Shown: positions 1-64,000 of the stretch, piece by piece
Layout: every line of letters starts with the position of its first letter
Position numbering within the stretch: the stretch's first letter is position 1
Assembly (NCBI GenBank): GCA_020061585.1
Contig: JAGUXX010000145.1
Span: 21,278-85,277, forward strand
Direction: 5' to 3'
Source: Betaproteobacteria bacterium
Lineage (GTDB): Bacteria; Pseudomonadota; Gammaproteobacteria; Burkholderiales; Thiobacillaceae
Length of the DNA stretch: 64,000 bases
Made by a program: the position numbers and the translations under genes
Notes under the pieces: generated by a model
What the model was told of the DNA's origin: nothing
Seen by the model: the letters and a program-made list of their open reading frames with translations, nothing else
Databases searched by the model: none

Positions 1-86
1 ATCGCCATCAAGAACAAGAATTCGGTGAGCGTGTGCAGTCATCAGAACGTGTTGTGGCAAAGAGGTGGTAGCGTTGTGATTGATAG

Positions 87-1514
87 TCAAGACTTGAATG
101 AATTTAAAATGCTTGTAATTGTTGGCCTCTCGAAAATATAGATAATGATCGAATAGAATACAACTCCGGATAGAATCTTCAAGGCAAAGCCGAGTGCGCT
201 GGACGAGATGATGATGGTCGATGACAAATACACAACAAAACACATCGCCAACGAATAAATTATTGGTTTTGCCACGGTCACAAGATACAATTTAAGGGAT
301 ATCTTTGAGTAATACAAAGATAACGACAAACCAAGCAAGCTGGATATGGTACCGGATATGGCATAGCCTAGGGCTATAGCGGTAATTCCATATGGCAACA
401 ATATGGCAAGCAGGACAAGATAGGCAAGCGTACTGCCAGTTGCCAGCCAAAACACAAGTTTAGCCTTGCCATGAATCAAAAGAATAGGGCCGGATATGCC
501 GCTGACGCTTTGTATAATAAATGTGACGCTCATGATCTGAAGCAAAGTCGCGAGACCACTCCAGTTGGAGCCGAATATTATGTCAACAATATCTCTTGCT
601 ACCAGCATGATGCCGAAATAAAGAGGAAAGGTGAGCAAAGCGGTTTTATTTGTGGCGGCCAAAATAGCCACAGCCAACCGCCCCTTGTCGTCTTGTATCT
701 TTGCAAGCAAGGGAAATAACACACGAGTGACAGTGCTGGTTATCAAATGCATCGGTGCATAAAGAATGGTCTGCGCCATGCCATATAAACCGAGATCTCC
801 GGGACTAAGGGCTTTTCCTATGATTGCCGTGTCCGCCCTATTCCGAGCATACGTAATCAGCCCTGACCCGAGCAGGTACGAACCCATCTTGATGACTTCC
901 GCGGCTGATGAGAGGCGAAATATGAAGGACGGAAGCCACTTTGTTTGGTACAGCATTAGCGCCAAACTGACAATATTTCCGATAATTGGCTGAAAAACCA
1001 ATCCCCATATACCAAAGCCTATGAATACCAGGTAGACGGCACTGATTGCGCCAAACACACTGCCGATCGTCTGGGACAACGCAATTTCTTTGTATGCCAA
1101 ATTGAATTGAAGCAATGCCAATGGAATGGGCGATATAAAAACGATGATCAGACCTACCGACGATACCTCCAAATATTTTGCCATATGCGGCGTGTTGTAG
1201 AATTCCGCCGCGCAAGAGGACAGAAAAAACAAAGCGGAGGCCAGAATAACTCCGATGCCGGCGGCAATCCAGAAACATGTGCTCAAAAGGGTTTTGTCAT
1301 TTTTTTGTGTTTTGACAATACCGGTGGCAATACTTAAATCGCCAAGCGTGTGAGCCAGTCCGATCAGCAGCATGACGAGCGAGAACAAACCTATATCAGC
1401 GGGGGTTAGCTGACTGGCCACATAGAATGTAGTTAGCATTGAAATGACCTGCTTGGCGCCTAGCGCCAAGCCTGTAAAATAAGCACCTTTTATTCCTATT
1501 TTTGCAAGGCTCAT
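87..1514 (-). CDS. Wzx-like oligosaccharide flippase (MOP superfamily)
   Basis: A 475-residue protein made almost entirely of hydrophobic segments (about 12-14 predicted membrane helices), with the look of the polysaccharide-biosynthesis MOP flippases that turn lipid-linked sugar repeat units across the inner membrane. The N-terminal stretch, with GAKQVISMLTTFYVASQLTPADIG, is typical of that family. It is the last gene of the exopolysaccharide operon visible here and is separated by about 90 bp from the glycosyltransferase gene before it. Base composition is visibly AT-richer than the operon's upstream part, suggesting the strain-specific end of the locus was acquired separately. Flippase identity is by family resemblance; the substrate is unknown. 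Confidence 0.85.
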   Translation of the reverse strand: MSLAKIGIKGAYFTGLALGAKQVISMLTTFYVASQLTPADIGLFSLVMLLIGLAHTLGDLSIATGIVKTQKNDKTLLSTCFWIAAGIGVILASALFFLSSCAAEFYNTPHMAKYLEVSSVGLIIVFISPIPLALLQFNLAYKEIALSQTIGSVFGAISAVYLVFIGFGIWGLVFQPIIGNIVSLALMLYQTKWLPSFIFRLSSAAEVIKMGSYLLGSGLITYARNRADTAIIGKALSPGDLGLYGMAQTILYAPMHLITSTVTRVLFPLLAKIQDDKGRLAVAILAATNKTALLTFPLYFGIMLVARDIVDIIFGSNWSGLATLLQIMSVTFIIQSVSGISGPILLIHGKAKLVFWLATGSTLAYLVLLAILLPYGITAIALGYAISGTISSLLGLSLSLYYSKISLKLYLVTVAKPIIYSLAMCFVVYLSSTIIISSSALGFALKILSGVVFYSIIIYIFERPTITSILNSFKS

Positions 1515-1605
1515 GTCAATTGCTATCGATCCATTTGGAAATAATACTGGAGTAGTGTTACAGTACAGCAGCCATTTGAATCGGTCTGCCGTCAGCCGCC
1601 AGGGT

Positions 1606-2460
1606 CTACGAAACTCGCGTGGAGCGCGGAGAATAAATTATATCGTGATAATCAGGGCAATGTTTCAGCTTTAAAACATCCTTTTCGTAAGCCTCAAGCA
1701 TGAGTTTTTTGTTTTTCATCACAAAATGAATGCAACTGAACTTCCAGTTCACCCAAGCATTGATGCCCCCCGCGTTTCGCAATTCATCGGGAAACATCAT
1801 GAACCAAATCATCCAGATTCTCATGCCAAGTTTTTTTGCCAGTTCGTAGGCGGCCAAATCTTCCACGACGGGGTTTAGTTCGGGGAGCAAGTCGGGCAAC
1901 TTTGTACTTGATAGCGCATGCGAGATCCGATTTATTGCGGACACTCGAAAAAAATAACATCCACCCTGCGTGTATTTGAAGTCTATAAAATGTCCGTCTC
2001 CGATCAAATCGGCATCGCATCTTGAAATAGCTTTAAATATCTTGTCATTAATAAAAAATACGTCCGAATCCACTCTGGCTATAAAATCATCTTCCAGCGC
2101 CTCATCGGCCGTTTGTTTATAGGCTTGCCAGATACTTTCAATCTGTTTGTGCCCCCACCCCATGCTTTTTGGCCAGTCAATTATTTTCGCATCCGGGAAT
2201 ATTTGCCAAATATAGTCTTTTTGCTGCCTAGAAAGAGGCTGTTCTTCATCACTGAATATGCGGATTTTGATCGCGGTGTTTTTTTGTATGCGTTGAATAC
2301 TGTGCAACGAACAGTAGAGATAGTTGAAATATGATTCACAACTAAAAAAGCAAAGATAGAATGTGGGTGACTTCCTTTTGCCTGAAATCGTCAGCAGACC
2401 ACGCTGCATGATCTGGGTTACGAATTTTGGTATTTGCTTGACTGTGATTGGAATTCGCAT
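1606..2460 (-). CDS. Glycosyltransferase-like protein with GT-A type DxD
   Basis: A protein of 284 residues from the ATG at 2460. An upstream TTG at 2499 is in frame but would add a low-quality leader (MTPPTRHPGTRSY), so the ATG is preferred. The visible motif is ARVDSDVFF, a DxD-like metal/nucleotide-sugar site preceded by hydrophobic strands, with KIRIFSDEE earlier, as in GT-A glycosyltransferases. It probably adds a sugar to the lipid-linked repeat unit at the cytoplasmic face. AT-rich like its neighbours, and in the variable end of the locus. I do not recognise a precise family, so the enzymatic call is inference from the DxD and the context. Confidence 0.5.
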   Translation of the reverse strand: MRIPITVKQIPKFVTQIMQRGLLTISGKRKSPTFYLCFFSCESYFNYLYCSLHSIQRIQKNTAIKIRIFSDEEQPLSRQQKDYIWQIFPDAKIIDWPKSMGWGHKQIESIWQAYKQTADEALEDDFIARVDSDVFFINDKIFKAISRCDADLIGDGHFIDFKYTQGGCYFFRVSAINRISHALSSTKLPDLLPELNPVVEDLAAYELAKKLGMRIWMIWFMMFPDELRNAGGINAWVNWKFSCIHFVMKNKKLMLEAYEKDVLKLKHCPDYHDIIYSPRSTRVS

Positions 2461-2549
2461 GTATGACCTGGTGCCTGGATGGCGAGTGGGTGGTGTCAAC
2501 TGATCGACTCCGACTGCAAGTGCTTAGCTTGTTCCTTTACTGATTGCAT

Positions 2550-3698
2550 TCAGCTTGTTAGGGTAGCGCACTCCACGGAGTATCCTTGATTAGCCACGTA
2601 CGCTGGCAGAAGCCTCTCAAACGCATGCGCTATCGTTCCATCCGCTTGGCCATGTTCAATGGGAAAAGGCAATGCTTCCACTTCTAAGTCATCTGGGAGA
2701 GTCATTGCTTTTGGATTGAACCAAAACATCGTCCCGGCAAAAAATGGATGATGTGCGGAGCTGGGCAGATTCAGCCAACTACGGACCTGCTTGATGCTTG
2801 CGGAGTTCATGGTATTGTAGAGTTTATGATTTTGATCAATCAGGAAGTCCTTTGGGCCAATCATCCCGATCGCCCCTGATGACCTGAAACGCGAAATTAT
2901 GTTGAAGATCGTATTTTCGTTGCCCACAAGGGCTGTTAGCGTGTCATTCAGCCATTTGTTTCCGCGACTGGAATGCGGGCTCTTTTTAGTGTGAAGTTTG
3001 CATACCGCATCATATTGACCGAGCACGCCGGACTTGATTATTTTTAAAAATGGCTTTATGTCTCGCCCCGAATTGTCTACTGCAAAAACCCGGGTTTCCG
3101 GAAATTCATTGATGATATGTTTAATTGTTGGCGAGCATATAAATGTTGGCGCGCTTATATATAGATGCCATGGTTCTGGTATTTGTTCAAGATGGCTGCG
3201 TATTATTGGCCAGATGTCCGGGTAGTATAGGTGGATATATATCGCTATCTTTGTAGCGCGGCTTCGCGCTTCGCCGGGGTTCAGTTTTGGTATGGTCTCT
3301 TGGTCCAGGCAAGTGTTGGCCGATGAGATGAGCCGTAGAATCTTGTCTGAGGTGTTTAATTCTGGAAATTGTTGCCTTGCGTAGTCCGGGTCTATGGCAG
3401 GGTGCTTGAGTGACATGCCGTCGCCGTCTTGCAGGATCGATATTGGCAACATCCATGGGTAGTTCAATGGTTTTATTATGTCCAGAATGAGCCCAGAATT
3501 TGCGCAGGCTGTTTCTATTTCAACCAGGTTCCTGTAGGATTTTATACCGTACTTGACCAATCTTGCATTGAGTTCGACATTTAGTCGTATTATGGCTATC
3601 GCTTTTTTTAATGGCGACATGCGCCGCGCTCGAATGTACTGAGCACTTAGAGATGCCTGCATTATGGTTAGCGCCAACAAGCCACGTTTAACTGTCAT
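2550..3698 (-). CDS. RgpF-like (rhamnan synthesis protein F) family protein
   Basis: A 382-residue protein. Its second half carries features of the rhamnan-synthesis F family: KIAIYIHLYYPDIWPII, VDNSGRDIKPFL, AVCKLHTKKSP and HHPFFAGTMFWF. Members are glycosyltransferase-like proteins of cell-wall or O-chain polysaccharide assembly, first named for streptococcal rhamnose-glucose polysaccharide. The ATG lies only 2 bp from the stop of the gene before it (3701), so the two are probably co-translated. AT-rich. Probable role: side-chain or backbone sugar transfer; the specific sugar cannot be read from the sequence. Confidence 0.75.
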   Translation of the reverse strand: MTVKRGLLALTIMQASLSAQYIRARRMSPLKKAIAIIRLNVELNARLVKYGIKSYRNLVEIETACANSGLILDIIKPLNYPWMLPISILQDGDGMSLKHPAIDPDYARQQFPELNTSDKILRLISSANTCLDQETIPKLNPGEARSRATKIAIYIHLYYPDIWPIIRSHLEQIPEPWHLYISAPTFICSPTIKHIINEFPETRVFAVDNSGRDIKPFLKIIKSGVLGQYDAVCKLHTKKSPHSSRGNKWLNDTLTALVGNENTIFNIISRFRSSGAIGMIGPKDFLIDQNHKLYNTMNSASIKQVRSWLNLPSSAHHPFFAGTMFWFNPKAMTLPDDLEVEALPFPIEHGQADGTIAHAFERLLPAYVANQGYSVECATLTS

Positions 3699-3700
3699 TT

Positions 3701-4600
3701 TTATTTATGTAGATTTTTTATTATCGCATTAGCGGAGCTAATGTATTGTCCCGCCTCAAACCGGTGGGTGCCAAAAAAGTGGATCAGCCGGGCGTTCGAG
3801 ATGTCTTTTCCCTTGCGCCAGAAAGGATAGGTATCGATAGGGAGAATGTAGGCATCGGGATGGTTGGCCACCAGGTAGTTGGAGGTAACCTGCTCGCTTC
3901 CCCATTCACTCCATTTTTCCTTGCCCAGGATGTCCTCCATGGCCACGGAGATGCTGTGTATTTTCTCGTTTGACAGGGTGCCCGGCGCATATCCCGCGAA
4001 ACCAGCGCAGCCGTGTACATACAGGCGCCCGAACCCCGGAGGCAGCTTGTAAATGTTCTGCTCCGACAAGGCCTGGACGTGATCCTGGGTCCAGTTGGCC
4101 GACATGTCACGGATGTCTTCCAGCGACACCACCTTTTCGCCGCCAGGTGTACCCATGGTGAAGGTGATGTTCCGGTTGATGCAGTCCCGTACCTCAACCG
4201 GATCACCCGTGGTGATGGTGTCGGCGTCCAGTTGTATCAAATAGTTCGCGGAGTTCAATGCGGCGATGGTCAGGAACCGTTCCCAGCACCCCCCCTTGGG
4301 GCAGGGTCCGGTATCGACCTGACGGGTGCCGATGAATTCGATATTTTCGAAGTGCGCCCGCAACAGGCTCTGGTCCGCCACAGTCAGGCCGTCGTCCACG
4401 ATGATGAACTTCATGGGGGTGACATAGCGGGCAAAGGATTTTGCCGCCACCAGATACATGGTGACGTCGGGATGATGGAGCTGTGTCAGGACAATCAGCC
4501 GGCTGTTCGGGTCGCAAGGGATCCGGGGGGTATCGCGTATGCTTCGGGCGCTGATGTCGAACCACTTCTTTCGGGCAGCTTTCTTGTAGGAATGAAACAT
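3701..4600 (-). CDS. Putative glycosyltransferase of the exopolysaccharide locus
   Basis: A 299-residue protein with alternating beta/alpha pattern (SRLIVLTQLHHPD, MKFIIVDDGLT) and the motif YLIQLDADTITTGDP, a DxD that in GT-A enzymes binds Mn2+ and the sugar nucleotide. A VHGCAGFAGY stretch follows. It lies between the sulfotransferase and RgpF-like genes, 12 bp from the former and 2 bp from the latter, so it is part of the same transcript. Likely transfers one residue of the repeat unit; donor and acceptor are unknown. A capsule-associated non-catalytic homologue is the alternative. Confidence 0.55.
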   Translation of the reverse strand: MFHSYKKAARKKWFDISARSIRDTPRIPCDPNSRLIVLTQLHHPDVTMYLVAAKSFARYVTPMKFIIVDDGLTVADQSLLRAHFENIEFIGTRQVDTGPCPKGGCWERFLTIAALNSANYLIQLDADTITTGDPVEVRDCINRNITFTMGTPGGEKVVSLEDIRDMSANWTQDHVQALSEQNIYKLPPGFGRLYVHGCAGFAGYAPGTLSNEKIHSISVAMEDILGKEKWSEWGSEQVTSNYLVANHPDAYILPIDTYPFWRKGKDISNARLIHFFGTHRFEAGQYISSANAIIKNLHK

Positions 4601-4612
4601 GTCTTCGTCCTT

Positions 4613-5461
4613 TTATTGCGCGCTTCTAGTCCAGCCGGATATATCGAAACCTGTTGCCTCGCTCATTTTCTGGTTGTAAGGCTGGAAGTGGCGGGCAAGT
4701 TCCAGCCGGTCTTCCTGTCTCATGGGGGGAATGCCACGGCTGACCAAAGGTGCCAACCATCGTTTCACGGTGTCAGGCAGCAGCCGTGAGGCCAGTTCCA
4801 TGAGACCCAGCTCGTGCATTTTCTGGCCGATTGGGTTGTATACGAAGCCTACATTTTTTGCCCGGGTCGCCTCCATTTCGGCAGAAGAGGGCAAGCCCAG
4901 GAAATCGAAACAACGCCGTGCCGCTTCACTTGGGGACTTCATGATTTCCTCGAAAGGCAGCAACAGGATAGCTTCCCGAGGAAAGAACGCCCAATACGCC
5001 TCCAGCTGTTGCAGGTAATGACTGGCACTCAGATACTGGGCATCCTCATGAATGGCTTGCATGAAAGGACGCTTCTCCCAGCCGGTGCGGGCATTGTGAT
5101 TGTAGTGTGAGTAGGTGCGTGACACCGGTTCACGCAGTACGTAAATGAATCTGGCGGTCGGGTTGTAGGCGTGGATTTTCTCCGGGATGCCTCGGTATTT
5201 GTCACAGACCCGCTTGAACGGGATGCCCACCTCGACGGGAGCGATGGTGTAGCTGGTGGAGGCATCGATGAGAATCTTCCGCTCCGGTTGGGAAAAGCGG
5301 GCGTGGTACCAATCCGGATCCCGCCCTTCCTTCTCGGTGAAGAAATGCGGCTCCTTGGGCGAAGACAGACAGATATCCGGATGCTGGGAGAGCAGGTCCG
5401 CCAGGGTCGTGGTACCGGCTTTCATGGCGCCGATCATGAAGACATTGCACGTTGATGGCAT
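4613..5461 (-). CDS. PAPS-dependent sulfotransferase
   Basis: A 282-residue protein with the two PAPS-binding signatures of Sulfotransfer_1 enzymes. The 5'-phosphosulfate loop is GAMKAGTTTLADLLSQHP near the N-terminus; the 3'-phosphate region is FIYVLREPVSRTYSHY around residues 105-120. Length is typical of bacterial sulfotransferases acting on carbohydrate or lipid. In this operon the natural inference is O-sulfation of the exopolysaccharide or of an intermediate. No PAPS-synthesis genes are in the window. It is separated by 10 bp from the O-antigen-ligase-like gene and 12 bp from the following glycosyltransferase. Confidence 0.88.
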   Translation of the reverse strand: MPSTCNVFMIGAMKAGTTTLADLLSQHPDICLSSPKEPHFFTEKEGRDPDWYHARFSQPERKILIDASTSYTIAPVEVGIPFKRVCDKYRGIPEKIHAYNPTARFIYVLREPVSRTYSHYNHNARTGWEKRPFMQAIHEDAQYLSASHYLQQLEAYWAFFPREAILLLPFEEIMKSPSEAARRCFDFLGLPSSAEMEATRAKNVGFVYNPIGQKMHELGLMELASRLLPDTVKRWLAPLVSRGIPPMRQEDRLELARHFQPYNQKMSEATGFDISGWTRSAQ

Positions 5462-5471
5462 GGTTCCGCGC

Positions 5472-6797
5472 CTATGAGTGCTTTGAGTTTACCGGGCCGG
5501 CAAGCCGCTGTTTGGGATGCGCTGAAGCTGCGGGAGCAGGGAGATCGGACTCGTTGATCGCGTTGCTGGGTTCCAGCGCTAGTTTTGAAAGAATGATGCT
5601 CGCCGCAATCAGATTATAGTAATAGTCATAATAGGCCAGCCCAAGAAAGGCTCCGGCCGTGTAGTAACCAATTAGGCTGACTTGCAGCATGGCGGCAAGG
5701 TCGGCCACCCATGTTTTATCGGGCACCTTGCGATAGGTCTTGTTCAGACCGCTGCAAGTACGCCAAGTCAAAAAAGCTAGCAACAGGAACAGGAACAAAC
5801 CTATCCAGCCCTGTTCTCCCAGCATTTCGAAGTAAATGCTGTGGGCATCATTAACATAACTGGGGTCGGGCGAGTATTTCTGATATGTGGCCCGTGTGAA
5901 CATGTTTGCGCCGCCGCCCAGTATGTTGTCGTTGGCGACATTCATGGCGGTTTCCCAGGAAATGAGGCGTGTTTGCGCGGATTCGTCTTCCTCATAATTC
6001 TGAATAGTGTTCATGCGATCCCACCAGGATTGGGGCATGAACAGCATGATCATCATGGCAATGACGCCAACCATCATGGTTGAGCCCAGTTTGTATGGGC
6101 TTTTTATCCAGAAAAAGGCGCCAATGGCAATGATTCCAAGCAGTGCGCCACGAGATTGAGAGCCGAGAACGGCTGCGGCGGTTAACAGCATGGCGATCAC
6201 CAAACCGCGCTTTATCCATTTGTTTTGTGATTGCAGTTGTAGATAACGCATGAGTGGAATGGTCATGAGCATGGCCAGGGCGATCTCATTGTTTCCCGCG
6301 ATGAATGAGCCGCCAGGCCCGTACACCCGGGCGCTTCCACCGGTCATGATGGTGAAAATGCCGCCCTTGACGCCAAAGAAACCAATGGATAGCACCATGA
6401 CCCAAATAAATCCATCCAGTTTTTGTTTGTCGGATATCAAGGCAAGAATCAGGAAGATGAACACCTGAATCTTGAGGAAGCGATCCAGTTCCTTCATGGC
6501 TCCGGTTGGGTTGAATGCAAAGATTGTCGTTACGCATACCCACAACACCAGCAAGAGCAGAACAGTGGTTTGGGGGGACCAGATATTGAGCTTTTTCTGC
6601 TTGCCGAAAATCAGGCCAAGCACCGTGATGCCGGCAACAACCTGGGCCATCGGCAGCGTGTTCAGAACACCCCATGTTAGGCGGTGGGGGTTCATCAGGC
6701 TGATCCATGTCCACAGATAGGTGCCCATATAGGGACGGGACAGGGTCTGAGCGGCCAACCACGCAAATATGGCCAGTACGAGCAGGGCGCGAATCAA
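5472..6797 (-). CDS. O-antigen-ligase-like protein of the exosortase-A locus type
   Basis: A 441-residue polytopic membrane protein (10 or more helices) with a large periplasmic loop containing SQSRGALLG and GGGANMF, as in Wzy/WaaL-like ligases and polymerases. The N-terminal part (LMNPHRLTWGVLN, then the GVKGGIFTIMTGGSARVYGP region) matches the family annotated as putative O-glycosylation ligase, exosortase A-associated. It would polymerise repeat units or attach the glycan to its acceptor in the periplasm. Its start overlaps the stop of the beta-helix gene by 4 bp (translational coupling). Which of the two activities it has cannot be read here. Confidence 0.85.
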   Translation of the reverse strand: MIRALLVLAIFAWLAAQTLSRPYMGTYLWTWISLMNPHRLTWGVLNTLPMAQVVAGITVLGLIFGKQKKLNIWSPQTTVLLLLVLWVCVTTIFAFNPTGAMKELDRFLKIQVFIFLILALISDKQKLDGFIWVMVLSIGFFGVKGGIFTIMTGGSARVYGPGGSFIAGNNEIALAMLMTIPLMRYLQLQSQNKWIKRGLVIAMLLTAAAVLGSQSRGALLGIIAIGAFFWIKSPYKLGSTMMVGVIAMMIMLFMPQSWWDRMNTIQNYEEDESAQTRLISWETAMNVANDNILGGGANMFTRATYQKYSPDPSYVNDAHSIYFEMLGEQGWIGLFLFLLLAFLTWRTCSGLNKTYRKVPDKTWVADLAAMLQVSLIGYYTAGAFLGLAYYDYYYNLIAASIILSKLALEPSNAINESDLPAPAASAHPKQRLAGPVNSKHS

Positions 6798-8248
6798 GGG
6801 AGTGATCCTTTAATCTTCGTCACATTGACAGGGTATTGGCTGTTCAATACCGAGGATGACGGTTGCAGGGCGCCACTGTGGGTGACTTTCTGGGCAAGCA
6901 GGATGGTGCTGACAGGATGGGTGTATTGCTGATCAGGCATAGGTAGCCGCAAATTGCGCATGGCATCAGGAGCGTTTATTCGGGCAACTTTCAGGCCTTT
7001 GGCGTTCAAGGTGTAGTTGAAGCGTTGGGGAAGTTCGAATATGTCCCAATCGGCATAGATGTCGTTGCTCGCTTCTAGATTGCTTTCCGGATGCAGCTTG
7101 CCCTGGCCAATGTATAGATTGTTGACGCTGATGACAGTCTGAGTCCCGGGTGCCGCCCTGAGAAATGCGCCGCCGAATGGGTGGCTGTTGACTATGGTGT
7201 TGTTTATCAATCTGAGCGTATTGTTTGGCTCGGTGTAGCCTTCTTCGCCGTAGCGGATGATGGTCGAGTTTTCCGTTTCGCGGCTTTGCTGAATGATGTT
7301 CCCCATGATCAGGGTATTGCCACCGTTGGGCAGGTTGACTTCGTAGCTGGCCCGGCCAAATTCATCGGTGATTCGGTTGTAAAGAACATTGCTGTTTCGG
7401 GCTCGGCTTTTGATCAGATGGCCTGTGTTGGAATGGTGCAGGTAGTTGCCTGTCATATTGAGTGTATCAATGCCGCCGGCATAGATGGCATGGCTTTTGC
7501 CCGATCGTGTGCCGTTGTATGCGAATTCACTGTTTTCTACAGTGACGCTGATGCTGCGTTTGTTACCCGTCATGATGCCGGATTCATTGCCATAAAACAG
7601 ACAATGGCGAACCAGAAGGTTTCCATTTTCAAAGCGGATTCCGGCTCCGTTCTGGTCACCCACCTTGGCGCCGATGAAGTCTATGTTGTCAATTGTGAAA
7701 TCGCCATTCCGAATGACCCAAATCGCTTTTCCACCGGCACTCTTGCCGCTTGCATAGAGTCTGGCGTGGCCTCCAACACCGCGAATCGTCAGCTTTTTCT
7801 GTGTCCAGGTGGCGACATCTCCGTAATAGTTCCCCGCGAGTATCTCGACGATATCGCCGTCCCGGGCCAGTTTTGCCGCATCTGCGATGGTCAAGGCATC
7901 GCCATTCGGGCCTACTCTGATGATGCGCTGCCCGAACGGCGCGAGGGTCGATACGGTGCTGCCCGCCGTGTCGACGATCAGGGGCGGCGGCGGTGGGATG
8001 TTGAACTGCAGGGTTTGGCGTTCCTTGAGGGAGGGCTCATTGAGTTGTGCCCTTACTTCCCAAATGAACGGCAGGGCTACCGCCTGCAACTTGGGGTGCC
8101 CGCGTAGCCGTTCTTCCACATAATCGAATAGCTCCCGGGGGGTGCGGCCCATGATCTGGTAAACCAGAATAAATGCCGCCACGCCGAGGATGGTGGCAAT
8201 AGCCAGTCCCAGAACGGCTTTTTTGAACCAGGTTATTCGTTTCACCAT
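6794..8248 (-). CDS. Membrane-anchored right-handed parallel beta-helix protein
   Basis: A 484-residue protein with one N-terminal membrane anchor (about residues 10-32, KAVLGLAIATILGVAAFILVY), a proline-rich linker (PPPPP) and about 300 residues of short repeating strands such as FTIDNIDFIG, LLVRHCLFYGNESG, VTVENSEFAYNG and TLRLINNTIVNS. This is typical of pectate-lyase/C5-epimerase-like right-handed beta-helices acting on polysaccharides in the periplasm. A lyase, epimerase or carbohydrate-binding role cannot be separated from sequence. It overlaps the preceding GT4 gene by 7 bp and the ligase gene by 4 bp. Confidence 0.75.
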   Translation of the reverse strand: MVKRITWFKKAVLGLAIATILGVAAFILVYQIMGRTPRELFDYVEERLRGHPKLQAVALPFIWEVRAQLNEPSLKERQTLQFNIPPPPPLIVDTAGSTVSTLAPFGQRIIRVGPNGDALTIADAAKLARDGDIVEILAGNYYGDVATWTQKKLTIRGVGGHARLYASGKSAGGKAIWVIRNGDFTIDNIDFIGAKVGDQNGAGIRFENGNLLVRHCLFYGNESGIMTGNKRSISVTVENSEFAYNGTRSGKSHAIYAGGIDTLNMTGNYLHHSNTGHLIKSRARNSNVLYNRITDEFGRASYEVNLPNGGNTLIMGNIIQQSRETENSTIIRYGEEGYTEPNNTLRLINNTIVNSHPFGGAFLRAAPGTQTVISVNNLYIGQGKLHPESNLEASNDIYADWDIFELPQRFNYTLNAKGLKVARINAPDAMRNLRLPMPDQQYTHPVSTILLAQKVTHSGALQPSSSVLNSQYPVNVTKIKGSLP

Positions 8249-9480
8249 GACGGGTGTATTTCTTTGAAAACCCGTACGAGCAGGGCAATGCGATTGTCCC
8301 AGGAGTTCTCCTCCGCGTAGGCGCGAATAGCGCCCCGATCCCAGTCATGCGACAGGCCGGCGCGTAGGGCTTCGGCCAGGGCGGGGCCGTCGCCGAAAGG
8401 CACGATGCGGCCCAGTTCGGGTTTGCAGACCACTTCCGGGTTACCGTCCACGTCCGTGGTCACCACCGGCAAGCCGCAGGCCATGGCCTCCAGGAACACA
8501 TTGGCCCAGCCTTCCCGGCGGGTGGCCAGGACGAACAGGTCGGCGGCGGACAAGGGCCATTTAAGGTCATCCGGCTTCATGGAACCAAGGAAGCGCACGT
8601 GGTCTTCCAAGCCCAGGTCGGCCACTTGCCGCCGCAGTTGGGCTTCCATGTTGTCCACCCCGGTGGCACCTCCAACGATGAGATAGCGCAGGCGGGGGTG
8701 CTGCCTGACCAGGTCCGGCAGGACTTCGATGACCCGGTGGAAGCCCTTGCGTTCGATGAGCCATCCCACGGAAACCAGGACCCGGTCGGCCTCGTCCAGA
8801 CCGTAACGCTGGCGGGCTTCGCGCCGGTCCACCGGCTGGAAGCGCTGGCAATCCACCGCGTTGCCGATGGCCAGGGTCTTGGCTTCCGGAATGCCCAGCC
8901 GCACCGCCAGTTGGCGCAGGGAATCGGAAACGCCGATGACTTTCGACGCCTGGTTCAGGCCCGCCACGATGCGCTTCCGGAAGGCGGGGTTTTCGGCGTA
9001 GGTTTTTTCCGAACCCCGCAGGGTAATGGTAAGGGGGACGTTGAACCACCGGGCCAGCAGGCCGGCGGCATGGCCGTCCGGGTAGCCGAAGTGGGCGTCG
9101 ATGTGTTCGAAGCCAAACTCATGCTTCAGCCGGCGCAGGGTGAAATAACTGCCCAGGGCCATGAAAGTGCTGTCCCAGGCCTTGAACAGGCCCGGCAGGC
9201 TGAAAAATCGAGGGGCGTAGACGGTGATGCCCTGCTGGACTTCGACTTTGGGGGCCACGGGCCGGAAGCGGGGGCGGAACCAGCGGATCAGTCCATCAAC
9301 AGGCGACCAGGCCTTGGGGGAGACGACCGCGATGGGCAGGTGCCGCCCGACTCGGAACAGACGTTCCCGGATGAAGACGCCGGCGGTGGGGTCTTTGGGA
9401 AAGGGGAAGAGACTGGAATAGACCAGTATCCGGGGATGCCGTCCTGGGTCTTCTGCTTGTGGAGCGGTCGACGAGGTCAT
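8242..9480 (-). CDS. GT4-family glycosyltransferase
   Basis: A 412-residue protein with GT-B layout. The N-terminal acceptor domain contains GVFIRERLFRVGRHLP and DAHFGYPDGHAAGLLA. The C-terminal nucleotide-sugar domain contains LVSVGWLIERKGFHRVIEVLP, RYLIVGGATG and the GT4 E-x7-E signature EGWANVFLEAMACGLPVV. It adds a sugar to the lipid-linked repeat unit at the cytoplasmic face. The ATG at 9480 overlaps the TGA of the small ORF before it, and the 3' end overlaps the beta-helix gene, so it is translated as part of a chain of coupled cistrons. High confidence for family, none for sugar specificity. Confidence 0.9.
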   Translation of the reverse strand: MTSSTAPQAEDPGRHPRILVYSSLFPFPKDPTAGVFIRERLFRVGRHLPIAVVSPKAWSPVDGLIRWFRPRFRPVAPKVEVQQGITVYAPRFFSLPGLFKAWDSTFMALGSYFTLRRLKHEFGFEHIDAHFGYPDGHAAGLLARWFNVPLTITLRGSEKTYAENPAFRKRIVAGLNQASKVIGVSDSLRQLAVRLGIPEAKTLAIGNAVDCQRFQPVDRREARQRYGLDEADRVLVSVGWLIERKGFHRVIEVLPDLVRQHPRLRYLIVGGATGVDNMEAQLRRQVADLGLEDHVRFLGSMKPDDLKWPLSAADLFVLATRREGWANVFLEAMACGLPVVTTDVDGNPEVVCKPELGRIVPFGDGPALAEALRAGLSHDWDRGAIRAYAEENSWDNRIALLVRVFKEIHPSW

Positions 9481-9611
9481 GCGGCGGGCTCCCGCATGGT
9501 GTCAAGCCAGACCAGGCAGGCCAGGGGCTTGAGGATGTTCCAGGAGGCGATCTTGTCCCCCTTGTCGGGTGGATAAAGTACCCCCCCTGGCTGCAACAGC
9601 GCATCATCCAT
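9477..9611 (-). CDS. Small 44-residue ORF coupled to both neighbours
   Basis: An open frame of 45 codons fills the space between two GT4 genes. Its ATG at 9611 overlaps the stop of the preceding glycosyltransferase (TGA at 9606-9604) and its TGA at 9479-9477 overlaps the ATG of the next one as ATGA. The middle reads VLYPPDKGDKIASW, which resembles RIPYPPDKGDKIRSW at the N-terminus of the XrtA-type glycosyltransferase at 15026-16243. The tail is hydrophobic (LACLVWLDTM). It is either a true microprotein or a relic of an inserted or deleted glycosyltransferase whose frame was kept. Coupling at both ends favours translation; function unknown. Confidence 0.5.
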   Translation of the reverse strand: MDDALLQPGGVLYPPDKGDKIASWNILKPLACLVWLDTMREPAA

Positions 9612-10767
9612 GGCGCGGAGACGCCAGCAAGCGTTGGAAGTGGTTCACGATGCGTTCGGCATTGCCGCGCCATGTGTAACCCGAGGCCTGGATGGCGTCG
9701 CGAGCCGCTTGGCCCAGGCGCTGGCGCAGGGCCGGGTCGTCGCAAAGCCGGGCCAAGGCCCGCTCCAGGTCGTCTGGGATGTCCGGGTCGAACAGCAGAG
9801 CGTTTTCGCCTTCGCTCAGGATTTCCATGAGATTCGGCACCCGGGGGGCAACGATGGCACGGCCCAGGGCCAGGTATTCGAACAGTTTAAGGGGCGACGC
9901 GTATTCCACCACGGCGGGTTGCAGGGCCACGTCGAAGGCGGCCACGTGGCCGGGTACCAGCTCCCGGGGCACCAGGCCAGTGAAGGTGACCCGGTCCGCC
10001 AGATTCAATTCCCGGGACAGGGCTTCCAGTTCGGCCCGAGCCGGGCCTTCGCCCACCACCAGCAGATGCACGTCTTCCCGGCCCTTGGTGCCCATCCAGC
10101 GGATGATCTTGTCCAGTCCATGCCAGGAACGCACGAATCCCGTGAACCCCAACACAGTGCGATGACTCAGGCCCAATTTTGCCTTGGCGGTAGCCGAGTC
10201 CGGCGGGGCGCCGAAGTGGGCCTCGTTGATGCCGTTGTGGATGACATCCATGCGTTCCCGGGGCACCCCCGCCCGTTCCAGATAGCCTGCCAGCACCTCG
10301 GTTACCGGCAGGCACATGCTGGCCCGCTTCCAGACGTGGGCCTGGGCGCGGCGGGCCAGATTCTTGAAGGCCATGCCATCGTAACGAGCCCGCTCTTCGG
10401 CGATGGGGGCGTTCACTTCCAGCAACAAGGGCAGTTTGTAGCGACGGCTGGCCCAGATGCCGGAAAACAGGTAAAGGTTGTAGCGCTCGTAAATGGCGTC
10501 GGGCTGGAATTCCCGGATGACGGCGGCCAGCTTGCGATAGGCATGGAAGGAATAGGCCATTTCCATCAGTTCATAGACGGCCTTGGGCAGGGCCAGTTTC
10601 AGACGGGACACCCAGCCGCCTTCGTGGCCGAATTCGCTGTCGTCATGGACGCCGGGTGACACCACCCGGACCTCGTGACCCAATTGGCGCAGGGCGAAGA
10701 TAATTTCTTCAACATGGACGTTTTGTCCATCCTTGGAGGCGATGCGATGGTGGTAGAGGATTTTCAT
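9604..10767 (-). CDS. GT4-family glycosyltransferase
   Basis: A 387-residue GT-B fold protein. The N-terminus MKILYHHRIASKDGQNVHVEEI is followed by AIYERYNLYLFSG, and the C-terminal donor domain contains VLGFTGFVRSWHGLDKII, HLLVVGEGPARAELE and the ASPLKLFEYLALGRAIVAP segment with the conserved E-x7-E-like acidic pair. Likely transfers a sugar during repeat-unit assembly on undecaprenyl phosphate. The gene is 16 bp from the acyltransferase gene before it and overlaps the small ORF after it. Family assignment is strong; donor and acceptor are unknown. Confidence 0.9.
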   Translation of the reverse strand: MKILYHHRIASKDGQNVHVEEIIFALRQLGHEVRVVSPGVHDDSEFGHEGGWVSRLKLALPKAVYELMEMAYSFHAYRKLAAVIREFQPDAIYERYNLYLFSGIWASRRYKLPLLLEVNAPIAEERARYDGMAFKNLARRAQAHVWKRASMCLPVTEVLAGYLERAGVPRERMDVIHNGINEAHFGAPPDSATAKAKLGLSHRTVLGFTGFVRSWHGLDKIIRWMGTKGREDVHLLVVGEGPARAELEALSRELNLADRVTFTGLVPRELVPGHVAAFDVALQPAVVEYASPLKLFEYLALGRAIVAPRVPNLMEILSEGENALLFDPDIPDDLERALARLCDDPALRQRLGQAARDAIQASGYTWRGNAERIVNHFQRLLASPRHG

Positions 10768-10782
10768 TGTTGCGCTTAGGGG

Positions 10783-11808
10783 TCAGCTACCAACGAGAAG
10801 CCGACTCTTTTCCTTGAATAGCATCTGGGCCGCCTTCACCGTCAACGCACACAGCACCGTGACCGCCAGGGTCAGGACAGCGAAAGACATGAAATTGCCC
10901 TCGTGGATGTAAGCGGGGAGCTGGAGTTTTGCGGAGAGTATCTTTTCCGCGGCAAGGAAGTAGCCGTGGAGGAAGTAAACGCCAAAGCTGGCATGAGCCA
11001 GGTAGGTCAGGCGGTTGCCCAGGGGTCGGTCGATGAGGTGAAGCAGGTAGATGAGATATACGCCGGTGGTGATCTTGAACAGGAAGTGCAGGAAGTGAGC
11101 CTCCTTGCCGGACTGGGCGCCCAACAGAACCATGACCAGGCACGCTCCCGCCAGTGCCCAGTTGTAGCGCTTGAGCAGGACCAGCAGATCATTGTGGTAC
11201 TTGCTGCACAGCATGCCGAGCATATACACCGGCAGCATGTACAGCGCCTTGCTAAAGGTGGCGTAGCGGCCATCCAGGCCGGTGTGGATAAGCAGGCCAT
11301 CTCGGCCAATGATGGCGGAGAGCAACAGCAGGGGGGGGAGTAGCCAGAGGTAGGCGAACCGGGATTTGTCGATACGCAGGAACGCCGGCGCCAGCAGATA
11401 GAACAGGCATATCATGGGAATGAACCAATAAGGTGCCAGGTGCTTGCCGGTCAGAAGGAACAAACCGGCCTGGATCAGGGGGCTGTGGTCGTAGAACCCG
11501 GCCCAGACGTTGTCCTGCCGCGCCACCAGAGTGAAGTACAGGAGCGCGGGGATGGACAGCACCAGGTAGGGCAGCACAACGAATTTCGCCTTGCTGAGCA
11601 GGTATTTGGATAACTTGAATCTTCCGGACAGATGCTGGAAGAGGAAACCAGCGATGAACACGAACCAGATACTGGTTTCGTTCAAGGCGAAGTTCAATCC
11701 GTTGAACACCAGCGAGCCTGGCGGCCAATGAAAGTTCTGTAGCGCGTGAGTAGCCACGACACCGATGATGGCGATGGCGCGATAGTTGTGGATGTGGTTG
11801 AGAAACAT
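10783..11808 (-). CDS. Acyltransferase-3 family membrane protein
   Basis: A 341-residue polytopic protein with about ten hydrophobic helices. The N-terminus contains NYRAIAIIGVVATHALQNF, where the conserved R and H of the acyltransferase-3 (OafA/ExoZ) family sit, and a later FGVYFLHGYFL helix is also family-like. Such proteins O-acetylate or otherwise acylate sugars of surface polysaccharides using a cytoplasmic acyl donor. It follows the amidotransferase gene by about 37 bp on the same strand and precedes a GT4 gene. Acetylation of the exopolysaccharide is inferred from context. Confidence 0.85.
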   Translation of the reverse strand: MFLNHIHNYRAIAIIGVVATHALQNFHWPPGSLVFNGLNFALNETSIWFVFIAGFLFQHLSGRFKLSKYLLSKAKFVVLPYLVLSIPALLYFTLVARQDNVWAGFYDHSPLIQAGLFLLTGKHLAPYWFIPMICLFYLLAPAFLRIDKSRFAYLWLLPPLLLLSAIIGRDGLLIHTGLDGRYATFSKALYMLPVYMLGMLCSKYHNDLLVLLKRYNWALAGACLVMVLLGAQSGKEAHFLHFLFKITTGVYLIYLLHLIDRPLGNRLTYLAHASFGVYFLHGYFLAAEKILSAKLQLPAYIHEGNFMSFAVLTLAVTVLCALTVKAAQMLFKEKSRLLVGS

Positions 11809-11845
11809 GGTTTCGCGTCAGGGCTCGGGGCTCGTGCAGGGCTGG

Positions 11846-13744
11846 TCAGGCCGGCATGGCGTTCTGTTTCAGAAAGGCTTCAAACATCAGCAGACTCCAC
11901 AGGGCAGGGTTGTGGTCCCGGGTGCCGGCGATGTGTTCGTCGGCCATCTTGCGCAGTTCGATCATGTTGAAGATGCCGCTGTCAGCCAGGCGCGGCGAAT
12001 TCACGCAGTCCAGCAACTTCTGCTTGAGCGGCCCCCGAAACCACTCCGCCAGAGGAATGGAGAAGCCCATCTTGCGGCGATACATGATGTCGTGCGGCAG
12101 ATACGGTTCGAGCGATTTCTTCAACATGTACTTGCCCTCGGCGCCCTGGATTTTCAGCGAGGACGGCAGACCGGAGATCCATTCCACCAGTTTGTGGTCG
12201 AGGAACGGCACGCGCACTTCCAGCGCGTGCGCCATGCTGGCGCGATCCACCTTGGTCAGGATGTCACCAACCAGATAGGTTTTCATGTCGAGGTACTGCA
12301 CCTGACCGTAGATGTCGTCGCTGGGGTTATTGCGGTCATGCGCGCGCAGCACTTCGACTGCGTTGTAGCCGTTCAGACGCTTTTTGAAGCCGTCACTGAA
12401 CATGCGATTTCTCAAGCTGTCACTGCACACCGAAACGCCATGAAAGTAGCCGGCGACACTGTCGCGGCCCAGCGCCTCGAAGGTGGTCTTGGCGCGGAAG
12501 ATTTTAGGTGCCCAGTCGGCTTTCGGGTACAAGCGGCCCAGCGCGCCAAACAGTGGCATGCGCAACCCGTCCGGCACCGCGCGGCGCATCTTTTCCTCGA
12601 TGCCGTGCCAGCGGTAGCGTCGGTAGCCGATGAAATTCTCGTCGCCACCGTCGCCGGACAGCGCCACGGTAACGTCCTTGCGCGCCAGTTCGCAGACGCG
12701 ATAGGTCGGCATGGCGGACGAGTCGGCATAGGGCTCGTCGTACAGCCTGGCGAGTTCATCGACCAAGCCGATGTCGTCTGATTCCACGGTGTGGACATGG
12801 TGGTTGGTATGGTAACGGTCAGCCACTTTCTGCGCGTAGTCGGCTTCGTTGTAACGCGGATCACTGAAGGCGATGGCGCAGGTTTTCACCGGTTGCTCGG
12901 TCAACCCGGCCATCATGGCAACCACGGCTGACGAATCGACGCCGCCGGACAGGAAGGCGCCGAGCGGCACTTCCGCAACCATGCGTATATCCACCGCCTC
13001 GCGAAAGCGTGCGATGAATTCAGCGTTGGCGTCCTCAAGACTGATCGGGCTGTGCGCCTGAAACGGCACATCCCAATATTCCTCCGGCTTCGGCAGCGGC
13101 TTGCCGCGGCGGATCAACATGCGGTGACCAGGCGACAGCTTGCGCGCGGTCTTGTAGATGGTGCGCGGTTCCGGCACATAGCCGTAGCCGAAATAATCTT
13201 CCACTGCCTCACTATCGATGTCGCGCCGGAAACCGGGCCAGGCGGTCAGCGTTTTCAGCTCTGAACCGAACACCAGGAAACCGTCATCGGTGACCGCGTA
13301 ATGCAGCGGTTTCACGCCAAGGCGATCGCGCGCCATGAAAAAGACCTGCTGCTTGCGGTCCCACAAGGCAAAGGCGAACATGCCGCGAAAATGCTGCACG
13401 CAATCGACGCCCCATTGTTCCCAGGCATGCACGATGGTTTCGGTATCGGAGCGGGTGCGGAAAGTGTGACCCAGGGCGGTCAGTTCCGGAATCAGGTCGA
13501 CGAAGTTGTAGATCTCGCCATTGAACACCACCCAGACGCTGTCATCCTCGTTCGCCAATGGTTGCTGACCAGCGGCGATGTCGATGATCGACAGCCGGCG
13601 ATGCCCAAGGCCGAGACCGGGCTCCAGATGCAGACCGGCTTCGTCAGGACCGCGATGCCACTGGATGTCGTTGATGCGTTGCAGAACCTCCCGGTCGATG
13701 GGTCGTTGCTCGCGCAGGTCAAAAATGCCGGTTATGCCGCACAT
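11846..13744 (-). CDS. Asparagine-synthase-like amidotransferase of the XrtA locus type
   Basis: A 632-residue protein with an N-terminal class-II glutamine amidotransferase domain starting at the nucleophile (M-C-G-I-T-G-I), with WHRGPDEAG and NGEIYNF, and a C-terminal synthetase domain with the PP-loop FLSGGVDSSAVVAMM near residue 260. Homologues in exosortase-A exopolysaccharide loci form a distinct group and probably amidate a carboxylated sugar or intermediate rather than make free asparagine. The ATG overlaps the end of the preceding glycosyltransferase by 13 bp. The role in glycan amidation is inferred from context; the catalytic residues are all present. Confidence 0.9.
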   Translation of the reverse strand: MCGITGIFDLREQRPIDREVLQRINDIQWHRGPDEAGLHLEPGLGLGHRRLSIIDIAAGQQPLANEDDSVWVVFNGEIYNFVDLIPELTALGHTFRTRSDTETIVHAWEQWGVDCVQHFRGMFAFALWDRKQQVFFMARDRLGVKPLHYAVTDDGFLVFGSELKTLTAWPGFRRDIDSEAVEDYFGYGYVPEPRTIYKTARKLSPGHRMLIRRGKPLPKPEEYWDVPFQAHSPISLEDANAEFIARFREAVDIRMVAEVPLGAFLSGGVDSSAVVAMMAGLTEQPVKTCAIAFSDPRYNEADYAQKVADRYHTNHHVHTVESDDIGLVDELARLYDEPYADSSAMPTYRVCELARKDVTVALSGDGGDENFIGYRRYRWHGIEEKMRRAVPDGLRMPLFGALGRLYPKADWAPKIFRAKTTFEALGRDSVAGYFHGVSVCSDSLRNRMFSDGFKKRLNGYNAVEVLRAHDRNNPSDDIYGQVQYLDMKTYLVGDILTKVDRASMAHALEVRVPFLDHKLVEWISGLPSSLKIQGAEGKYMLKKSLEPYLPHDIMYRRKMGFSIPLAEWFRGPLKQKLLDCVNSPRLADSGIFNMIELRKMADEHIAGTRDHNPALWSLLMFEAFLKQNAMPA

Positions 13745-14874
13745 GTCAGATTCTCATAGATGGCCTGGTAAGCCGCAGCCGCCTTGTGCCAGGAAAACTC
13801 GTTTTCGATTCGCGCCCTTGCCGCGGCCCCCTCACGCTCGCGGCGCGCGGGGTCACGGGCATAGTCCGCCAAGATACGGGTAAGTGTATCGGCATCTCCG
13901 GGCGTCAACATGAGGCCTGAAATGCCTTCTTTGATCAATTCCGGCGTACCGCCCACCCGAGTGGCGATGATCGGCAAGCCGCTGGCCATGGCCTCAAGGA
14001 TGGTGTTCGAGATGCCTTCTCCCAATGATGGCAGCACAAAGATATCGAACGCCCGCAGCCAGTCGGCGGTATCGCTGCGGTCACCGGCGAAAAGCACCTG
14101 CGCGGCCATGCCGGCGGCATCGACCTGAGCCTGACATTCGGCGCGGGTAGGGCCGTCGCCGACAATGACCAGTCGCAACCCGGCGCGGTCGTCGGACTGA
14201 CGGCAAAGCTGAATGAAGGCGCGCACCAGGGTCGGATAGTCCTTGACCTTGACCATGCGACCGACGCTGCCGATGACGCAGGTTGCTCCGGCAAAAAATT
14301 CAGGCCGGCCAAGGTCCGGGCGGGCGCCACGGCGCGGGTGGAATCTATCCTGATCGACGCCGTTGTAGATCTGGTTCAGCCGGTCATCGGCTACATGCAC
14401 GGTATCATGCAGCCAACCGGCCAGATCCTTGCTGACCGCGATGTACTGGTGCACCACCCGCCGCGCGGCGCGGCGCATCAGGTTGTATTTCCAGTTGGTT
14501 CCGTCGATGTCGTACATGTCGCGGCCATGTTCGCCGTGCACGCGACCCTTGACCCCCCAGGCAGCGCCAACGAACTGGGCTTCCAGCGCGTTCAGGTTGC
14601 GGGTGTGCAGGATGTCCGGCCGTAGTTGCCTGAATAACCTGTACAGCTTGGGCATCCAGCTGTAATCATGCCCCTCGCGCTTGCCCAGATCGAAGAATTC
14701 GACCTGCTGCTCGGTAATGCGGTGACGGAATTCCGCATAGCCGCATTGGCAGATCACCACATGGCGAAAGCGCTCCGGCGGCATATGGTTGAACAGATTC
14801 ACCATGCCGTTTTCCATGCCACCGGTACCAAAGTGATAGACGACATGGGCAACAAGCGGACGCTGATCGGTCAC
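13732..14874 (-). CDS. GT4 glycosyltransferase of the XrtA locus type (TIGR03088-like)
   Basis: A 380-residue GT-B protein starting at a GTG (14874). The N-terminal VAHVVYHFGTGGMENGMVNL glycine-rich loop and HTRNLNALEAQF are typical of the PEP-CTERM/XrtA-associated subgroup. The donor domain has CVIGSVGRMVKVKDYPTLV, LVIVGDGPTRAE and LGEGISNTILEAMASGLPII (E-x7-E). In standard exosortase-A loci this gene directly follows xrtA; here it follows a 52-codon ORF whose TGA overlaps this GTG. It overlaps the amidotransferase gene by 13 bp. Confidence 0.9.
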   Translation of the reverse strand: MTDQRPLVAHVVYHFGTGGMENGMVNLFNHMPPERFRHVVICQCGYAEFRHRITEQQVEFFDLGKREGHDYSWMPKLYRLFRQLRPDILHTRNLNALEAQFVGAAWGVKGRVHGEHGRDMYDIDGTNWKYNLMRRAARRVVHQYIAVSKDLAGWLHDTVHVADDRLNQIYNGVDQDRFHPRRGARPDLGRPEFFAGATCVIGSVGRMVKVKDYPTLVRAFIQLCRQSDDRAGLRLVIVGDGPTRAECQAQVDAAGMAAQVLFAGDRSDTADWLRAFDIFVLPSLGEGISNTILEAMASGLPIIATRVGGTPELIKEGISGLMLTPGDADTLTRILADYARDPARREREGAAARARIENEFSWHKAAAAYQAIYENLTCAA

Positions 14875-15029
14875 GGCGCGCTGCTGCCCGAATCAGGCAT
14901 CCGATAAATGGACTGCGGCGGTCCATTTGCGGCCGACGATTCCAATGTCCGACAGGCGCCTGGTGTGGCGTTGCTCAGAGTGAACGGTGAGACGCCAGCC
15001 CGGCACCAATAGCGTGATGCCATGTTCAT
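14871..15029 (-). CDS. 52-residue ORF in the slot where xrtA is expected
   Basis: A short open frame whose ATG (15029) overlaps the TGA of the upstream XrtA-type glycosyltransferase as ATGA and whose TGA overlaps the GTG of the downstream one. In the usual exosortase-A locus this interval holds xrtA (about 500 codons, many membrane helices). The 52-residue product has no hydrophobic segment and looks unlike a folded protein, so it is most likely what is left after loss of xrtA, or a frame kept only for coupling. Another frame in the same interval reads LLVPGWRLTVHSEQRHTRRL and could be the true relic. Confidence 0.3.
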   Translation of the reverse strand: MNMASRYWCRAGVSPFTLSNATPGACRTLESSAANGPPQSIYRMPDSGSSAP

Positions 15030-16243
15030 GCTCTGATTTCCCCGTTCAACCATGCATCAACCGTTTTCAGGCTGGACGCCCAACTGTAATCCGTCACCAC
15101 CCGATGCCGCGCGGCCCGACCGCAGTCAAACCCGCGCAATACCCGATCGATGGCTGCCGCGAAATTCACCGAACCGTCGGCACGCAGGATTTCCTCGTCA
15201 ACTTTGGCGGCTATTCCTTCCAGCGCCTGCGGACTCGATACGACGGTTTTTGCCATCGCCATCGCTTCCAGCACCTTGTTCTGGATACCCCGCGCAATAC
15301 GCAACGGGGCGACCACCGCCGCGGCGTGAGCAAGATAGGGACGGACATCCTCGACCCTTCCGGTGACGCTTACCGCTTCTGATTCAAGCGCGCGCACTTC
15401 GGCGCCGGGGCGGCCCCCAACGATGCAGAACAGCACATCGGGATACGCGCGGCGAACTTCCGGCATGACTTCCCGAGCAAACCAGACGACCGCGTCGATA
15501 TTCGGCCAGTAGTCCATCGCCCCGGTGAATGCCAACACCCGCCGACCTTCCGGATAGGGGTTGGGATAGACCGCATCGGGAGTGAAATAGTCGGCATCCA
15601 CCCCATTGTTGAAATACCCGATCTTGGCGGCGGATTCCGGCGCCAGTTCGCGAAAGTCGGCCGCTTCGGCATCGGAGACGAACAAGCCGCCGTCGAAACC
15701 GGCGGCCACCTTGCGCTCCCACTCCAGCATCCGGCGGCCTTCGCGACGATACAGCCAGGACATCGGCCAAGCCTTGGTCTCGGCATACTGTAGCCATTTG
15801 TCGGAATCGATATCGACGAAATCCATGATTCTCGGAATATCGCGCACTTGCATGACAAACTGCGCCATGGCCGAGGAATACACCACCACCGCGTCCATGC
15901 CGTCAGCCAATTTCGCCGCGACCCACGCGGACAATTCGGCGTCGCGGTAATACGGCAGAGTCAAGGCTTCTCCGGTGAATAGGCCAACCAGTGAACGGTA
16001 TTTGCGTGACGCGGGCTGAATCGCCCGCAATTTCACGTCGGCACACAAATCCTGCAACACCTGGATATGTCGCCAATCGTCGGGATCATCGACAAACGCG
16101 CCCAAATGCACTTGCCAATCTTCAGCCAGATGGCGCAGCAAATGCCAGGAGCGTATCTTGTCTCCCTTATCCGGGGGATAAGGGATGCGATGCGAAAGGA
16201 AAAGCAGGTTACGCATCGATTTTTCGCAAACCGAACCAGGCAT
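15026..16243 (-). CDS. Glycosyltransferase of the XrtA locus type (TIGR03087-like)
   Basis: A GT-B protein of 405 residues from the ATG at 16243, which overlaps the stop of the FemAB-like gene as TGATG; homologues usually begin at MRNLLFLSHRIPYPPDKGDK, i.e. the ATG at 16216. The signature YPPDKGDKIRSWHLLRHLAE near the N-terminus and RRVLAFTGAMDYWPNIDAV, LFCIVGGRPGAEV and IQNKVLEAMAMAKTVVSS in the donor half match the PEP-CTERM/XrtA-associated glycosyltransferases sometimes described as sugar transferase, PEP-CTERM/EpsH1 system. It assembles the exopolysaccharide unit in the cytoplasm. Confidence 0.9.
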   Translation of the reverse strand: MPGSVCEKSMRNLLFLSHRIPYPPDKGDKIRSWHLLRHLAEDWQVHLGAFVDDPDDWRHIQVLQDLCADVKLRAIQPASRKYRSLVGLFTGEALTLPYYRDAELSAWVAAKLADGMDAVVVYSSAMAQFVMQVRDIPRIMDFVDIDSDKWLQYAETKAWPMSWLYRREGRRMLEWERKVAAGFDGGLFVSDAEAADFRELAPESAAKIGYFNNGVDADYFTPDAVYPNPYPEGRRVLAFTGAMDYWPNIDAVVWFAREVMPEVRRAYPDVLFCIVGGRPGAEVRALESEAVSVTGRVEDVRPYLAHAAAVVAPLRIARGIQNKVLEAMAMAKTVVSSPQALEGIAAKVDEEILRADGSVNFAAAIDRVLRGFDCGRAARHRVVTDYSWASSLKTVDAWLNGEIRA

Positions 16244-17277
16244 CAACCCAGATTTCGGACGATGAACGGCCCGATAAAATTAGCCACGGGTAACGGCAAA
16301 TGCTGCCAAGCCTTGATGAACAACTGGTATTTTGGGTTGTTGGGATTGTTCTCCGGTAGCCGCTCAGCCTTCACCAACTGGTAACGGTAGTGCAGCAGCT
16401 TCGGTTCGAATCCCCAGTTGCGCTTGAAGTCGTAAGGTCCGGTGCCGACCTTGCTGCGACCATAGTCGAAGATGCGTACACCACGTTCGCAGGCGCGCCG
16501 CATCAATTCCCAGTACTTGAAATCGTTGGCGGCCAACGCCCGCGCGGCCAAGGCATCGCCGGCATAGTAAGGCAGCACTTCATCGCGGAAGTAAAAACTC
16601 ATCACGCCGCTGACCACCTGAGCGTCGGGACCGCGCACCAGCATCACCTCGCAGTCGGCGCCGAATACCTCGCGCAGCAACGCAAAATAGCGTTTCGGCA
16701 TGGCCGGCGTGCCATGGCGTCGCACATTGTCGGCATACACGGCAAAAAACCCGTCCACGCCGGACTCCAGATCAATACTCAGCCCGTTCTTGATGCCCTT
16801 GCGCACCATGGCGCGCTGTTTGCGGGGAATCGCCGCCATGTTCTTTTCCACGTCGGGATCGATTTCCTTGCGGAAGGTCACATACAGCTCGCTGCCTGGC
16901 CAATCGGCGTGCGCCGGCACATCGCGATCACGGTACTCCAAATGGCCGACGCCCAACTCGCGCGCCAACGATTGCGCGCGCTGGTCCAGAACTTCGCGCG
17001 CCTGGGAAGTTGCCGCGGCGATGCCGCCATATACGCAAAACGGACTGGAGATCAGCGCATGGCCGAACAATCGACTCTTGATTTCAGCCAGCGGCAGCAC
17101 GCCCTCGATCACGCCATCCCGCTCGGCCAGCAGAAAATGCGTGCGATGACCGTAAGCCTCCCGAATCACCCTGCGCCAACCATAGCGATGGAAAAAAGTC
17201 GCTTCCGGCAACGTCAGCACGAAAGCATCCCAGGCGCCGGCATCGACCTCATCGGCAAGACGGACAATCAAGTTCAT
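16243..17277 (-). CDS. FemAB-like (GNAT fold) protein of the XrtA locus type
   Basis: A 344-residue protein with the FemAB/GNAT double-domain look: FFHRYGWRRVIREAYGHRTHFLLAERDG at the N-terminus, then RKQRAMVRKGIKNGLS, YADNVRRHGTPAMPKRYFALL and RIFDYGRSKVGTGPYDFKRNWGFE near the C-terminus. The family found in exosortase-A loci is annotated as FemAB family XrtA/PEP-CTERM system-associated protein and is thought to transfer an aminoacyl or acyl group to a glycan or lipid intermediate. It overlaps the deacetylase gene by 4 bp and the next glycosyltransferase by 1 bp. The family call is firm; the reaction is not established. Confidence 0.9.
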   Translation of the reverse strand: MNLIVRLADEVDAGAWDAFVLTLPEATFFHRYGWRRVIREAYGHRTHFLLAERDGVIEGVLPLAEIKSRLFGHALISSPFCVYGGIAAATSQAREVLDQRAQSLARELGVGHLEYRDRDVPAHADWPGSELYVTFRKEIDPDVEKNMAAIPRKQRAMVRKGIKNGLSIDLESGVDGFFAVYADNVRRHGTPAMPKRYFALLREVFGADCEVMLVRGPDAQVVSGVMSFYFRDEVLPYYAGDALAARALAANDFKYWELMRRACERGVRIFDYGRSKVGTGPYDFKRNWGFEPKLLHYRYQLVKAERLPENNPNNPKYQLFIKAWQHLPLPVANFIGPFIVRNLG

Positions 17278-18155
17278 GTGTTGGTCGAAGACTTCAGTTC
17301 AGCGGCATAGACGCGGTCCGCGCGCCCCCATGCGAAATCCTGGCAGAGACGCTCAAGCTTCATCTCCATCCGGCCTAGATTGACATAATGGCGAAACCGG
17401 CTTTTCAACGGCGCCCCCGCTACGCGCGGTTGTCGCGGATCGATCTCCCAGGGATGAAAATAGAACATCGCCGGACGCTGGTCGTCGTGATTGACGCGCT
17501 TGATCAGCCAGTTGGAAGCCACGTAGGGCAGCAAGCGGAAAAACCCGCCGCCCGCCGCTGGAAAATTGCGACCGCGCCACTTGACGGTGGTCGGCGGCAT
17601 CTCCAGCAACGCGGCGCATTGCGCTGGACGATAGGGGAAACGTGGCGCGTCGGGCATGCCGTAGTGATCATGCGCGATGGGATAAATGCTGGAACTGTAA
17701 CGATGCCCGGTTTCGGCAAGCACATCGAGCGCCCACAGATTGCCGCCGGCGATCGAAAAACTCGGCGCCCGATAACCGATTACGACATTGCCGCCTATGT
17801 CCTCCAGCAGCGCCTTGGCCCGTGTCACATCGTCGCGGAACTCCGCCACCGTCATCGCGCTGGCGCGTTGATGACCATAACCATGACTGGCCAGTTCATG
17901 TCCTGCATCGACGATGTCGCGCACCATGCGTGGGTAGCGTTCGGCGATCCAGCCCAGGGTAAAGAATGTCGCCTTGATGTCGTGCCGCGCGAACAAGGCC
18001 AGGATGCGCTCGATGTTGCCCTCGACCCGACACGGCCAGCGCTCCCAGTCGGCGCGCGCGATGGTGTGCTCGAAAGCGCCGACCTGGAAGTAATCTTCCA
18101 CATCGACACTCATGACATTGGTGATTTGCGGCTGGCGTGCGGGCATGGCGTTCAT
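17274..18155 (-). CDS. Polysaccharide deacetylase of the XrtA locus type
   Basis: A 293-residue NodB-fold protein with MSVDVEDYFQVGAF (metal/catalytic Asp pair), ATFFTLGWIAERYP, HELASHGYGHQ (HxxxH metal site), GYRAPSFSI and FYFHPWEID. This pattern is that of the exosortase-A-associated deacetylases, which differ from the TFDDGP type by beginning at the SVDVEDYF strand. Likely removes N- or O-acetyl groups from the nascent exopolysaccharide. Located between the ATPase and FemAB genes with a 4-bp overlap with the latter. Confidence 0.92.
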   Translation of the reverse strand: MNAMPARQPQITNVMSVDVEDYFQVGAFEHTIARADWERWPCRVEGNIERILALFARHDIKATFFTLGWIAERYPRMVRDIVDAGHELASHGYGHQRASAMTVAEFRDDVTRAKALLEDIGGNVVIGYRAPSFSIAGGNLWALDVLAETGHRYSSSIYPIAHDHYGMPDAPRFPYRPAQCAALLEMPPTTVKWRGRNFPAAGGGFFRLLPYVASNWLIKRVNHDDQRPAMFYFHPWEIDPRQPRVAGAPLKSRFRHYVNLGRMEMKLERLCQDFAWGRADRVYAAELKSSTNT

Positions 18156-18213
18156 CGACCTCGGACGCGCTCATCTTGCGCGCGGCAAGACAGCGCGACC
18201 GCGCGGTCGCGGT

Positions 18214-19236
18214 TCATTCGTTTTCTTTCCCCGCCGTGACCGTATAAAGCACTTTGCGCACCAGCGGAATCAAGCGGTTGATCGAACGTTCCATGGACGC
18301 CAGTCGAACTTCAACATCCTCCGACAAGGCCATGGCGGAGGGCGCGGGTTGCGGCGCGTAGCCCTGCCCGACTTGTCCGAGCGTCGCGGGGGGCTGGCTC
18401 TGATGCGCGCGCGGTTCCTGATGATGCACTTCCTGACGCAGATCGCTGATGACTTCCTGCACCGCGGCGGAATCGAGCACATTGCGTTCTTCAAGATAGC
18501 CGAACAGCATCAGGCGGTCGCACAAGGTGTTGATGCGCCGCGGCACACCGGCGGAAAACTGATGAATGATGTCGAACGCGTCTTCGCTGAAAGTCGGATT
18601 GCCCTGCCAGCCGGCGGTGTTCAATCGATGCACGATGTACTGGATGGTTTCGGAGCGATCCAATGGACCGAGGTGATAGGAAGCGATTACCCGTTGCCGC
18701 AGTTGCAGCATCTCCGGACTTTGTATCGTGTCACGAAATTCGGGCTGCCCCAGCAGAAAGCTTTGCAGCAGCGATTTGTCGTTCTCGTGAAAGTTCGACA
18801 ACATGCGCAGTTCTTCCACCGCGCGCGGATCAAGGTTCTGCGCCTCGTCAACGATCAACAGCGGCCGCCGGTTCTGTCTGACCGCCAGCCGCAGATAATC
18901 TTCCAGACTCTTCAGCAGCGCCGATTTGGTCATCCCCTCGGCCTGCAAACCAAATGCCGCCGCCACACTGCGCAGCGTGTCATCGGCATCGAGTTGGGTG
19001 CTGACCAGTTGGCCGATCAGATAACTGCCGTTTTCCAGTTTTTTCAGCAGACTCTTGACCAGCAAGGTCTTGCCGGCGCCAACATCGCCGGTAATGACAA
19101 TGAAGCCCTCGCCCAACGACAAGCCATATTCGAGATAGGCGAAAGCGCGTTTATGACCCTTGCTGGCGAAGAAAAAACGTGGATCGGGATTAAGTTGAAA
19201 CGGTTTGTCGCGGAGTTGGTAATAACTTTCGTACAT
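18214..19236 (-). CDS. ExeA-like AAA ATPase of the XrtA locus type
   Basis: A 340-residue protein beginning MYESYYQLRDKPFQLNPDPRFFF, followed by a Walker A GDVGAGKTLLVKSLL near residue 50, Walker B RRPLLIVDEAQNL near residue 130 and sensor-like SAGVPRRINTLCDRLML. This is the arrangement of the ExeA/GspA-like ATPases that accompany exosortase-A exopolysaccharide loci. The C-terminus carries a proline/glutamine-rich linker and a last helix. Probably couples ATP hydrolysis to assembly or export, working with the adjacent beta-barrel protein (2-bp gap between the genes). Confidence 0.92.
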   Translation of the reverse strand: MYESYYQLRDKPFQLNPDPRFFFASKGHKRAFAYLEYGLSLGEGFIVITGDVGAGKTLLVKSLLKKLENGSYLIGQLVSTQLDADDTLRSVAAAFGLQAEGMTKSALLKSLEDYLRLAVRQNRRPLLIVDEAQNLDPRAVEELRMLSNFHENDKSLLQSFLLGQPEFRDTIQSPEMLQLRQRVIASYHLGPLDRSETIQYIVHRLNTAGWQGNPTFSEDAFDIIHQFSAGVPRRINTLCDRLMLFGYLEERNVLDSAAVQEVISDLRQEVHHQEPRAHQSQPPATLGQVGQGYAPQPAPSAMALSEDVEVRLASMERSINRLIPLVRKVLYTVTAGKENE

Positions 19237-19238
19237 GG

Positions 19239-20750
19239 TCAGAAGCTCATGTTAAGACGCGCCGATATACTGTTTTCATCATAGGCGCCAGTAGTGGAGC
19301 CGGAAGTTCGTTCGACCCGTCGCAATTCCACGACCCCGGTTGCCTGACGTGACAGTTGATAACTCAACAGCCAGGACAAGCTCAAATCGTCACTTTCCTC
19401 CGCCACGGCGTTTTCCGAATGCGTGGCGTTGAACAGCAGGCTGGAACTGGTTCGCGGTCCGACGCGCAATGTCCAACTGCCGACCAAACCGTAAGTGCTG
19501 TCGGAACCGTTGGTTGCCAGCAACTCGCGACGGCTCTTGTTCAGGCTCAGGCTGAACACGCTTTTGCCGGTTTTGTAAGTCGTGATGCCGGACCAGGATC
19601 GATTCAGGTTGAAACCGTCGACCAACTGCGGGTAAGACAATACCGCCGCCAGGATAATCGGGGTCGGCGTCAAGCCGCCACATGCGGCGCTGTCAGGCAC
19701 CGCGCCAGCGGTGACAATAAACGGCGGGGTGTTGCCGCCGCAATTATAGATATCAACAGCACTGGTAGCGGTAAGCAGGGCGTAAGCGTCGGTGATCTCC
19801 TCGCTATAGCGCAACGCCCAGCTCGACTTGCGCGTGCGGTGCGTCAGATTCAGGCCATAGGAGTCGCCGTTGTAGCGCTTGCCGGCGGTCGCGTTCAAAC
19901 TGGTTCTCAAGGTCGGCGCCCAATTGACGCCGACATTCCAGTAAATTCCGTCGGCTTGATCAAACCCGGTTGTCGTGCCGTTGTTGCTGTCCTTGCCCAA
20001 GGTCAGATTGAAACGCGTCTTCGGACTATAAATGTAGCCCAGCGTACCACTCAAGCTGGCGTTTCGATCGCCGTTGGCATTGGCATCCGAACCGGCAACC
20101 CGATACGCCAGAGCCCAGGGTATCTGATTGAAGGCACTGCCGCTGGACAGGCTCAAGGCAAGACTGTTGGCCGTGGTCGAGGACAAGGCTGCGCTGTCAG
20201 AGTCGCTATAGGTCAACTGCCAGCGCGCATCGAGATTGGCCTGATTGCCGAAGCGGCTCTTCCAGGCTGGCGCGATGCTGAACGTCCGTGTTTCGGCGCT
20301 GTTGCCGGTGACATTGAAATTGCCAGTCCCAACCGCCCCGGTGGAATTGATATTCTGCTGGCCGATACGGGCATCGGCGTTGATCACCAGTCGCCGGTCG
20401 AGCCAATCTGAACCAAGCCGGGCCGTCAGCTGATTGTTATGAGTATTGGCGTCACGGTCGTGGCTGTAGAGCAGCGCCTGCAAGCCATAATCGACAGACA
20501 AGCGGGTTCTTGTACCTTTGCTGCTCAAGGAAAACCCTGGACGAATCTCGGACAGAAACGAGGACTGCGGATTCGTGGCGGAGAGTGAGACGTTATCCGA
20601 AAAGCGTTCCATCAACGACAACGTCGGCTTGAAATCAAAATCCACCGCCGACGCGGAAGCCGGCGTCAGCAACGCCAGCGATAAGCTGGCAAACGATATG
20701 CCGGCAAACGAAATGCCGCGCCGACCGGAATTATTGCGGTTGCTTGCCAT
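19239..20750 (-). CDS. Outer-membrane beta-barrel protein of the XrtA locus type (TIGR03016-like)
   Basis: A 503-residue protein taken from the ATG at 20750, which gives a signal peptide (hydrophobic stretch, then TPASASAVDF). The longer frame upstream is only overlap with the kinase gene. After the signal come repeated amphipathic strands with alternating aromatic/polar residues and a C-terminal ISARLNMSF ending in Phe, the usual mark of outer-membrane barrels. Families in exosortase-A loci annotated as PEP-CTERM system-associated have this length and pattern. Probably the outer-membrane exit or anchor for the polysaccharide. The gene overlaps the kinase gene by 20 bp. Confidence 0.85.
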   Translation of the reverse strand: MASNRNNSGRRGISFAGISFASLSLALLTPASASAVDFDFKPTLSLMERFSDNVSLSATNPQSSFLSEIRPGFSLSSKGTRTRLSVDYGLQALLYSHDRDANTHNNQLTARLGSDWLDRRLVINADARIGQQNINSTGAVGTGNFNVTGNSAETRTFSIAPAWKSRFGNQANLDARWQLTYSDSDSAALSSTTANSLALSLSSGSAFNQIPWALAYRVAGSDANANGDRNASLSGTLGYIYSPKTRFNLTLGKDSNNGTTTGFDQADGIYWNVGVNWAPTLRTSLNATAGKRYNGDSYGLNLTHRTRKSSWALRYSEEITDAYALLTATSAVDIYNCGGNTPPFIVTAGAVPDSAACGGLTPTPIILAAVLSYPQLVDGFNLNRSWSGITTYKTGKSVFSLSLNKSRRELLATNGSDSTYGLVGSWTLRVGPRTSSSLLFNATHSENAVAEESDDLSLSWLLSYQLSRQATGVVELRRVERTSGSTTGAYDENSISARLNMSF

Positions 20751-21726
20751 ACTCGCCATAACCGCCATAGCCATATCCGTAGCCGTAGTAATCGCCACCG
20801 ACCGTCCGCGATGGCGCCTTGTTGAGCACGACACCGACAAATTCGCAATTCTCGAGATGCGCCAGCGCATCCTTGACCGCTTCCTGCGGGGTTGTTTCGG
20901 CTTCAACCACAAACACCACCTGACCCATATAGCTTGCCAGCACCGAAGCCTCGCTGGTGGCCAGCAATGGCGGGCTGTCGAAAATGATGATGCGATCATG
21001 GTAACGCGTGGAAATATCCTCCATGAACGCCTTCATCGCATTGCTTGCCAGCAATTCGGTGGCGTGCGCGAAGCCTCTGCCCGAAGGCAGCACCGTCAGC
21101 TTGGCTATATCGGTCTTGATCAAAACATCGGCCAATTGGACGTTCGGATCCCTCAGCACATCCAGCAACCCCCGGTCCGCCTCCAGGCCAAGGTAGCGAA
21201 TCACCGAAGATTTGGCGACGTCGGCATCCACCAGCAATACCGTGCTCTCAAGCTCGGTGGCCATGCTGATCGCCAGATTGATGGCGGTAAACGACTTGCC
21301 CTCGCCTGGCACCGAACTGGTCACCATAATCAGATTGCCGTTCGGAATCGGGGCGTTATTGCCGTGGCCGAACGCGTTCATCAACAAGGGACGCTTGATC
21401 AGTCGATATTCCTCGGCAATCTTGCTCCGGCCGGCATCAGGCGTCAGCGCGCCGGCAAGCTTCAATCGCGCCAGATTGACCGAACCATGCTGGCTACCGA
21501 TGATCGTGGCTGGCCCATCGTCATCACGATAAAACGCCGGCTCTTGTGGCGGCGGACTGACGCTGGCCGGCGCCCGATTGAAAGAAGCCTCGGCTTTCTT
21601 GATGGCGGCCTCGATCAGCCTGCCATCTTCAGTGTCGGCGGGCGGACGAGTAGCGGACTTGATGGCCGAAGCTTCAGGTTGTTGCGGATTGCCCAGTTTG
21701 CCGGCTGCGCGTTCGATTATGCTCAT
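20731..21726 (-). CDS. BY-kinase (tyrosine autokinase) of the XrtA locus type
   Basis: A 331-residue cytoplasmic protein with the BY-kinase P-loop set: Walker A VTSSVPGEGKSFTAINLA, Walker A' STVLLVDADVAKS and Walker B DRIIIFDSPPLLA. The C-terminus is a tyrosine cluster (GGDYYGYGYGYGGYGEYGK, seven Tyr within 19 residues), the autophosphorylation tail that in Wzc/CpsD-like systems controls polymer length and export. It is a separate gene from the Wzz-like membrane partner encoded 13 bp upstream, as in Gram-positive CpsC/CpsD pairs and in XrtA loci. Confidence 0.93.
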   Translation of the reverse strand: MSIIERAAGKLGNPQQPEASAIKSATRPPADTEDGRLIEAAIKKAEASFNRAPASVSPPPQEPAFYRDDDGPATIIGSQHGSVNLARLKLAGALTPDAGRSKIAEEYRLIKRPLLMNAFGHGNNAPIPNGNLIMVTSSVPGEGKSFTAINLAISMATELESTVLLVDADVAKSSVIRYLGLEADRGLLDVLRDPNVQLADVLIKTDIAKLTVLPSGRGFAHATELLASNAMKAFMEDISTRYHDRIIIFDSPPLLATSEASVLASYMGQVVFVVEAETTPQEAVKDALAHLENCEFVGVVLNKAPSRTVGGDYYGYGYGYGGYGEYGKQPQ

Positions 21727-21739
21727 ATCGCCTCCTGGG

Positions 21740-23278
21740 CTATGCTGCGGGTGAAAGAACCAGGTAATAAATCATCTGCCCCAGCAACCCCAGCAGGAGT
21801 CCAAGTCCAACCACAGCGAACAGCAGATTGGAACGTTGCCGCTTTCGCCGCGCATCGTCGGTCTGGATCATGGTTACCATGCCCAGCAGCGGGAAAGGCG
21901 TCAAATCCCGCAACTGGCGCCGGTTGTCGATGCTTGGTCGCATCTGCCCCAGCAGAAAAGCGATTCCCATGCCAAAACCAACACCGGCCAACGGCACCGC
22001 GGCGACCAGCAACGGCCGATTCGGCCAGGCCGGCTTGCTCGGTACGCGCGGCGGATCGATGACCTTGAACTCGACCACATCGGTCTTGCTTTCCACCTCG
22101 CCGGACAGAGCGGCTGTTTCGCGCCGCCCCAGCATATTGGCGTAATTCGAGCGAAACACATCATAGTCGCGCATCAACTGGGTGTATTCGCCTTCAATCT
22201 GCGGAATTCGATCCACGGATTGCATGATTTCGTTCCGCTTGGCCTGCATTTGCGCCACGCGCGCGCGCAGCGACGCCATATTGGCATCCGCCTCGGCAAT
22301 CGCGATCGACAACTGTTGATACACCGGATTCTGCGCCTTGATCGCACCTTGCGGCTGCGCCTTCAAAGCCTCTTCCTCCTGTTTTTTCTGCGACTCCAAA
22401 CGCTCGATGAGCTGTTTGGTACGCGCGATCTCTGGATGCAAATCGGTGTAGCGTAGCCGCAGATTATCCATCTGCGCCTGTAGCGCCGAAATGCGGCCAT
22501 CCAGCGCCGTACCCGCCGCGCCACCAGGCATCGGCATGCTCAGCACCTCTTCCTGATCATCCAACTGCTGCTGCAACTGCTGCTTGCGATTGCTGTACTC
22601 CTCCAGTTCGAGCTTGGCCTGCTCGAGGGACTGATTCATCTCACTCAGCTTGGCGTAGAAATCGCCGCCCTGCCCGGGTAACGTGCCGATATTGCGGCGC
22701 TTGAACTCCTCCAACTGCCGCTCCTTCTCCAGCAACTTGGCTTCGTACGCCTTGAGTTGATCATCGATGAATTTCTGGGTATTGGAGATATCCTTGCGCG
22801 CGCCCCCCAGGCTGCTTTCGGTGAAGATGGTCAACAGCGCCTGAACCACCCGCTTGGCGGTATCGCCACTGGCGTTCTGATAGGTGATCGTGTACAGGTT
22901 TTCACGCTCGGTACCCCGCAACTGGATGGCCTTCGCCAACTCGCTGTAGAGCAACTCCTGTTGACGTGGCGTTTTCGCCCGCAAGTCCAGATCCGTCATG
23001 CGCGCCACTTTTTCCAGATTGGGGCGGCTGGCCAGCGTGCGGGTCATCATCGCCACTTGCTGTGAAGTATTGGGTTGCACGGCGAGACCCGCCAGCAACG
23101 GTCGCAACAACGACTGCGTATCGACGAAGACACGCGCTTGCGCCTCGTATCGATTTTCCAGGAGGTATACCCAAACCCAACCCGCCGAGGAAACCAGCCA
23201 GGCGATGACCATCACCAGCCATCGCCTGCGCCAGATCGACCTGAGATAACTGAATATCTGGTCAAATACTTCATTCAT
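21740..23278 (-). CDS. Wzz-like chain-length determinant of the XrtA locus type
   Basis: A 512-residue protein with an N-terminal membrane helix (about residues 18-37, RRWLVMVIAWLVSSAGWVWV), a long periplasmic region dominated by coiled coil (about residues 160-400, e.g. KAYEAKLLEKERQLEEFKRR), the conserved DPPRVPSKPAWPNRP proline motif before the second membrane helix, and another hydrophobic segment at the end. This is the polysaccharide co-polymerase architecture. It sets chain length and is the likely membrane partner of the tyrosine kinase encoded 13 bp downstream. Confidence 0.93.
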   Translation of the reverse strand: MNEVFDQIFSYLRSIWRRRWLVMVIAWLVSSAGWVWVYLLENRYEAQARVFVDTQSLLRPLLAGLAVQPNTSQQVAMMTRTLASRPNLEKVARMTDLDLRAKTPRQQELLYSELAKAIQLRGTERENLYTITYQNASGDTAKRVVQALLTIFTESSLGGARKDISNTQKFIDDQLKAYEAKLLEKERQLEEFKRRNIGTLPGQGGDFYAKLSEMNQSLEQAKLELEEYSNRKQQLQQQLDDQEEVLSMPMPGGAAGTALDGRISALQAQMDNLRLRYTDLHPEIARTKQLIERLESQKKQEEEALKAQPQGAIKAQNPVYQQLSIAIAEADANMASLRARVAQMQAKRNEIMQSVDRIPQIEGEYTQLMRDYDVFRSNYANMLGRRETAALSGEVESKTDVVEFKVIDPPRVPSKPAWPNRPLLVAAVPLAGVGFGMGIAFLLGQMRPSIDNRRQLRDLTPFPLLGMVTMIQTDDARRKRQRSNLLFAVVGLGLLLGLLGQMIYYLVLSPAA

Positions 23279-23319
23279 GCAAACAGACTCCCGGCAGGAT
23301 TAATTCGAGTTCTCAAGCA

Positions 23320-23928
23320 TCAAAACCAGCTTTCCGGAATGACCAGCACATCACCAGGCCGCATATCCACATTGGCGGAGACGTCGCCGCCTTTCAGCAG
23401 GTCTTCCAGACGCACGGTGAATTGCTGCGGCTTGCCATCGACCACGCGCAAGATACTGGCGCGATTGCCGGAGGCGAAATCAGTCAAGCCGCCGACCGAT
23501 ATCATCACGTCCACCAGCGACATCTGCTCGCGATAGTTCAGCGCCTGCGGTTTGGCGGCCTGACCGATCACCCGGATCTGCTGGCTGTAAGGTCCGACCC
23601 CGCCGGCCACGATCACGGTCACCACCGGATCCTGAATATAACGGGCGAGTATCTTCTCGATCTCGCGCGCCAACTGAGTCGGGGTTTTGCCGCTGGCGGG
23701 CAGATCCTCGACCAGATTCATGGTCATCATGCCGTCCGGGCGGATCGGGAAGGAACCCGAAATATCCGAATTCCCCCAGACGAAGACATTCACCGAGTCT
23801 CCCGGACCCAGCAAGTAATACCAATCCGAGTTATCGGCGGCCTTGGCCGGCGCGGGAGGAAAAACCGGTCCACTGGCACAGGCGGACAACAGACCTGCAA
23901 GAATGACAGGCATCACATAGCGTTTCAT
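23320..23928 (-). CDS. Wza-like polysaccharide export lipoprotein of the XrtA locus type
   Basis: A 202-residue outer-membrane lipoprotein with signal and lipobox (MPVILAGLLSACASG, Cys about residue 17), then the Poly_export domain WYYLLGPGDSVNVFVWGN and a SLBB-like part QQIRVIGQAAKPQALNY, ending MRPGDVLVIPESWF. It forms the periplasm/outer-membrane part of the export path for the exopolysaccharide. It is the first gene of the operon as read here; about 110 bp upstream separates it from the next minus-strand genes and should hold the operon promoter. Confidence 0.92.
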   Translation of the reverse strand: MKRYVMPVILAGLLSACASGPVFPPAPAKAADNSDWYYLLGPGDSVNVFVWGNSDISGSFPIRPDGMMTMNLVEDLPASGKTPTQLAREIEKILARYIQDPVVTVIVAGGVGPYSQQIRVIGQAAKPQALNYREQMSLVDVMISVGGLTDFASGNRASILRVVDGKPQQFTVRLEDLLKGGDVSANVDMRPGDVLVIPESWF

Positions 23929-23961
23929 TCGGAAACCCCCAGCACTGGTAGTGATAAAAAC

Positions 23962-23998
23962 GCGGCGAATTATGCCACAGGGCGTGTACGGCGATTTC
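23962..23998 (-). promoter_or_regulatory. Possible promoter of the exopolysaccharide operon
   Basis: On the minus strand a CATAAT hexamer (23974-23969) lies about 40 bp upstream of the export-lipoprotein ATG, a good -10 match. No convincing -35 lies 16-18 bp further up, and no clean GG-N10-GC sigma-54 element is visible, although XrtA loci are often under PrsK/PrsR with sigma-54. Weak call based on the -10 and the position alone. Confidence 0.25.
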
Positions 23999-24041
23999 TC
24001 GGAAAACTTGAGTAAATTTGCCTACCGCGAACAACAAGCCT

Positions 24042-24299
24042 TCAACTCAGCCAACGCACCAGATAGAACAGACGGAATCCCTCGGAAGAGCGCGACGGGC
24101 CGGAAGCGACCGCGGCGAAATAGCCCAGTTCCGGTCTGGCCGCCGCCAAAGCCGCCGCCTCGGAGGCGTGCTGGGTGACGCAATTTTCCGGAAATCGCTT
24201 GCGATTGCCCCGTTTGGGCGCATAGATCACCACATGACCGGTCATCACCACCGGCGACTCGGAATCGGAAATCAGGCTGGCAATGGCTTCGGCCATCAA
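24042..24299 (-). CDS. Hypothetical 85-residue protein
   Basis: A small protein with a mixed alpha/beta look (SPVVMTGHVVIYAPKRGNRKRFPENC, then an alanine-rich helix). I recognise no domain. The ATG (24299) overlaps the stop of the preceding 94-residue ORF as ATGA, so the two are probably co-translated as a two-gene unit just upstream of, and on the same strand as, the exopolysaccharide operon. The coupling and the lack of alternative genes on the other strand support it as real. Confidence 0.5.
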   Translation of the reverse strand: MMAEAIASLISDSESPVVMTGHVVIYAPKRGNRKRFPENCVTQHASEAAALAAARPELGYFAAVASGPSRSSEGFRLFYLVRWLS

Positions 24300-24580
24300 T
24301 TCAATTTCTTGCCCGGCGGCACGAACTGCAAGGTTTTCGCCGTCGGCTCCTCATCCGAATAGCGAGGACGCTCGTTGCGATCCAGGCCGATGGCTTCCGC
24401 CAGTTCCGCTTCCCGCGCGGAAATCAACCCGAGACACATGCGAATGTTCTCCACCGTATCCGGCGAGAACGGACTGGGCATACCGTCTCTGGGCGCCGCA
24501 TCACGCACGATGGAGGTCAGGGTTTTGCGCATCGCGCGCATGATCTGCTGCTCTTTGGAAAGTTCGAGGTCCGAATTCAC
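24296..24580 (-). CDS. Conserved-looking 94-residue protein, function unknown
   Basis: Begins MNSDLELSKEQQIMRAMRKTL, followed by SIVRDAAPRDG, and includes FSPDTVENIRMCLGLISAREAELAEA, predicted to be mostly helical and soluble. Small proteins of this kind occur in many betaproteobacteria and are sometimes annotated, without clear basis, as segregation/condensation-related; I make no functional claim. First gene of a two-gene unit (ATGA overlap with the next). It is divergent from mlaA across about 175 bp that contain a strong hairpin. Confidence 0.6.
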   Translation of the reverse strand: MNSDLELSKEQQIMRAMRKTLTSIVRDAAPRDGMPSPFSPDTVENIRMCLGLISAREAELAEAIGLDRNERPRYSDEEPTAKTLQFVPPGKKLN

Positions 24581-24657
24581 GCTTTGATTCCCGCAGGTTG
24601 ACGACGATCTGGATTGTGGTCATGCCGACCGATCAGGGTCAACCGTATATCCAGCAT

Positions 24658-24687
24658 GGGCAAGTCGGCGGCTACGCCAACTTGCCC
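24658..24687. other. 13-bp hairpin between divergent genes
   Basis: GGGCAAGTCGGCG (24658-24670) and CGCCAACTTGCCC (24675-24687) are inverted repeats with one mismatch around a 4-nt loop. There is no T tract on either side, so it is not a clear terminator. It lies between the 94-residue ORF and mlaA and could be an operator or an mRNA 5' structure. Confidence 0.5.
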
Positions 24688-24755
24688 GCGTTGCACGATG
24701 CTCAAGTAATATGTCGGCTAGTCGATAAAAGCCATCAAGGGTTCGGAAATACATC

Positions 24756-25472
24756 ATGTCATCTTTAGGCCATCTTCTGCTGCTAGGCTGCCTCGGGCTT
24801 ACCGGATGCGCCGTGAATGGCGATCCGCGCGATCCCATTGAGCCGGTAAACCGCGCCATCCACAGCTTCAACGAAGGATTCGACCGCGCAATCCTGATAC
24901 CCGCCGCCAAGGGCTATCAGGCCATCACGCCCAAGTTCGCGCAGTCCGGCCTGCGCAATTTCTTTTCCAACCTTGATGACGTCACGGTACTCGCCAACGA
25001 CATCCTGCAACTCAAACTGGAACAGAGCGTGCGAGATATACTGCGCCTGAGCTTCAATACCACCTTCGGCATGTTCGGTTTTCTGGACATCGCCTCGGAG
25101 ATGGGCCTGCACAAGAACAATGAGGATTTCGGCCAGACCTTGGGGCGCTGGGGCGCGGGAACCGGCCCCTACCTGGTATTGCCGTTCTTCGGGCCGAGCA
25201 ATCTGCGCGACGCGCTAGGCACCGCCGTCGACAGCAGGCACACCGATCTGGTACGCAACCATGATGACGTCGCGACCCGCAACCCGGTACTGGCGCTACG
25301 CCTGATCGGTCGCCGCGCCGAACTGCTGGAAGGCAAGCGCGCAATGGACGCCGCCGCGCTCGACCAATACGAATTCACCCGCGACTTCTTCCTGGAACGC
25401 CGCCAAGGCCTGGTTTACGACGGCAACCCGCCGCTCGAAGAAGAAGAAGAAGAAGAAGAAGAAGAAGAATAA
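24756..25472 (+). CDS. mlaA: MlaA (VacJ) outer-membrane lipoprotein of phospholipid retrograde transport
   Basis: A 238-residue protein with lipoprotein signal (LLLLGCLGLTGCAVNG, lipobox LTGC) and the MlaA signature: DPIEPVNRAIHSFNEGFDRA, NFFSNLDDV, RFINTTFG-like RLSFNTTFGMFGFLDIA and GRWGAGTGPYLVLPFFGPSNLRD. MlaA removes phospholipids from the outer leaflet of the outer membrane with OmpC-type porins and passes them to MlaC. Other mla genes are not in the window. The C-terminus ends in a run of eleven Glu encoded by an uninterrupted GAA tract, outside the conserved domain. It is followed after 6 bp by greB. Confidence 0.93.
   Translation: MSSLGHLLLLGCLGLTGCAVNGDPRDPIEPVNRAIHSFNEGFDRAILIPAAKGYQAITPKFAQSGLRNFFSNLDDVTVLANDILQLKLEQSVRDILRLSFNTTFGMFGFLDIASEMGLHKNNEDFGQTLGRWGAGTGPYLVLPFFGPSNLRDALGTAVDSRHTDLVRNHDDVATRNPVLALRLIGRRAELLEGKRAMDAAALDQYEFTRDFFLERRQGLVYDGNPPLEEEEEEEEEEE
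25437..25469 (+). repeat. mlaA: (GAA)11 trinucleotide run at the 3' end of mlaA
   Basis: Eleven consecutive GAA codons immediately before the TAA stop of mlaA. A pure triplet run of this length is prone to slippage; length changes would stay in frame and only alter the acidic tail. Confidence 0.95.
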
Positions 25473-25478
25473 TCCTGG

Positions 25479-26036
25479 ATGAACAAGGCCTTCGTAAGAG
25501 AAGACGCCGCCGAGGATGATGAAGAAGAACCCGGACTTCCCGCGTTACCTGTCGGCAGCAAGAATTACATGACCCCGGCCGGTCATGCCCGCATGCAAAA
25601 GGAACTCTCGCATCTGGTGCGCGGCGAGCGGCCCGCCGTGGTCAGCATCGTGTCGTGGGCGGCCGGCAATGGCGATCGTTCCGAGAATGGCGACTATATC
25701 TACGGCAAGAAGCGCCTGCGCGAAATCGATCGCCGCATCCGCTTCCTGACCAAACGTCTGGAGAATGCGCTGGTCGTTGACCCGCTGGACCAGCCCAACA
25801 CCGACACGGTGTATTTCGGCGCCACCGTCAGCGTGCTCGACGAAGCCGGCGCCGAAGCGCGCTACAGCATCGTCGGCCTGGATGAAACCGACCCGGCGCG
25901 CGGCCGCATATCCTGGATTTCCCCGCTGGCCCGCGCGCTGCTCAAGGCACGCATCGGCGACAGCGTCCGATTTCCGGCCCCAGGCGGCATGCGCGAACTG
26001 GAAATCATCGACATCGAGTACAAAACCCTGGATTGA
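25479..26036 (+). CDS. greB: Transcript cleavage factor GreB
   Basis: A 185-residue protein: an acidic N-terminal extension, then YMTPAGHARMQKELSHLVRGERP, the start of the Gre coiled coil, NGDRSENGDYIYGKKRLREIDRRIRFL with the acidic tip residues typical of GreB, and the C-terminal FKBP-like domain (VYFGATVSVLDE, YSIVGLDETDPARGRISWISPLARALL). It rescues backtracked RNA polymerase by stimulating transcript cleavage in the secondary channel. The extended SENGDYIYGKKRLREIDRRIRFL segment favours GreB over GreA. 6 bp downstream of mlaA. Confidence 0.93.
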   Translation: MNKAFVREDAAEDDEEEPGLPALPVGSKNYMTPAGHARMQKELSHLVRGERPAVVSIVSWAAGNGDRSENGDYIYGKKRLREIDRRIRFLTKRLENALVVDPLDQPNTDTVYFGATVSVLDEAGAEARYSIVGLDETDPARGRISWISPLARALLKARIGDSVRFPAPGGMRELEIIDIEYKTLD

Positions 26037-26076
26037 TGCAAACTCCGCACTGTCAATTGAATACGAGGTCATGCCC

Positions 26077-26709
26077 ATGAACGCCATCCGTATCCTGCTC
26101 ATCGATGACCACCCGTTGTTGCGCTTGGGCGTGCGGCGGTCCCTGGAAAGCGAGACCGGTTTCAGCGTCACCGGGGAATGCGCCGATCTGGCCAGCGTGC
26201 GCATCTGGTTGAACGAGGGCGGCAAAGCCGATGTGGCGATCCTCGACCGCAGCCTGCCGGATGGTGATGGTCTGGAAATCGCCCCGCTGCTGAAGGCCGC
26301 CGGCATGAAGGTCATCGTGCTGACCATCGAAGACGACGACGAGGAAATCCGCGCCGCCGTCGATGCCGGCGTTGATGGCTACCTGTTGAAGTCCTCCGAT
26401 TCCGACCAGATATCGCATGCCATCGGCATGGTTCTCCAGGATGCCGGCGCATTTCCGCCGGCGGTCGTGCAAAGGCTGACCCGCACCAGCGGCGAAGACC
26501 CGTTGGCCAAACTGTCGGTACGCGAACTGGAAATCGCCGAGTACGTCGCCCAGGGCTTCAGCAACAAGGTCATCGGCGGCAAACTGAACCTGTCCGACAA
26601 CACCGTGCGCAACCATCTGGCCAACATCATGCAGAAGCTCAATTTTCACAATCGCGTGCAGGTCGCCACACTGGTGTTGCAGCATCTGAAGAAGAGCAAA
26701 CGCTTCTGA
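26077..26709 (+). CDS. NarL/FixJ-type response regulator
   Basis: A 210-residue protein from the ATG at 26077; GAGG at 26065-26068 is correctly spaced for it but too close to the ATG at 26071. The receiver domain shows [17 protein letters not shown] (acidic pocket), phospho-acceptor [16 protein letters not shown] and KSSD at the usual Lys position. The LuxR-type HTH is [43 protein letters not shown]. No sensor kinase is next to it, so it is an orphan. A DNA-binding regulator of unknown targets. Confidence 0.9.
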
Positions 26710-26717
26710 ACTGGGCC

Positions 26718-27008
26718 ATGTCGGGGTGTCGCCCGAACTGCGGCGCCTGCTGCATCGCGCCGTCGATTTCCAGCCCGATTCCCGGCATGCCGCGGGGCAA
26801 GCCGGCCGGCGTGCGTTGTGTGCAACTCGACGCGGAAGCACGCTGCCGGATCTTCGGCCGCCCGGAACGTCCGGCTTGTTGCGCCGGTTTGCAAGCCAGT
26901 CCGGACATGTGCGGCAGCGACGCCGCACAGGCGCTGGCCTGGCTGAATGCCCTGGAAACCGCCACCCAACCCGACGCCCACCCGAAAACACGCGACACCC
27001 GGCTATAA
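26718..27008 (+). CDS. YkgJ-family cysteine-cluster protein
   Basis: A 96-residue protein with CRPNCGACC at its N-terminus (C4-x3-C8-x2-CC) and further Cys in [35 protein letters not shown], the spaced cysteine pattern of the YkgJ (UPF0153) family, presumed to bind a zinc or iron-sulfur centre. Starts 8 bp after the response regulator. Its last codons and TAA (27006-27008) overlap a TATAAT promoter element serving the riboswitch-ahcY unit. Biochemical role unknown. Confidence 0.85.
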
Positions 27009-27009
27009 T
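27004..27009 (+). promoter_or_regulatory. ahcY: -10 element of the SAH riboswitch/ahcY transcript
   Basis: A perfect TATAAT lies about 7 bp before the first conserved base of the SAH riboswitch, the expected spacing for transcription to begin at the aptamer. No strong -35 is visible 16-18 bp upstream. The hexamer contains the TAA stop of the preceding gene. Confidence 0.7.
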
Positions 27010-27015
27010 CGCCAG

Positions 27016-27083
27016 CCTCCGAGGAGCGCTGCAAGGACGACCGCATTGGTCGTCCTTAGGCTCGGTTCAAAACTGCGCTCATC
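27016..27083 (+). ncRNA. SAH riboswitch aptamer
   Basis: The stretch CCTCCGAGGAGCGCTGC (27016-27032), then AGGCTCGG (27058-27065) and GCGCTCATC (27075-27083) matches the S-adenosylhomocysteine riboswitch consensus in order and spacing. CCGAG (27019-27023) pairs with CTCGG (27061-27065), GAGCGC (27024-27029) pairs with GCGCTC (27075-27080), and a variable hairpin (GGACGACC / GGTCGTCC) lies between. It sits directly in front of ahcY, its standard target, where SAH binding raises expression of the enzyme that removes SAH. Confidence 0.93.
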
Positions 27084-27116
27084 TGTTCAACCCGTGCCGG
27101 GCACGGAGCAGATGAG
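27078..27116 (+). promoter_or_regulatory. ahcY: Stem competing with the SAH aptamer (likely expression platform)
   Basis: CTCATCTG (27078-27085) is complementary to CAGATGAG (27109-27116), enclosing a GC-rich inner hairpin (CCGTGC/GCACGG). The first three bases of this stem are also the last three of the aptamer closing helix, so the two structures exclude each other in part. The ribosome site AAGGAG lies further on at 27150-27155. Confidence 0.55.
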
Positions 27117-27162
27117 TGCCTGCGCACCTCCGCCCGCCCGGCCGCAGATAAGGAGCACACCT

Positions 27163-28566
27163 GTGGCTACACCGTTTACTGACTACATCGTTGCCGACAT
27201 GGCGCTGGCCGACTGGGGCCGCAAGGAAATCCGCATCGCGGAAACCGAAATGCCCGGCCTGATGGCGATCCGCGAGGAATATGCCGCCAGCCAGCCGCTA
27301 AAGGGCGCGCGCATCACCGGCAGTCTGCACATGACCATCCAGACCGCCGTGCTGATCGAAACCCTGACCGCATTGGGCGCCGAAGTGCGCTGGGCGTCGT
27401 GCAACATCTTCTCCACCCAGGATCACGCCGCCGCCGCCATCGCCGCCGTCAACGTGCCGGTATTCGCGGTCAAGGGCGAATCACTGACCGATTACTGGGA
27501 TTACACGCATCGCATCTTCGAATGGACCGATGGCGGTTACTCGAACATGATCCTCGACGACGGCGGCGATGCGACGCTGCTGCTGCATCTGGGCGCCCGC
27601 GCCGAGCAGGACATCAGCGTCATCGCCAAGCCCAACGGCGAGGAAGAAACCGTGCTGTTCGCGGCGATCAAGGCCAAGCTGGCGACCGATCCGACCTGGT
27701 ATTCCACCCGTCTGGCGCAAATCAAGGGCGTTACCGAGGAAACCACCACCGGCGTGCATCGCCTGTATCAGATGCATGAACGCGGCGACCTCAAGTTCCC
27801 GGCGATCAACGTCAACGACTCGGTGACCAAATCCAAGTTCGACAACCTGTATGGCTGCCGCGAGTCGCTGGTCGACGGCATCAAGCGCGCCACCGACGTG
27901 ATGGTCGCCGGCAAGGTCGCGCTGGTGTGCGGCTACGGCGATGTGGGCAAAGGCTCCTGCCAAGCCCTGCGCGCGCTGTCCGCCCAGGTCTGGGTTACCG
28001 AAGTCGACCCGATCTGCGCGCTGCAAGCCGCGATGGAAGGCTATCGCGTGGTGACCATGGACTACGCCGCCGACAAGGCCGATATCTTCGTCACCGCCAC
28101 CGGCAACTACCACGTGATCAACCACGACCACATGGCGAAGATGAAAGACCAGGCCATCGTCTGCAACATCGGCCACTTCGACAACGAAATCGACGTCGCC
28201 TCGGTTGAAGGTTACGAGTGGGAAGAGATCAAGCCGCAGGTCGATCACATCATCTTCCCCGACGGCCATCGCATCATCCTGCTCGCCAAGGGCCGTCTGG
28301 TGAACCTCGGCTGCGCCACCGGCCACCCGTCCTACGTGATGTCGTCCAGCTTCGCCAACCAGACCATCGCCCAGATCGAACTGTTCACGCGTACCGCCGA
28401 TTACCCGGTGGGCGTCTACACGCTGCCCAAGCACTTGGACGAGAAGGTCGCGCGTCTGCAATTGCGCAAGCTCAACGCGCAACTGACCGAACTGACCGAC
28501 CAGCAGGCCGCCTACATCGGCGTGCCGAAGACCGGTCCGTACAAGGCTGAGCATTACCGCTACTGA
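27163..28566 (+). CDS. ahcY: Adenosylhomocysteinase (SAH hydrolase)
   Basis: A 467-residue protein from the GTG at 27163 (AAGGAG 7 bp upstream); the longer open frame upstream runs through the riboswitch and is not coding. Signatures: [38 protein letters not shown]-like [33 protein letters not shown] (active-site Lys/Asp), the NAD-binding [14 protein letters not shown] and the C-terminal [12 protein letters not shown], where Lys and Tyr contact NAD of the partner subunit. It hydrolyses SAH to adenosine and homocysteine, closing the methylation cycle. Expression is controlled by the SAH riboswitch and ends at a strong terminator. Confidence 0.97.
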
Positions 28567-28610
28567 TCGTCAGGTTTGACGACATCGGCGCTGCTGCAAA
28601 CGGCGCCCAC

Positions 28611-28640
28611 AGGCCGCTATCTCGATAGCGGCCTTTTTCT
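28611..28640 (+). terminator. Rho-independent terminator of ahcY
   Basis: A perfect 10-bp stem AGGCCGCTAT (28611-28620) / ATAGCGGCCT (28625-28634) with a 4-nt CTCG loop, followed by a T-rich tract (TTTTCTTT), 45 bp after the ahcY stop. Confidence 0.92.
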
Positions 28641-28710
28641 TTGCCGCACCAAGTCAACGAATCGCTCGGATAAACTCACTCCTTGTTCATGACGTACTGC
28701 CAGAGACCGC

Positions 28711-29403
28711 GTGCCCGCCTCCATTCTGCTGGTTGAAGACGACCGACCCATCGCCGAAAACGTCATCCTCGCCCTGGCGCGGGAGAATCTGGATTGCCGC
28801 CACGTCGCGCTGGCGGCCGAAGGTTTGGCGCTGCTGCGCGGCGGCGGCTTCGATCTGGCGATCCTCGATGTCGGCCTGCCGGACGGCAACGGCTTCGATC
28901 TGTGTCGCACGCTGCGCGGTTTTTCCGATGTGCCGGTGATCTTCCTGACCGCCCGTTCCGACGAGATCGACCGCGTGGTCGGTCTGGAGATCGGCGCCGA
29001 CGATTACGTGCTGAAACCATTCAGTCCGCGCGAACTGGCGGCGCGGGTGAAAACCATCCTGCGTCGGGTTGGCGGCAGAAATGGCAACGCTGGCGAGCCA
29101 GCCGTCTCACCGCACTTTATCGAAGTGGATGCCGAGCGCGCGCGCATCACCTGCCGGGGCCAGCCGCTCGATCTGAGCCGCAGCGAATATCTGATCTTGA
29201 AAACCCTCGCCGCGCGGCCGGAGAAAGTGTTCAGCCGCGCCGCACTGATGGACGCGGCCGGTCTGGCCGAAGCCAGTCTGGAACGCTCGGTCGACACCCA
29301 CATCAAGAGCCTGCGCGCCAAGCTGGCGGCCCGCGCGCCCGATGTCGATCCGATCCAGACCCATCGCGGCTTGGGCTACAGCCTGACGCGCATCACAACT
29401 TGA
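28711..29403 (+). CDS. creB: Response regulator CreB
   Basis: A 230-residue OmpR-family regulator starting at GTG 28711. The receiver shows ILLVEDDRPIAENV, phospho-Asp in FDLAILDVGLPDGNGF, and VLKPFSPREL. The C-terminal winged helix contains the LDLSRSEYLILKTLAARPEKVFSRAALMDAA segment and SVDTHIKSLRAKL. The identification as CreB rests on the partner genes creC and creD downstream. The stop overlaps the start of creC. CreBC answers to metabolic and envelope stress and controls creD and, in some bacteria, beta-lactamase genes. Confidence 0.9.
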   Translation: MPASILLVEDDRPIAENVILALARENLDCRHVALAAEGLALLRGGGFDLAILDVGLPDGNGFDLCRTLRGFSDVPVIFLTARSDEIDRVVGLEIGADDYVLKPFSPRELAARVKTILRRVGGRNGNAGEPAVSPHFIEVDAERARITCRGQPLDLSRSEYLILKTLAARPEKVFSRAALMDAAGLAEASLERSVDTHIKSLRAKLAARAPDVDPIQTHRGLGYSLTRITT

Positions 29404-30827
29404 ACTTCTTCGTCCGCTTCTTCGTCGGTTACGTGCTGGTCGCCGCCGTCGCGGTGCTGCTGGCGATGAAGCTGTTCAGCGACCAGTTCGTCCCGGGCGT
29501 GCGTCAGTCGGTCGAGGAAACCCTGGTGCAGACCGCCAACCTGCTCGCCGAAATGGCGCAACCGGTCCAGAGCAAGACCGGCGCCGCCAATATCGAGGCG
29601 GTGTTTCGCGGCTATGAGAAGCGCCGCTTCGAGGCGCGCATCTATGGCGTGCTGAAAAGCGAACCGGACTTGCGCGTCTACGTCACCGACCAGACCGGCC
29701 GCGTGGTGTTCGACAGCCGGGGCCGCGATGTGGGACAGGATTTTTCGCAATGGCTGGATGTCAGCCGCACGCTCAAGGGCGAATACGGCGCCCGCACCAC
29801 GCGGGAGAACGAATACGACAGTTCCAGCAGCGTCATGTACGTCGCCGCGCCGATCCTGCAAAACGGCCGCATCGTCGGCGTGTTGTCGGTGGGCAAACCG
29901 TCGCGCTCGTTCCAGAGCTTCATCGACCTGGCCCGCGCCAAAGCCTGGCAATCCGCCTGGTGGCTGTTCGCGCTGGCGCTGCTGCTGGCGCTGGCCTTCT
30001 CGTTCTGGATGACCCGCGATCTGCGCCGCCTGGTGCATTACGCCAACGAAGTGGCCGAGGGCAAACGCGAACGCATCCCCATCGAGGGCCGCAGCGAATT
30101 GCGCCGACTGGCGCAGGCGCTGGAACACCTGCGCGCCGAGCTGGATGGCAAGGCGCATGTGGAAAAGGTGTCGCAACTCCTGGCGCATGAACTGAAAAGC
30201 CCGATCGCCGCCGTTTCCGGCGCCGTGGAATTGCTCGCCGACGAGACCGATCCAGATCGGCGCGCGCGTCTGCAAGCCAACATCGCCGGCGAGACCGAGC
30301 GCCTGCAACGCATCGTCGAAGGTGTGCTCAACCTGGCCCGCGCCGAGAATCGCGGTCGCCTGGACGAGGTGGAAGACATCGCGCTGGCCGAGTTGATCCG
30401 CGACGTGCTGGCTACCCGCGCCGAACGCATCGCCGCCAAGCGCATCGACATCGATGCCGAACTGCAGCCCGCGCGGGTGGCCGGCAACCGCTTCCTGCTG
30501 CGCCAGGCGGTGGCCAATCTGCTCGACAACGCCATCGACTTCAGCCCGGCCGGCGGGCGTCTGAGGATACAACTGGATAGGCAACAGAACCGCGCGCGGC
30601 TGTGCATCCGCGACCAGGGGCCAGGCATTCCCGACTACGCCCTGCCGCGCCTGTTCGAACGCTTCTACTCGACGCCGCGTCCCGACAGCGGCGAGCGCGG
30701 CAGTGGCCTGGGATTGAATCTGGTACAGGAAGTGGCGCGCCTGCATCACGGCGGCATCGAATTGCGCAACCATGCCGATGGCGGCGCAGAAGCCTGTCTG
30801 ACTTTGCCAACGCCAATCCACACCTGA
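29400..30827 (+). CDS. creC: Sensor histidine kinase CreC
   Basis: A 475-residue kinase taken from TTG 29400 (LNFFVRFFVGYVLVAAVAVLL), needed to keep the first membrane helix; the next ATG at 29466 lies inside the helix. Order: TM1 (residues 2-22), periplasmic sensor (RVYVTDQTGRVVFDSRGRDVG, then GEYGARTTRENEYDSSS, as in CreC), TM2 (about 183-203), HAMP, H-box SQLLAHELKSPIAAVSGAVELL, N-box LLDNAIDFSPAG, G boxes RDQGPGIPD and GSGLGLNLVQEV. It phosphorylates CreB. The start overlaps the creB stop; creD follows after 71 bp. Confidence 0.92.
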   Translation: MNFFVRFFVGYVLVAAVAVLLAMKLFSDQFVPGVRQSVEETLVQTANLLAEMAQPVQSKTGAANIEAVFRGYEKRRFEARIYGVLKSEPDLRVYVTDQTGRVVFDSRGRDVGQDFSQWLDVSRTLKGEYGARTTRENEYDSSSSVMYVAAPILQNGRIVGVLSVGKPSRSFQSFIDLARAKAWQSAWWLFALALLLALAFSFWMTRDLRRLVHYANEVAEGKRERIPIEGRSELRRLAQALEHLRAELDGKAHVEKVSQLLAHELKSPIAAVSGAVELLADETDPDRRARLQANIAGETERLQRIVEGVLNLARAENRGRLDEVEDIALAELIRDVLATRAERIAAKRIDIDAELQPARVAGNRFLLRQAVANLLDNAIDFSPAGGRLRIQLDRQQNRARLCIRDQGPGIPDYALPRLFERFYSTPRPDSGERGSGLGLNLVQEVARLHHGGIELRNHADGGAEACLTLPTPIHT

Positions 30828-30898
30828 TCCACACGCAGTCCACACCAATCCGCCACGGCGGCGCGTCAGGCTCTCCCCACCGCAACCGGGAGTCCGCC

Positions 30899-32218
30899 AT
30901 GAACAAACCGCTCAACATCAAACTCGTCGCCCTCGCCCTGCTCGCCCTGATCCTGGCCTTCGCGGTCAAACAGATCGAATGGAAGGTGCTGGAACGCCAG
31001 GCCACCCGCGACGGCGCGGTGCGCGCCATCGCCGATCAATACGCCCGCGAGCAACAACTCGCCGGCCCGCTGCTGTGGGTGAAATGCAGCGAACCGCGCA
31101 GCCTGATCGAGACCGATGACAAGGGCGCGACCCGCCAACGCAACGTCATCCAGAACTGTTCCCGCGCCATCCGCCCCAGCCTGCTCAGCGGTCAGGGCAA
31201 TCTGGATGTCGCGGAACGCTATCGCGGCATCTACAAGGCGCGGGTCTACCTCGCCGGACTCAAGCTGCATGCCGAACTGCCGGTGTTCCAGGCCAAGCCC
31301 GGCCAACGCATCGAGGAAGCGCAGCTGATCTTCGGCGTCAGCGATCCACGCGGCCTGAAACGCATCAAACTGACTCGCGCCGACGGCCAAACGCTGAACG
31401 CCAAGCCCGGCGTGCCCGGTGGGCCGTTCGAACAAGGTTTCCACGTCCCGCTCGACCCGACTCAACTGGCACAAGGCCTGGAACTGAACGTCGAACTGGA
31501 AATCGCCGGCAGCGGTCGTCTGGACTGGGCGCCGCTGGCGGAAAACAACGACTTCAGCCTGCGTTCGGCGTGGCCGCATCCCAGCTTTGCCGGCCTGTTC
31601 CTGCCTGAAACTCGCGAGATCACAGCGGCCGGGTTCAGCGCCCGCTGGCGGGTCAACGACTTCGCCACCGGCGGCGACCGGATGCTGGCCGGCAAGAACA
31701 ACGGCTGGCTTAACACCAGCCTGGGCGTCTCGCTGATCGACCCGGTTGATGCCTACACCCAGACCGACCGCGCGGTGCGCTACGGCTTCCTGTTCGTGCT
31801 GCTGACCCTGGGCGGCTTCTTCCTGTTCGAACTGCTCAAGGCCAAACCGGTGCACCCACTGCAATATCTGCTGATCGGCTTCGCCGTGGTGCTGTTCTTC
31901 CTGTTATTGCTGGCGCTGTCCGAACACACCGGCTTCGCCCTCGCCTACCTCATCGCCGCTGGCGCCTGCGTGCTGATGATCGGCGGCTACGGCCGCAGCC
32001 TGCTCGGCAGTTGGCCAGGTGCCGCCAGCCTCGGCGCCGGTTACAGCCTGCTCTATTTCGGCCTGTATCAGTTGCTCGCCTCGGAAGACTACGCGCTGCT
32101 GATGGGCGCCTGGCTGATCTTCGGCCTGCTGGGGCTCACCATGTACCTGACGCGCCGGCTGGATTGGGGCCGGGTGGGGCAGGCACAGCCCAAGCCGGCG
32201 ATGGATCAGGGCGAATAA
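30899..32218 (+). CDS. creD: Inner-membrane protein CreD
   Basis: A 439-residue protein: N-terminal TM (LVALALLALILAFAVKQIEWKVLERQATRDGAV), a large periplasmic domain (about residues 40-285) and five or six C-terminal helices with VRYGFLFVLLTLGGFFLFELLKAKPVHPLQYLLIGFAVVLFFLLLLALSEH, diagnostic of CreD. It is the regulon target of CreBC and affects envelope integrity; exact function is unresolved. The ATG at 30899 has GGGAG upstream. No CreBC-box repeat (TTCAC pair) was seen in the 71 bp before it. Confidence 0.95.
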   Translation: MNKPLNIKLVALALLALILAFAVKQIEWKVLERQATRDGAVRAIADQYAREQQLAGPLLWVKCSEPRSLIETDDKGATRQRNVIQNCSRAIRPSLLSGQGNLDVAERYRGIYKARVYLAGLKLHAELPVFQAKPGQRIEEAQLIFGVSDPRGLKRIKLTRADGQTLNAKPGVPGGPFEQGFHVPLDPTQLAQGLELNVELEIAGSGRLDWAPLAENNDFSLRSAWPHPSFAGLFLPETREITAAGFSARWRVNDFATGGDRMLAGKNNGWLNTSLGVSLIDPVDAYTQTDRAVRYGFLFVLLTLGGFFLFELLKAKPVHPLQYLLIGFAVVLFFLLLLALSEHTGFALAYLIAAGACVLMIGGYGRSLLGSWPGAASLGAGYSLLYFGLYQLLASEDYALLMGAWLIFGLLGLTMYLTRRLDWGRVGQAQPKPAMDQGE

Positions 32219-32220
32219 TC

Positions 32221-32745
32221 ATGTTCATCGCCCATCTGCCCGCCGGTTACCTCACCGCTCGCCAGGTGGCCCGCCGTCTCGGCGTGTCGGCAACCCCCGA
32301 CCTGATTCTGGCCGGCATGGCCGGCGGCATCTTCCCGGATATCGACCTGCTTTACGCCATCCTGATCGATCACTGGAGCGTGCATCACCACCGCTACTGG
32401 ACCCATCTGCCGCTGGTCTGGCTGGCGATCTCGGCCGCCGCGGTGCTGCTGTTCAGGACGTCCGACGCGGCACGGCAACCGTTGACCGTATTCTTGCTGG
32501 CCGTCTGGGGTCACCTGTTGCTGGACAGCATCGCCGGCGACATCTGGTGGCTCTGGCCCTGGCTCGACTCCCCGTTCTCACTGGTCGTCATCCCTGCCAT
32601 CCACTCGCCCTGGTGGCTCAATTTCCTGCTGCACTGGACTTTTGCTCTGGAACTCGGGTTTGCCTTGGTGGCGGTCTGGCTGGCATGGAAGCCACGACAT
32701 GTTCGAAGCGGCAAACTTGCACAGCGCAGCATGCCGCGGGCATGA
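32221..32745 (+). CDS. YdjM-like membrane-bound metal-dependent hydrolase
   Basis: A 174-residue membrane protein starting 2 bp after the creD stop. The motifs AGMAGGIFPDIDLLYAILID, HHHRYWTHLPLVWLA and VWGHLLLDSIAGDIWWLWP match the YdjM/YfhO-type predicted membrane-bound hydrolases, which keep Asp and His residues at the membrane surface that may bind metal. Four or five helices. Linked to creBCD by position only. Substrate unknown. Confidence 0.8.
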   Translation: MFIAHLPAGYLTARQVARRLGVSATPDLILAGMAGGIFPDIDLLYAILIDHWSVHHHRYWTHLPLVWLAISAAAVLLFRTSDAARQPLTVFLLAVWGHLLLDSIAGDIWWLWPWLDSPFSLVVIPAIHSPWWLNFLLHWTFALELGFALVAVWLAWKPRHVRSGKLAQRSMPRA

Positions 32746-32807
32746 TTGCGCCACCTTGCGATCCAAGCTGAGGCTCGGGTCAATTCAACGAACTAACAGG
32801 GACGGTT

Positions 32808-35468
32808 ATGCGTCGAGGGTTTGCGGCTGTTGCCTTGATTCTGGGTCTGGCAGTGGCTTATTGGTTTGTTCAGCCTGGCAAGGAAGACGCTGCGTCGATC
32901 AAGGTAGATGCGCCCACCCCGATCAATCACGCATTGCTCGAAGCCGCGCGCGGCATGTTGGCGGCGCACCGGCAGATCATCGTGCTGCTGGCGGAGGAGA
33001 AGACCTTGTCGGCGTCGGAGCGGGCGGCGGCGCAGCAAGTGGGGCATGCCCTGTTCCATGAAAATCTGGCGCGTCTGGACCGCGCGGAAAGCGATCTGAC
33101 ACAACTTCTGGCGCGCCCGGGTGCGGCCCGCTTTTCGGAGCTGGAAGCGGTGCTGGCGTTCATCGAATCCGAACCCGGCCTGTACGACGCCGACCGGCTG
33201 GCGTTCCGCGAATTCCTGAATGACCTGCAGCGCGAGATCAGCCGCGACGGCAGTCTGCCCGCCGTGAAGTTGCACAAGCGGGTCGGCGAAGACCTGGAGG
33301 CGCTGGCCGAAATCGAGCGTCTGTACGACCGCGAGATTCGGGAAATCTTCAGCCGTTTCGATACCCGCGCCATCGTCCTCAAACGCGAGAAATGGTCGGA
33401 CTATGTCGCACATCTGAAGACGTTGTATCGCCGCGAGCAGATCCTGCGCGACCACGGCATCGTCCTGTCCGCCGCCTCGTCAGCCGCCCCGACGACACAA
33501 AGCAAGGACGCCAAGAATGACGTCCTGTTCGGCCGCGACCTGCCGCCCAAGACGCTGGTGCTGACCTTCGACGACGGCCCGCATCAACGCCATACCGGCG
33601 AGATCGCCGCCATCCTCGGCCAGTACGGCGTACCCGCCATCTTCTTCGAGGTCGGCCGCAATCTCGGCAGCCTCGACTCCGAGGGCCACATCAAACCCTC
33701 GCCGCGCGTTGCCGCCGCCCGCGCCCTGCTGGCGGACGGCCACCTGCTCGCCAATCACAGCCTGACCCACGCCAAATTGTCGGCCCAGGACGGCGACACC
33801 GTGCGCAAGGAAATCCTCACCACCGACAGCCTGCTCAAGGCGGTCGACCCCCAGCGCTCCAACCTGTTCCGCTTTCCCTACGGCGCCGGCAGCCCGGACG
33901 GTCTGAACACCCTGACGCAGGCCAGCTTGCGCTCGATGATGTGGAACATCGACTCGCTGGACTGGGCCGACCCCATCCCCAATTCCATCGCCGACCGGGT
34001 GTTGCGCGAAGTGGACGCGCAGGGCCGCGGCATCGTGCTGTTCCACGACATCCACGAACGCACGGTCAAGGCGCTGCCTCTGGTGCTGGGACGCTTGATG
34101 GCCGAGGGCTACCAGTTCGCCACCTGGGACGGGAGCGGTTACAAGCTCGCCAAGATCGCCACGCAGCCGACGCCGCCGCCGGTGGTCAATGCCGGTTATG
34201 GCCAATCCTGGGCCATCACCATCGGCATCGACGAATACAGCCACTGGCCCCGGCTGCAACACGCCGCCAAGGACGCCGAAACCATCGCCCAGACGCTGGT
34301 GGACAAGTTCGGCTTCAGCCCGGAGCGGGTGATCAGCCTGAACAACGGCGAGGCCACCCGCAACGGCATCCTGGCGGCGTTCCACGAGCGGCTGCAACAC
34401 AACCTGAAACCCGACGACCGGGTGTTCGTCTTTTTCGCCGGCCACGGCGCCACCCGGCACCTGAGTTCCGGCCGCGACCTGGGTTACATCGTGCCGGTGG
34501 ATTCCGACCCGGAGAAATTCGCCAGCGACGCCATACCGATGACCGAAATCCAGAACATCGCGGAAAGCCTGCCGGCGCGTCATGTGCTGTTCGTGATGGA
34601 CGCCTGTTACAGCGGCCTCGGCCTGACCCGGGGCGCCAGCGGTTTCCTGCACCAGAACGCGCGCCGCCAGGGCCGCCAGATGCTCACCGCCGGCGGCGCC
34701 GACCAGCTGGTGGCCGACGGCGGGCCGAATGGTCACTCCATCTTCACCTGGACCCTGCTGCAAGCGCTGGCCGGCCGCGCCGACCTGAACGGCGACAGCC
34801 TGATCACCGCCACCGAACTGGCCGCCTACATCGCCCCCAGCGTCGCCGGCGTCTCGCGCCAGACACCGGCCTTCGGCAGCCTGCCCGGATCGGAAGGCGG
34901 CGATTTCGTGTTCGAAGTGCGACCCGAAAACGAATTCCTCAGCGCCCAGAGCAGCCAGCTTTCCAGCGAAGCCATCGCCCTCAACAGCCGGCTCGACACC
35001 CTCCAGCCCCAAGCCACCGCCGCCGCCGCCAAACCCGCGCCAGTGGTGGTCACCGACCTGCAAGGCGAAGCGCAAAAAATCCAGTTGCCGAAAGCGGTGC
35101 CGCCCTCGCAACGCCAACTGGCGCAACGCGCCAACGACCGAGGCCTCCAGCTGTACAAGGAAAAACGCTATGCCGAAGCGGAAGCGGCGTTCACTGAAGC
35201 GCTGCGGCAGCGGCCGGATTTCGCGCTGGCCGCCAACAACCTCGGCTTCATCTACTTCCGCCAGCAAAAATATCCGGAAGCCGCGCGCTGGTTCGAGAAC
35301 ACCCTGAGCATGGACCGCTCCCGCGCCATCGCCTATCTGAACCTGGGCGACGCCTGGCTGAAAGCCGGCGAACCCGCCAAAGCCAAAACCGCGTTCCAGA
35401 CTTACCTGGAAATTGCCGCGAATGGGGCGGGGGCGGGGCATGCACGGCAGATGCTGGGGGAGTTGTAG
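32808..35468 (+). CDS. Fusion of polysaccharide deacetylase, caspase-like protease and TPR repeats
   Basis: An 886-residue protein. Layout: one N-terminal membrane anchor or signal (residues 5-22); a helical region (about 40-230); a NodB deacetylase domain (about 245-445) with TFDDGPHQRH, ANHSLTH, FRFPYGAG and FHDIHERT; a caspase/metacaspase-like domain (about 465-700) with ITIGIDEYSHWPRL, catalytic His in FFAGHGATRH (about 545) and catalytic Cys in MDACYSGLG (about 599), both intact; then a TPR array (about 775-884). The anchor suggests that all domains face the periplasm. Separate domains are each well known; I know of no described role for this combination. Ribosome site AGGGA; no operon partner. 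Confidence 0.9.
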   Translation: MRRGFAAVALILGLAVAYWFVQPGKEDAASIKVDAPTPINHALLEAARGMLAAHRQIIVLLAEEKTLSASERAAAQQVGHALFHENLARLDRAESDLTQLLARPGAARFSELEAVLAFIESEPGLYDADRLAFREFLNDLQREISRDGSLPAVKLHKRVGEDLEALAEIERLYDREIREIFSRFDTRAIVLKREKWSDYVAHLKTLYRREQILRDHGIVLSAASSAAPTTQSKDAKNDVLFGRDLPPKTLVLTFDDGPHQRHTGEIAAILGQYGVPAIFFEVGRNLGSLDSEGHIKPSPRVAAARALLADGHLLANHSLTHAKLSAQDGDTVRKEILTTDSLLKAVDPQRSNLFRFPYGAGSPDGLNTLTQASLRSMMWNIDSLDWADPIPNSIADRVLREVDAQGRGIVLFHDIHERTVKALPLVLGRLMAEGYQFATWDGSGYKLAKIATQPTPPPVVNAGYGQSWAITIGIDEYSHWPRLQHAAKDAETIAQTLVDKFGFSPERVISLNNGEATRNGILAAFHERLQHNLKPDDRVFVFFAGHGATRHLSSGRDLGYIVPVDSDPEKFASDAIPMTEIQNIAESLPARHVLFVMDACYSGLGLTRGASGFLHQNARRQGRQMLTAGGADQLVADGGPNGHSIFTWTLLQALAGRADLNGDSLITATELAAYIAPSVAGVSRQTPAFGSLPGSEGGDFVFEVRPENEFLSAQSSQLSSEAIALNSRLDTLQPQATAAAAKPAPVVVTDLQGEAQKIQLPKAVPPSQRQLAQRANDRGLQLYKEKRYAEAEAAFTEALRQRPDFALAANNLGFIYFRQQKYPEAARWFENTLSMDRSRAIAYLNLGDAWLKAGEPAKAKTAFQTYLEIAANGAGAGHARQMLGEL

Positions 35469-35507
35469 GCTGAAACCGGTGCCTATCAGCGGATTTCGCG
35501 CCTGAAA

Positions 35508-35529
35508 CGTAGGGTGCGCCGTGCGCACC
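35508..35529 (+). repeat. 22-nt REP-like repeat, single arm
   Basis: CGTAGGGTGCGCCGTGCGCA plus CC, identical to each arm of the palindrome at 46041-46099. It lies just after the deacetylase/caspase gene, at the left edge of the accessory region. Confidence 0.85.
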
Positions 35530-35620
35530 GTTTAACGCTGAATAGTGCGCAAGGCGCAGCCAAAAACTTGCACCCAGTGCTTGGAATAGGGGTTTTCCGC
35601 AAAATCAAAGGAGGTTCCGT

Positions 35621-36082
35621 ATGTCGCGCATCTCACTTTCAGTAAATGGCTCATCACCTTGGGAACGTTTGTTGGGTCATGCCCCGAACATCCTCGAACG
35701 ATGGACGGAACTCGAAAACGCCTTCTTTTCGAGCAATACCTTCACACCAGAATTACTCGAACAGGTACGCCGTGCTTTGGCTTTTGGAAATGGCTGCGAA
35801 TACTGCATGGCAAAAGCCGGTCGGCCTGACGAAGTCCAACCTGACCCGAGAACCTCTCTCGCAGTCGGATTTGCTCAGCTTTTCGTTCGAAACCACCAGG
35901 ACATAGATGACAGCGCCTTCAATGTGCTCAAGGCGGATTTTTCCGAAAAAGAAATTTCCGAATTGATTGCGTTCATGTCATTCATCTGCGCCTCGCAAAT
36001 GTTTGGCGCTTCGCTCGGTCTGAAACCCCGTGATACCTATGCGAACTACAGTCCTGTTCGGGTCAGCCCTCTATGTGGATAA
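35621..36082 (+). CDS. Carboxymuconolactone-decarboxylase/AhpD-fold protein
   Basis: A 153-residue, mostly helical protein with LLGHAPNILERWTELENAFF, LALFGN-like RRALAFGNGCEYCMAKAG (a CxxC thiol pair) and SEKEISELIAFMSFICASQMFGASL. This matches the AhpD/CMD family. The usual His after the CxxC is not present (CMAKAG), so classic AhpD proton relay may not apply. Preceded by AGGAGG at 35610-35615, a strong ribosome site. Stand-alone gene at the left end of the accessory region; role, perhaps thiol-based oxidant removal, is uncertain. Confidence 0.7.
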   Translation: MSRISLSVNGSSPWERLLGHAPNILERWTELENAFFSSNTFTPELLEQVRRALAFGNGCEYCMAKAGRPDEVQPDPRTSLAVGFAQLFVRNHQDIDDSAFNVLKADFSEKEISELIAFMSFICASQMFGASLGLKPRDTYANYSPVRVSPLCG

Positions 36083-36228
36083 GGGATCGCCAGCCCCTGG
36101 CCAGCCTGGGCATCAACGACAGCTTCAGCCCGATGATGGACATGGAATCAGACCATCTGGGGACTAAGGTAATGATGCTGTTCAGGGACGCGTGTCAGGC
36201 TGCTATTTCCTGCCATACCTAGCAACAT

Positions 36229-36266
36229 CTAACAATGTCTAACTGTTTTTAGATAGACTTTGTTAG
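36229..36266 (+). other. Imperfect hairpin upstream of the AAA ATPase gene
   Basis: CTAACAATGTCTAACT (36229-36244) is nearly the reverse complement of AGATAGACTTTGTTAG (36251-36266), around a 6-nt T-rich spacer, and ends 16 bp before the ATPase ATG. It is AT-rich and lacks a downstream T run, so an operator or 5'-UTR structure is more likely than a terminator. Confidence 0.5.
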
Positions 36267-36282
36267 AACTGACGAGAGCCCT

Positions 36283-37470
36283 ATGGACCCGATCAAAAAT
36301 CCTTTTTCTCCCGGCGCGGGTGCGCCACCGCCCGAGTTGGTCGGGCGTGACCCGTTGCTCGAACAAGCGCGCATCCTCCTCGGGCGCGTAAAACAGAAGC
36401 GCCCGGAAAAGAGCCTGCTGCTGACAGGTCTGCGCGGCGTCGGCAAGACCGTGCTGTTGAATGACATCGAACGGATGGCGAAGGGCGCTGGCTATCAGAC
36501 GATCTTGCTCGAAGCGCACGAGGAAAAGCCGCTGGGCGAGCTCATCTATCCGGCGCTGCGCGGGCTGCTTTACGAGCTGGACCGGGTGGCCGGTGCGGGT
36601 GACAAGGTCAAGCGTGGGCTGGCAGTGCTGCGCAGCTTTATCGGCAGCATCAAGCTGACGGTGGGCGATCTGGCGCTGGGCCTGGACATTGAGCCGGCCA
36701 AGGGCACCGCCGATAGCGGCGATCTGGAAATCGACCTGCCGAATCTGTTCGTGGCCATTGCCGAAGCGGCGGAAGAGCGACAGTCAGCCGTCGCCATCCT
36801 GATGGATGAAATCCAGTACCTGAGCCAGAAGGAACTGGGCGCCATCATCATGGCCATGCACAAGATGCAGCAGAAGCAGTTGCCGCTGGTGCTGCTCGCC
36901 GCCGGTTTGCCGGTACTTCCCGGCATGGCGGGGGAATCGAAGTCGTATGCCGAACGGCTGTTCAATTTTCCGGATATCGGGGCGCTGTCGGAAGCGGACG
37001 CAGCCAAGGCATTACGCGATCCCGCCCGCGATGCCGGCGTCGAATTTCAGGAAGACGCACTGCAAGAGGTGTTCCGCCTGACGCATGGCTACCCCTACTT
37101 CATCCAGGAATGGGGTTACCAAGCGTGGAATATCGCGGCGGCGAGCCCGATTACCTTGCAGACCGTGCGGACTGCGACGCCAGAGGTGATTCGACGGCTC
37201 GATAAAAACTTTTTCCGGGTGCGCTTTGATCGCCTGACACCGGGGGAGAAGAACTTTCTGCGCGCGATGGCTTATCTTGGCCCCGACCACCAGCGCACCG
37301 GCGACATCGCCACCGCCTTGGGCATGTCGGTCAAGGGGATCGGCCCAGTCCGTTCCAAGCTCATCAAGAAGGGAATGATTTACAGCCCCGCGCACGGCGA
37401 CATGGCGTTCACGGTGCCGCTGTTCGATGAATTCATGATTCGCGCAATCCCTGAATTTGCCCCGGCCTGA
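36283..37470 (+). CDS. AAA ATPase of the ATP-binding/winged-helix (STAND-like) type
   Basis: A 395-residue protein: N-terminal PIKNPFSPGAGAPPPELVGRD, Walker A LLLTGLRGVGKTVLLND (about residues 45-61), Walker B AVAILMDEIQYLS, arginine-rich sensor region near SYAERLFNF, and a C-terminal winged-helix part (LTPGEKNFLRAMAYLGPD, then RSKLIKKGMIYSPAHGDMAFTVPLFDEFM). Such proteins are common in accessory regions, and many are orphan. No partner is obvious. The first about 90 bp of the gene recur in decayed form at 40281-40375, showing duplication or insertion around this gene. Function unknown. Confidence 0.8.
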   Translation: MDPIKNPFSPGAGAPPPELVGRDPLLEQARILLGRVKQKRPEKSLLLTGLRGVGKTVLLNDIERMAKGAGYQTILLEAHEEKPLGELIYPALRGLLYELDRVAGAGDKVKRGLAVLRSFIGSIKLTVGDLALGLDIEPAKGTADSGDLEIDLPNLFVAIAEAAEERQSAVAILMDEIQYLSQKELGAIIMAMHKMQQKQLPLVLLAAGLPVLPGMAGESKSYAERLFNFPDIGALSEADAAKALRDPARDAGVEFQEDALQEVFRLTHGYPYFIQEWGYQAWNIAAASPITLQTVRTATPEVIRRLDKNFFRVRFDRLTPGEKNFLRAMAYLGPDHQRTGDIATALGMSVKGIGPVRSKLIKKGMIYSPAHGDMAFTVPLFDEFMIRAIPEFAPA

Positions 37471-37604
37471 AACGGTGTCTCCCCACGCTCAAGCGTGAAT
37501 CCGGGCGCTACGCTAAAGTTCACCCTGGCTTGAGCTTGTAGAACACGGCGGCCAGAATGGTAAAAGCCGTGGTTTTTTACCTGTTGCCCTGATTCGCAGA
37601 AAGG

Positions 37605-37901
37605 ATGTCCATGCGTCCGTCCGTTGCTCTCGACATGAAGCGAAATGCAGTACGTGAAGCCGCCAGCCGCTTCCACACGGCGAACCCGCGCGTGTTCGGT
37701 TCGGCCCTGCATGGCACCGACCGTGACGGAAGCGACCTCGACCTGCTGGTTGATGCCTTGCCAGGGGCAACGTTGTTCGACCTGGGTGGTTTGCAGTACG
37801 AGTTGGAAACGCTGCTCGGCGCCCAGGTCGATTTGCTGACCCCGACAGACCTGCCCCCGAAATTTCGTTCCAAGGTGCTTGCGGAAGCGCAGCCGGTATG
37901 A
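37605..37901 (+). CDS. mntA: MntA-type minimal nucleotidyltransferase (antitoxin)
   Basis: A 98-residue protein with the nucleotidyltransferase core VFGSALHGTDRDGSDLDLLVD (GSx10DxD) and a later QVDLLTP strand with the third acidic residue. In MntA/HepT pairs this enzyme AMPylates and so silences the HEPN RNase. ATG at 37605, with an in-frame alternative at 37611. The TGA overlaps the ATG of the HEPN gene (ATGA at 37898), as usual in such pairs. Confidence 0.88.
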   Translation: MSMRPSVALDMKRNAVREAASRFHTANPRVFGSALHGTDRDGSDLDLLVDALPGATLFDLGGLQYELETLLGAQVDLLTPTDLPPKFRSKVLAEAQPV

Positions 37902-38266
37902 AGGTGAATCGACTTTCCGATTAACTCGAACACATGCAACTGGCTGCGACGGATGCGTGCAGCTTCGTGGACGGCTTGACCAAGGACGAGTTCATTGCGG
38001 ACAAACGCACCCAACAAGCGGTCATCATGAGCATCATCATCCTTGGCGAAGCGGCCACCAAGGCGATGGACAGCTACGCAAACTTCGCGCAGGCGCATCC
38101 CGAAGTGCCTTGGCGCAGCATGCAAGGCATGCGCAACCGTATTGCCCACGGCTACTTCGACATCAACCTCGATATCGTGTGGGACACCGTACAAATGGCG
38201 CTGCCGGGTTTGCTGAAGCAACTGCCCGCAGTATGTCAGGCAGCAAAAATCGAAGATTCGCCATGA
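37898..38266 (+). pseudogene. hepT: HepT-type HEPN toxin gene with a stop at codon 9
   Basis: Reading from the coupled ATG at 37898 gives MKVNRLSD, then TAA at 37922-37924, then LEHMQLAATDAC; the normal family start reads on through a Tyr at this place. The ATG at 37934 (codon 13) could restart translation and yields 110 residues that keep the HEPN fold and the RNase motif RNRIAHGYF (R-x4-H). The toxin is therefore either inactivated, or made at low level from the second ATG and missing 12 N-terminal residues. The MntA partner is intact. Confidence 0.8.
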
Positions 38267-38305
38267 CAGTGGATGAGCTTGGCAGTGCAAACCGTGGTCT
38301 GTCCC

Positions 38306-38340
38306 CTGTTGTTCTGCTGTTGTTACTGCTGTTGTTACTG
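38306..38340 (+). repeat. Three tandem copies of a 12-bp unit
   Basis: CTGTTGTTACTG at 38317-38328 and 38329-38340, preceded by an 11-bp variant CTGTTGTTCTG at 38306-38316. It lies in the 190-bp gap between the HEPN gene and the Xre-ImmA gene. Confidence 0.85.
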
Positions 38341-38403
38341 ATCGGGTCAACCAACACCTGCCCCCCCAGAAACCCCTGCAACAAAAATGAACTGAAATTC
38401 CTC

Positions 38404-38446
38404 AAAACTTGATAAAACTTGATTGCACGCCTTTTCCAAATATAAT
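38404..38446 (+). promoter_or_regulatory. Promoter with tandem repeat operator for the Xre-ImmA gene
   Basis: TTGATT (38419-38424) and TATAAT (38441-38446) are separated by 16 bp, a strong sigma-70 promoter. Two exact copies of AAAACTTGAT (38404-38413 and 38414-38423) lie head to tail over the -35 and are the likely binding site of the Xre product. The -10 ends only 7 bp before the ATG at 38454, so the transcript would be leaderless or nearly so. Confidence 0.75.
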
Positions 38447-38453
38447 TTCGTGC

Positions 38454-39578
38454 ATGGAAAAAGCCCTGAATTTCAACGCAATCCAGAGCGCATTGACCGC
38501 TCAAGGGATGAACCAGAAACAGTTGGCGGAAGCAGTCGGCACATCATCCCAATCGGTGACCAACTGGCTCAAGGGGAAGGACTTTCCCCGCCCGGCCGCA
38601 CTTCTCAAACTAGCCACCACGCTTAGCCTGACGTTTGAACAACTCGTTCAGGTCAACGATCCAGGGCGGCCTGTAGTCGCATATCGCAAGAAGGCGAATG
38701 CCAAAACAACCGCCGTGCATTTTGCCAAGGCGGAAAGCATCGGCATGCTGCTCAAACCGCTGGTCGCCTACCTGCCTGAAATTCAAGCGTTGCGCACGTT
38801 GATAACGTCCCCATCAACCGATTACGACAAGCTTCAGATCGTCGTATCGCAAACCCGAAATCGGCTGGGCATCGGACAACAAGCGGTGCTGGGGTACGAA
38901 AACCTCATCGGCGAATTCAAGGATTGCGGCGCTGTTCTGGTTCCCGTGCTTTGGGGTGCCAAGGGCAATCATGAAAACGCCCTGCATATCCGACTGCCGC
39001 AAGAAGATGTCACCTTCATCTTCCTCAATCTCGATACCCGGCTGGAAGACTTCAAATTCTGGATGGCCCATGAATTGGCCCATGTGCTTACCCCGGACCT
39101 GTCCGGCAGCAACGCAGGTGAGGATTTTGCCGACGCCTTCGCCGGCGCGCTGCTGTACCCGAAAGCGTGCGCCGAGTCCGCCTATCGGGAGGCCGTCCGG
39201 CATACGAAACCCGAGAGCGCGATCAAGGTGCTGATAGGCCAAGCCGATGCGCACATGATCTCGTTGAACACCGTCTATCAACAGGTCCGGCATTACGCCG
39301 CGTCGTCCGGCATTACGCCGCTTCCCATCCAGGAAACAGCCATACACGCAGTGCGCAACAGCCTGCGCGGGGCATTGGTCAGCGAAGCCCTGTTCGACCC
39401 GATGCCACCCTCGCCACAACGCTATATCGCCGCCTGCGAAAACACCTTCCAGACCGACTTCTTCCATGCGATAAAACGCATGATCGTCGCAAACGGCACC
39501 GGCGCAGCCTATATCCAACAAGTGCTGGATACCTCTTTGCAGGATGCCGTTGCTTTCCACGAGGCGTTGCGCCATTGA
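38454..39578 (+). CDS. Xre-family regulator fused to ImmA/IrrE metallopeptidase
   Basis: A 374-residue protein: N-terminal HTH (FNAIQSALTAQGMNQKQLAEAVGTSSQSVTNWLKG) and a COG2856-type peptidase domain with the zinc motif MAHELAHVLTP near residue 206 and EDFADAFAGALLYP with the third ligand region. Start at the ATG 38454, because the in-frame TTG at 38409 lies upstream of the promoter's -35. Proteins of this build are antitoxin-like repressors next to toxin genes; here the next gene, a PIN-like protein, begins at TTG overlapping this stop. Metal motif intact. Confidence 0.9.
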   Translation: MEKALNFNAIQSALTAQGMNQKQLAEAVGTSSQSVTNWLKGKDFPRPAALLKLATTLSLTFEQLVQVNDPGRPVVAYRKKANAKTTAVHFAKAESIGMLLKPLVAYLPEIQALRTLITSPSTDYDKLQIVVSQTRNRLGIGQQAVLGYENLIGEFKDCGAVLVPVLWGAKGNHENALHIRLPQEDVTFIFLNLDTRLEDFKFWMAHELAHVLTPDLSGSNAGEDFADAFAGALLYPKACAESAYREAVRHTKPESAIKVLIGQADAHMISLNTVYQQVRHYAASSGITPLPIQETAIHAVRNSLRGALVSEALFDPMPPSPQRYIAACENTFQTDFFHAIKRMIVANGTGAAYIQQVLDTSLQDAVAFHEALRH

Positions 39579-40165
39579 CTCTGGCGCTGCTTGATACCAA
39601 CGCCTATCTGCGACTGGCCAAGCGCATCCGCCCTCTGTTGGGGATTCCTTTCGGTCAGAAGCAATACGTTCTAACCATCCTCAAGCAGACCGAGGATGAG
39701 GTCAGAAAAAGTCCTCGCCTCGAATTCAACTATCCCTGGTTTTCCGACGCCGACCTGGCATCAGAACGCCTATCCAAGCAAGTCCGGTTGAGTGTGGAAG
39801 AAAGGCAACGCATCGAAGCGGCTACCAGCGTTCTGCGTGCCCATGTACTGGCCAACGTTCACGACTACACCAGTCAGGGCCGCTCACCGCCATCGCCAAC
39901 CGATTGCTTTTTGCTGGCGTTTGGCATGGTTCGTCCCGCTATCGTAGTAACCGATGACCTTGGTATGCACAAACTTGCCGAAGAATTCGAAATCGACATC
40001 TGGCACGGTCACGAACTCCTGAAAAAGATGCTCGGAGCAAAAGCCATCGACAACATCCTCATCCGGGAAATCTATACCGCGCTGGAAAACAACGACGACT
40101 TGCCGCGTACCTGGCGTGAAGCCAAACATACTGCATTCAAGAAGTTGTTCGGGCCGGCGCCATAG
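39575..40165 (+). CDS. PIN-like nuclease-fold protein, partner of the Xre-ImmA gene
   Basis: A 196-residue protein starting at TTG 39575, overlapping the Xre-ImmA stop. Motifs of PIN domains: LALLDTNAYLRLAKRIRP (first acidic strand), SPTDCFLLAFGMVRPAIVVTDDLGMHKLAEEF (central and third acidic sites). PIN domains are metal-dependent RNases and often toxins. The pairing with Xre-ImmA suggests a toxin-antitoxin or stress module in which metallopeptidase activity might relieve repression; that mechanism is inference. Confidence 0.8.
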   Translation: MTLALLDTNAYLRLAKRIRPLLGIPFGQKQYVLTILKQTEDEVRKSPRLEFNYPWFSDADLASERLSKQVRLSVEERQRIEAATSVLRAHVLANVHDYTSQGRSPPSPTDCFLLAFGMVRPAIVVTDDLGMHKLAEEFEIDIWHGHELLKKMLGAKAIDNILIREIYTALENNDDLPRTWREAKHTAFKKLFGPAP

Positions 40166-40214
40166 GAAAGCGCCAAACACCTCGCGCGATGTCTAAGAAA
40201 GTGCTGATTTATTC

Positions 40215-40277
40215 GTCATCCCTGCGAAGGTGGGAATCCAGGTTATTGATTCAACGGGGTTCCCGCCTTCGCGAGAC
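40215..40277. repeat. REP-like imperfect inverted repeat
   Basis: CGTCATCCCTGCGAAGGTGG at the left and GGGGTTCCCGCCTTCGCGAG at the right are inverted copies with a few mismatches around a 15-nt AT-rich centre. The form (GCGAAGG-nGGGAAnCC) is that of the short interspersed repeats common in betaproteobacteria. It abuts the decayed ATPase copy. Confidence 0.75.
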
Positions 40278-40280
40278 CTA

Positions 40281-40375
40281 TGGACAGGATCAACAATCTC
40301 TTTTCTCCCGGCGCAGATAACCGATCACCAAGTTGGGCTGGCGCGACCCGTTGCTTGAACCAGCGCACATCGCCA
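40281..40375 (+). pseudogene. Decayed copy of the 5' end of the AAA ATPase gene
   Basis: This stretch aligns with the start of the gene at 36283: ATGGACAGGATCAACAATCT corresponds to ATGGACCCGATCAAAAATCC, then TTTTCTCCCGGCGC in both, and GCGCGACCCGTTGCTTGAAC corresponds to GCGTGACCCGTTGCTCGAAC. One reading frame gives GWRDPLLEPAHIA against VGRDPLLEQARIL. Similarity stops after about 95 bp. It is a truncated duplicate or an insertion scar. Confidence 0.85.
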
Positions 40376-40562
40376 ATGGCTTCTCCGATAAATTGACCAA
40401 AGCCACCGGCGGAATGGAAAGCCGTAAAACCTTAGCTTACTGGCAGTGCGTAAATTTGCCGGAATCTGCCCCGAATGCTGCAATGTACGGCATGACCCCA
40501 ATGCAACGATGGTGTAACTTCCGTCCCTACCGGCAGAAGCCATTACAAACAACAAATTAGAC
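40376..40562 (+). other. Intergenic stretch before the methyltransferase-like/RT pair
   Basis: About 190 bp without a convincing gene. A 75-codon open frame (40333-40560) begins inside the ATPase relic and is not credible. Two similar segments, CCCCGAATGCTGCAATG and CCCCAATGCAACGATGG, occur here. It is the place where a template or regulatory RNA for the reverse transcriptase might be encoded, but no clear msr/msd-like fold is visible. Confidence 0.2.
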
Positions 40563-41531
40563 ATGAGCAACCCGGTCACCTACCTCGATCCATCCCAGCT
40601 TCCCAAGAATCTGTGGGACCCCGACACAGGCCTACTTCATATTCCAGAAAGCCTCGCCAGATGCTACGAAGCTCTGATCGACCGTCACGGCTTGCGTGAA
40701 CTTGCTAGCTCCAGAACGCGTGATGACTCGCCCATAGGGGGCATCGATCAAGTCAGCACGGATAAGCATTTCGCGCAGCAGTTCGACAACTCGGTCGCAC
40801 GCGCCCAACTCTCTTTGACCAATGTGACGGGTGAAGTCGATGCGGCGTCGGATGCACTCGTGTGTGCGTTGAGTGCTGGCGCAATCTGCCTGACGGACGC
40901 CCCCTGCGGAGCCGGTGCTGCATCGTTGGCCTTCCTCAGCACCATCGCGGAATTGCGCAAGCAGGATGTGCTTCCTCGTTTGCCGCTGGAGGTAAGGCTA
41001 CTTGGGGCGGAGATTTCACCCTTTGCCCGTGATTACGCGAGGCAACTTCTGGAGGACATGCGCCCTTTTCTGGAGACCCAGGCGATCTTCCTGAGTGAAC
41101 AACTCCTAGAGTGGGACGCAACCGACCGGCTCAGTAATACCGATCTGATCCAGGCAATGGTTCGCGGCTGCCCAGAACTCAACAACCGGCTTCTTGTCAT
41201 CGCGAACTTCAGCGGCTTCCTATCCCAGCGAGGAAAACAGAAAGACGTCGAGCCACAGTTGGAGGAGCTGTTCAGACATACGTCTGGGCCGGGAAACGTC
41301 GCCATTTGGATAGAGCCCCAAATGAACAAGGTGAATTCTGACGGTGGGATATTTCACTGGTTGGCCCAGTTAACCCCCCTGAAGTGGCGCAGGTTTGCTC
41401 AACTGGCAACGGGTGGAGAAGCTAGCCCACCTTTTATGACTTCAAGCGTGAAGTTCGAATCACAGCTCGCGTTGGGGCGGCCACACCCGATCCGGCTGGC
41501 GGTTATGCGACTTGATTTGGAGCGCTCCTGA
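40563..41531 (+). CDS. Methyltransferase-like protein coupled to a reverse transcriptase
   Basis: A 322-residue protein with the layout of a class-I SAM-dependent methyltransferase: glycine-rich loop ICLTDAPCGAGAASLAFL (motif I), acidic residue after the second strand in LLGAEISPFARDYARQLLEDM, and RLLVIANFSGFLSQ in the position of motif IV. The rest is not familiar, and methyl transfer is a fold-based guess. The TGA overlaps the ATG of the RT gene as TGATG, so the two proteins are made together. Base composition is lower in GC than the neighbouring core genes. Confidence 0.55.
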   Translation: MSNPVTYLDPSQLPKNLWDPDTGLLHIPESLARCYEALIDRHGLRELASSRTRDDSPIGGIDQVSTDKHFAQQFDNSVARAQLSLTNVTGEVDAASDALVCALSAGAICLTDAPCGAGAASLAFLSTIAELRKQDVLPRLPLEVRLLGAEISPFARDYARQLLEDMRPFLETQAIFLSEQLLEWDATDRLSNTDLIQAMVRGCPELNNRLLVIANFSGFLSQRGKQKDVEPQLEELFRHTSGPGNVAIWIEPQMNKVNSDGGIFHWLAQLTPLKWRRFAQLATGGEASPPFMTSSVKFESQLALGRPHPIRLAVMRLDLERS

Positions 41532-43276
41532 TGCCACGTCAACGTGCCGGCGTCCTGGCGGTCCGAGCCGTAAACCAATACCGTCGCCGGGATGTACTTT
41601 CCTACCTGGCCCTGCGTTATTACCTGAACAACGAAGCCGCGCGCACGGATCGCTGGGCGAACGAAGTCGCTACAGACCTGGTGTTGAAGCGTTCAGATCA
41701 GCCATATTTCCGGGCGTACCACTTCAAGGATGGAAACCACCGGATGGGAGTGGAACATCGCCCGATGTTTCTTCCTTGTGCGAATGAAGCCTTGGCCGAG
41801 GCAGCGCTCCTTGCCGAATGTGCCCGCCACCCAATAGTGTTTGGTAATCCTGATTTCGTATTCAGCTACCAACTGGCGACCGGGGAAGATCGCTCGGGGA
41901 TTTTTGGTCATTACTCTGCCGGCCTTCGCAATCGCCATGATGCTATAGCCCAGGCATGCGATGACTGTCCTGAAGGAACTGTCCGCTACCTCGACCTGAA
42001 GAAATTCTATCCATCTGTTCACCCCGATCTGGCATTGAAAGCATGGCGCAAGGCCGCTGACCAGGCAGAAATCGCGCCTCGGTGGAGGGAGTTGGGGGAC
42101 AAGTTCATTGGCGACCATGCCAAAGCAACGGATGGCCAGAAGCCCAGCATACTGACCGGCCCGATGTTCAGCCATCTGATCGGCAACCTGGTACTCCGCG
42201 ATATCGACGCTCAGCTTGCTGGCCTCAATGGCGTTAAATATTTCCGTTATGTCGATGACATCACGCTGGTAGGACGTGACGAGCAGATCAGGGCTGCGGT
42301 CAAGACAATACGGTCGATCCTTGGGGAGCTTGGCCTCAAGGCGCACGACGACGACTCGCCCAAGAGTTTGATCGTACCCTGCTCGGAATGGGTTCAAGGC
42401 AGGCATGACTTTCAAGATCGTCGTCGGCCGGTATCGTGGAAAACACTAATCGGTGACCTCAAGAGGCACCTACTTGCCCATCCTGATGCGCGAGATTCGC
42501 TTCATGATGCCTTTGTCGGTGAAGGCATGCGCATCCCTGTTCGAGACTACTCCGAGGCTATTTTCGAGCGAGGCTACCTGCAAAAAATTCAAGAATGGTC
42601 GCGGTTCCGCTGGTTCTGGCGAAACAAGCGGAAGGTCTCTACTGATTCCCTGATTGATCAGGCACGACAACTGCGAATCCAGTTTGAATCTGAATTTAAG
42701 GAACTCGTGGGGGAATACCAATCTGCCAACACTTATGGCAAGAAACGGCTCACCCCAAAGATCAGGTATCGCTCTGGGCGTCTTACCTACTTGGCTACGG
42801 ACGACGCATTGTTCGATCTGGCGAAAATTGCTGACTCTGTTCCCGAGCTCCATCTACAGTCGATGGTCATGGCTGCGACGGCAACAAGGAAGTTAGACGG
42901 GCTCCTGGAACTTGGAACCAATGCCGCTCAGGCGGTTGCTCAACCGCTCAGGGCTGCCGGCAAAACTGCTCATATTTCACTGCAAAGTCTTTCCGATGCA
43001 CAGATGCAAGCCCTGGCGGTTTTTCAATTGAACGGTGTGGCTGTCCAGCGTCCACCCACTCTTGATGACCAGCGATCCGAAATGCTCGTTTTTTCCGAGC
43101 AAGGAGGTACGCCGAAATTGATGAGGTCTCCAGACAAGTTCATTAGAGAAATTGCCTGCTTGCATGGCCTGAGTAAGCTGCCGCGGCATCCCTCAATCCT
43201 AGAAAGTGTGTTTGATGAGGATGAAGAGCTAGCAGTGGACGCTGTGGAACAGTTGCAAGAATCCATTTCGCTGTGA
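41531..43276 (+). CDS. Reverse transcriptase of the defence/unknown-group type
   Basis: A 581-residue protein. The RT palm occupies about residues 150-290: TVRYLDLKKFYPSVHPDLALKA (first catalytic Asp), ILTGPMFSHLIGNLVLRDID (motif B), YFRYVDDITLVG (catalytic YVDD, about 240-243) and LKAHDDDSPKSL (motif D region). An N-terminal extension of about 150 residues and a C-terminal region of about 290 mostly helical residues flank it. No maturase or endonuclease domain and no group II intron RNA are visible, so it resembles defence-associated RTs rather than intron RTs. The class is not assignable by eye. Coupled to the methyltransferase-like gene. Confidence 0.88.
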   Translation: MPRQRAGVLAVRAVNQYRRRDVLSYLALRYYLNNEAARTDRWANEVATDLVLKRSDQPYFRAYHFKDGNHRMGVEHRPMFLPCANEALAEAALLAECARHPIVFGNPDFVFSYQLATGEDRSGIFGHYSAGLRNRHDAIAQACDDCPEGTVRYLDLKKFYPSVHPDLALKAWRKAADQAEIAPRWRELGDKFIGDHAKATDGQKPSILTGPMFSHLIGNLVLRDIDAQLAGLNGVKYFRYVDDITLVGRDEQIRAAVKTIRSILGELGLKAHDDDSPKSLIVPCSEWVQGRHDFQDRRRPVSWKTLIGDLKRHLLAHPDARDSLHDAFVGEGMRIPVRDYSEAIFERGYLQKIQEWSRFRWFWRNKRKVSTDSLIDQARQLRIQFESEFKELVGEYQSANTYGKKRLTPKIRYRSGRLTYLATDDALFDLAKIADSVPELHLQSMVMAATATRKLDGLLELGTNAAQAVAQPLRAAGKTAHISLQSLSDAQMQALAVFQLNGVAVQRPPTLDDQRSEMLVFSEQGGTPKLMRSPDKFIREIACLHGLSKLPRHPSILESVFDEDEELAVDAVEQLQESISL

Positions 43277-43373
43277 GAAATCTGTACCGGCCAATACGGA
43301 AGGGCCACCGAACCAAAAGCGTCAAAGAGCTGAGTCTATTTCCTCCCCCACCCGCATAACCCCTACCCCACCC

Positions 43374-44690
43374 TTGGCCACCCTAATCCCCACCCTCGGC
43401 TCCGCCCGCTTCGATGCACGCGGCGAGTTGTGTCTGGCCGAACGCCTGAAGAATTACCTCGAAGACAATGCCTGGGTGTGGCACAACATTCCGGTTCGGG
43501 CCTTTCGGCCGGCATCCGGATTTCGTGGCTTTGCATCCACAGCAGGGCATTGTGGTGCTGGAGGTGAAGGACTGGCGGCTGGATACGATCGTCCATGTGA
43601 ACCGCATGCAGGTCGAGTTGTTGACTGATAGCGGCAATGTGTCGACCGACAACCCTTTCGAGCAGGTGCGCAGCTACATGTTCAGCGTGGTGGATACGTT
43701 GAACCTAGATCCCTCTGTTGACCGCTCCTCAGCCCTTGAGATGTCTCATGCATACATGCGTTAGCGTCTCCGATTACGCTCACCAATTGGCTGAGCCCGC
43801 TACGCGTCCGATTGCGGGTCTGGCGGGCCGCCTGGCCGCGTTGTACTCGCAAGGAGTACGCCGGATTCGTAAGCCGCCAAAGGCGGCAACGACTCCGCTG
43901 CTCGTCGTTGCAGGGAGCGACCATGCGCCTCTTCGCGCCTTGCCAGACAACCCGCCAGACCCACACTCGAACGCGTCCAACAGAGGAATCTAGGTTTAAG
44001 CGCGATCCGTTGCTGGTGAACGAAGGGGGAAGCTTCAAGGGCAAGCCGGTCTTTTCTTTCGGGTATGGAGTGGTGTTCAGCAACATCATGCGCAAGCAGT
44101 TTGACCAGACCGATTTGCATGAGGTGTTTCCGTCGTCGCGCTGCATCTTCCGCGATGAGATGGCGGAGAAGGTTGACCCTGATGCGTTTCGCGAGCAGGT
44201 CTGGCGCATGGTGTCGCCGCGCATCGGGCCGGCGTTGTCGCTGCCGCAGATCGACCGAGTGCGTGCGCGGTTGTTTCCGGAGATTCGCGTCGCCCAGATG
44301 GCCTTGCCGTTTGACGAGCCGACGGCCAATGCCTCGCCCGCCGATGACCGCATGCTGGCGGTGCTGGATATGCAGCAGGAGTTGCTGGCGCGCAGCATGG
44401 GAGAAGGTCACCGCATCGTGCGGGGCGTGGCGGGTTCCGGCAAGACACTGATTCTGGCGTTTCGCGCCTAGCAGATCGCGCGCGCGGCGACCCGGCCGGT
44501 GCTGCTGTTGAGTTTTGCGAACGGCATCTCGGGTCGGCTGGAAAATGCGATGCAGGACCGGGGCGTGGTGGACAAGGTAATCACTTCGACCTTCCATGCC
44601 TGGTGTTTCAGGATGCTACACGAGTACGGCCTGCCCGCGCCCAATCGCAAGGACTTCGACGATGCCGGCGCGTGGTATGCCGCCAACGTG
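43374..44690 (+). pseudogene. NERD-domain/UvrD-type helicase pseudogene, 5' part
   Basis: A decayed gene read from TTG 43374 (ATLIPTLGSARFDARGELCLAERLK). Removing one inserted C at 43497 restores NIPV-GPFGRHPDFVALHPQQGIVVLEVKDWRLD, the NERD nuclease-like domain. The frame is then interrupted at 43702-43996 by a foldback element and resumes at KRDPLLVNEGGSFKGKPVFSFGYGVVFSN. Walker A GVAGSGKTLILAFRA is followed by TAG (44469-44471) in place of a likely CAG, then QIARAATRPVLLLSFANG and STFHAWCFRMLHEYG. Similarity stops near 44690 (GAWYAA). The 3' part is at 45615-45890. Confidence 0.88.
43702..43996. mobile_element. MITE-like foldback element inside the helicase pseudogene
   Basis: A 295-bp insertion bounded by 19-bp inverted repeats AACCTAGATCCCTCTGTTG (43702-43720) and CAACAGAGGAATCTAGGTT (43978-43996), one mismatch. 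A second, inner pair of 26-bp inverted repeats (43802-43827 and 43951-43976, three mismatches) and small hairpins (GTACTC/GAGTAC, GCCGCC/GGCGGC) lie inside. There is no transposase gene, so it would have to be moved in trans. A target-site duplication is not clear. Confidence 0.75.
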
Positions 44691-44831
44691 TTTATTCCGG
44701 TGAAATCCGCCACTTGTTCCGATGGAAAGCCTGCCAGGCATTCCAGTTGCCAGCTGCTCCTTGGATTTTCATCTTGTCGGGACATTATCCGGACGTTACC
44801 ATGAGGCTAATGTCAAGAACTGGGGGTTGCC

Positions 44832-45110
44832 ATGAGCACCTTGAACCTCTCGAAAACGGAACGGATTGATGTGCGCACCAGCAGTGCCGTGAAGCAACTA
44901 CTGCAGGAGGCTGCTGCTGCCTGTCACAAGAACGTTAGTGAGTTTCTTCTGGACGTGGGTGTGACAGCCGCCAACCAAGCGTTAGCAGACCGTCGCCACT
45001 TCACTCTCAACGATGAACAGTGGCAAGCGTTTAAGGACGCACTGGATCGACCCGTCAACACCAAGCCGCGTCTGAAGAAACTGATCAGTGAGCCCGGAGT
45101 GCTGGGTTGA
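44832..45110 (+). CDS. DUF1778/TacA-type antitoxin
   Basis: A 92-residue protein: LSKTERIDVRTSSAVKQLLQEAAAACHKNVSEFLLD is the ribbon-helix-helix DNA-binding half and FTLNDEQWQAFKDALDRP the neutralising C-terminal part of DUF1778 antitoxins. The TGA overlaps the TTG start of the GNAT toxin gene. The pair lies between the two remaining parts of the helicase pseudogene. Confidence 0.9.
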   Translation: MSTLNLSKTERIDVRTSSAVKQLLQEAAAACHKNVSEFLLDVGVTAANQALADRRHFTLNDEQWQAFKDALDRPVNTKPRLKKLISEPGVLG

Positions 45111-45613
45111 GTGCTGGGTATGAACCTGTCCGCAAACTTACGGCACAGGACCTGCTCGATGGGTTCGACTGTGGCCAGCCGGCACTGAACCAATTCTTGC
45201 AGCGCTACGCTCTGGTCAATCAGAAAGCCAACAGCGCGCAAACTTACGTCTGCTGCCAAGCAGGCGAAGTTGTGGGCTTCTACAGCCTCGCGGTCGGCAG
45301 CGTCGATCCGGAGAGTGCGCCTCCAAGGGTTATGAAGGGCTTGGCCCACCATCCGGTACCCATGATGATTTTGGCCAGACTCGCCGTCGATCAGAGGCAT
45401 CAAGGTAGGGGCCTCGGGAAAGCACTACTCAAGGACGCCCTGCTGCGTACTGCTCAGGCCGCCGACATTGCCGGTATCCGCTGCCTGCTGGTACATGCCA
45501 AGGATGATGCGGCTCGCCAGTGGTACGAAGCCTGGGAGTTCGAGCCAAGTCCGACCGACCCCTATCACCTTTTCCTGATGCTTAAGGATCTCAAAGCAAT
45601 ACTGGCCGGATAA
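45107..45613 (+). CDS. GNAT-family toxin (TacT type)
   Basis: A 168-residue acetyltransferase starting at TTG 45107. VRKLTAQDLLDGFDCGQPALNQFLQRYA is the typical TacT N-terminus, with LARLAVDQRHQGRGLGKALLKDAL as the acetyl-CoA pyrophosphate loop (Q/RxxGxG/A) and AKDDAARQWYEAWEFEPSP near the C-terminus with the catalytic Tyr. Such toxins acetylate the amino group of aminoacyl-tRNA and stop translation; the DUF1778 partner neutralises them. All key motifs are present. Confidence 0.9.
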   Translation: MSAGYEPVRKLTAQDLLDGFDCGQPALNQFLQRYALVNQKANSAQTYVCCQAGEVVGFYSLAVGSVDPESAPPRVMKGLAHHPVPMMILARLAVDQRHQGRGLGKALLKDALLRTAQAADIAGIRCLLVHAKDDAARQWYEAWEFEPSPTDPYHLFLMLKDLKAILAG

Positions 45614-45614
45614 A

Positions 45615-45890
45615 CGTGGCGGGGTTGAGATGGAACGGCTGGCGCCATTCGATTGGCATCAGTGGCGTCAAGCGGACCATGACGCGCTACGTTTTCTCTC
45701 CATGCACAGCGCCAAAGGTCTGGAGTTCCCCTGCGTGGCAATAGGCGGGTTGGGTGAGTTGAAGAAGGCCGAAGCGATCGAAGACGACGTGCGCCTGACC
45801 TACGTCGCCATCACGCGCGCAACGCGCGAGGCGTTTATCACTTACTCGAACATGTCCGAGCTGGTGGGGCGGCTGGTGGCTGCGCTTGCA
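45615..45890 (+). pseudogene. NERD/UvrD helicase pseudogene, 3' part
   Basis: A fragment in the same frame class as the 5' part: ALRFLSMHSAKGLEFPCVAIGG is UvrD motif V and EDDVRLTYVAITRATREAFITYS is motif VI. The segment coding motifs Ia-IV is gone and replaced by the TacA/TacT pair. Beyond about 45890 another frame reads QAKYDTERTRESMAEVLAAI up to a TGA at 45978, possibly the end of a further lost gene. Confidence 0.85.
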
Positions 45891-46040
45891 GGCCAAGTAC
45901 GACACCGAACGGACGCGGGAGTCCATGGCCGAAGTACTGGCGGCGATCAAGCCGCTCAAAATTCTGGAGCAGGTGTGAGGGTGGAACGTAGACAGGCTCC
46001 TATTGATCCGGCCCAATTAAACCGAGAATGCTCGCCGAGG

Positions 46041-46099
46041 CGTAGGGTGCGCCGTGCGCACCACCATCCAGCCAATCGGTGCGCACGGCGCACCCTACG
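46041..46099. repeat. Perfect 22-bp palindrome (REP-like), right edge of the accessory region
   Basis: CGTAGGGTGCGCCGTGCGCA plus CC (46041-46062) is followed, after a 15-nt loop, by its exact reverse complement (46078-46099). The same 22-mer occurs once at 35508-35529. The region 45891-46282 otherwise holds only the end of the helicase relic and an AT-rich stretch (46130-46185) that may carry the promoter of the following operon. Confidence 0.92.
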
Positions 46100-46282
46100 G
46101 TTTCGCGGATAATTCTGGCCGAATCAATAGTCACATTTGGTCTAGCAAGATTCACACAATCAGCAACAATACTGAAAAATCAGTTGGACGCGCCTGTTGG
46201 TGCGACCGGATGAGTGCCTGGCGTGAAGCGATGACGCAACAGCCCATGGCCCGCGAAGCGAAGCAGGGAAAAGGTAGCCCGC

Positions 46283-47206
46283 ATGTCAGAGAACAACGGC
46301 GATGCCGTGCCAACGAATGAATTCGACGACGCCGACACGGCGATCGATTTCTCCATTCCGTTCGTCCCCGAATCTCTGACACAGCTTTACTACACGCCCG
46401 CACTGGCGCGACTGAGCGCCGCCCAGCGTTTGCGCTACAACCAACTCTACGCCGCGCATATCAACGAACAGTTCATGTTCTTCGAACACGACATAGGCAA
46501 CGCCATTTCGCGCGCCTTGCTGGCGTCCGGTGCGCTGAAGCAGCAAGGGCTGCGAGATCGACTGCGGGGGATGGTCGATGATGAAGAGCGGCACCAGGGC
46601 ATGTTCGAGTCGATCAACCGACGCGCCTTTCCCGAACTTTATGCACATTGCCGACATGTCTTCATTCGTCCTTCGGCCATCGCGCGCCACTTGCTCAATG
46701 CCTGCGTCCAGCGCCCGAAATCCATGACCTTCGTGATCTGGCTCGCCTTCTTTCTCGAAGAGGCGTCGGCGGAGTTCTCGAAAGCCGTCATCAAGTTCGC
46801 CAGGGAAGGCGCGGCCATCGAAGCGAACTTCCTGACCGTGCATGTTCGCCATCTGCGCGACGAGGTTCATCACGTCAAGCTTTATCCGGAGATCGTCCGT
46901 GCGGTGCTGTCCGACAGTTCCGCGCTGGCCCGCAAGATCAACGGCGCGTTGCTGGCGCGGCTGATGCGCGAGTTCCTCGCGCCGAAACGCTCCGGCATCG
47001 CCGTCATTGACCGGTTGGTGCACGAGTTCCCCGACTTGAAGGCAATCCATGACGATTTGCGCCGCGATGTCCGCTCGCTTGCCGGTTCGCCGGCGTTCTA
47101 TGACGCCTTCTTCGCCGCCGCCAAGCTGCCGTCCTTGCACAACATGTTCGACGAGTACCCCGAGTTCGCCTGGTCGGCGGCCGGGGCTGCCGCAAGGCAT
47201 CGGTGA
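46283..47206 (+). CDS. AurF-like diiron oxygenase
   Basis: A 307-residue helical protein with a full set of AurF-type diiron ligands: E68 (FFEHD), E101-x2-H104 (DDEERHQGMF), E159/E160 (FFLEEAS) and H190-x3-E194-x2-H197 (RHLRDEVHH). AurF relatives oxidise aromatic or aliphatic amines to hydroxylamine, nitroso or nitro groups. Preceding SLTQLYYTPALARLSAAQRLRYNQL is also family-like. First gene of the plus-strand biosynthetic operon; ATG at 46283 with GGAAAAGG upstream. N-oxygenation is inferred from family; C-oxidation is possible. Confidence 0.7.
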   Translation: MSENNGDAVPTNEFDDADTAIDFSIPFVPESLTQLYYTPALARLSAAQRLRYNQLYAAHINEQFMFFEHDIGNAISRALLASGALKQQGLRDRLRGMVDDEERHQGMFESINRRAFPELYAHCRHVFIRPSAIARHLLNACVQRPKSMTFVIWLAFFLEEASAEFSKAVIKFAREGAAIEANFLTVHVRHLRDEVHHVKLYPEIVRAVLSDSSALARKINGALLARLMREFLAPKRSGIAVIDRLVHEFPDLKAIHDDLRRDVRSLAGSPAFYDAFFAAAKLPSLHNMFDEYPEFAWSAAGAAARHR

Positions 47207-47212
47207 TTGGCG

Positions 47213-47995
47213 ATGAGCGCCGCCGCAGCCATCGAAACCCGTCGGGATCGGCACGATCCGGCAAAGCCGGCTTACCGGTCGCAAGTTGTCCCCACCCGCG
47301 AACTCGGGGAAGGACGCATTGCCGAGATGTCGACGCTCTACCTCGAGAACTATGCGGGCAGCAATGGCGCCTTGTTCCGCGCCGACCTGATGGATAAGGA
47401 CCATGCCCTGCTGGTATTCAGCGGCGATGCGCTGGTCGGCTTCACGACGATCAAGCACTACGAAGTCGAGTGGCAAGGGAAAGACACGGGCATCGTCTTT
47501 TCCGGCGACACCATCGTCGACCCGCGTCATTGGGGGCAACGCGAGCTGGCCTTCGCCTGGCTGGAGTTCGTCGGCGGCATCAAGGCGGCTGCGCCCGAAC
47601 GGCCTCTGTACTGGTTTCTGCTGGTCAAGGGACACCGCACCTATCGCTACCTGCCGGTCTTCGCCCGCCAGTTCCACCCTTGCTGGCAGGCGCAGGAGAC
47701 CGAAGCCAGGCGACTGAAGCCGCTGGCGGATTTCCTTGCCACCGCGCGCTTCGGGGCCGACTACAAGCCACAAGCCGGCGTCGTCGAGTTCGCCGAATCG
47801 CGCGGCCATTTGCGACCGGCGATCGCCTGCCCGGACAGCGACGAACTCGAACGCCAGGATGTCCGCTTCTTCCTCGCCCGCAATCCCGGCTACCTGCAAG
47901 GAAACGAGCTGGTCTGCGTCTGCGAGCTGGCGGTCGACAACCTGAAACCCTTGGCCGCGCGATTCTTCCAGCGCGCCGGTGGGGCACGGCGATGA
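47213..47995 (+). CDS. GNAT-like acyltransferase, biosynthetic cluster
   Basis: A 260-residue protein from ATG 47213, 6 bp after the oxygenase gene. The central part (HALLVFSGDALVGFTTIKHYEVEWQGKDTGIVFSGDTIVDPRHWGQRELAFAWLEF) has the strand order of a GNAT fold with an R/Q-x-x-G-like turn. No strong acetyl-CoA loop is visible, so it might be a degenerate acyltransferase. The TGA overlaps the ATG of the GH3-like gene (ATGA). Function in the pathway unknown. Confidence 0.45.
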   Translation: MSAAAAIETRRDRHDPAKPAYRSQVVPTRELGEGRIAEMSTLYLENYAGSNGALFRADLMDKDHALLVFSGDALVGFTTIKHYEVEWQGKDTGIVFSGDTIVDPRHWGQRELAFAWLEFVGGIKAAAPERPLYWFLLVKGHRTYRYLPVFARQFHPCWQAQETEARRLKPLADFLATARFGADYKPQAGVVEFAESRGHLRPAIACPDSDELERQDVRFFLARNPGYLQGNELVCVCELAVDNLKPLAARFFQRAGGARR

Positions 47996-49353
47996 CCGAG
48001 ATAGCGGTCGCTCCCGCGTCGGCACGACAAACTGACTGGCTCGCCGAATTGCTGGCGGCCAACGCGTCGACCGCGTACCTCCGTCAGCAAGGCAGCCCGC
48101 TCACGCTCGACGCCTTTCGCGCACAAGTCCCGTTCTGCGATTACGACAGTCTGACGCCCTGGTTGCGGCGCATCAGTGACGGCGAAAGCGACGTCCTGTT
48201 TCGCGGCCGGCCCTGCGCCTATGAGAGAACCGGCGGCAGTGCCGGCGGCAGCAAACTCATCCCCTATTCCGCCGCCGGCATCGCCGATTTCCGTCGCGCC
48301 GTGTCGCCCTGGCTGGCGGCAACCCTGGAACGGCACGCCATCACCGGCACGGTCTACTTTTCGATCAGCCCGGTCGCGCGTGCCGCCGAACGGATCGGCG
48401 AGGTTCCGGTCGGGCTGCCCGATGCGGCCTATCTCGACGAGGCAACCTGCCAAGTGTTGATGACACGCAGCGCCGTGCCGTTTTCCGTCGCCGAACTTAG
48501 CGATGTCGCCACCTGGCGCCAGCAGACGCTGCATCACCTCGCCAGCGCTTCGACGCTTGAGCTGATCTCGGTCTGGAGCCCGACCTTCCTGCTTACGCTG
48601 CTGGAAGGCCACGCGGAAATCGCCGCCGCCTGGCCCCGTTTGAAGGTGATCAGCTGTTGGGCCGACGGTTCGTCTCGACCCTACGCCGCCGAGCTCGCCG
48701 CCCGTTTTCCCGGCGTCGCCATCGAGCCAAAGGGGTTGATCTCGACCGAAGCCGTGGTGACCGTGCCGAACCAGGGGGGCGAAGCGGAACTCATTGCCAA
48801 CGGTTTCTTCGAGTTCCTGCGTGACGACCAGGCCTTCCTCGCCCACGAGCTTGAACCCGGTGGCGAGTACGAGGTCGTGGTGACGACGGCCAGCGGCCTC
48901 TACCGCTATCGCAGCGGCGACGCCGTATGCTGTCGCGGCTACGCCGCATCGGGCCGGCCGATACTCGGTTTCGTCGGTCGCTCCGGTCTGCACTGCGATC
49001 TGGTTGGCGAAAAACTGAGCGAGTCCTTCGTCTCGGCTGCGCTGGCCTTTCTGCCAGGCTTTTCGCTGCTGATTCCCGACGCGCGGCGGCGCGCTTATGT
49101 TCTGGTCCGTGAGCACGATACCGCGCCCGAGGATCTTGCCCGGCTGGAGGCGGCCTTGTGCCGCAACCCCCAATACGCCTACGCCAGAACACTCGGCCAG
49201 TTGTCGCCGCTGACCATGCTGCGAGTCCCCCGCGCCTGGGCGACCTACGAAACAACCCTGTTGACACGCGGCGCCAGGCTCGGCGACATCAAGCTGACCG
49301 CGCTGCGTCCCGAGTCATTCTGGCTAGACATTTTCGAACGGGAGTGCCCATGA
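47992..49353 (+). CDS. GH3-like acyl-adenylating/amide synthetase
   Basis: A 453-residue protein resembling the GH3 auxin-responsive family, with the ATP loop YERTGGSAGGSKLIPYS near residue 80, ELISVWSPTFLLTLLE, VISCWADGSSRPYA, IEPKGLISTEAVVTVP and GGEYEVVVTTASGLYRYRSGDAV, which is the adenylate-binding tail. It is shorter than plant GH3 (about 600 residues). GH3 enzymes activate a carboxylate as acyl-AMP and join it to an amine. In this cluster it probably forms an amide from an oxidised or unsaturated acyl substrate. ATGA overlap on both sides. Confidence 0.82.
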   Translation: MTEIAVAPASARQTDWLAELLAANASTAYLRQQGSPLTLDAFRAQVPFCDYDSLTPWLRRISDGESDVLFRGRPCAYERTGGSAGGSKLIPYSAAGIADFRRAVSPWLAATLERHAITGTVYFSISPVARAAERIGEVPVGLPDAAYLDEATCQVLMTRSAVPFSVAELSDVATWRQQTLHHLASASTLELISVWSPTFLLTLLEGHAEIAAAWPRLKVISCWADGSSRPYAAELAARFPGVAIEPKGLISTEAVVTVPNQGGEAELIANGFFEFLRDDQAFLAHELEPGGEYEVVVTTASGLYRYRSGDAVCCRGYAASGRPILGFVGRSGLHCDLVGEKLSESFVSAALAFLPGFSLLIPDARRRAYVLVREHDTAPEDLARLEAALCRNPQYAYARTLGQLSPLTMLRVPRAWATYETTLLTRGARLGDIKLTALRPESFWLDIFERECP

Positions 49354-50738
49354 AAATCGCCCTGATATCGCCGAAAGGCCCCTTGTACCGCCACCGTGGC
49401 GGCATCTTCAAGAAGTCGCTGCGCTACCAGCCGCTGACCTTGACCACGCTGGCCGCTCTGGTGCCGCCGGAGCTCGATGCCGAGATCGCGCTCTACGACG
49501 AGGGCATCATCGAATTGCCGGACGAGATCGACGCCGACCTGATCGGCCTGACCGTGATCACCGGCACGGCGCCGCGCGCCTACGAACTCGCGGCGCAGTT
49601 CCGCGCCCGCGGCAAAACCGTGGTGCTCGGCGGCCCGCACGTCACGCTGCTGCCGGACGAAGCGGCCCAGCATGCCGATTCGATCTGTGTCGGGTATGCA
49701 GAGGATAGCTGGCCGCAGCTGCTGCGCGACTTCGCCGCCGGCAGCCTGAAACCGGCCTATTTCCAGAGCCCGGACTTCTCGCTCGACCGGCCGGATATGC
49801 CTTTCGCCAAACGCGAGCTGTTCGATACACGCAACTTCCTGACCCAGGCGGTGTTCGAGGCGACGCGTTCCTGCGCCCACGATTGCGAGTTCTGCGTCGC
49901 GCCCGCCGCCTGGGGGCGCAAGCAATACCAGAAGCCCATCGATTGGGTGATCCGCGACATCCAGCAGTTCGGCCAGAAAAAAATCCTGTTCGTCGATCTC
50001 AACCTGATCTCCGACAAGGACTACGCCCGCGAGTTGTTCACCCGGCTGATCCCCCTCAAGATCGAGTGGTTTGGCCTGTCCACGGTGCTGATCGCGCACG
50101 ACCGGGAATTCATGGAACTGGCCGCCCGCAGTGGCTGCAAGGGACTGCTGCTTGGCCTGGAGACGGTAACCCCCGACAACCTGCGAGATGCCCGCAAACG
50201 GTTCAATGCCTCGGTCGATTTCCGCTCGGTGATCAATGACCTGCATCGCCTGGGCATCGCCATTCAAGGCTGTTTCGTGTTCGGACTCGATCACGATACG
50301 CCGGAAGTTTTCGACACCACGATGGCGTTCGCCATCGACGCCGGCATCGACCTGCCGCGCTACGCCGTGCTGACGCCGTTTCCGGGCACGCCCTTGTTCA
50401 CCCGACTGGAGCGCGAAGGCCGGATATTGACCCGCGACTGGTCGCTTTACGACGCACAGCATGTGGTGTTCCAGCCGCGCAACATGTCGGCACGGGAACT
50501 CTCCGAGGGCCACGAACGGGCCTGGAAACAGACCTACCGCTGGTCGGCGATCGGGCGTCGGCTGTGGCGGGCGGGCAACCTGCGGCCGCTCGCGCTGACG
50601 GCCAATACCGGGTATCGCTTCTATGCCCACAATCTGCACCGCTTCTACAATTGCGATTGGCCGATCGACCTCCTCGATCGGCCCCGGGCCGGGCCTGCCG
50701 CCGTCGCCGCCGACACCGCCAGAATCGTATGCGGCTGA
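49350..50738 (+). CDS. B12-binding-type radical SAM enzyme (1)
   Basis: A 462-residue protein: an N-terminal cobalamin-binding-like Rossmann domain (LIGLTVITGTAPRAYELAAQF, TVVLGGPHVTLLPDEAAQHAD), then a radical SAM barrel with the iron-sulfur motif RSCAHDCEFCVAPAAWG (Cx3Cx2C) near residue 175, KKILFVDLNLISD and GCKGLLLGLETV. It is HpnJ/BchE-like in layout and may do methyl transfer or ring/C-C chemistry. The ATG overlaps the GH3-like stop; the C-terminus overlaps the next radical SAM gene by 10 bp. Confidence 0.88.
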   Translation: MKIALISPKGPLYRHRGGIFKKSLRYQPLTLTTLAALVPPELDAEIALYDEGIIELPDEIDADLIGLTVITGTAPRAYELAAQFRARGKTVVLGGPHVTLLPDEAAQHADSICVGYAEDSWPQLLRDFAAGSLKPAYFQSPDFSLDRPDMPFAKRELFDTRNFLTQAVFEATRSCAHDCEFCVAPAAWGRKQYQKPIDWVIRDIQQFGQKKILFVDLNLISDKDYARELFTRLIPLKIEWFGLSTVLIAHDREFMELAARSGCKGLLLGLETVTPDNLRDARKRFNASVDFRSVINDLHRLGIAIQGCFVFGLDHDTPEVFDTTMAFAIDAGIDLPRYAVLTPFPGTPLFTRLEREGRILTRDWSLYDAQHVVFQPRNMSARELSEGHERAWKQTYRWSAIGRRLWRAGNLRPLALTANTGYRFYAHNLHRFYNCDWPIDLLDRPRAGPAAVAADTARIVCG

Positions 50739-52075
50739 CCCTGATCCAGCCGGCCATCGGCCACCGTGCCGGTGAGCGCTATATCCGCTCCTGGCAGATG
50801 GAACCCCTGCCGATTGCCACGCTGGCCGGCCTGACGCCAAACAGCGTCGAACTGGCCTTCTTCGATGACCGCATGGAGGCCATCGACTACGACCGTCCCT
50901 GCGACGCCGTCGCCATGCCGGTCGAAACCTACACGGCTCGGCGCGCCTACCAGATCGCCAGCGAATACCGCCGGCGTGGTGTGCCGGTGATTGTCGGCGG
51001 CTTCCACCCCAGCGCCCTGCCCGATGAGGCACAGCGCTACGCCGACACGGTCGTCGTCGGCGAAGCCGAAGGCATCTGGCCCGAAGTGCTCGACGACCTG
51101 GCCCACCGCACCCTGCGCCCGCGCTATGTCGCGGCGCGCGGCGATCTCGCGGCGATACGCGTCGATCGCTCCCTGTTCGCCCAGCGTCGTTACCTGCCGA
51201 TCGGCCTGATCGAGACCGGCCGTGGCTGCCGTTTCCCCTGCGAGTTCTGCTCGATCCAGTCGTTCTTCGGCCGCAGCCACCGCAATCGGCCCATCGCCGA
51301 CGTCATCGCTGAACTGCGCGGCTTGAAACACGAGAAGCGCCTGTTCTTCTTCGTTGACGACAATTTCGCCGGCGATCTCCAGGCCGGCAAGGAACTCCTG
51401 CCGGAACTCGCCCGCCTGAACATCCGCTGGATCACCCAGCTCAGCATCAATGCCGCGCACGACGAAGCGTTCCTGTCGCTGCTGGCGAAAAGCGGCTGCA
51501 AGGGCGTGCTGATCGGCTTCGAATCGCTGGATGCCGACAATCTGCGGCAGATGAACAAGCGCTTCAACCTGATGAAAGGCGGCTATCACGTCGCCCTCGC
51601 CAATCTGCGCAGACACGGCATCGCCGTCTACGGCACCTTCGTGTTCGGCTACGACAACGACGTCGAATCTTCCTTCGACGCCGCCGTCGATATGGCCATT
51701 TCGGAAGGCATGTACATCGCGGCGTTCAATCACATGACCCCGTTTCCGGGTACGCCGCTGTACCGCCGCCTGCAAGAGGAAGGACGTTTGCGCTACGCAG
51801 CCTGGTGGCTGGACCCCGCCTACCGTTACAACGAGGTGCCGTTCCGGCCGCAACGCCTGACGCCCGAGCAGGTCACCGGCGGCTGTCTCGCCGCCCGCCG
51901 CCGCTTCTACAGTTGGCCGAGCATCCTGCAGCGGGCGCTGGGCAACCGTAGCGATCTGTTCATGCTGCGCAATTACCTGCCGATCAACCTGATGCACCGC
52001 CAGGACGTGTCGCGGCGCAACGGTTATCCCCTGGGCGACGAGAGCGGGTCAGGCCGGATGGTTGAATCGGCATGA
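50729..52075 (+). CDS. B12-binding-type radical SAM enzyme (2)
   Basis: A 448-residue protein, clear paralogue of the preceding one: B12-like domain with VPVIVGGFHPSALPDEAQRYAD, iron-sulfur motif IETGRGCRFPCEFCSIQSFF near residue 165, FFFVDDNFAGD, GCKGVLIGFESLDADNL, and the late AFNHMTPFPGTPLYRRLQEEGRL segment shared with its neighbour. Two adjacent copies suggest consecutive steps on one substrate, or a two-enzyme system. Overlaps the previous gene by 10 bp and the next by 4 bp. Confidence 0.88.
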   Translation: MRLTLIQPAIGHRAGERYIRSWQMEPLPIATLAGLTPNSVELAFFDDRMEAIDYDRPCDAVAMPVETYTARRAYQIASEYRRRGVPVIVGGFHPSALPDEAQRYADTVVVGEAEGIWPEVLDDLAHRTLRPRYVAARGDLAAIRVDRSLFAQRRYLPIGLIETGRGCRFPCEFCSIQSFFGRSHRNRPIADVIAELRGLKHEKRLFFFVDDNFAGDLQAGKELLPELARLNIRWITQLSINAAHDEAFLSLLAKSGCKGVLIGFESLDADNLRQMNKRFNLMKGGYHVALANLRRHGIAVYGTFVFGYDNDVESSFDAAVDMAISEGMYIAAFNHMTPFPGTPLYRRLQEEGRLRYAAWWLDPAYRYNEVPFRPQRLTPEQVTGGCLAARRRFYSWPSILQRALGNRSDLFMLRNYLPINLMHRQDVSRRNGYPLGDESGSGRMVESA

Positions 52076-53118
52076 TCCGCTTCGCCGCCGCGACTCCGGG
52101 TGACGATGCCGAACTGCGCGCGCTGCTGCGTGACCACAGCATGGCATCCTGGGTCACCATGGCGGTCGAGCGCGAACCCGCGTTCTTCTCGGGCATGGAC
52201 CGCTTCGGTCGCGACCATGCGGTGATCGCGCGCGACGCGAGTCGTGCCGTCGGCATGTACGTGCGTTCCGAGCATCCGGTCCATCTCAACGGCCAACCGG
52301 CGCGGATCGGCTACCTCGGCGGGCTGCGCATCGATGCCGGCTATCGGCGGCGGGTACGGGCGCTGCGCGATGGTTTTGCGGCGGCTTTCGCGGCCGATGA
52401 AGCCGCCGCCATCGGCTTCTACTACACCTGCATCGCGTCCGAAAACCGGGCAGCGCGACGCCTGCTTGAAGCGCAGCTGGACGGGTTGCCGAGCTACGTC
52501 GAGGCGGGCGAGGTGGTGGCGCTGGCGATGCCGCGCGTTCGGGGAAAGCGGTTGGGCCACTGGCAGCCGATGCGCCAGGATGAATGCGACGCGGTTTGCG
52601 CCCTGCACAACACCGTCGCCGCGTCGCGCCAGTTCTCGCCGGTGCTGGACCCGAAGACCCTGGCCGCGACCGGCGCCGATTTCTTCGTCTGCCGCGACGG
52701 GTCAGGGCAGCCCGTGGCATGCATGGCACTGTGGAACCAGAATGCCTACAAGCAAGTCGTCGCCCGCGCCTACCGCCAACCGCTTGCCGCCTTGCGACCG
52801 CTGTACAACCTGGTTGCCGCGGCGCGTCGACGCGTCACCCTGCCGCGCCCCGGCAATGCGGTTGACCAGACCTATCTGGCGTTTCTGGCCGCCGACGCGA
52901 AGCGCGCCCCCCGGCTGCCGGAACTCGTTGCCGACGCGCTCTCGCTGTGCAGTACGGCCGTGCTGACCCTGGGCATTTCCAGCCGCGATCCGGGGCTGCA
53001 AGAGCTCGCCACCCGCTTCCGCCCAGCGTCATACGCGATGACGGTCTACACCGTCGCCTACGGCGAGCCACCCGACCTCGACGGACGACCGGTGCAGCCG
53101 GAAGTCGCCGTGCTGTGA
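52072..53118 (+). CDS. GNAT-family acyltransferase-like protein
   Basis: A 348-residue protein whose N-terminal half has a GNAT fold: IRFAAATPGDDAELRALLRDHSM, a QPARIGYLGGLRIDAGYRRR loop in the acetyl-CoA position (near residue 90) and FYYTCIASENRAARRLLE. The C-terminal half is another domain of similar strand content. Probably acylates a substrate of the pathway using acyl-CoA or acyl carrier protein. The stop overlaps the ATG of the desaturase gene (TGATG). Confidence 0.6.
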   Translation: MIRFAAATPGDDAELRALLRDHSMASWVTMAVEREPAFFSGMDRFGRDHAVIARDASRAVGMYVRSEHPVHLNGQPARIGYLGGLRIDAGYRRRVRALRDGFAAAFAADEAAAIGFYYTCIASENRAARRLLEAQLDGLPSYVEAGEVVALAMPRVRGKRLGHWQPMRQDECDAVCALHNTVAASRQFSPVLDPKTLAATGADFFVCRDGSGQPVACMALWNQNAYKQVVARAYRQPLAALRPLYNLVAAARRRVTLPRPGNAVDQTYLAFLAADAKRAPRLPELVADALSLCSTAVLTLGISSRDPGLQELATRFRPASYAMTVYTVAYGEPPDLDGRPVQPEVAVL

Positions 53119-53975
53119 TGAGGCAAACGTCTTCACGGCGCATCCTGCGCCATCGCGCGGACTGGCGAACCCTGGCATTGGTCGGCCTGGCCTGCGCCGC
53201 GTTGATCCTGCCTCCTGTCCTTGGCCCCGATGCGATACCGGCCGGCCCGTGGATCGCCGTCTCGGCCATGCTGTGCTTCATCGCCAACATCGCCAATCAC
53301 AACCACATGCACCAAGCGACGTTTCAGCGCCGTGTTTTGAATCAGGCATTCAACCTCGTGCTCACCCTCTGCCGTGGGCATACGGCGAGCGGCATCATCG
53401 TGCCCCACCACCTCAACCACCACGTCGAATCCTGCGGCGCACGCGACTGGATACGACCACAACTCGCCGGTCGGGGAATCGGCTGGCTGCGCCTGGTGCG
53501 CTTCATCGTCGCCGCCAGCGTCAACATGCTCATCGAGCGGCGACATCCCGCCGCGCCGCGTCTGGCCCCACGCGCCGAGCTTAGCCGCCGTCACGAACAA
53601 CGGGTGCTCGCGGCATTCATCCTGCTCGGGCTGCTTGCGGACTGGCAGGTTTTTATGCTGTTCAACGTCCTACCCTGGGCGCTCGGGCTGGCGCTGCTGG
53701 TCGGCGTCAACCTGCTGCAGCACGATGCCTGCGAGCCGGGCCTGGTGGTTGGCGGCTCGCGCGATTTCGTCGGACGAGTCGGCAACTGGCTGTGCCTCAA
53801 CAACGGCTATCACACCGCCCACCACCTGTCGCCCGCGACCCACTGGAGCAAGTTGCCCGACCTGCACGCAACCCTCGCCGAGCGGATTCGGGCGCAACGG
53901 CTGGAATACCCGTCCGTTCTGGCGTTTCTCTGGCGCTTCGGCTGGTCGAGAACGCCTTCGGCCCGGAGCGTCTGA
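53118..53975 (+). CDS. Membrane fatty-acid desaturase/hydroxylase (1)
   Basis: A 285-residue membrane protein with the histidine boxes of FA_desaturase enzymes: NHNHMHQATF, VPHHLNHHVES and, near the end, NNGYHTAHHLSP; the helices between them are hydrophobic. The boxes hold a diiron centre that introduces a double bond or hydroxyl into an acyl chain. LQHDACEPGLV is a further box-like stretch. ATG at 53118; no spacer to the next gene (GTG at 53976 follows the stop). Confidence 0.85.
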   Translation: MRQTSSRRILRHRADWRTLALVGLACAALILPPVLGPDAIPAGPWIAVSAMLCFIANIANHNHMHQATFQRRVLNQAFNLVLTLCRGHTASGIIVPHHLNHHVESCGARDWIRPQLAGRGIGWLRLVRFIVAASVNMLIERRHPAAPRLAPRAELSRRHEQRVLAAFILLGLLADWQVFMLFNVLPWALGLALLVGVNLLQHDACEPGLVVGGSRDFVGRVGNWLCLNNGYHTAHHLSPATHWSKLPDLHATLAERIRAQRLEYPSVLAFLWRFGWSRTPSARSV

Positions 53976-54920
53976 GTGGTCCAGTATTACCTCTGCCCAC
54001 CGGTCGACGAGGTCCGTCTCGCGCGGGAAGTCGCGCCGCTGGTCCGCAGTTTCAACGGCGCCGTTCCAAGTGTGGAACGCCTGATCGAACTGACTCGCGA
54101 GCACGGACTCGACACCTCGACAATGGCGCTTTACGAAGCATTGCGGACGGCGCCGGCCAACGCCGAGTTCATCGCCCGCATCGAGGCCGAGCCGGTCGTT
54201 ACTGAACCCGCAACGTCCCCGGCCAAGATACTGGCGGTCCCCGCGCTCTTCTACCAGCACTACCCGGAAACCGGCGGCGATGTGGCGCTGTCCATCGGTA
54301 TCGCCAGAGCCTGCGGCTTCGAAGTCGAAACCATCCCGATCCAGAGCCTTGGAACCATCACCGAGAACGCCCGCATCATTCGCGACTACCTTGAACGCGA
54401 ACCCGCCGAGCGGGTCTGGCTGCTCACGGCGAGCAAGGGTGGCGCCGACTTCCGGGTCTACCTGGAGCACTATGCCGACGCCGCGGCGATCAAACGGATC
54501 GCCGGCTGGATCAACATCTGCGGCCTGATCGAAGGCTGCGACATCGCCGACTTCGATATCGCCACGCCGGCGCGGCGGCTGAAGTTCCAGGCAATCTGCC
54601 GCGCCTTCGGCACCCGCTTCGACCTGCTGCGCGAACTGTCCACGGCTCACGCATACTGGCGCGAACCATTGCGTCTGCCGCCGCACCTGCGGGTGTTCAA
54701 CCTGGCGGCGATTCCCTTGCCCAGCCACATCCAGAAATCCTTGATCAACCGCTATCAGGCGATCAGCGACCTGGGCCCGAACGACGGCATGGTCGCCTGT
54801 CGGCGTACCGTCATCGACGCCGGCCTGACGCTCCCCTTCCTCGGCTACGACCATTTTTTTCGCGGGCCGCAGATCGCGCCGGTGCTGTATCGCTTCTTTT
54901 CTTACCTCAGGCGGCAATAG
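53976..54920 (+). CDS. Alpha/beta-hydrolase-like protein
   Basis: A 314-residue protein starting at GTG 53976 directly after the desaturase stop. The middle shows an alpha/beta-hydrolase pattern: ILAVPALFYQHYPETGGDV, then ERVWLLTASKGGADFRVYL, where TASKGG has the nucleophile-elbow form (small-x-Ser-x-Gly). A late FLGYDHFFRG His might complete a triad. Family not certain. Could release or transfer the acyl product; inference only. Confidence 0.45.
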   Translation: MVQYYLCPPVDEVRLAREVAPLVRSFNGAVPSVERLIELTREHGLDTSTMALYEALRTAPANAEFIARIEAEPVVTEPATSPAKILAVPALFYQHYPETGGDVALSIGIARACGFEVETIPIQSLGTITENARIIRDYLEREPAERVWLLTASKGGADFRVYLEHYADAAAIKRIAGWINICGLIEGCDIADFDIATPARRLKFQAICRAFGTRFDLLRELSTAHAYWREPLRLPPHLRVFNLAAIPLPSHIQKSLINRYQAISDLGPNDGMVACRRTVIDAGLTLPFLGYDHFFRGPQIAPVLYRFFSYLRRQ

Positions 54921-54923
54921 CGT

Positions 54924-55484
54924 ATGGATCGACGTACGGCAGCGCTTACATGCGCGTTTGTCCTGGTTGCGCCGGCACAGGCTGGAGACGAGCGCGCAAT
55001 CCGCGAAGTCTTCGCCAGCGTCGAACGCGCGGTCCAACAACGCGACACCAAGACCTTGATCGATAGTGCGACCGACAACCATCTGATGATCTCCAAGAAC
55101 GGCGAAACGGTCGTCGGCAAGCCGGCGCTGGCCGCCTACCTGGACAAGATGATCGGCTACGCAGCTTCGATCAAGTCGCTGCAATCGACCGTCGCGATGT
55201 CTCCGGATATCCGATTTCACGGCGACACCGCCATCGCGCATGGTCGATCCAGGGACCATTACGCCTTTGCCGACGGCCTCGAACTGGACCTGACCACTTA
55301 CTGGACGGCCACCCTGGCGCGCGAGGACGAGCGTTGGCGGATCGCCGCCGTGCACTACTCGTTCAATCTGTTTGACAACGGAATGCTCGACGCGGCGCGG
55401 CAGGGCGCCCTGGTCGCCGCGGCGGGCGGGGCGTTGGCCGGCTGCATCGCCGGATTGTTGTTTTTCCGCCGTCGGCATATATAG
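54924..55484 (+). CDS. Secreted/anchored SnoaL-like protein (1)
   Basis: A 186-residue protein with an N-terminal signal (AALTCAFVLVAPAQAG), a SnoaL/DUF4440-like alpha+beta barrel domain (about 20-150: REVFASVERAVQQRDTKTLI, VVGKPALAAYL, WRIAAVHYSFNLFDNG) and a C-terminal membrane helix (about 160-180) followed by FRRRHI. The domain would face the periplasm. SnoaL-like folds bind small polyketide- or lipid-like ligands. 3 bp after the hydrolase-like gene. See its paralogue just downstream. Confidence 0.7.
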   Translation: MDRRTAALTCAFVLVAPAQAGDERAIREVFASVERAVQQRDTKTLIDSATDNHLMISKNGETVVGKPALAAYLDKMIGYAASIKSLQSTVAMSPDIRFHGDTAIAHGRSRDHYAFADGLELDLTTYWTATLAREDERWRIAAVHYSFNLFDNGMLDAARQGALVAAAGGALAGCIAGLLFFRRRHI

Positions 55485-55554
55485 TCATCCCGGATTTGAC
55501 CTGTCCCGTGCACAGTTTCAACCGCGGATACCAACACTCAGGAGACGAAACACC

Positions 55555-56166
55555 ATGCGAAATTTACTGCGTTGCAGCCTCATTGCCTTGTTGTTCCTGA
55601 CCCATGCAGTCGCCTGGGCGGCCACCGCGCCGCCCCTCGATCCGGCTGGCGGTCGGGTCGAGGACCGGCAAGCCCTGCGGGTTCTGCTCGAACGCATCGA
55701 ACAGGCCACCGCGGCGCTCGATATCGATGCGGCCACGGCGCTGATGCACCCCGACGTCATCGTCACCTGGCAGAACGCCGAGGTATCGAAAGGCCTTGAA
55801 CAGGTTCGCGCCTACCACGATCGCATGATCAAAGGCGCCAGTCCGATCGTCAAAAACTATAGCGTCAAGGCGAACCTGGGCGGCCCGGCGGTGTTTTATG
55901 GCGACAGCGCCGTCGCCTGGGGTACGACTGTGGAGCGCTTCGCGTTATCTGACGGCCTCAAGTTCACGCTCCATGCCAACTGGAGCACGACGATGGTCAA
56001 GCAGGACGGTGAGTGGAAGATCGCCGCGCTGCACTTCTCGACCAACCTGTTCGACAACCCGCTGCTGAATAACGCCGAGCGCCTGGTCTGGATTGCCGGA
56101 CTGGTCGGCCTGCTGGCCGGGTTTCTGGCCGCCTGGCTGCTGTCGAGGTTGCGCAAAGCCAGGTAA
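55555..56166 (+). CDS. Secreted/anchored SnoaL-like protein (2)
   Basis: A 203-residue paralogue of the preceding protein: signal (IALLFLTHAVAWAA), SnoaL-like domain with LLERIEQATAALDIDAATALMHPDVIV and WKIAALHFSTNLFDNPLL matching WRIAAVHYSFNLFDNGML, and a C-terminal membrane helix ending SRLRKAR. AGGAG at 55540-55544 before the ATG 55555. The two copies presumably bind related ligands or form a heteromer at the periplasmic face. Confidence 0.7.
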   Translation: MRNLLRCSLIALLFLTHAVAWAATAPPLDPAGGRVEDRQALRVLLERIEQATAALDIDAATALMHPDVIVTWQNAEVSKGLEQVRAYHDRMIKGASPIVKNYSVKANLGGPAVFYGDSAVAWGTTVERFALSDGLKFTLHANWSTTMVKQDGEWKIAALHFSTNLFDNPLLNNAERLVWIAGLVGLLAGFLAAWLLSRLRKAR

Positions 56167-57096
56167 GTGGTCGCGAACTCAGCGGAACAGCAGGTGATAC
56201 GCAACCGCTTCAACATTGCGCTGATCGCGATCGTCTATGCGATCGCGCTGGCGTTGCTCTGGTTGGGGTCGCGGGTCGACCTCTGGCTGGCGCTGCCCAT
56301 CGGCATCGTCTTTTCCTTTGTCCTGTTGACCAACTACGCGTTGATCCATGAGGCGGCGCACGACAATCTGAACTCGGACCCGACCTGGAATCGCTGGCTC
56401 GGGGTTCTCGTCGGCTTTCTGTTTCCGGTGCCGTTTTCGATGATCAAGGTCACCCACACGGTTCATCACTGCTGCAATCGGACGGATCACGAGATGTTTG
56501 ATCTGTACTACCCGGGCGACAGCCTGTTCATCAAACTCGGGCAGTGGTATGGCCTGCTCAGCGGCCTGTTCTGGCCCTGGATTCCGATCGGCGCGCTGGT
56601 CCTGGCGACTTTCCCGAAACTGCTGCGCATGGGGCCTTACCGGCGGGCGCGGACCACGGCCGTACTGTTCGACGATTTCGCCGAACATGGGGTCGGGCGT
56701 GTGCGCGTCGAGGTCATACTGACCCTGGCGTTCTGGGCCGGGCTGTTCGTGCTGCTCGATCTGTCCTGGCAGCCGGTGCTGATCATGTACGCCTGCTTTG
56801 CCTTCAACTGGTCGACGCGGCAGTACATCACCCACGCCTTCACCGAGCGGCATGTCATCAACGGCGCATTGAACCTGCGCGTCGGTCCGGTCATGTCGTG
56901 GATATTGCTCAAGGGCAACTGGGATCTGGTCCATCACCAGAAGCCCTGGCTGCCATGGAGCGAACTCGAACGCCACGGCAACGGCGCCTATTCCCCGGTC
57001 AGCATCTGGCGGCAATACCTGCGCATGTGGCGCGGGCCGGTGCCGGCGACCGCCCCTTCGCCGCAGCGCCTCAAGGCCGAACCAAGTCCCGATTGA
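56167..57096 (+). CDS. Membrane fatty-acid desaturase/hydroxylase (2)
   Basis: A 309-residue membrane protein beginning at GTG 56167, immediately after the stop of the SnoaL-like gene. Histidine boxes: NYALIHEAAHDNLNSD, VTHTVHHCCNRTDHE and DLVHHQKPWLPWSE. It differs from desaturase 1 in box spacing, so it probably acts at another position or substrate. The 3' end overlaps, tail to tail, the minus-strand PAP2 gene by 26 bp, marking the end of the plus-strand operon. Confidence 0.85.
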   Translation: MVANSAEQQVIRNRFNIALIAIVYAIALALLWLGSRVDLWLALPIGIVFSFVLLTNYALIHEAAHDNLNSDPTWNRWLGVLVGFLFPVPFSMIKVTHTVHHCCNRTDHEMFDLYYPGDSLFIKLGQWYGLLSGLFWPWIPIGALVLATFPKLLRMGPYRRARTTAVLFDDFAEHGVGRVRVEVILTLAFWAGLFVLLDLSWQPVLIMYACFAFNWSTRQYITHAFTERHVINGALNLRVGPVMSWILLKGNWDLVHHQKPWLPWSELERHGNGAYSPVSIWRQYLRMWRGPVPATAPSPQRLKAEPSPD

Positions 57097-57718
57097 GTTG
57101 CCGCCAGCGCGTGTCGACCACACACGCGGCCCAGGCCAGCGCGATACCGCCGGCGATATCGGCCAGATGGTGCTGGTGCACGAGCAGTACCGAAGCGCAA
57201 ATGGCCACGTACCAGACGCCGCCGAGCTGGCGAAGGTGCGTTGCCGCGACGCGGCCCGAAAGTGCGCGGAAGATCAGGGTGCTGTAGGCGATGTGCAGCG
57301 ACGGGACGGAATTGAACGGGCCATCGAGTTCCCACAATACGGAAAACAGCGCGTGGAACGCGCCCTCCGGTGGAATCCGTGGGAAGCCGCTGCGCACCGG
57401 AAAAACGATGAACAGCAGGCCGGCCGCCAGCGTTGCCAGCGCGATACGCCGACCGAGGGCGCGCAAGCCCTCGATGTTGCAGGCGAACAGCGGCAGCCAG
57501 AACAGCAGCGCGATCGAAAAGTAGATCAGGATCGCCCAAGGAACCAACGGAATCGCCAGTTCCCAGGCGAAATGCAGGCTCACATCCCGACCCGAGTTGG
57601 CCGCGATCCAGTTGGCGCCGCCATAGACGACGGTGAAGAGCAGCGTCAGCAGGACATACCGTCGCAGGAAGACGGCCCATCGCGCGCGGTTCGGCCACGT
57701 CCATGTCACCGACGCCAC
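57071..57718 (-). CDS. PAP2-superfamily membrane phosphatase
   Basis: A 215-residue protein with about six membrane helices, starting at GTG 57718 (13-bp overlap with the radical SAM gene). PAP2 motifs: VPSLHIAYST (PSxxxH-type) and LLVHQHHLADIAGGIALA (SRxxxxxHxxxD-type, with the Arg replaced by the local sequence VHQHHLADI). It would hydrolyse a lipid phosphate or pyrophosphate or transfer a head group. Last gene of the minus-strand part of the biosynthetic region. Confidence 0.8.
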   Translation of the reverse strand: MASVTWTWPNRARWAVFLRRYVLLTLLFTVVYGGANWIAANSGRDVSLHFAWELAIPLVPWAILIYFSIALLFWLPLFACNIEGLRALGRRIALATLAAGLLFIVFPVRSGFPRIPPEGAFHALFSVLWELDGPFNSVPSLHIAYSTLIFRALSGRVAATHLRQLGGVWYVAICASVLLVHQHHLADIAGGIALAWAACVVDTRWRQLNRDLVRP

Positions 57719-59409
57719 CCTGCGGGCTCGTTTCCGTAGCCGCCAGCATGGCTCGCCTCCCGACGCGCCATGTCATCGGCCAGCCGCCGGTCGATCCAGC
57801 CATGCAGAAGATCGAAACCCCGCGTCAAGAGTCGATGCTGGTTCACCGTCGCGCTCTGGAAATCGAGCAGGTCGTCGCGTTGCGACGGGGAATAGCGGAG
57901 CAAGCCGGAGTAGAAGGTCGCCGCGTTCAGCGCCACGCGGTTCTCGATCAGTTGGCGATTGAGTCGGCGCACATGGCGCCCGACATCGGCCGAGGACATG
58001 CTGGCATGCCGCCAGTAGGGGGCAACCGTGCGCGGGTTGGAATCGACGTGCAGTCCGAACCGCGCCCGGTTGGCCGCATTGAGCACGGGCACCCCGGCGA
58101 CGCGGGTGCTGAAGATCGCCAGGAAGTAGAAATCCGGCGGATGGTCGCGCAGGAAGCGGTAGGTGGTGGCGAGACTCGCTTCGCTCTCGCCGGGAAAGCC
58201 GACCACCAGCGAAACCACGCTGGTCAACCCGACCGCCCGGCAATTGTCGAGCGCCTTGGCGTTGTCCTCGACACTGCACTGCTTGTTCATGTTCAACAGT
58301 ATCCGCGGGTCGCCGGACTCGATGCCGATCTGCACCTGATACGCGCCGGCCTCCCGCATCATCGCCGCAACATCGTGATCGGCGAGGTCGCTGGCGCGTG
58401 CATAGCAGATCCATTTGATGTCGATGTTTCGGCGCACGAGTTCGTCGCAGAGCGCCGACAGGCGCCGGCGCGGAATGGTGAACAAGGAATCGAGGCAGGA
58501 GATGAATTCGACACCGAGTTCGTCTCGATAGCGCTGCCAGTCATCGGCAATTTTCCGGGCACTCTTGTAGCGAAATTTCTCGTCGTCGAAGAGGTAGGGG
58601 TAGTTACAGAAATTGCAGCGGTAGGGACAGCCGCGCACGCTTTCGTAATGCACGAGCGGGAAGCGGCGACCGTGATCGCGCGAGGCCCCGAGCCAATCCG
58701 GCGTTGCCAGACTGTCGAGCGAACGGGTCGCCGGCACGCCGCTGCGCAGGATCGTCGAATGCCGGCGCCGCTCGATGCTGGCCGGTGGTGCTGCGGAAAA
58801 CGTCTGGAACCCGGCGCGGAGGTAGGACGCAAGCATCGGCACGAGAATCTCGCCATAGCCGACGGCAAGAACGTCGACGCCGGGGATGCCGTCGCCCTCC
58901 TCCGCAAGGATGGACGCCAGCGCGCCGCCGAGGACGATCCGGTTGTGCGGACGAATGATCCGCCGCAGGACCGGCTCCACCTCGCCCAGATCGCGTAACA
59001 GAGTCGCCGACAGGAAGACCAGCGCACAGGCCGCGAGCTTGGCGCGCATCGCACGGTCATCGCGAAACACCTCGTCGACTGTGGCGATTGCGTAAGGAAG
59101 CCCTTCCGCCCGCAGCAATGTCGTCAACACCACTTCGGTCAGTTCCGGAACATCCATGTTTTCGGTGCGCGAAAAATACGCCCTGACCCCGGCCGCCAGG
59201 CGTCGGCCGGCGACCAGACGATGCCAGCCGCTCAGCACGATGGACTCGCCGATGATCGCCTTGCTTTTCAGGTCCAGCCAGGCCGATTCCGATGCACGCC
59301 ACTGCGCCGCCTGCTTGCGCAGCGCACGCCAGGGCGACGACTCCTTTTCGTTGAGCAGTCCGCCGGTAATGACCAGAACGGCTGGCGGCTGGCCCTGCAA
59401 ACCAATCAT
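57706..59409 (-). CDS. Radical SAM enzyme with N-terminal B12-like domain (3)
   Basis: A 567-residue protein: N-terminal region with FLSATLLRDLGEVEPVLRRI and VDVLAVGYGEILVPMLAS (cobalamin-domain-like), iron-sulfur motif ESVRGCPYRCNFCNYPYLFD (Cx3Cx2C) near residue 270, FISCLDSLFTIP, and YQVQIGIESGDPRILLNMNK. This is the third radical SAM protein of the cluster and the most divergent. The start overlaps the P450 stop as ATGA; the end overlaps PAP2. Substrate unknown. Confidence 0.85.
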   Translation of the reverse strand: MIGLQGQPPAVLVITGGLLNEKESSPWRALRKQAAQWRASESAWLDLKSKAIIGESIVLSGWHRLVAGRRLAAGVRAYFSRTENMDVPELTEVVLTTLLRAEGLPYAIATVDEVFRDDRAMRAKLAACALVFLSATLLRDLGEVEPVLRRIIRPHNRIVLGGALASILAEEGDGIPGVDVLAVGYGEILVPMLASYLRAGFQTFSAAPPASIERRRHSTILRSGVPATRSLDSLATPDWLGASRDHGRRFPLVHYESVRGCPYRCNFCNYPYLFDDEKFRYKSARKIADDWQRYRDELGVEFISCLDSLFTIPRRRLSALCDELVRRNIDIKWICYARASDLADHDVAAMMREAGAYQVQIGIESGDPRILLNMNKQCSVEDNAKALDNCRAVGLTSVVSLVVGFPGESEASLATTYRFLRDHPPDFYFLAIFSTRVAGVPVLNAANRARFGLHVDSNPRTVAPYWRHASMSSADVGRHVRRLNRQLIENRVALNAATFYSGLLRYSPSQRDDLLDFQSATVNQHRLLTRGFDLLHGWIDRRLADDMARREASHAGGYGNEPAGWRR

Positions 59410-60692
59410 CGATCGACCCGCCGCAGCATTGGGCCGCCCGAAGGGACGATGATCACGAGTTTTCGCACCGGCCGGATCTTCGCCGGCTCGACCAGTTCGA
59501 AGCGGCCATGTCGCAGCAGGCAGGCAAGCAACAGCACCATCTGACGCAGGGCCATGGGCATGCCGGCGCAGACCCGATCGCCCAGCCCGAAGGGAAAGTA
59601 GGCGTGGCGATAGCGGGATGAATTGGCCAAAAACCGGTCGGCCACGAACGCATTCGGGCGGTCGAAAACCTGCGGATTGCGATGCGCCAGATACATGCAG
59701 GGCAACACCCGGGTGTCGCGGAGCACCGCATGGCTACCGACCTGCGTGGCCGCGACCGCATGGCGGGTCAGATGCACGACGACCGGACAGAGCCGCATGG
59801 ATTCTTCGATTGCCGAACGCAGAAAGGGCAACGCCTCGGGCGGCGCGGATTCCCCGGCCGTGGAGACTTCGGCCCGCGCCCGTTCGCTCGCCGATCCGTC
59901 GGCGAGCAGGTGGGTCAGCGCCCAGGCCAGGCTCGCCGCCGTCGTGTCATGACCGAAGAGCAGGAAGGTCACGGTTTCCGAAACGATTTCGTCATCGCTG
60001 AGGGGTGCGCCATGTTCTGGCATCGCATGCGCAATCCGCGAAAACACGGATCCGTCCGGGGCTCGGCGTACCTCGCGTAACTGTCTCCGGATGAAGTCGT
60101 GCACCTGCGAGCGATTGATGAGGAAACGACCCCAAGGCGAGATGCGCCCGAGATCGACATGCAGGATCTTCAGGAACAACACCGCCGCCTGGCTGAAGGA
60201 CGACTTCCAGGCCTCGATCAACTGGAACGCCTCGTTATGGCGCTGCTCCGGCAGGTCGCCGAAGATCAGTTCGATGATGGCATGCAGCGTGATGCGGCTC
60301 AGGAACTCGCCGGCATTGAAGACCTCGTGCATGCCGATTTGCGGAATCAGCGCATCGGCCCATTTGCGGTTGACCCGGTCGATCGTCTCCGCATTGCCGG
60401 AAAAGAAGTGCGGCAACAGCACGCTGCGATGGACGCGATGCCGTTCGCCTTCCAGCGCGATCAGGCTGTGCTCGCCCACGACCGGTCGCAGCGCCTCCGT
60501 ACCCCGCCCGCCGATGAGATCCGGATTCCGCGAAATCTCGCCAATCAATACGGGATCACCGGTGACCAGGCATGAGCCCATCACCGGCAAGCGGGTCGTA
60601 AACGTCGTGTATCCCGAGGCGAGCGCGCCATCGAGAACGCCATATGGCGATCGCATCCACTGCAAAGGGCTAATGGTGAGGCGCGGAATCAT
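59406..60692 (-). CDS. Cytochrome P450
   Basis: A 428-residue P450: I-helix oxygen-binding motif LLFGHDTTAASLAWAL, K-helix ExxR in SAIEESMRLCP, and the haem loop YFPFGLGDRVCAGMPMA with proximal Cys at about residue 375. There is no N-terminal membrane anchor, as in bacterial soluble P450s. No ferredoxin gene is nearby. First gene of the minus-strand three-gene operon (P450, radical SAM, PAP2), convergent with the plus-strand cluster. Likely hydroxylates or couples the cluster's lipid-like intermediate. Confidence 0.93.
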   Translation of the reverse strand: MIPRLTISPLQWMRSPYGVLDGALASGYTTFTTRLPVMGSCLVTGDPVLIGEISRNPDLIGGRGTEALRPVVGEHSLIALEGERHRVHRSVLLPHFFSGNAETIDRVNRKWADALIPQIGMHEVFNAGEFLSRITLHAIIELIFGDLPEQRHNEAFQLIEAWKSSFSQAAVLFLKILHVDLGRISPWGRFLINRSQVHDFIRRQLREVRRAPDGSVFSRIAHAMPEHGAPLSDDEIVSETVTFLLFGHDTTAASLAWALTHLLADGSASERARAEVSTAGESAPPEALPFLRSAIEESMRLCPVVVHLTRHAVAATQVGSHAVLRDTRVLPCMYLAHRNPQVFDRPNAFVADRFLANSSRYRHAYFPFGLGDRVCAGMPMALRQMVLLLACLLRHGRFELVEPAKIRPVRKLVIIVPSGGPMLRRVDR

Positions 60693-60904
60693 GTGGCGAT
60701 TGTGCAGGTGGCCGTGCGCTAATGGAATGCATCAACGGCGAACCGACTTCGACCAAAGCCAGCCCCGACCGTCCTCGTTCAGGGGACTGGCGCGGGCTAC
60801 TTGATGGGGCCGGCGCTGAAGGACCGCGGGCAAAACACGCTACAAGTCGTCTTCAAGGGCAGTCAGATGGTTTGAAGGTCGACTTTTGGACACGCGAGCA
60901 TCGC

Positions 60905-61258
60905 TTACGATTCATCCTGGTCGTTCGGAACGGCTAAACGGGGCTTATGCTCACCCAATTTACCAAGGGCGCTGTCGAGCGAGCGCTTCATTTTCTGGGC
61001 GGCGCCGTCGATGGCCTGGTGCAACGTGTTGGCCTGTTCGGTAACCGCGACCGGCTGGCGACCGGCCATGCGCGCTTCCATCAGGCAGCGCTTGTCTTTT
61101 TCGCCAGCCTTCTGGCCGTTGACATCGCTGAGGTGAATTTCCACCCGGGTGATGTCGTTGCTGAAGCGGCCGAGCACCCGCTGCACCACCTCCTCGGCAT
61201 GGCGGGCGAAGGCTTCGCGGCCGTCTACGCTTTCATCGGTATTGAACTGTATTTGCAT
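60905..61258 (-). CDS. HPF/RaiA-like ribosome-associated protein
   Basis: A 117-residue protein beginning MQIQFNTDESVDGREAFARHAEEVV, with VQRVLGRFSNDITRVEIHLSDVNG and a C-terminal helix region (TLHQAIDGAAQKMKRSLDSALG). This is the beta-alpha-beta-beta-beta-alpha fold of the short ribosome hibernation/translation-inhibitor family (S30AE). Binds the 30S A/P sites under stress. Separated from the ETHE1-like gene by about 105 bp with a hairpin. Confidence 0.85.
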   Translation of the reverse strand: MQIQFNTDESVDGREAFARHAEEVVQRVLGRFSNDITRVEIHLSDVNGQKAGEKDKRCLMEARMAGRQPVAVTEQANTLHQAIDGAAQKMKRSLDSALGKLGEHKPRLAVPNDQDES

Positions 61259-61292
61259 GGGATGTTTCCTGAAAATGATTGTGGGAAGGGGG

Positions 61293-61322
61293 CGTGCCAG
61301 CCGTATTCAAGGCGCTGGCACG
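61293..61322. other. 9-bp perfect hairpin between the ETHE1-like and HPF-like genes
   Basis: CGTGCCAGC (61293-61301) and GCTGGCACG (61314-61322), with a 12-nt loop. On the minus strand it is downstream of the ETHE1-like gene; no T run follows, so a factor-independent terminator is not certain. Confidence 0.5.
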
Positions 61323-61362
61323 GGTTCGACGCAGCGCCTTAGTCCGGCGCGGGCTGGCTCAA

Positions 61363-62112
61363 TCAGCCCTGGCGGCTCTCGGCTATCTGCGCGCAATACT
61401 GCTGCATGTGTTCCGGCACGCCGGGCGGGCAGACGCCGCATTCGCGGTTTCCGGGCACGGCGTAGTCGATGAACTTGGGGTAGGCAAGCTTGAGGCCTCT
61501 CATCAGCGCGACGAAATCCTCCAGCGTGCGCTCGCCGCCGAGCCGGGGATTGCGCGCCTTTTCCTGGCCGATGCTGCTGATGCGACGCTGCTCATAATCG
61601 TGCCCTGGGTAGACCAGGGTGTCGTCTTCGTAAGCGAACAGCTTGCCGCGTACCGAGTGATAGAGCGCGGCCGGGTCGCCGCTCTGGAAATCGGTGCGAC
61701 CGCAAGCTTCGATCAACAGCGCGTCGCCGGTGTAGAGCCGACCAGCGTGCGCATAGGCGAAGTGGTTGTCGGTATGGCCAGGGGTGTGGATCGGCGCCAG
61801 TTCGACCGAGCCCATTTTGAATGGCACGCCGTCGTCAATACCAACGTCGGTGCAGGGTAGCGCATCCAGTGCGGGGCCGGCGATCCTGCTACCGGCGATT
61901 TCCTTGAGTTTCTTCGCCGACGTGATGTGGTCGGCGTGGATGTGTGTTTCGACCGTGTACGCGAGTCTGATGCCGAGCTTGTTGACCTCGGCAAGATCGC
62001 GCTCCCAGGTGGGCAGCACCGGGTCGATCAGCAACGCCTGGCCGGTTTCCTCGCAGCCGAGGAGATAGGTGTAGGTGCTGGAAACGGGTTCGAACAGTTG
62101 CTTGAAAAGCAT
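61363..62112 (-). CDS. ETHE1-like persulfide dioxygenase (MBL fold)
   Basis: A 249-residue metallo-beta-lactamase-fold protein: TYLLGCEETGQALLIDPV, metal motif ETHIHADHITSAK (HxHxDH), HTPGHTDNHFAY, and the family mark YTGDALLIEACGRTDFQSGD followed by VYPGHDY. GRTDFQ after the GDALLI strand is typical of ETHE1/SdoA persulfide dioxygenases rather than glyoxalase II. It oxidises glutathione persulfide to sulfite using a mononuclear iron (2-His-1-Asp). The C-terminal CGVCPPGV is unusual and may be extra Cys involvement. Confidence 0.88.
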   Translation of the reverse strand: MLFKQLFEPVSSTYTYLLGCEETGQALLIDPVLPTWERDLAEVNKLGIRLAYTVETHIHADHITSAKKLKEIAGSRIAGPALDALPCTDVGIDDGVPFKMGSVELAPIHTPGHTDNHFAYAHAGRLYTGDALLIEACGRTDFQSGDPAALYHSVRGKLFAYEDDTLVYPGHDYEQRRISSIGQEKARNPRLGGERTLEDFVALMRGLKLAYPKFIDYAVPGNRECGVCPPGVPEHMQQYCAQIAESRQG

Positions 62113-62457
62113 GGGTGCTCCAGATCGTTAACTCTGTAGTCCGGCAAGCACCTCGTCCAGAAGTTCCACCTATCGCTTCTCCAGTACACCGTAATAGTCA
62201 GCTATCCGCGCGATGTGGCGCGAGCCACCGGTGAGATGGCCGAAGCCAACGACTGCAACGGGTCGCACTGCTGACGTAACCGCCAGCGCCAGACAACCTG
62301 GAAAACTGCTCCCGGAAGCGTATTGAATACGGGCGGCAACCGCCCTTCTCCGCTATTGTCCCGCCCTGTCGGCTGGAGTTAAATCAGACCCTTCCAGCGA
62401 TAGGGAATAAGTTTGCCGCCGGTGCCATTGCGGGGGGTAAATTAGGAGAGGACGGGC
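62113..62457. other. Intergenic region without a recognised gene
   Basis: About 345 bp between the divergent ETHE1-like and sensor genes. Only a short hairpin (GGGCGG-CAA-CCGCCC, 62331-62345) stands out. It must contain the promoters of both sides, but none is clear by eye. Confidence 0.4.
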
Positions 62458-62535
62458 ATGCCGGGGATCGAAAAGTTGTCGTACGCCAAACGGACCGGGC
62501 TGACCGTGTCGCAGCGGGCCGGTTGCCGCGCATGA
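62458..62535 (+). CDS. 25-residue ORF coupled to the sensor gene
   Basis: ATG 62458 has an AGGAG ribosome site at the right distance (62444-62448). The frame reads MPGIEKLSYAKRTGLTVSQR and stops with TGA at 62533-62535, overlapping the sensor ATG as ATGA. It is possibly a leader peptide or a translational coupler; the sensor itself has no good ribosome site of its own. Confidence 0.4.
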   Translation: MPGIEKLSYAKRTGLTVSQRAGCRA

Positions 62536-64000
62536 GCCGGGCAGGCGGCGGCGAACCGCGTTTCCATCGGCCCAGTTTCGCCAACAGCCTGATCATCCGC
62601 ATCGCCCTGCTGATCACGCTGGCGCTGGCGTTGTTCGCGGCGGGCAGTTATCGCTTCATCGTGCGGCCGACCATCGATCGCCTGGCCGATGCGCAGATGA
62701 ACATGGTCTCGCAGCAACTGGAGGCGCGCGTCGGCCGTTTGCTGCAAACCGTGGAAACCACCTTGCGCAGTTCTCGCGGCTGGGGCGTCAATGGCGATCT
62801 GACGCACGATCAACTCGAACAGTACAACAGCTTCTTCTTCCCCATCATCGCCAACCATGGCGAAATCACCTCGGTCAATTTCGCCCATGAGTCCGGCCGC
62901 GAAATCCTGTTGTTGCTCAACCCGGATGGCACCTGGGTCAACCGGGTGAGCAACCCGGCGGTCTGGGGCAAACGCACCGAGTGGTATTTCTGGGACACGC
63001 AACGCCGGCTGGTTCGCCATGAGACGCGAATGCTGGATTACGACTCGCGCAAGCGTCCCTGGCACCAGGGCGCGATGGCGCTGAACAACGACAACGATAT
63101 TTTCTGGACCGCGCCGTACATCTTCTTCACCACCAAAGATCCCGGCATCACCGCCGCGATGCGCTGGACCGGCAAGGATGGCAGCCGTTACGTGATCGGC
63201 CACGATGTGCGCCTGCTCGATCTTTCCGACTTCACCGCCGCCCTGCGGGTCGGTCATGCCGGCCGCGCCGCGCTGTTCCAGGCCGACGGCAAGCTGCTGG
63301 CGCTGCCCTATGACCCACGCTTCCAGGGCGCCGACGCGATCAAGTCGGCGGTGCTGAAATCCCCGGCCGAGCTGGGCCTCGACGCCATCGCGGCGGGCTA
63401 TGCAAGCTGGCGGCCGCCGCAAACGCAAGGGCAACCCGCGATCGGCAGCTACCCGGTGGCGGGCGAGCGCTGGTTCAGCTTGCTCCGCCCGCTGCGCGCC
63501 GGCGAGCAGCAGTTTCAGCTCGGCGTGTTCGCGCCGGAGCAGGAATTCATGCCCACCACGCGCGCCGATCTGCTGTTTCTCGCCGCCATCGCGGTGTTCG
63601 CCTTGCTGGTCGGCGTGCTGGTGGCGGTACGGGTGGCGCGCCAGTTCGGCCGGCCGCTGGCGGAACTGGCGCGGGCCAGCGCCCGCATCGGCGATCTGCA
63701 ACTCGATCAGCCGATCCGCTTGCAGGCGCGCTGGCGGGAAGTCCGCGAACTGGCGCGCGCGCAGGAGACGATGCGCTTGCGTCTGGCCGAGGCGCGGCGC
63801 GAACTGGAAACCGTCAATCAGGAACTGGAAGACACGGTGGAGGCCCGCACCCGCGAGCTGAAGCACAGCAACCGGGCGCTGCAAGAGCGTGAAGGCTTCT
63901 TCCGCGCCATCTTCGAGAACGCCGTCATCGGCATCTCCAGCCTGTCGCCCGACCTGGTCCGGCAGCGGGTCAACCGCGCCTTCATTGATTTTTCAGGCTA
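62532..64000 (+). CDS. Membrane sensor protein with Cache-like, HAMP and PAS regions (partial)
   Basis: An open frame from ATG 62532 that runs off the window end (489 codons seen). Order: TM1 (about residues 21-41, SLIIRIALLITLALALFAAGSY), an extracytoplasmic sensor of about 320 residues of the Cache type (LTHDQLEQYNSFFFPIIANHGEITSVNF), TM2 near residues 350-370 (LLFLAAIAVFALLVGVLVAV), HAMP with a long coiled coil (ARRELETVNQELEDTVEART), and the start of a PAS domain (GFFRAIFENAVIGISS). The output domain lies beyond the window: histidine kinase, GGDEF or both. Confidence 0.85.
   Translation, partial: MSRAGGGEPRFHRPSFANSLIIRIALLITLALALFAAGSYRFIVRPTIDRLADAQMNMVSQQLEARVGRLLQTVETTLRSSRGWGVNGDLTHDQLEQYNSFFFPIIANHGEITSVNFAHESGREILLLLNPDGTWVNRVSNPAVWGKRTEWYFWDTQRRLVRHETRMLDYDSRKRPWHQGAMALNNDNDIFWTAPYIFFTTKDPGITAAMRWTGKDGSRYVIGHDVRLLDLSDFTAALRVGHAGRAALFQADGKLLALPYDPRFQGADAIKSAVLKSPAELGLDAIAAGYASWRPPQTQGQPAIGSYPVAGERWFSLLRPLRAGEQQFQLGVFAPEQEFMPTTRADLLFLAAIAVFALLVGVLVAVRVARQFGRPLAELARASARIGDLQLDQPIRLQARWREVRELARAQETMRLRLAEARRELETVNQELEDTVEARTRELKHSNRALQEREGFFRAIFENAVIGISSLSPDLVRQRVNRAFIDFSG

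Follow-up and report, generated by a model that had tools for sequence, protein, structure and literature searches.

Background

Prokaryotic metacaspases that carry a polysaccharide deacetylase domain numbered 17 in a 2012 survey (Asplund-Samuelsson et al. 2012; PMC3501461), which introduced the name 'Xanthomonas-type metacaspase' for the architecture in which a PF01522 domain is followed by a metacaspase domain and TPRs. In that survey the type occurred in Xanthomonas, Xylella, Stenotrophomonas and two Acidobacteria, and trmE/mnmE adjoined the gene in Xanthomonas, Xylella and Stenotrophomonas, an operon arrangement that stands outside the definition of the architecture. The survey tied the architecture to the X. 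campestris pv. glycines 'caspase' (citing Raju et al. 2007) and to programmed cell death (PCD); N-terminal helices were regarded in general as possible signal peptides and the periplasm went unmentioned. When we searched the open-access literature for more recent studies of the family, nothing came up beyond this survey and a related Xanthomonas paper.

A complete gene in the window (the whole 64,000-nt stretch of contig JAGUXX010000145.1 that was analysed, from a Thiobacillaceae genome, GCA_020061585.1) encodes an 886-aa protein of this kind (32808–35468; this and all other feature coordinates are on the + strand). The reading frame has no internal stops and, from the ORF, Pfam, alignment and dN/dS together, the layout is an anchor, a helical domain, a NodB/CE4 deacetylase domain, a metacaspase domain and TPRs. 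The first-pass annotation had recognised NodB, caspase-like and TPR parts in one chain, and Pfam finds all three. It had also stated that no description of this combination was known, which is wrong, since the architecture was described and named in 2012 (PMC3501461). Prior characterisation of the architecture was one of the outcomes that the annotation itself had named as refuting, and at the level of description this applies. The window protein almost certainly belongs to the Xanthomonas-type metacaspase family, as a member from Betaproteobacteria. Like the X. campestris pv. glycines protein (GI 88792532), it has the order PF01522, metacaspase and 1–3 TPRs, a size of ∼97–100 kDa and a conserved His/Cys dyad, and it is 59–61% identical over nearly the full length to Xanthomonas, Stenotrophomonas and Pseudoxanthomonas proteins (among L072–L086). 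Unlike the described members, it comes from Betaproteobacteria, its anchor has no lipobox and mnmE does not adjoin the gene. The domain combination is already known; what is new is the lineage and a different reading of location (outside the cytoplasm) and of specificity.

The deacetylase and helical domains

The NodB/CE4 domain (residues 244–441; 33537–34130) was delimited from Pfam, motifs, alignment and structural Z scores, with Polysacc_deac_1 matching residues 244–374 (E 3.6e-22). All five NodB motifs that the first-pass annotation had called intact were found: TFDDG (253–257), HSLTH (317–321), RFPYG (355–359), DSLDWAD (382–388) and LFHD (411–414), with D255/D256, H317, H321 and H413 in place. 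The model of this domain gave a structural Z of 23–25 to PgdA, Bc1960 and 7fbw, confirming the CE4 fold. PgdA (2c1g) and Bc1960 (4l1g) have this fold and these motifs in common with the window protein, but both are without a protease domain. The best Foldseek match to the window model was Bd3279 of Bdellovibrio (5jp6), a peptidoglycan GlcNAc deacetylase in which a helical N-terminal domain partly covers the active site (PMC4876506). Among the best structural neighbours of the NodB domain are the peptidoglycan GlcNAc deacetylases PgdA, Bc1960 and Bd3279.

As in Bd3279, which is 34% identical over the CE4 domain and, unlike the window protein, has neither caspase nor TPR, an all-helical domain precedes CE4. 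This conserved domain (residues ∼41–220; 32928–33467) was defined from AlphaFold2 models (pLDDT mostly 70–90) and a phmmer/Foldseek match to 5jp6. The Foldseek alignment spans the helical and CE4 domains, but with an rmsd of 19, and the VIA row to 5jp6 covers the CE4 domain only. Because of this rmsd over two domains, a cap in common with Bd3279 is a lead only, and the resemblance in position between the modelled helical domain and the Bd3279 cap is suggestive. Four relatives (L095–L098) consist of an exported helical domain and NodB without a caspase, 33–38% identical to the N-terminal half of the window protein, and these stand-alone forms suggest that the family arose by modular fusion. In a divergent relative (L094; G366:C7), the NodB and caspase parts lie in two consecutive ORFs with a stop and a frame change between them, which may be a pseudogene, a sequencing error or a natural split.

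The metacaspase and TPR domains

The metacaspase domain (Peptidase_C14; residues ∼463–703; 34194–34916; Pfam and alignment) belongs by its match to the C14 caspase/metacaspase family, with Pfam covering residues 467–659 (E 7.9e-17); the PADLOC 'caspase' model matches the p20 region only. Both catalytic residues are intact, as the first-pass annotation had it, although its numbering ('about 545/599') was one off: the motifs are GHG (545–547) and DACYSG (598–603), and the dyad is His546 (codon 34443–34445) and Cys600 (codon 34605–34607). Metacaspases and orthocaspases (C14B) likewise have GHG and DxCxSG motifs and acidic S1 residues; unlike them, the window protein is fused to a deacetylase and, from its N-terminus, predicted to be exported. 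In sequence it is weakly similar to the metacaspases of known structure (best E 0.002).

In addition to the dyad, the p20 domain has two acidic residues, Asp489 and Asp598, that match the acidic S1 residues in an alignment to metacaspase-1 and are candidates for the S1 pocket. Of the two, Asp598 is fully conserved and Asp489 almost fully. Two acidic S1 residues set a basic (Arg/Lys) P1 specificity (PMC6426788), and on this basis the domain is predicted to be an Arg/Lys-specific protease. Residues 659–670 (DLNGDSLITATE; 34782–34817) fit an EF-hand loop (D1, N3, D5, E12), and D659, N661, G662, D663 and E670 are invariant in 81/81 aligned sequences. L100 and L101, which are also bacterial C14 proteins, have similar EF-hand-like loops. 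Binding of Ca2+ by the metacaspase, and dependence on it, are predictions from this loop. In eukaryotic type I metacaspases, the Ca2+ site is elsewhere than at the position of the EF-hand-like loop. The same genome encodes five further Peptidase_C14 proteins (on contigs C188, C35 (two), C117 and C192); L101, encoded on C192, is a fusion with an FGE-sulfatase domain.

The caspase region was poorly folded in the full-length AlphaFold2 model (pLDDT <50 over residues 599–645 and 655–751), and since the low values extend over caspase and linker, no domain interface is claimed. No caspase structure was among the listed fold matches of this model, which is uninformative for so poorly modelled a region. 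The TPR domain (residues ∼771–872; 35118–35423), with about three repeats, was placed by Pfam (TPR_1/TPR_2 from residue 777 onward; E about 5e-13) and structural matches.

Conservation and selection

Scanning the contigs of GTDB genomes yielded 158 relatives, the best 80 of which were fetched. All of these 80 are full-length and 57–92% identical to the window protein. Across the resulting 81 sequences, D255, D256, H317, H321, R355, D385, W386, H413, H546 and C600 are invariant, and variation within the motifs is conservative (T253/S, L319, T320/S, I381/V and L384/M). Loss of the caspase residues in most homologues, which the first-pass annotation had proposed as a check, was not seen: the His/Cys dyad is present in 81/81. 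The retention of the catalytic residues in every sequence favours an active enzyme. The linker between NodB and caspase (residues 441–462) is variable in the same alignment.

Selection was examined by NG86 against the nearest relative (L007; 92% identical). The dN/dS was 0.024/0.20 (about 0.12) for NodB, 0.009/0.098 (about 0.09) for the caspase region and 0.004/0.16 (about 0.02) for the TPR region. The window protein is genuine, evolves under purifying selection and is not a chance ORF.

Export signals

The first-pass annotation had placed a membrane anchor at the start of the protein, and a hydrophobic segment (GFAAVALILGLAVAYWFV) is found there (residues ∼4–22; 32817–32873). As read from the sequence, this segment has no lipobox and would be a signal anchor or an uncleaved signal. 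A single hydrophobic segment lies at the N-terminus of all members (the window protein and 80 relatives). In thirteen of them the lipobox position is occupied by Cys, in eight with a strict LAGC-like pattern; these 13 fall together on one side of a branch with a support of 97, and all but L084 are labelled Lysobacteraceae (= Xanthomonadaceae) in the tree. In the betaproteobacterial members, including that of the window, the segment is found at the same position but lacks a lipobox, and a divergent member (L093) starts with a cleavable-type signal peptide. That homologous chains carry export signals of three kinds is strong, if indirect, evidence that the deacetylase, the protease and the TPRs are all outside the cytoplasm, and an extracytoplasmic location of the window protein is very probable. 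The proposal in the first-pass annotation of a link from the envelope to proteolysis or cell death is in part sustained, as a connection between envelope and proteolysis is plausible and fits this location; cell death has no support here.

Distribution and gene neighbourhood

The Xanthomonas-type family is common in Betaproteobacteria, with members in Massilia, Janthinobacterium, Polaromonas and Undibacterium. In a sample of 300 whole genomes from the order of the window (cut-off E ≤ 1e-30), 12 matched: six with all three domains (a contig end truncates one of them), four with just the N-terminal half and two with just a caspase domain. Matches were found in 8/398 genomes sampled from the phylum, in 25/198 genomes of the family of G387 (taken to be Xanthomonadaceae; 23 intact and two broken, G757 and G856) and in 44/195 genomes of the family of G269 (38 intact, two with stops, G868 and G870, and four restricted to the N-terminal half). 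The full protein is present in only 2/23 genomes of the genus to which the window belongs, and in the tree the window protein and L007 stand apart from the Thiobacillus/Hydrogenophilales rows (L008, L009 and L013). Such patchy occurrence fits loss, horizontal transfer or both.

In one relative (L072) the gene is flanked by YidC and MnmE (Pfam), and the same two neighbour families were found in 11 and 12 loci. When the loci of the relatives were compared, no conserved operon partner was seen outside this yidC/mnmE (Xanthomonadaceae-type) group. In the window, the neighbours are YdjM upstream and a CMD-like gene downstream, and mnmE does not adjoin. With no shared neighbourhood beyond that group, neither a partner nor a pathway indicates the substrate.

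Several genes downstream in the window are defence-like. Collinearity with L007 breaks off at the gene's stop codon and picks up again at position 38338 of the window; the ∼2.9 kb between (35467–38338; a CMD-like gene, an AAA ATPase and MntA/HepT) is absent from that site in L007. This segment includes an MntA-like nucleotidyltransferase (37605–37901, +; PADLOC PDC-S09, E 1.1e-26) and a HepT-like gene (37934–38266, +; PF01934, E 1.8e-26), together likely an MntA/HepT toxin-antitoxin pair. Further downstream are a protein with an HTH and an IrrE-like peptidase (M78) domain and weak PADLOC RmrA matches (38409–39578, +), and a reverse transcriptase gene with a full-length match to PADLOC RT_UG36 (41531–43276, +; E 1.2e-183), directly preceded by a gene with a partial RT_UG35 match (40563–41531, +; E 3.9e-10). 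The RT_UG36-like and RT_UG35-like genes are candidate DRT-type defence genes. An anti-phage role, considered on account of these neighbours, was rejected: part of the defence-like genes are absent directly downstream in L007 and none recurs in the family, so they are not part of the feature.

Proposed function and alternatives

The explanation that we favour, at a probability of roughly 55%, is that the window protein is an exported, membrane-tethered envelope protein in which a metacaspase controls a periplasmic GlcNAc deacetylase or acts as its partner. Its location and intact active sites are supported by sequence; the substrate, control by Ca2+ and coupling we infer. The CE4 domain would remove acetyl groups from GlcNAc in an envelope glycan, most likely peptidoglycan, with the helical N-terminal domain modulating access to its active site. 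The metacaspase would cut after Arg/Lys, probably upon binding Ca2+, and its target may be its own chain or a partner protein bound to the TPRs. Cleavage could then switch or release deacetylation, or couple it to the turnover of an envelope protein. We put the coupling of protease and deacetylase forward tentatively, at somewhat less than even odds. A more specific version, in which the protein is an envelope-stress switch whose extracytoplasmic Ca2+-gated metacaspase governs, in cis, a tethered peptidoglycan deacetylase, and in which the Xanthomonas 'caspase' would be an envelope enzyme and not a death protease, is speculative, and we give it about one chance in four.

The strongest competitor, to which we attach a lower but appreciable likelihood, is that the two enzymes are independent: CE4 would act on an exported or capsular polysaccharide rather than on peptidoglycan, and the caspase/TPR part would be an uncoupled general periplasmic protease or scaffold. 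Same-fold CE4 domains among the structural neighbours also act on chitin and xylan, the variable linker (441–462) allows independence, and N-terminal half and caspase domains are also found separately. However, the full-length layout in 80/80 fetched relatives (the best 80 of 158) and purifying selection in every domain suggest that the domains are needed together.

The proposal made for X. campestris, a cytoplasmic caspase-3-like executioner of PCD with PARP-like activity, is unlikely to hold for this protein, judging from the open-access accounts (PMC3501461 and PMC4006831). It draws on work in X. campestris pv. glycines cited in PMC3501461 (cross-reaction with a caspase antibody, absence of PCD in caspase-deficient mutants and PARP-like activity) and on DEVDase activity in dying Xcc cells (PMC4006831). 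Yet the export signals, among which the Xanthomonadaceae-type clade itself has lipoboxes, would put the protease outside the cytoplasm, and the predicted acidic S1 pocket calls for cleavage after Arg/Lys, whereas the assay substrates (DEVD) present Asp (PMC4006831). Moreover, the NodB domain, for which PARP similarity had been claimed, is an ordinary CE4 deacetylase (Z 23–25), and PMC4006831 mentions neither metacaspase nor PARP and does not attribute the activity to this gene.

Slightly less probable again is a catalytically silent caspase domain serving as a scaffold. Pseudo-orthocaspases do exist in other bacteria (PMC6426788), but here His546/Cys600 and the S1 residues are invariant or nearly so and the dN/dS of the region is about 0.09. 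Finally, a frameshift or assembly chimera fusing separate genes, conceivable in a source genome fragmented into 336 contigs, is ruled out for practical purposes by 80 full-length relatives, i.e. the 92% identical L007 orthologue and 79 others.

Implications for the family

With the location argued here, an acidic S1 pocket and an invariant EF-hand-like loop, the long-standing claim that a bacterial caspase executes PCD in Xanthomonas becomes directly testable. Regulated deacetylation of an envelope glycan is on offer as an alternative to a death protease, and the members in Massilia, Janthinobacterium, Polaromonas and Undibacterium give a broader choice of organisms for laboratory work.
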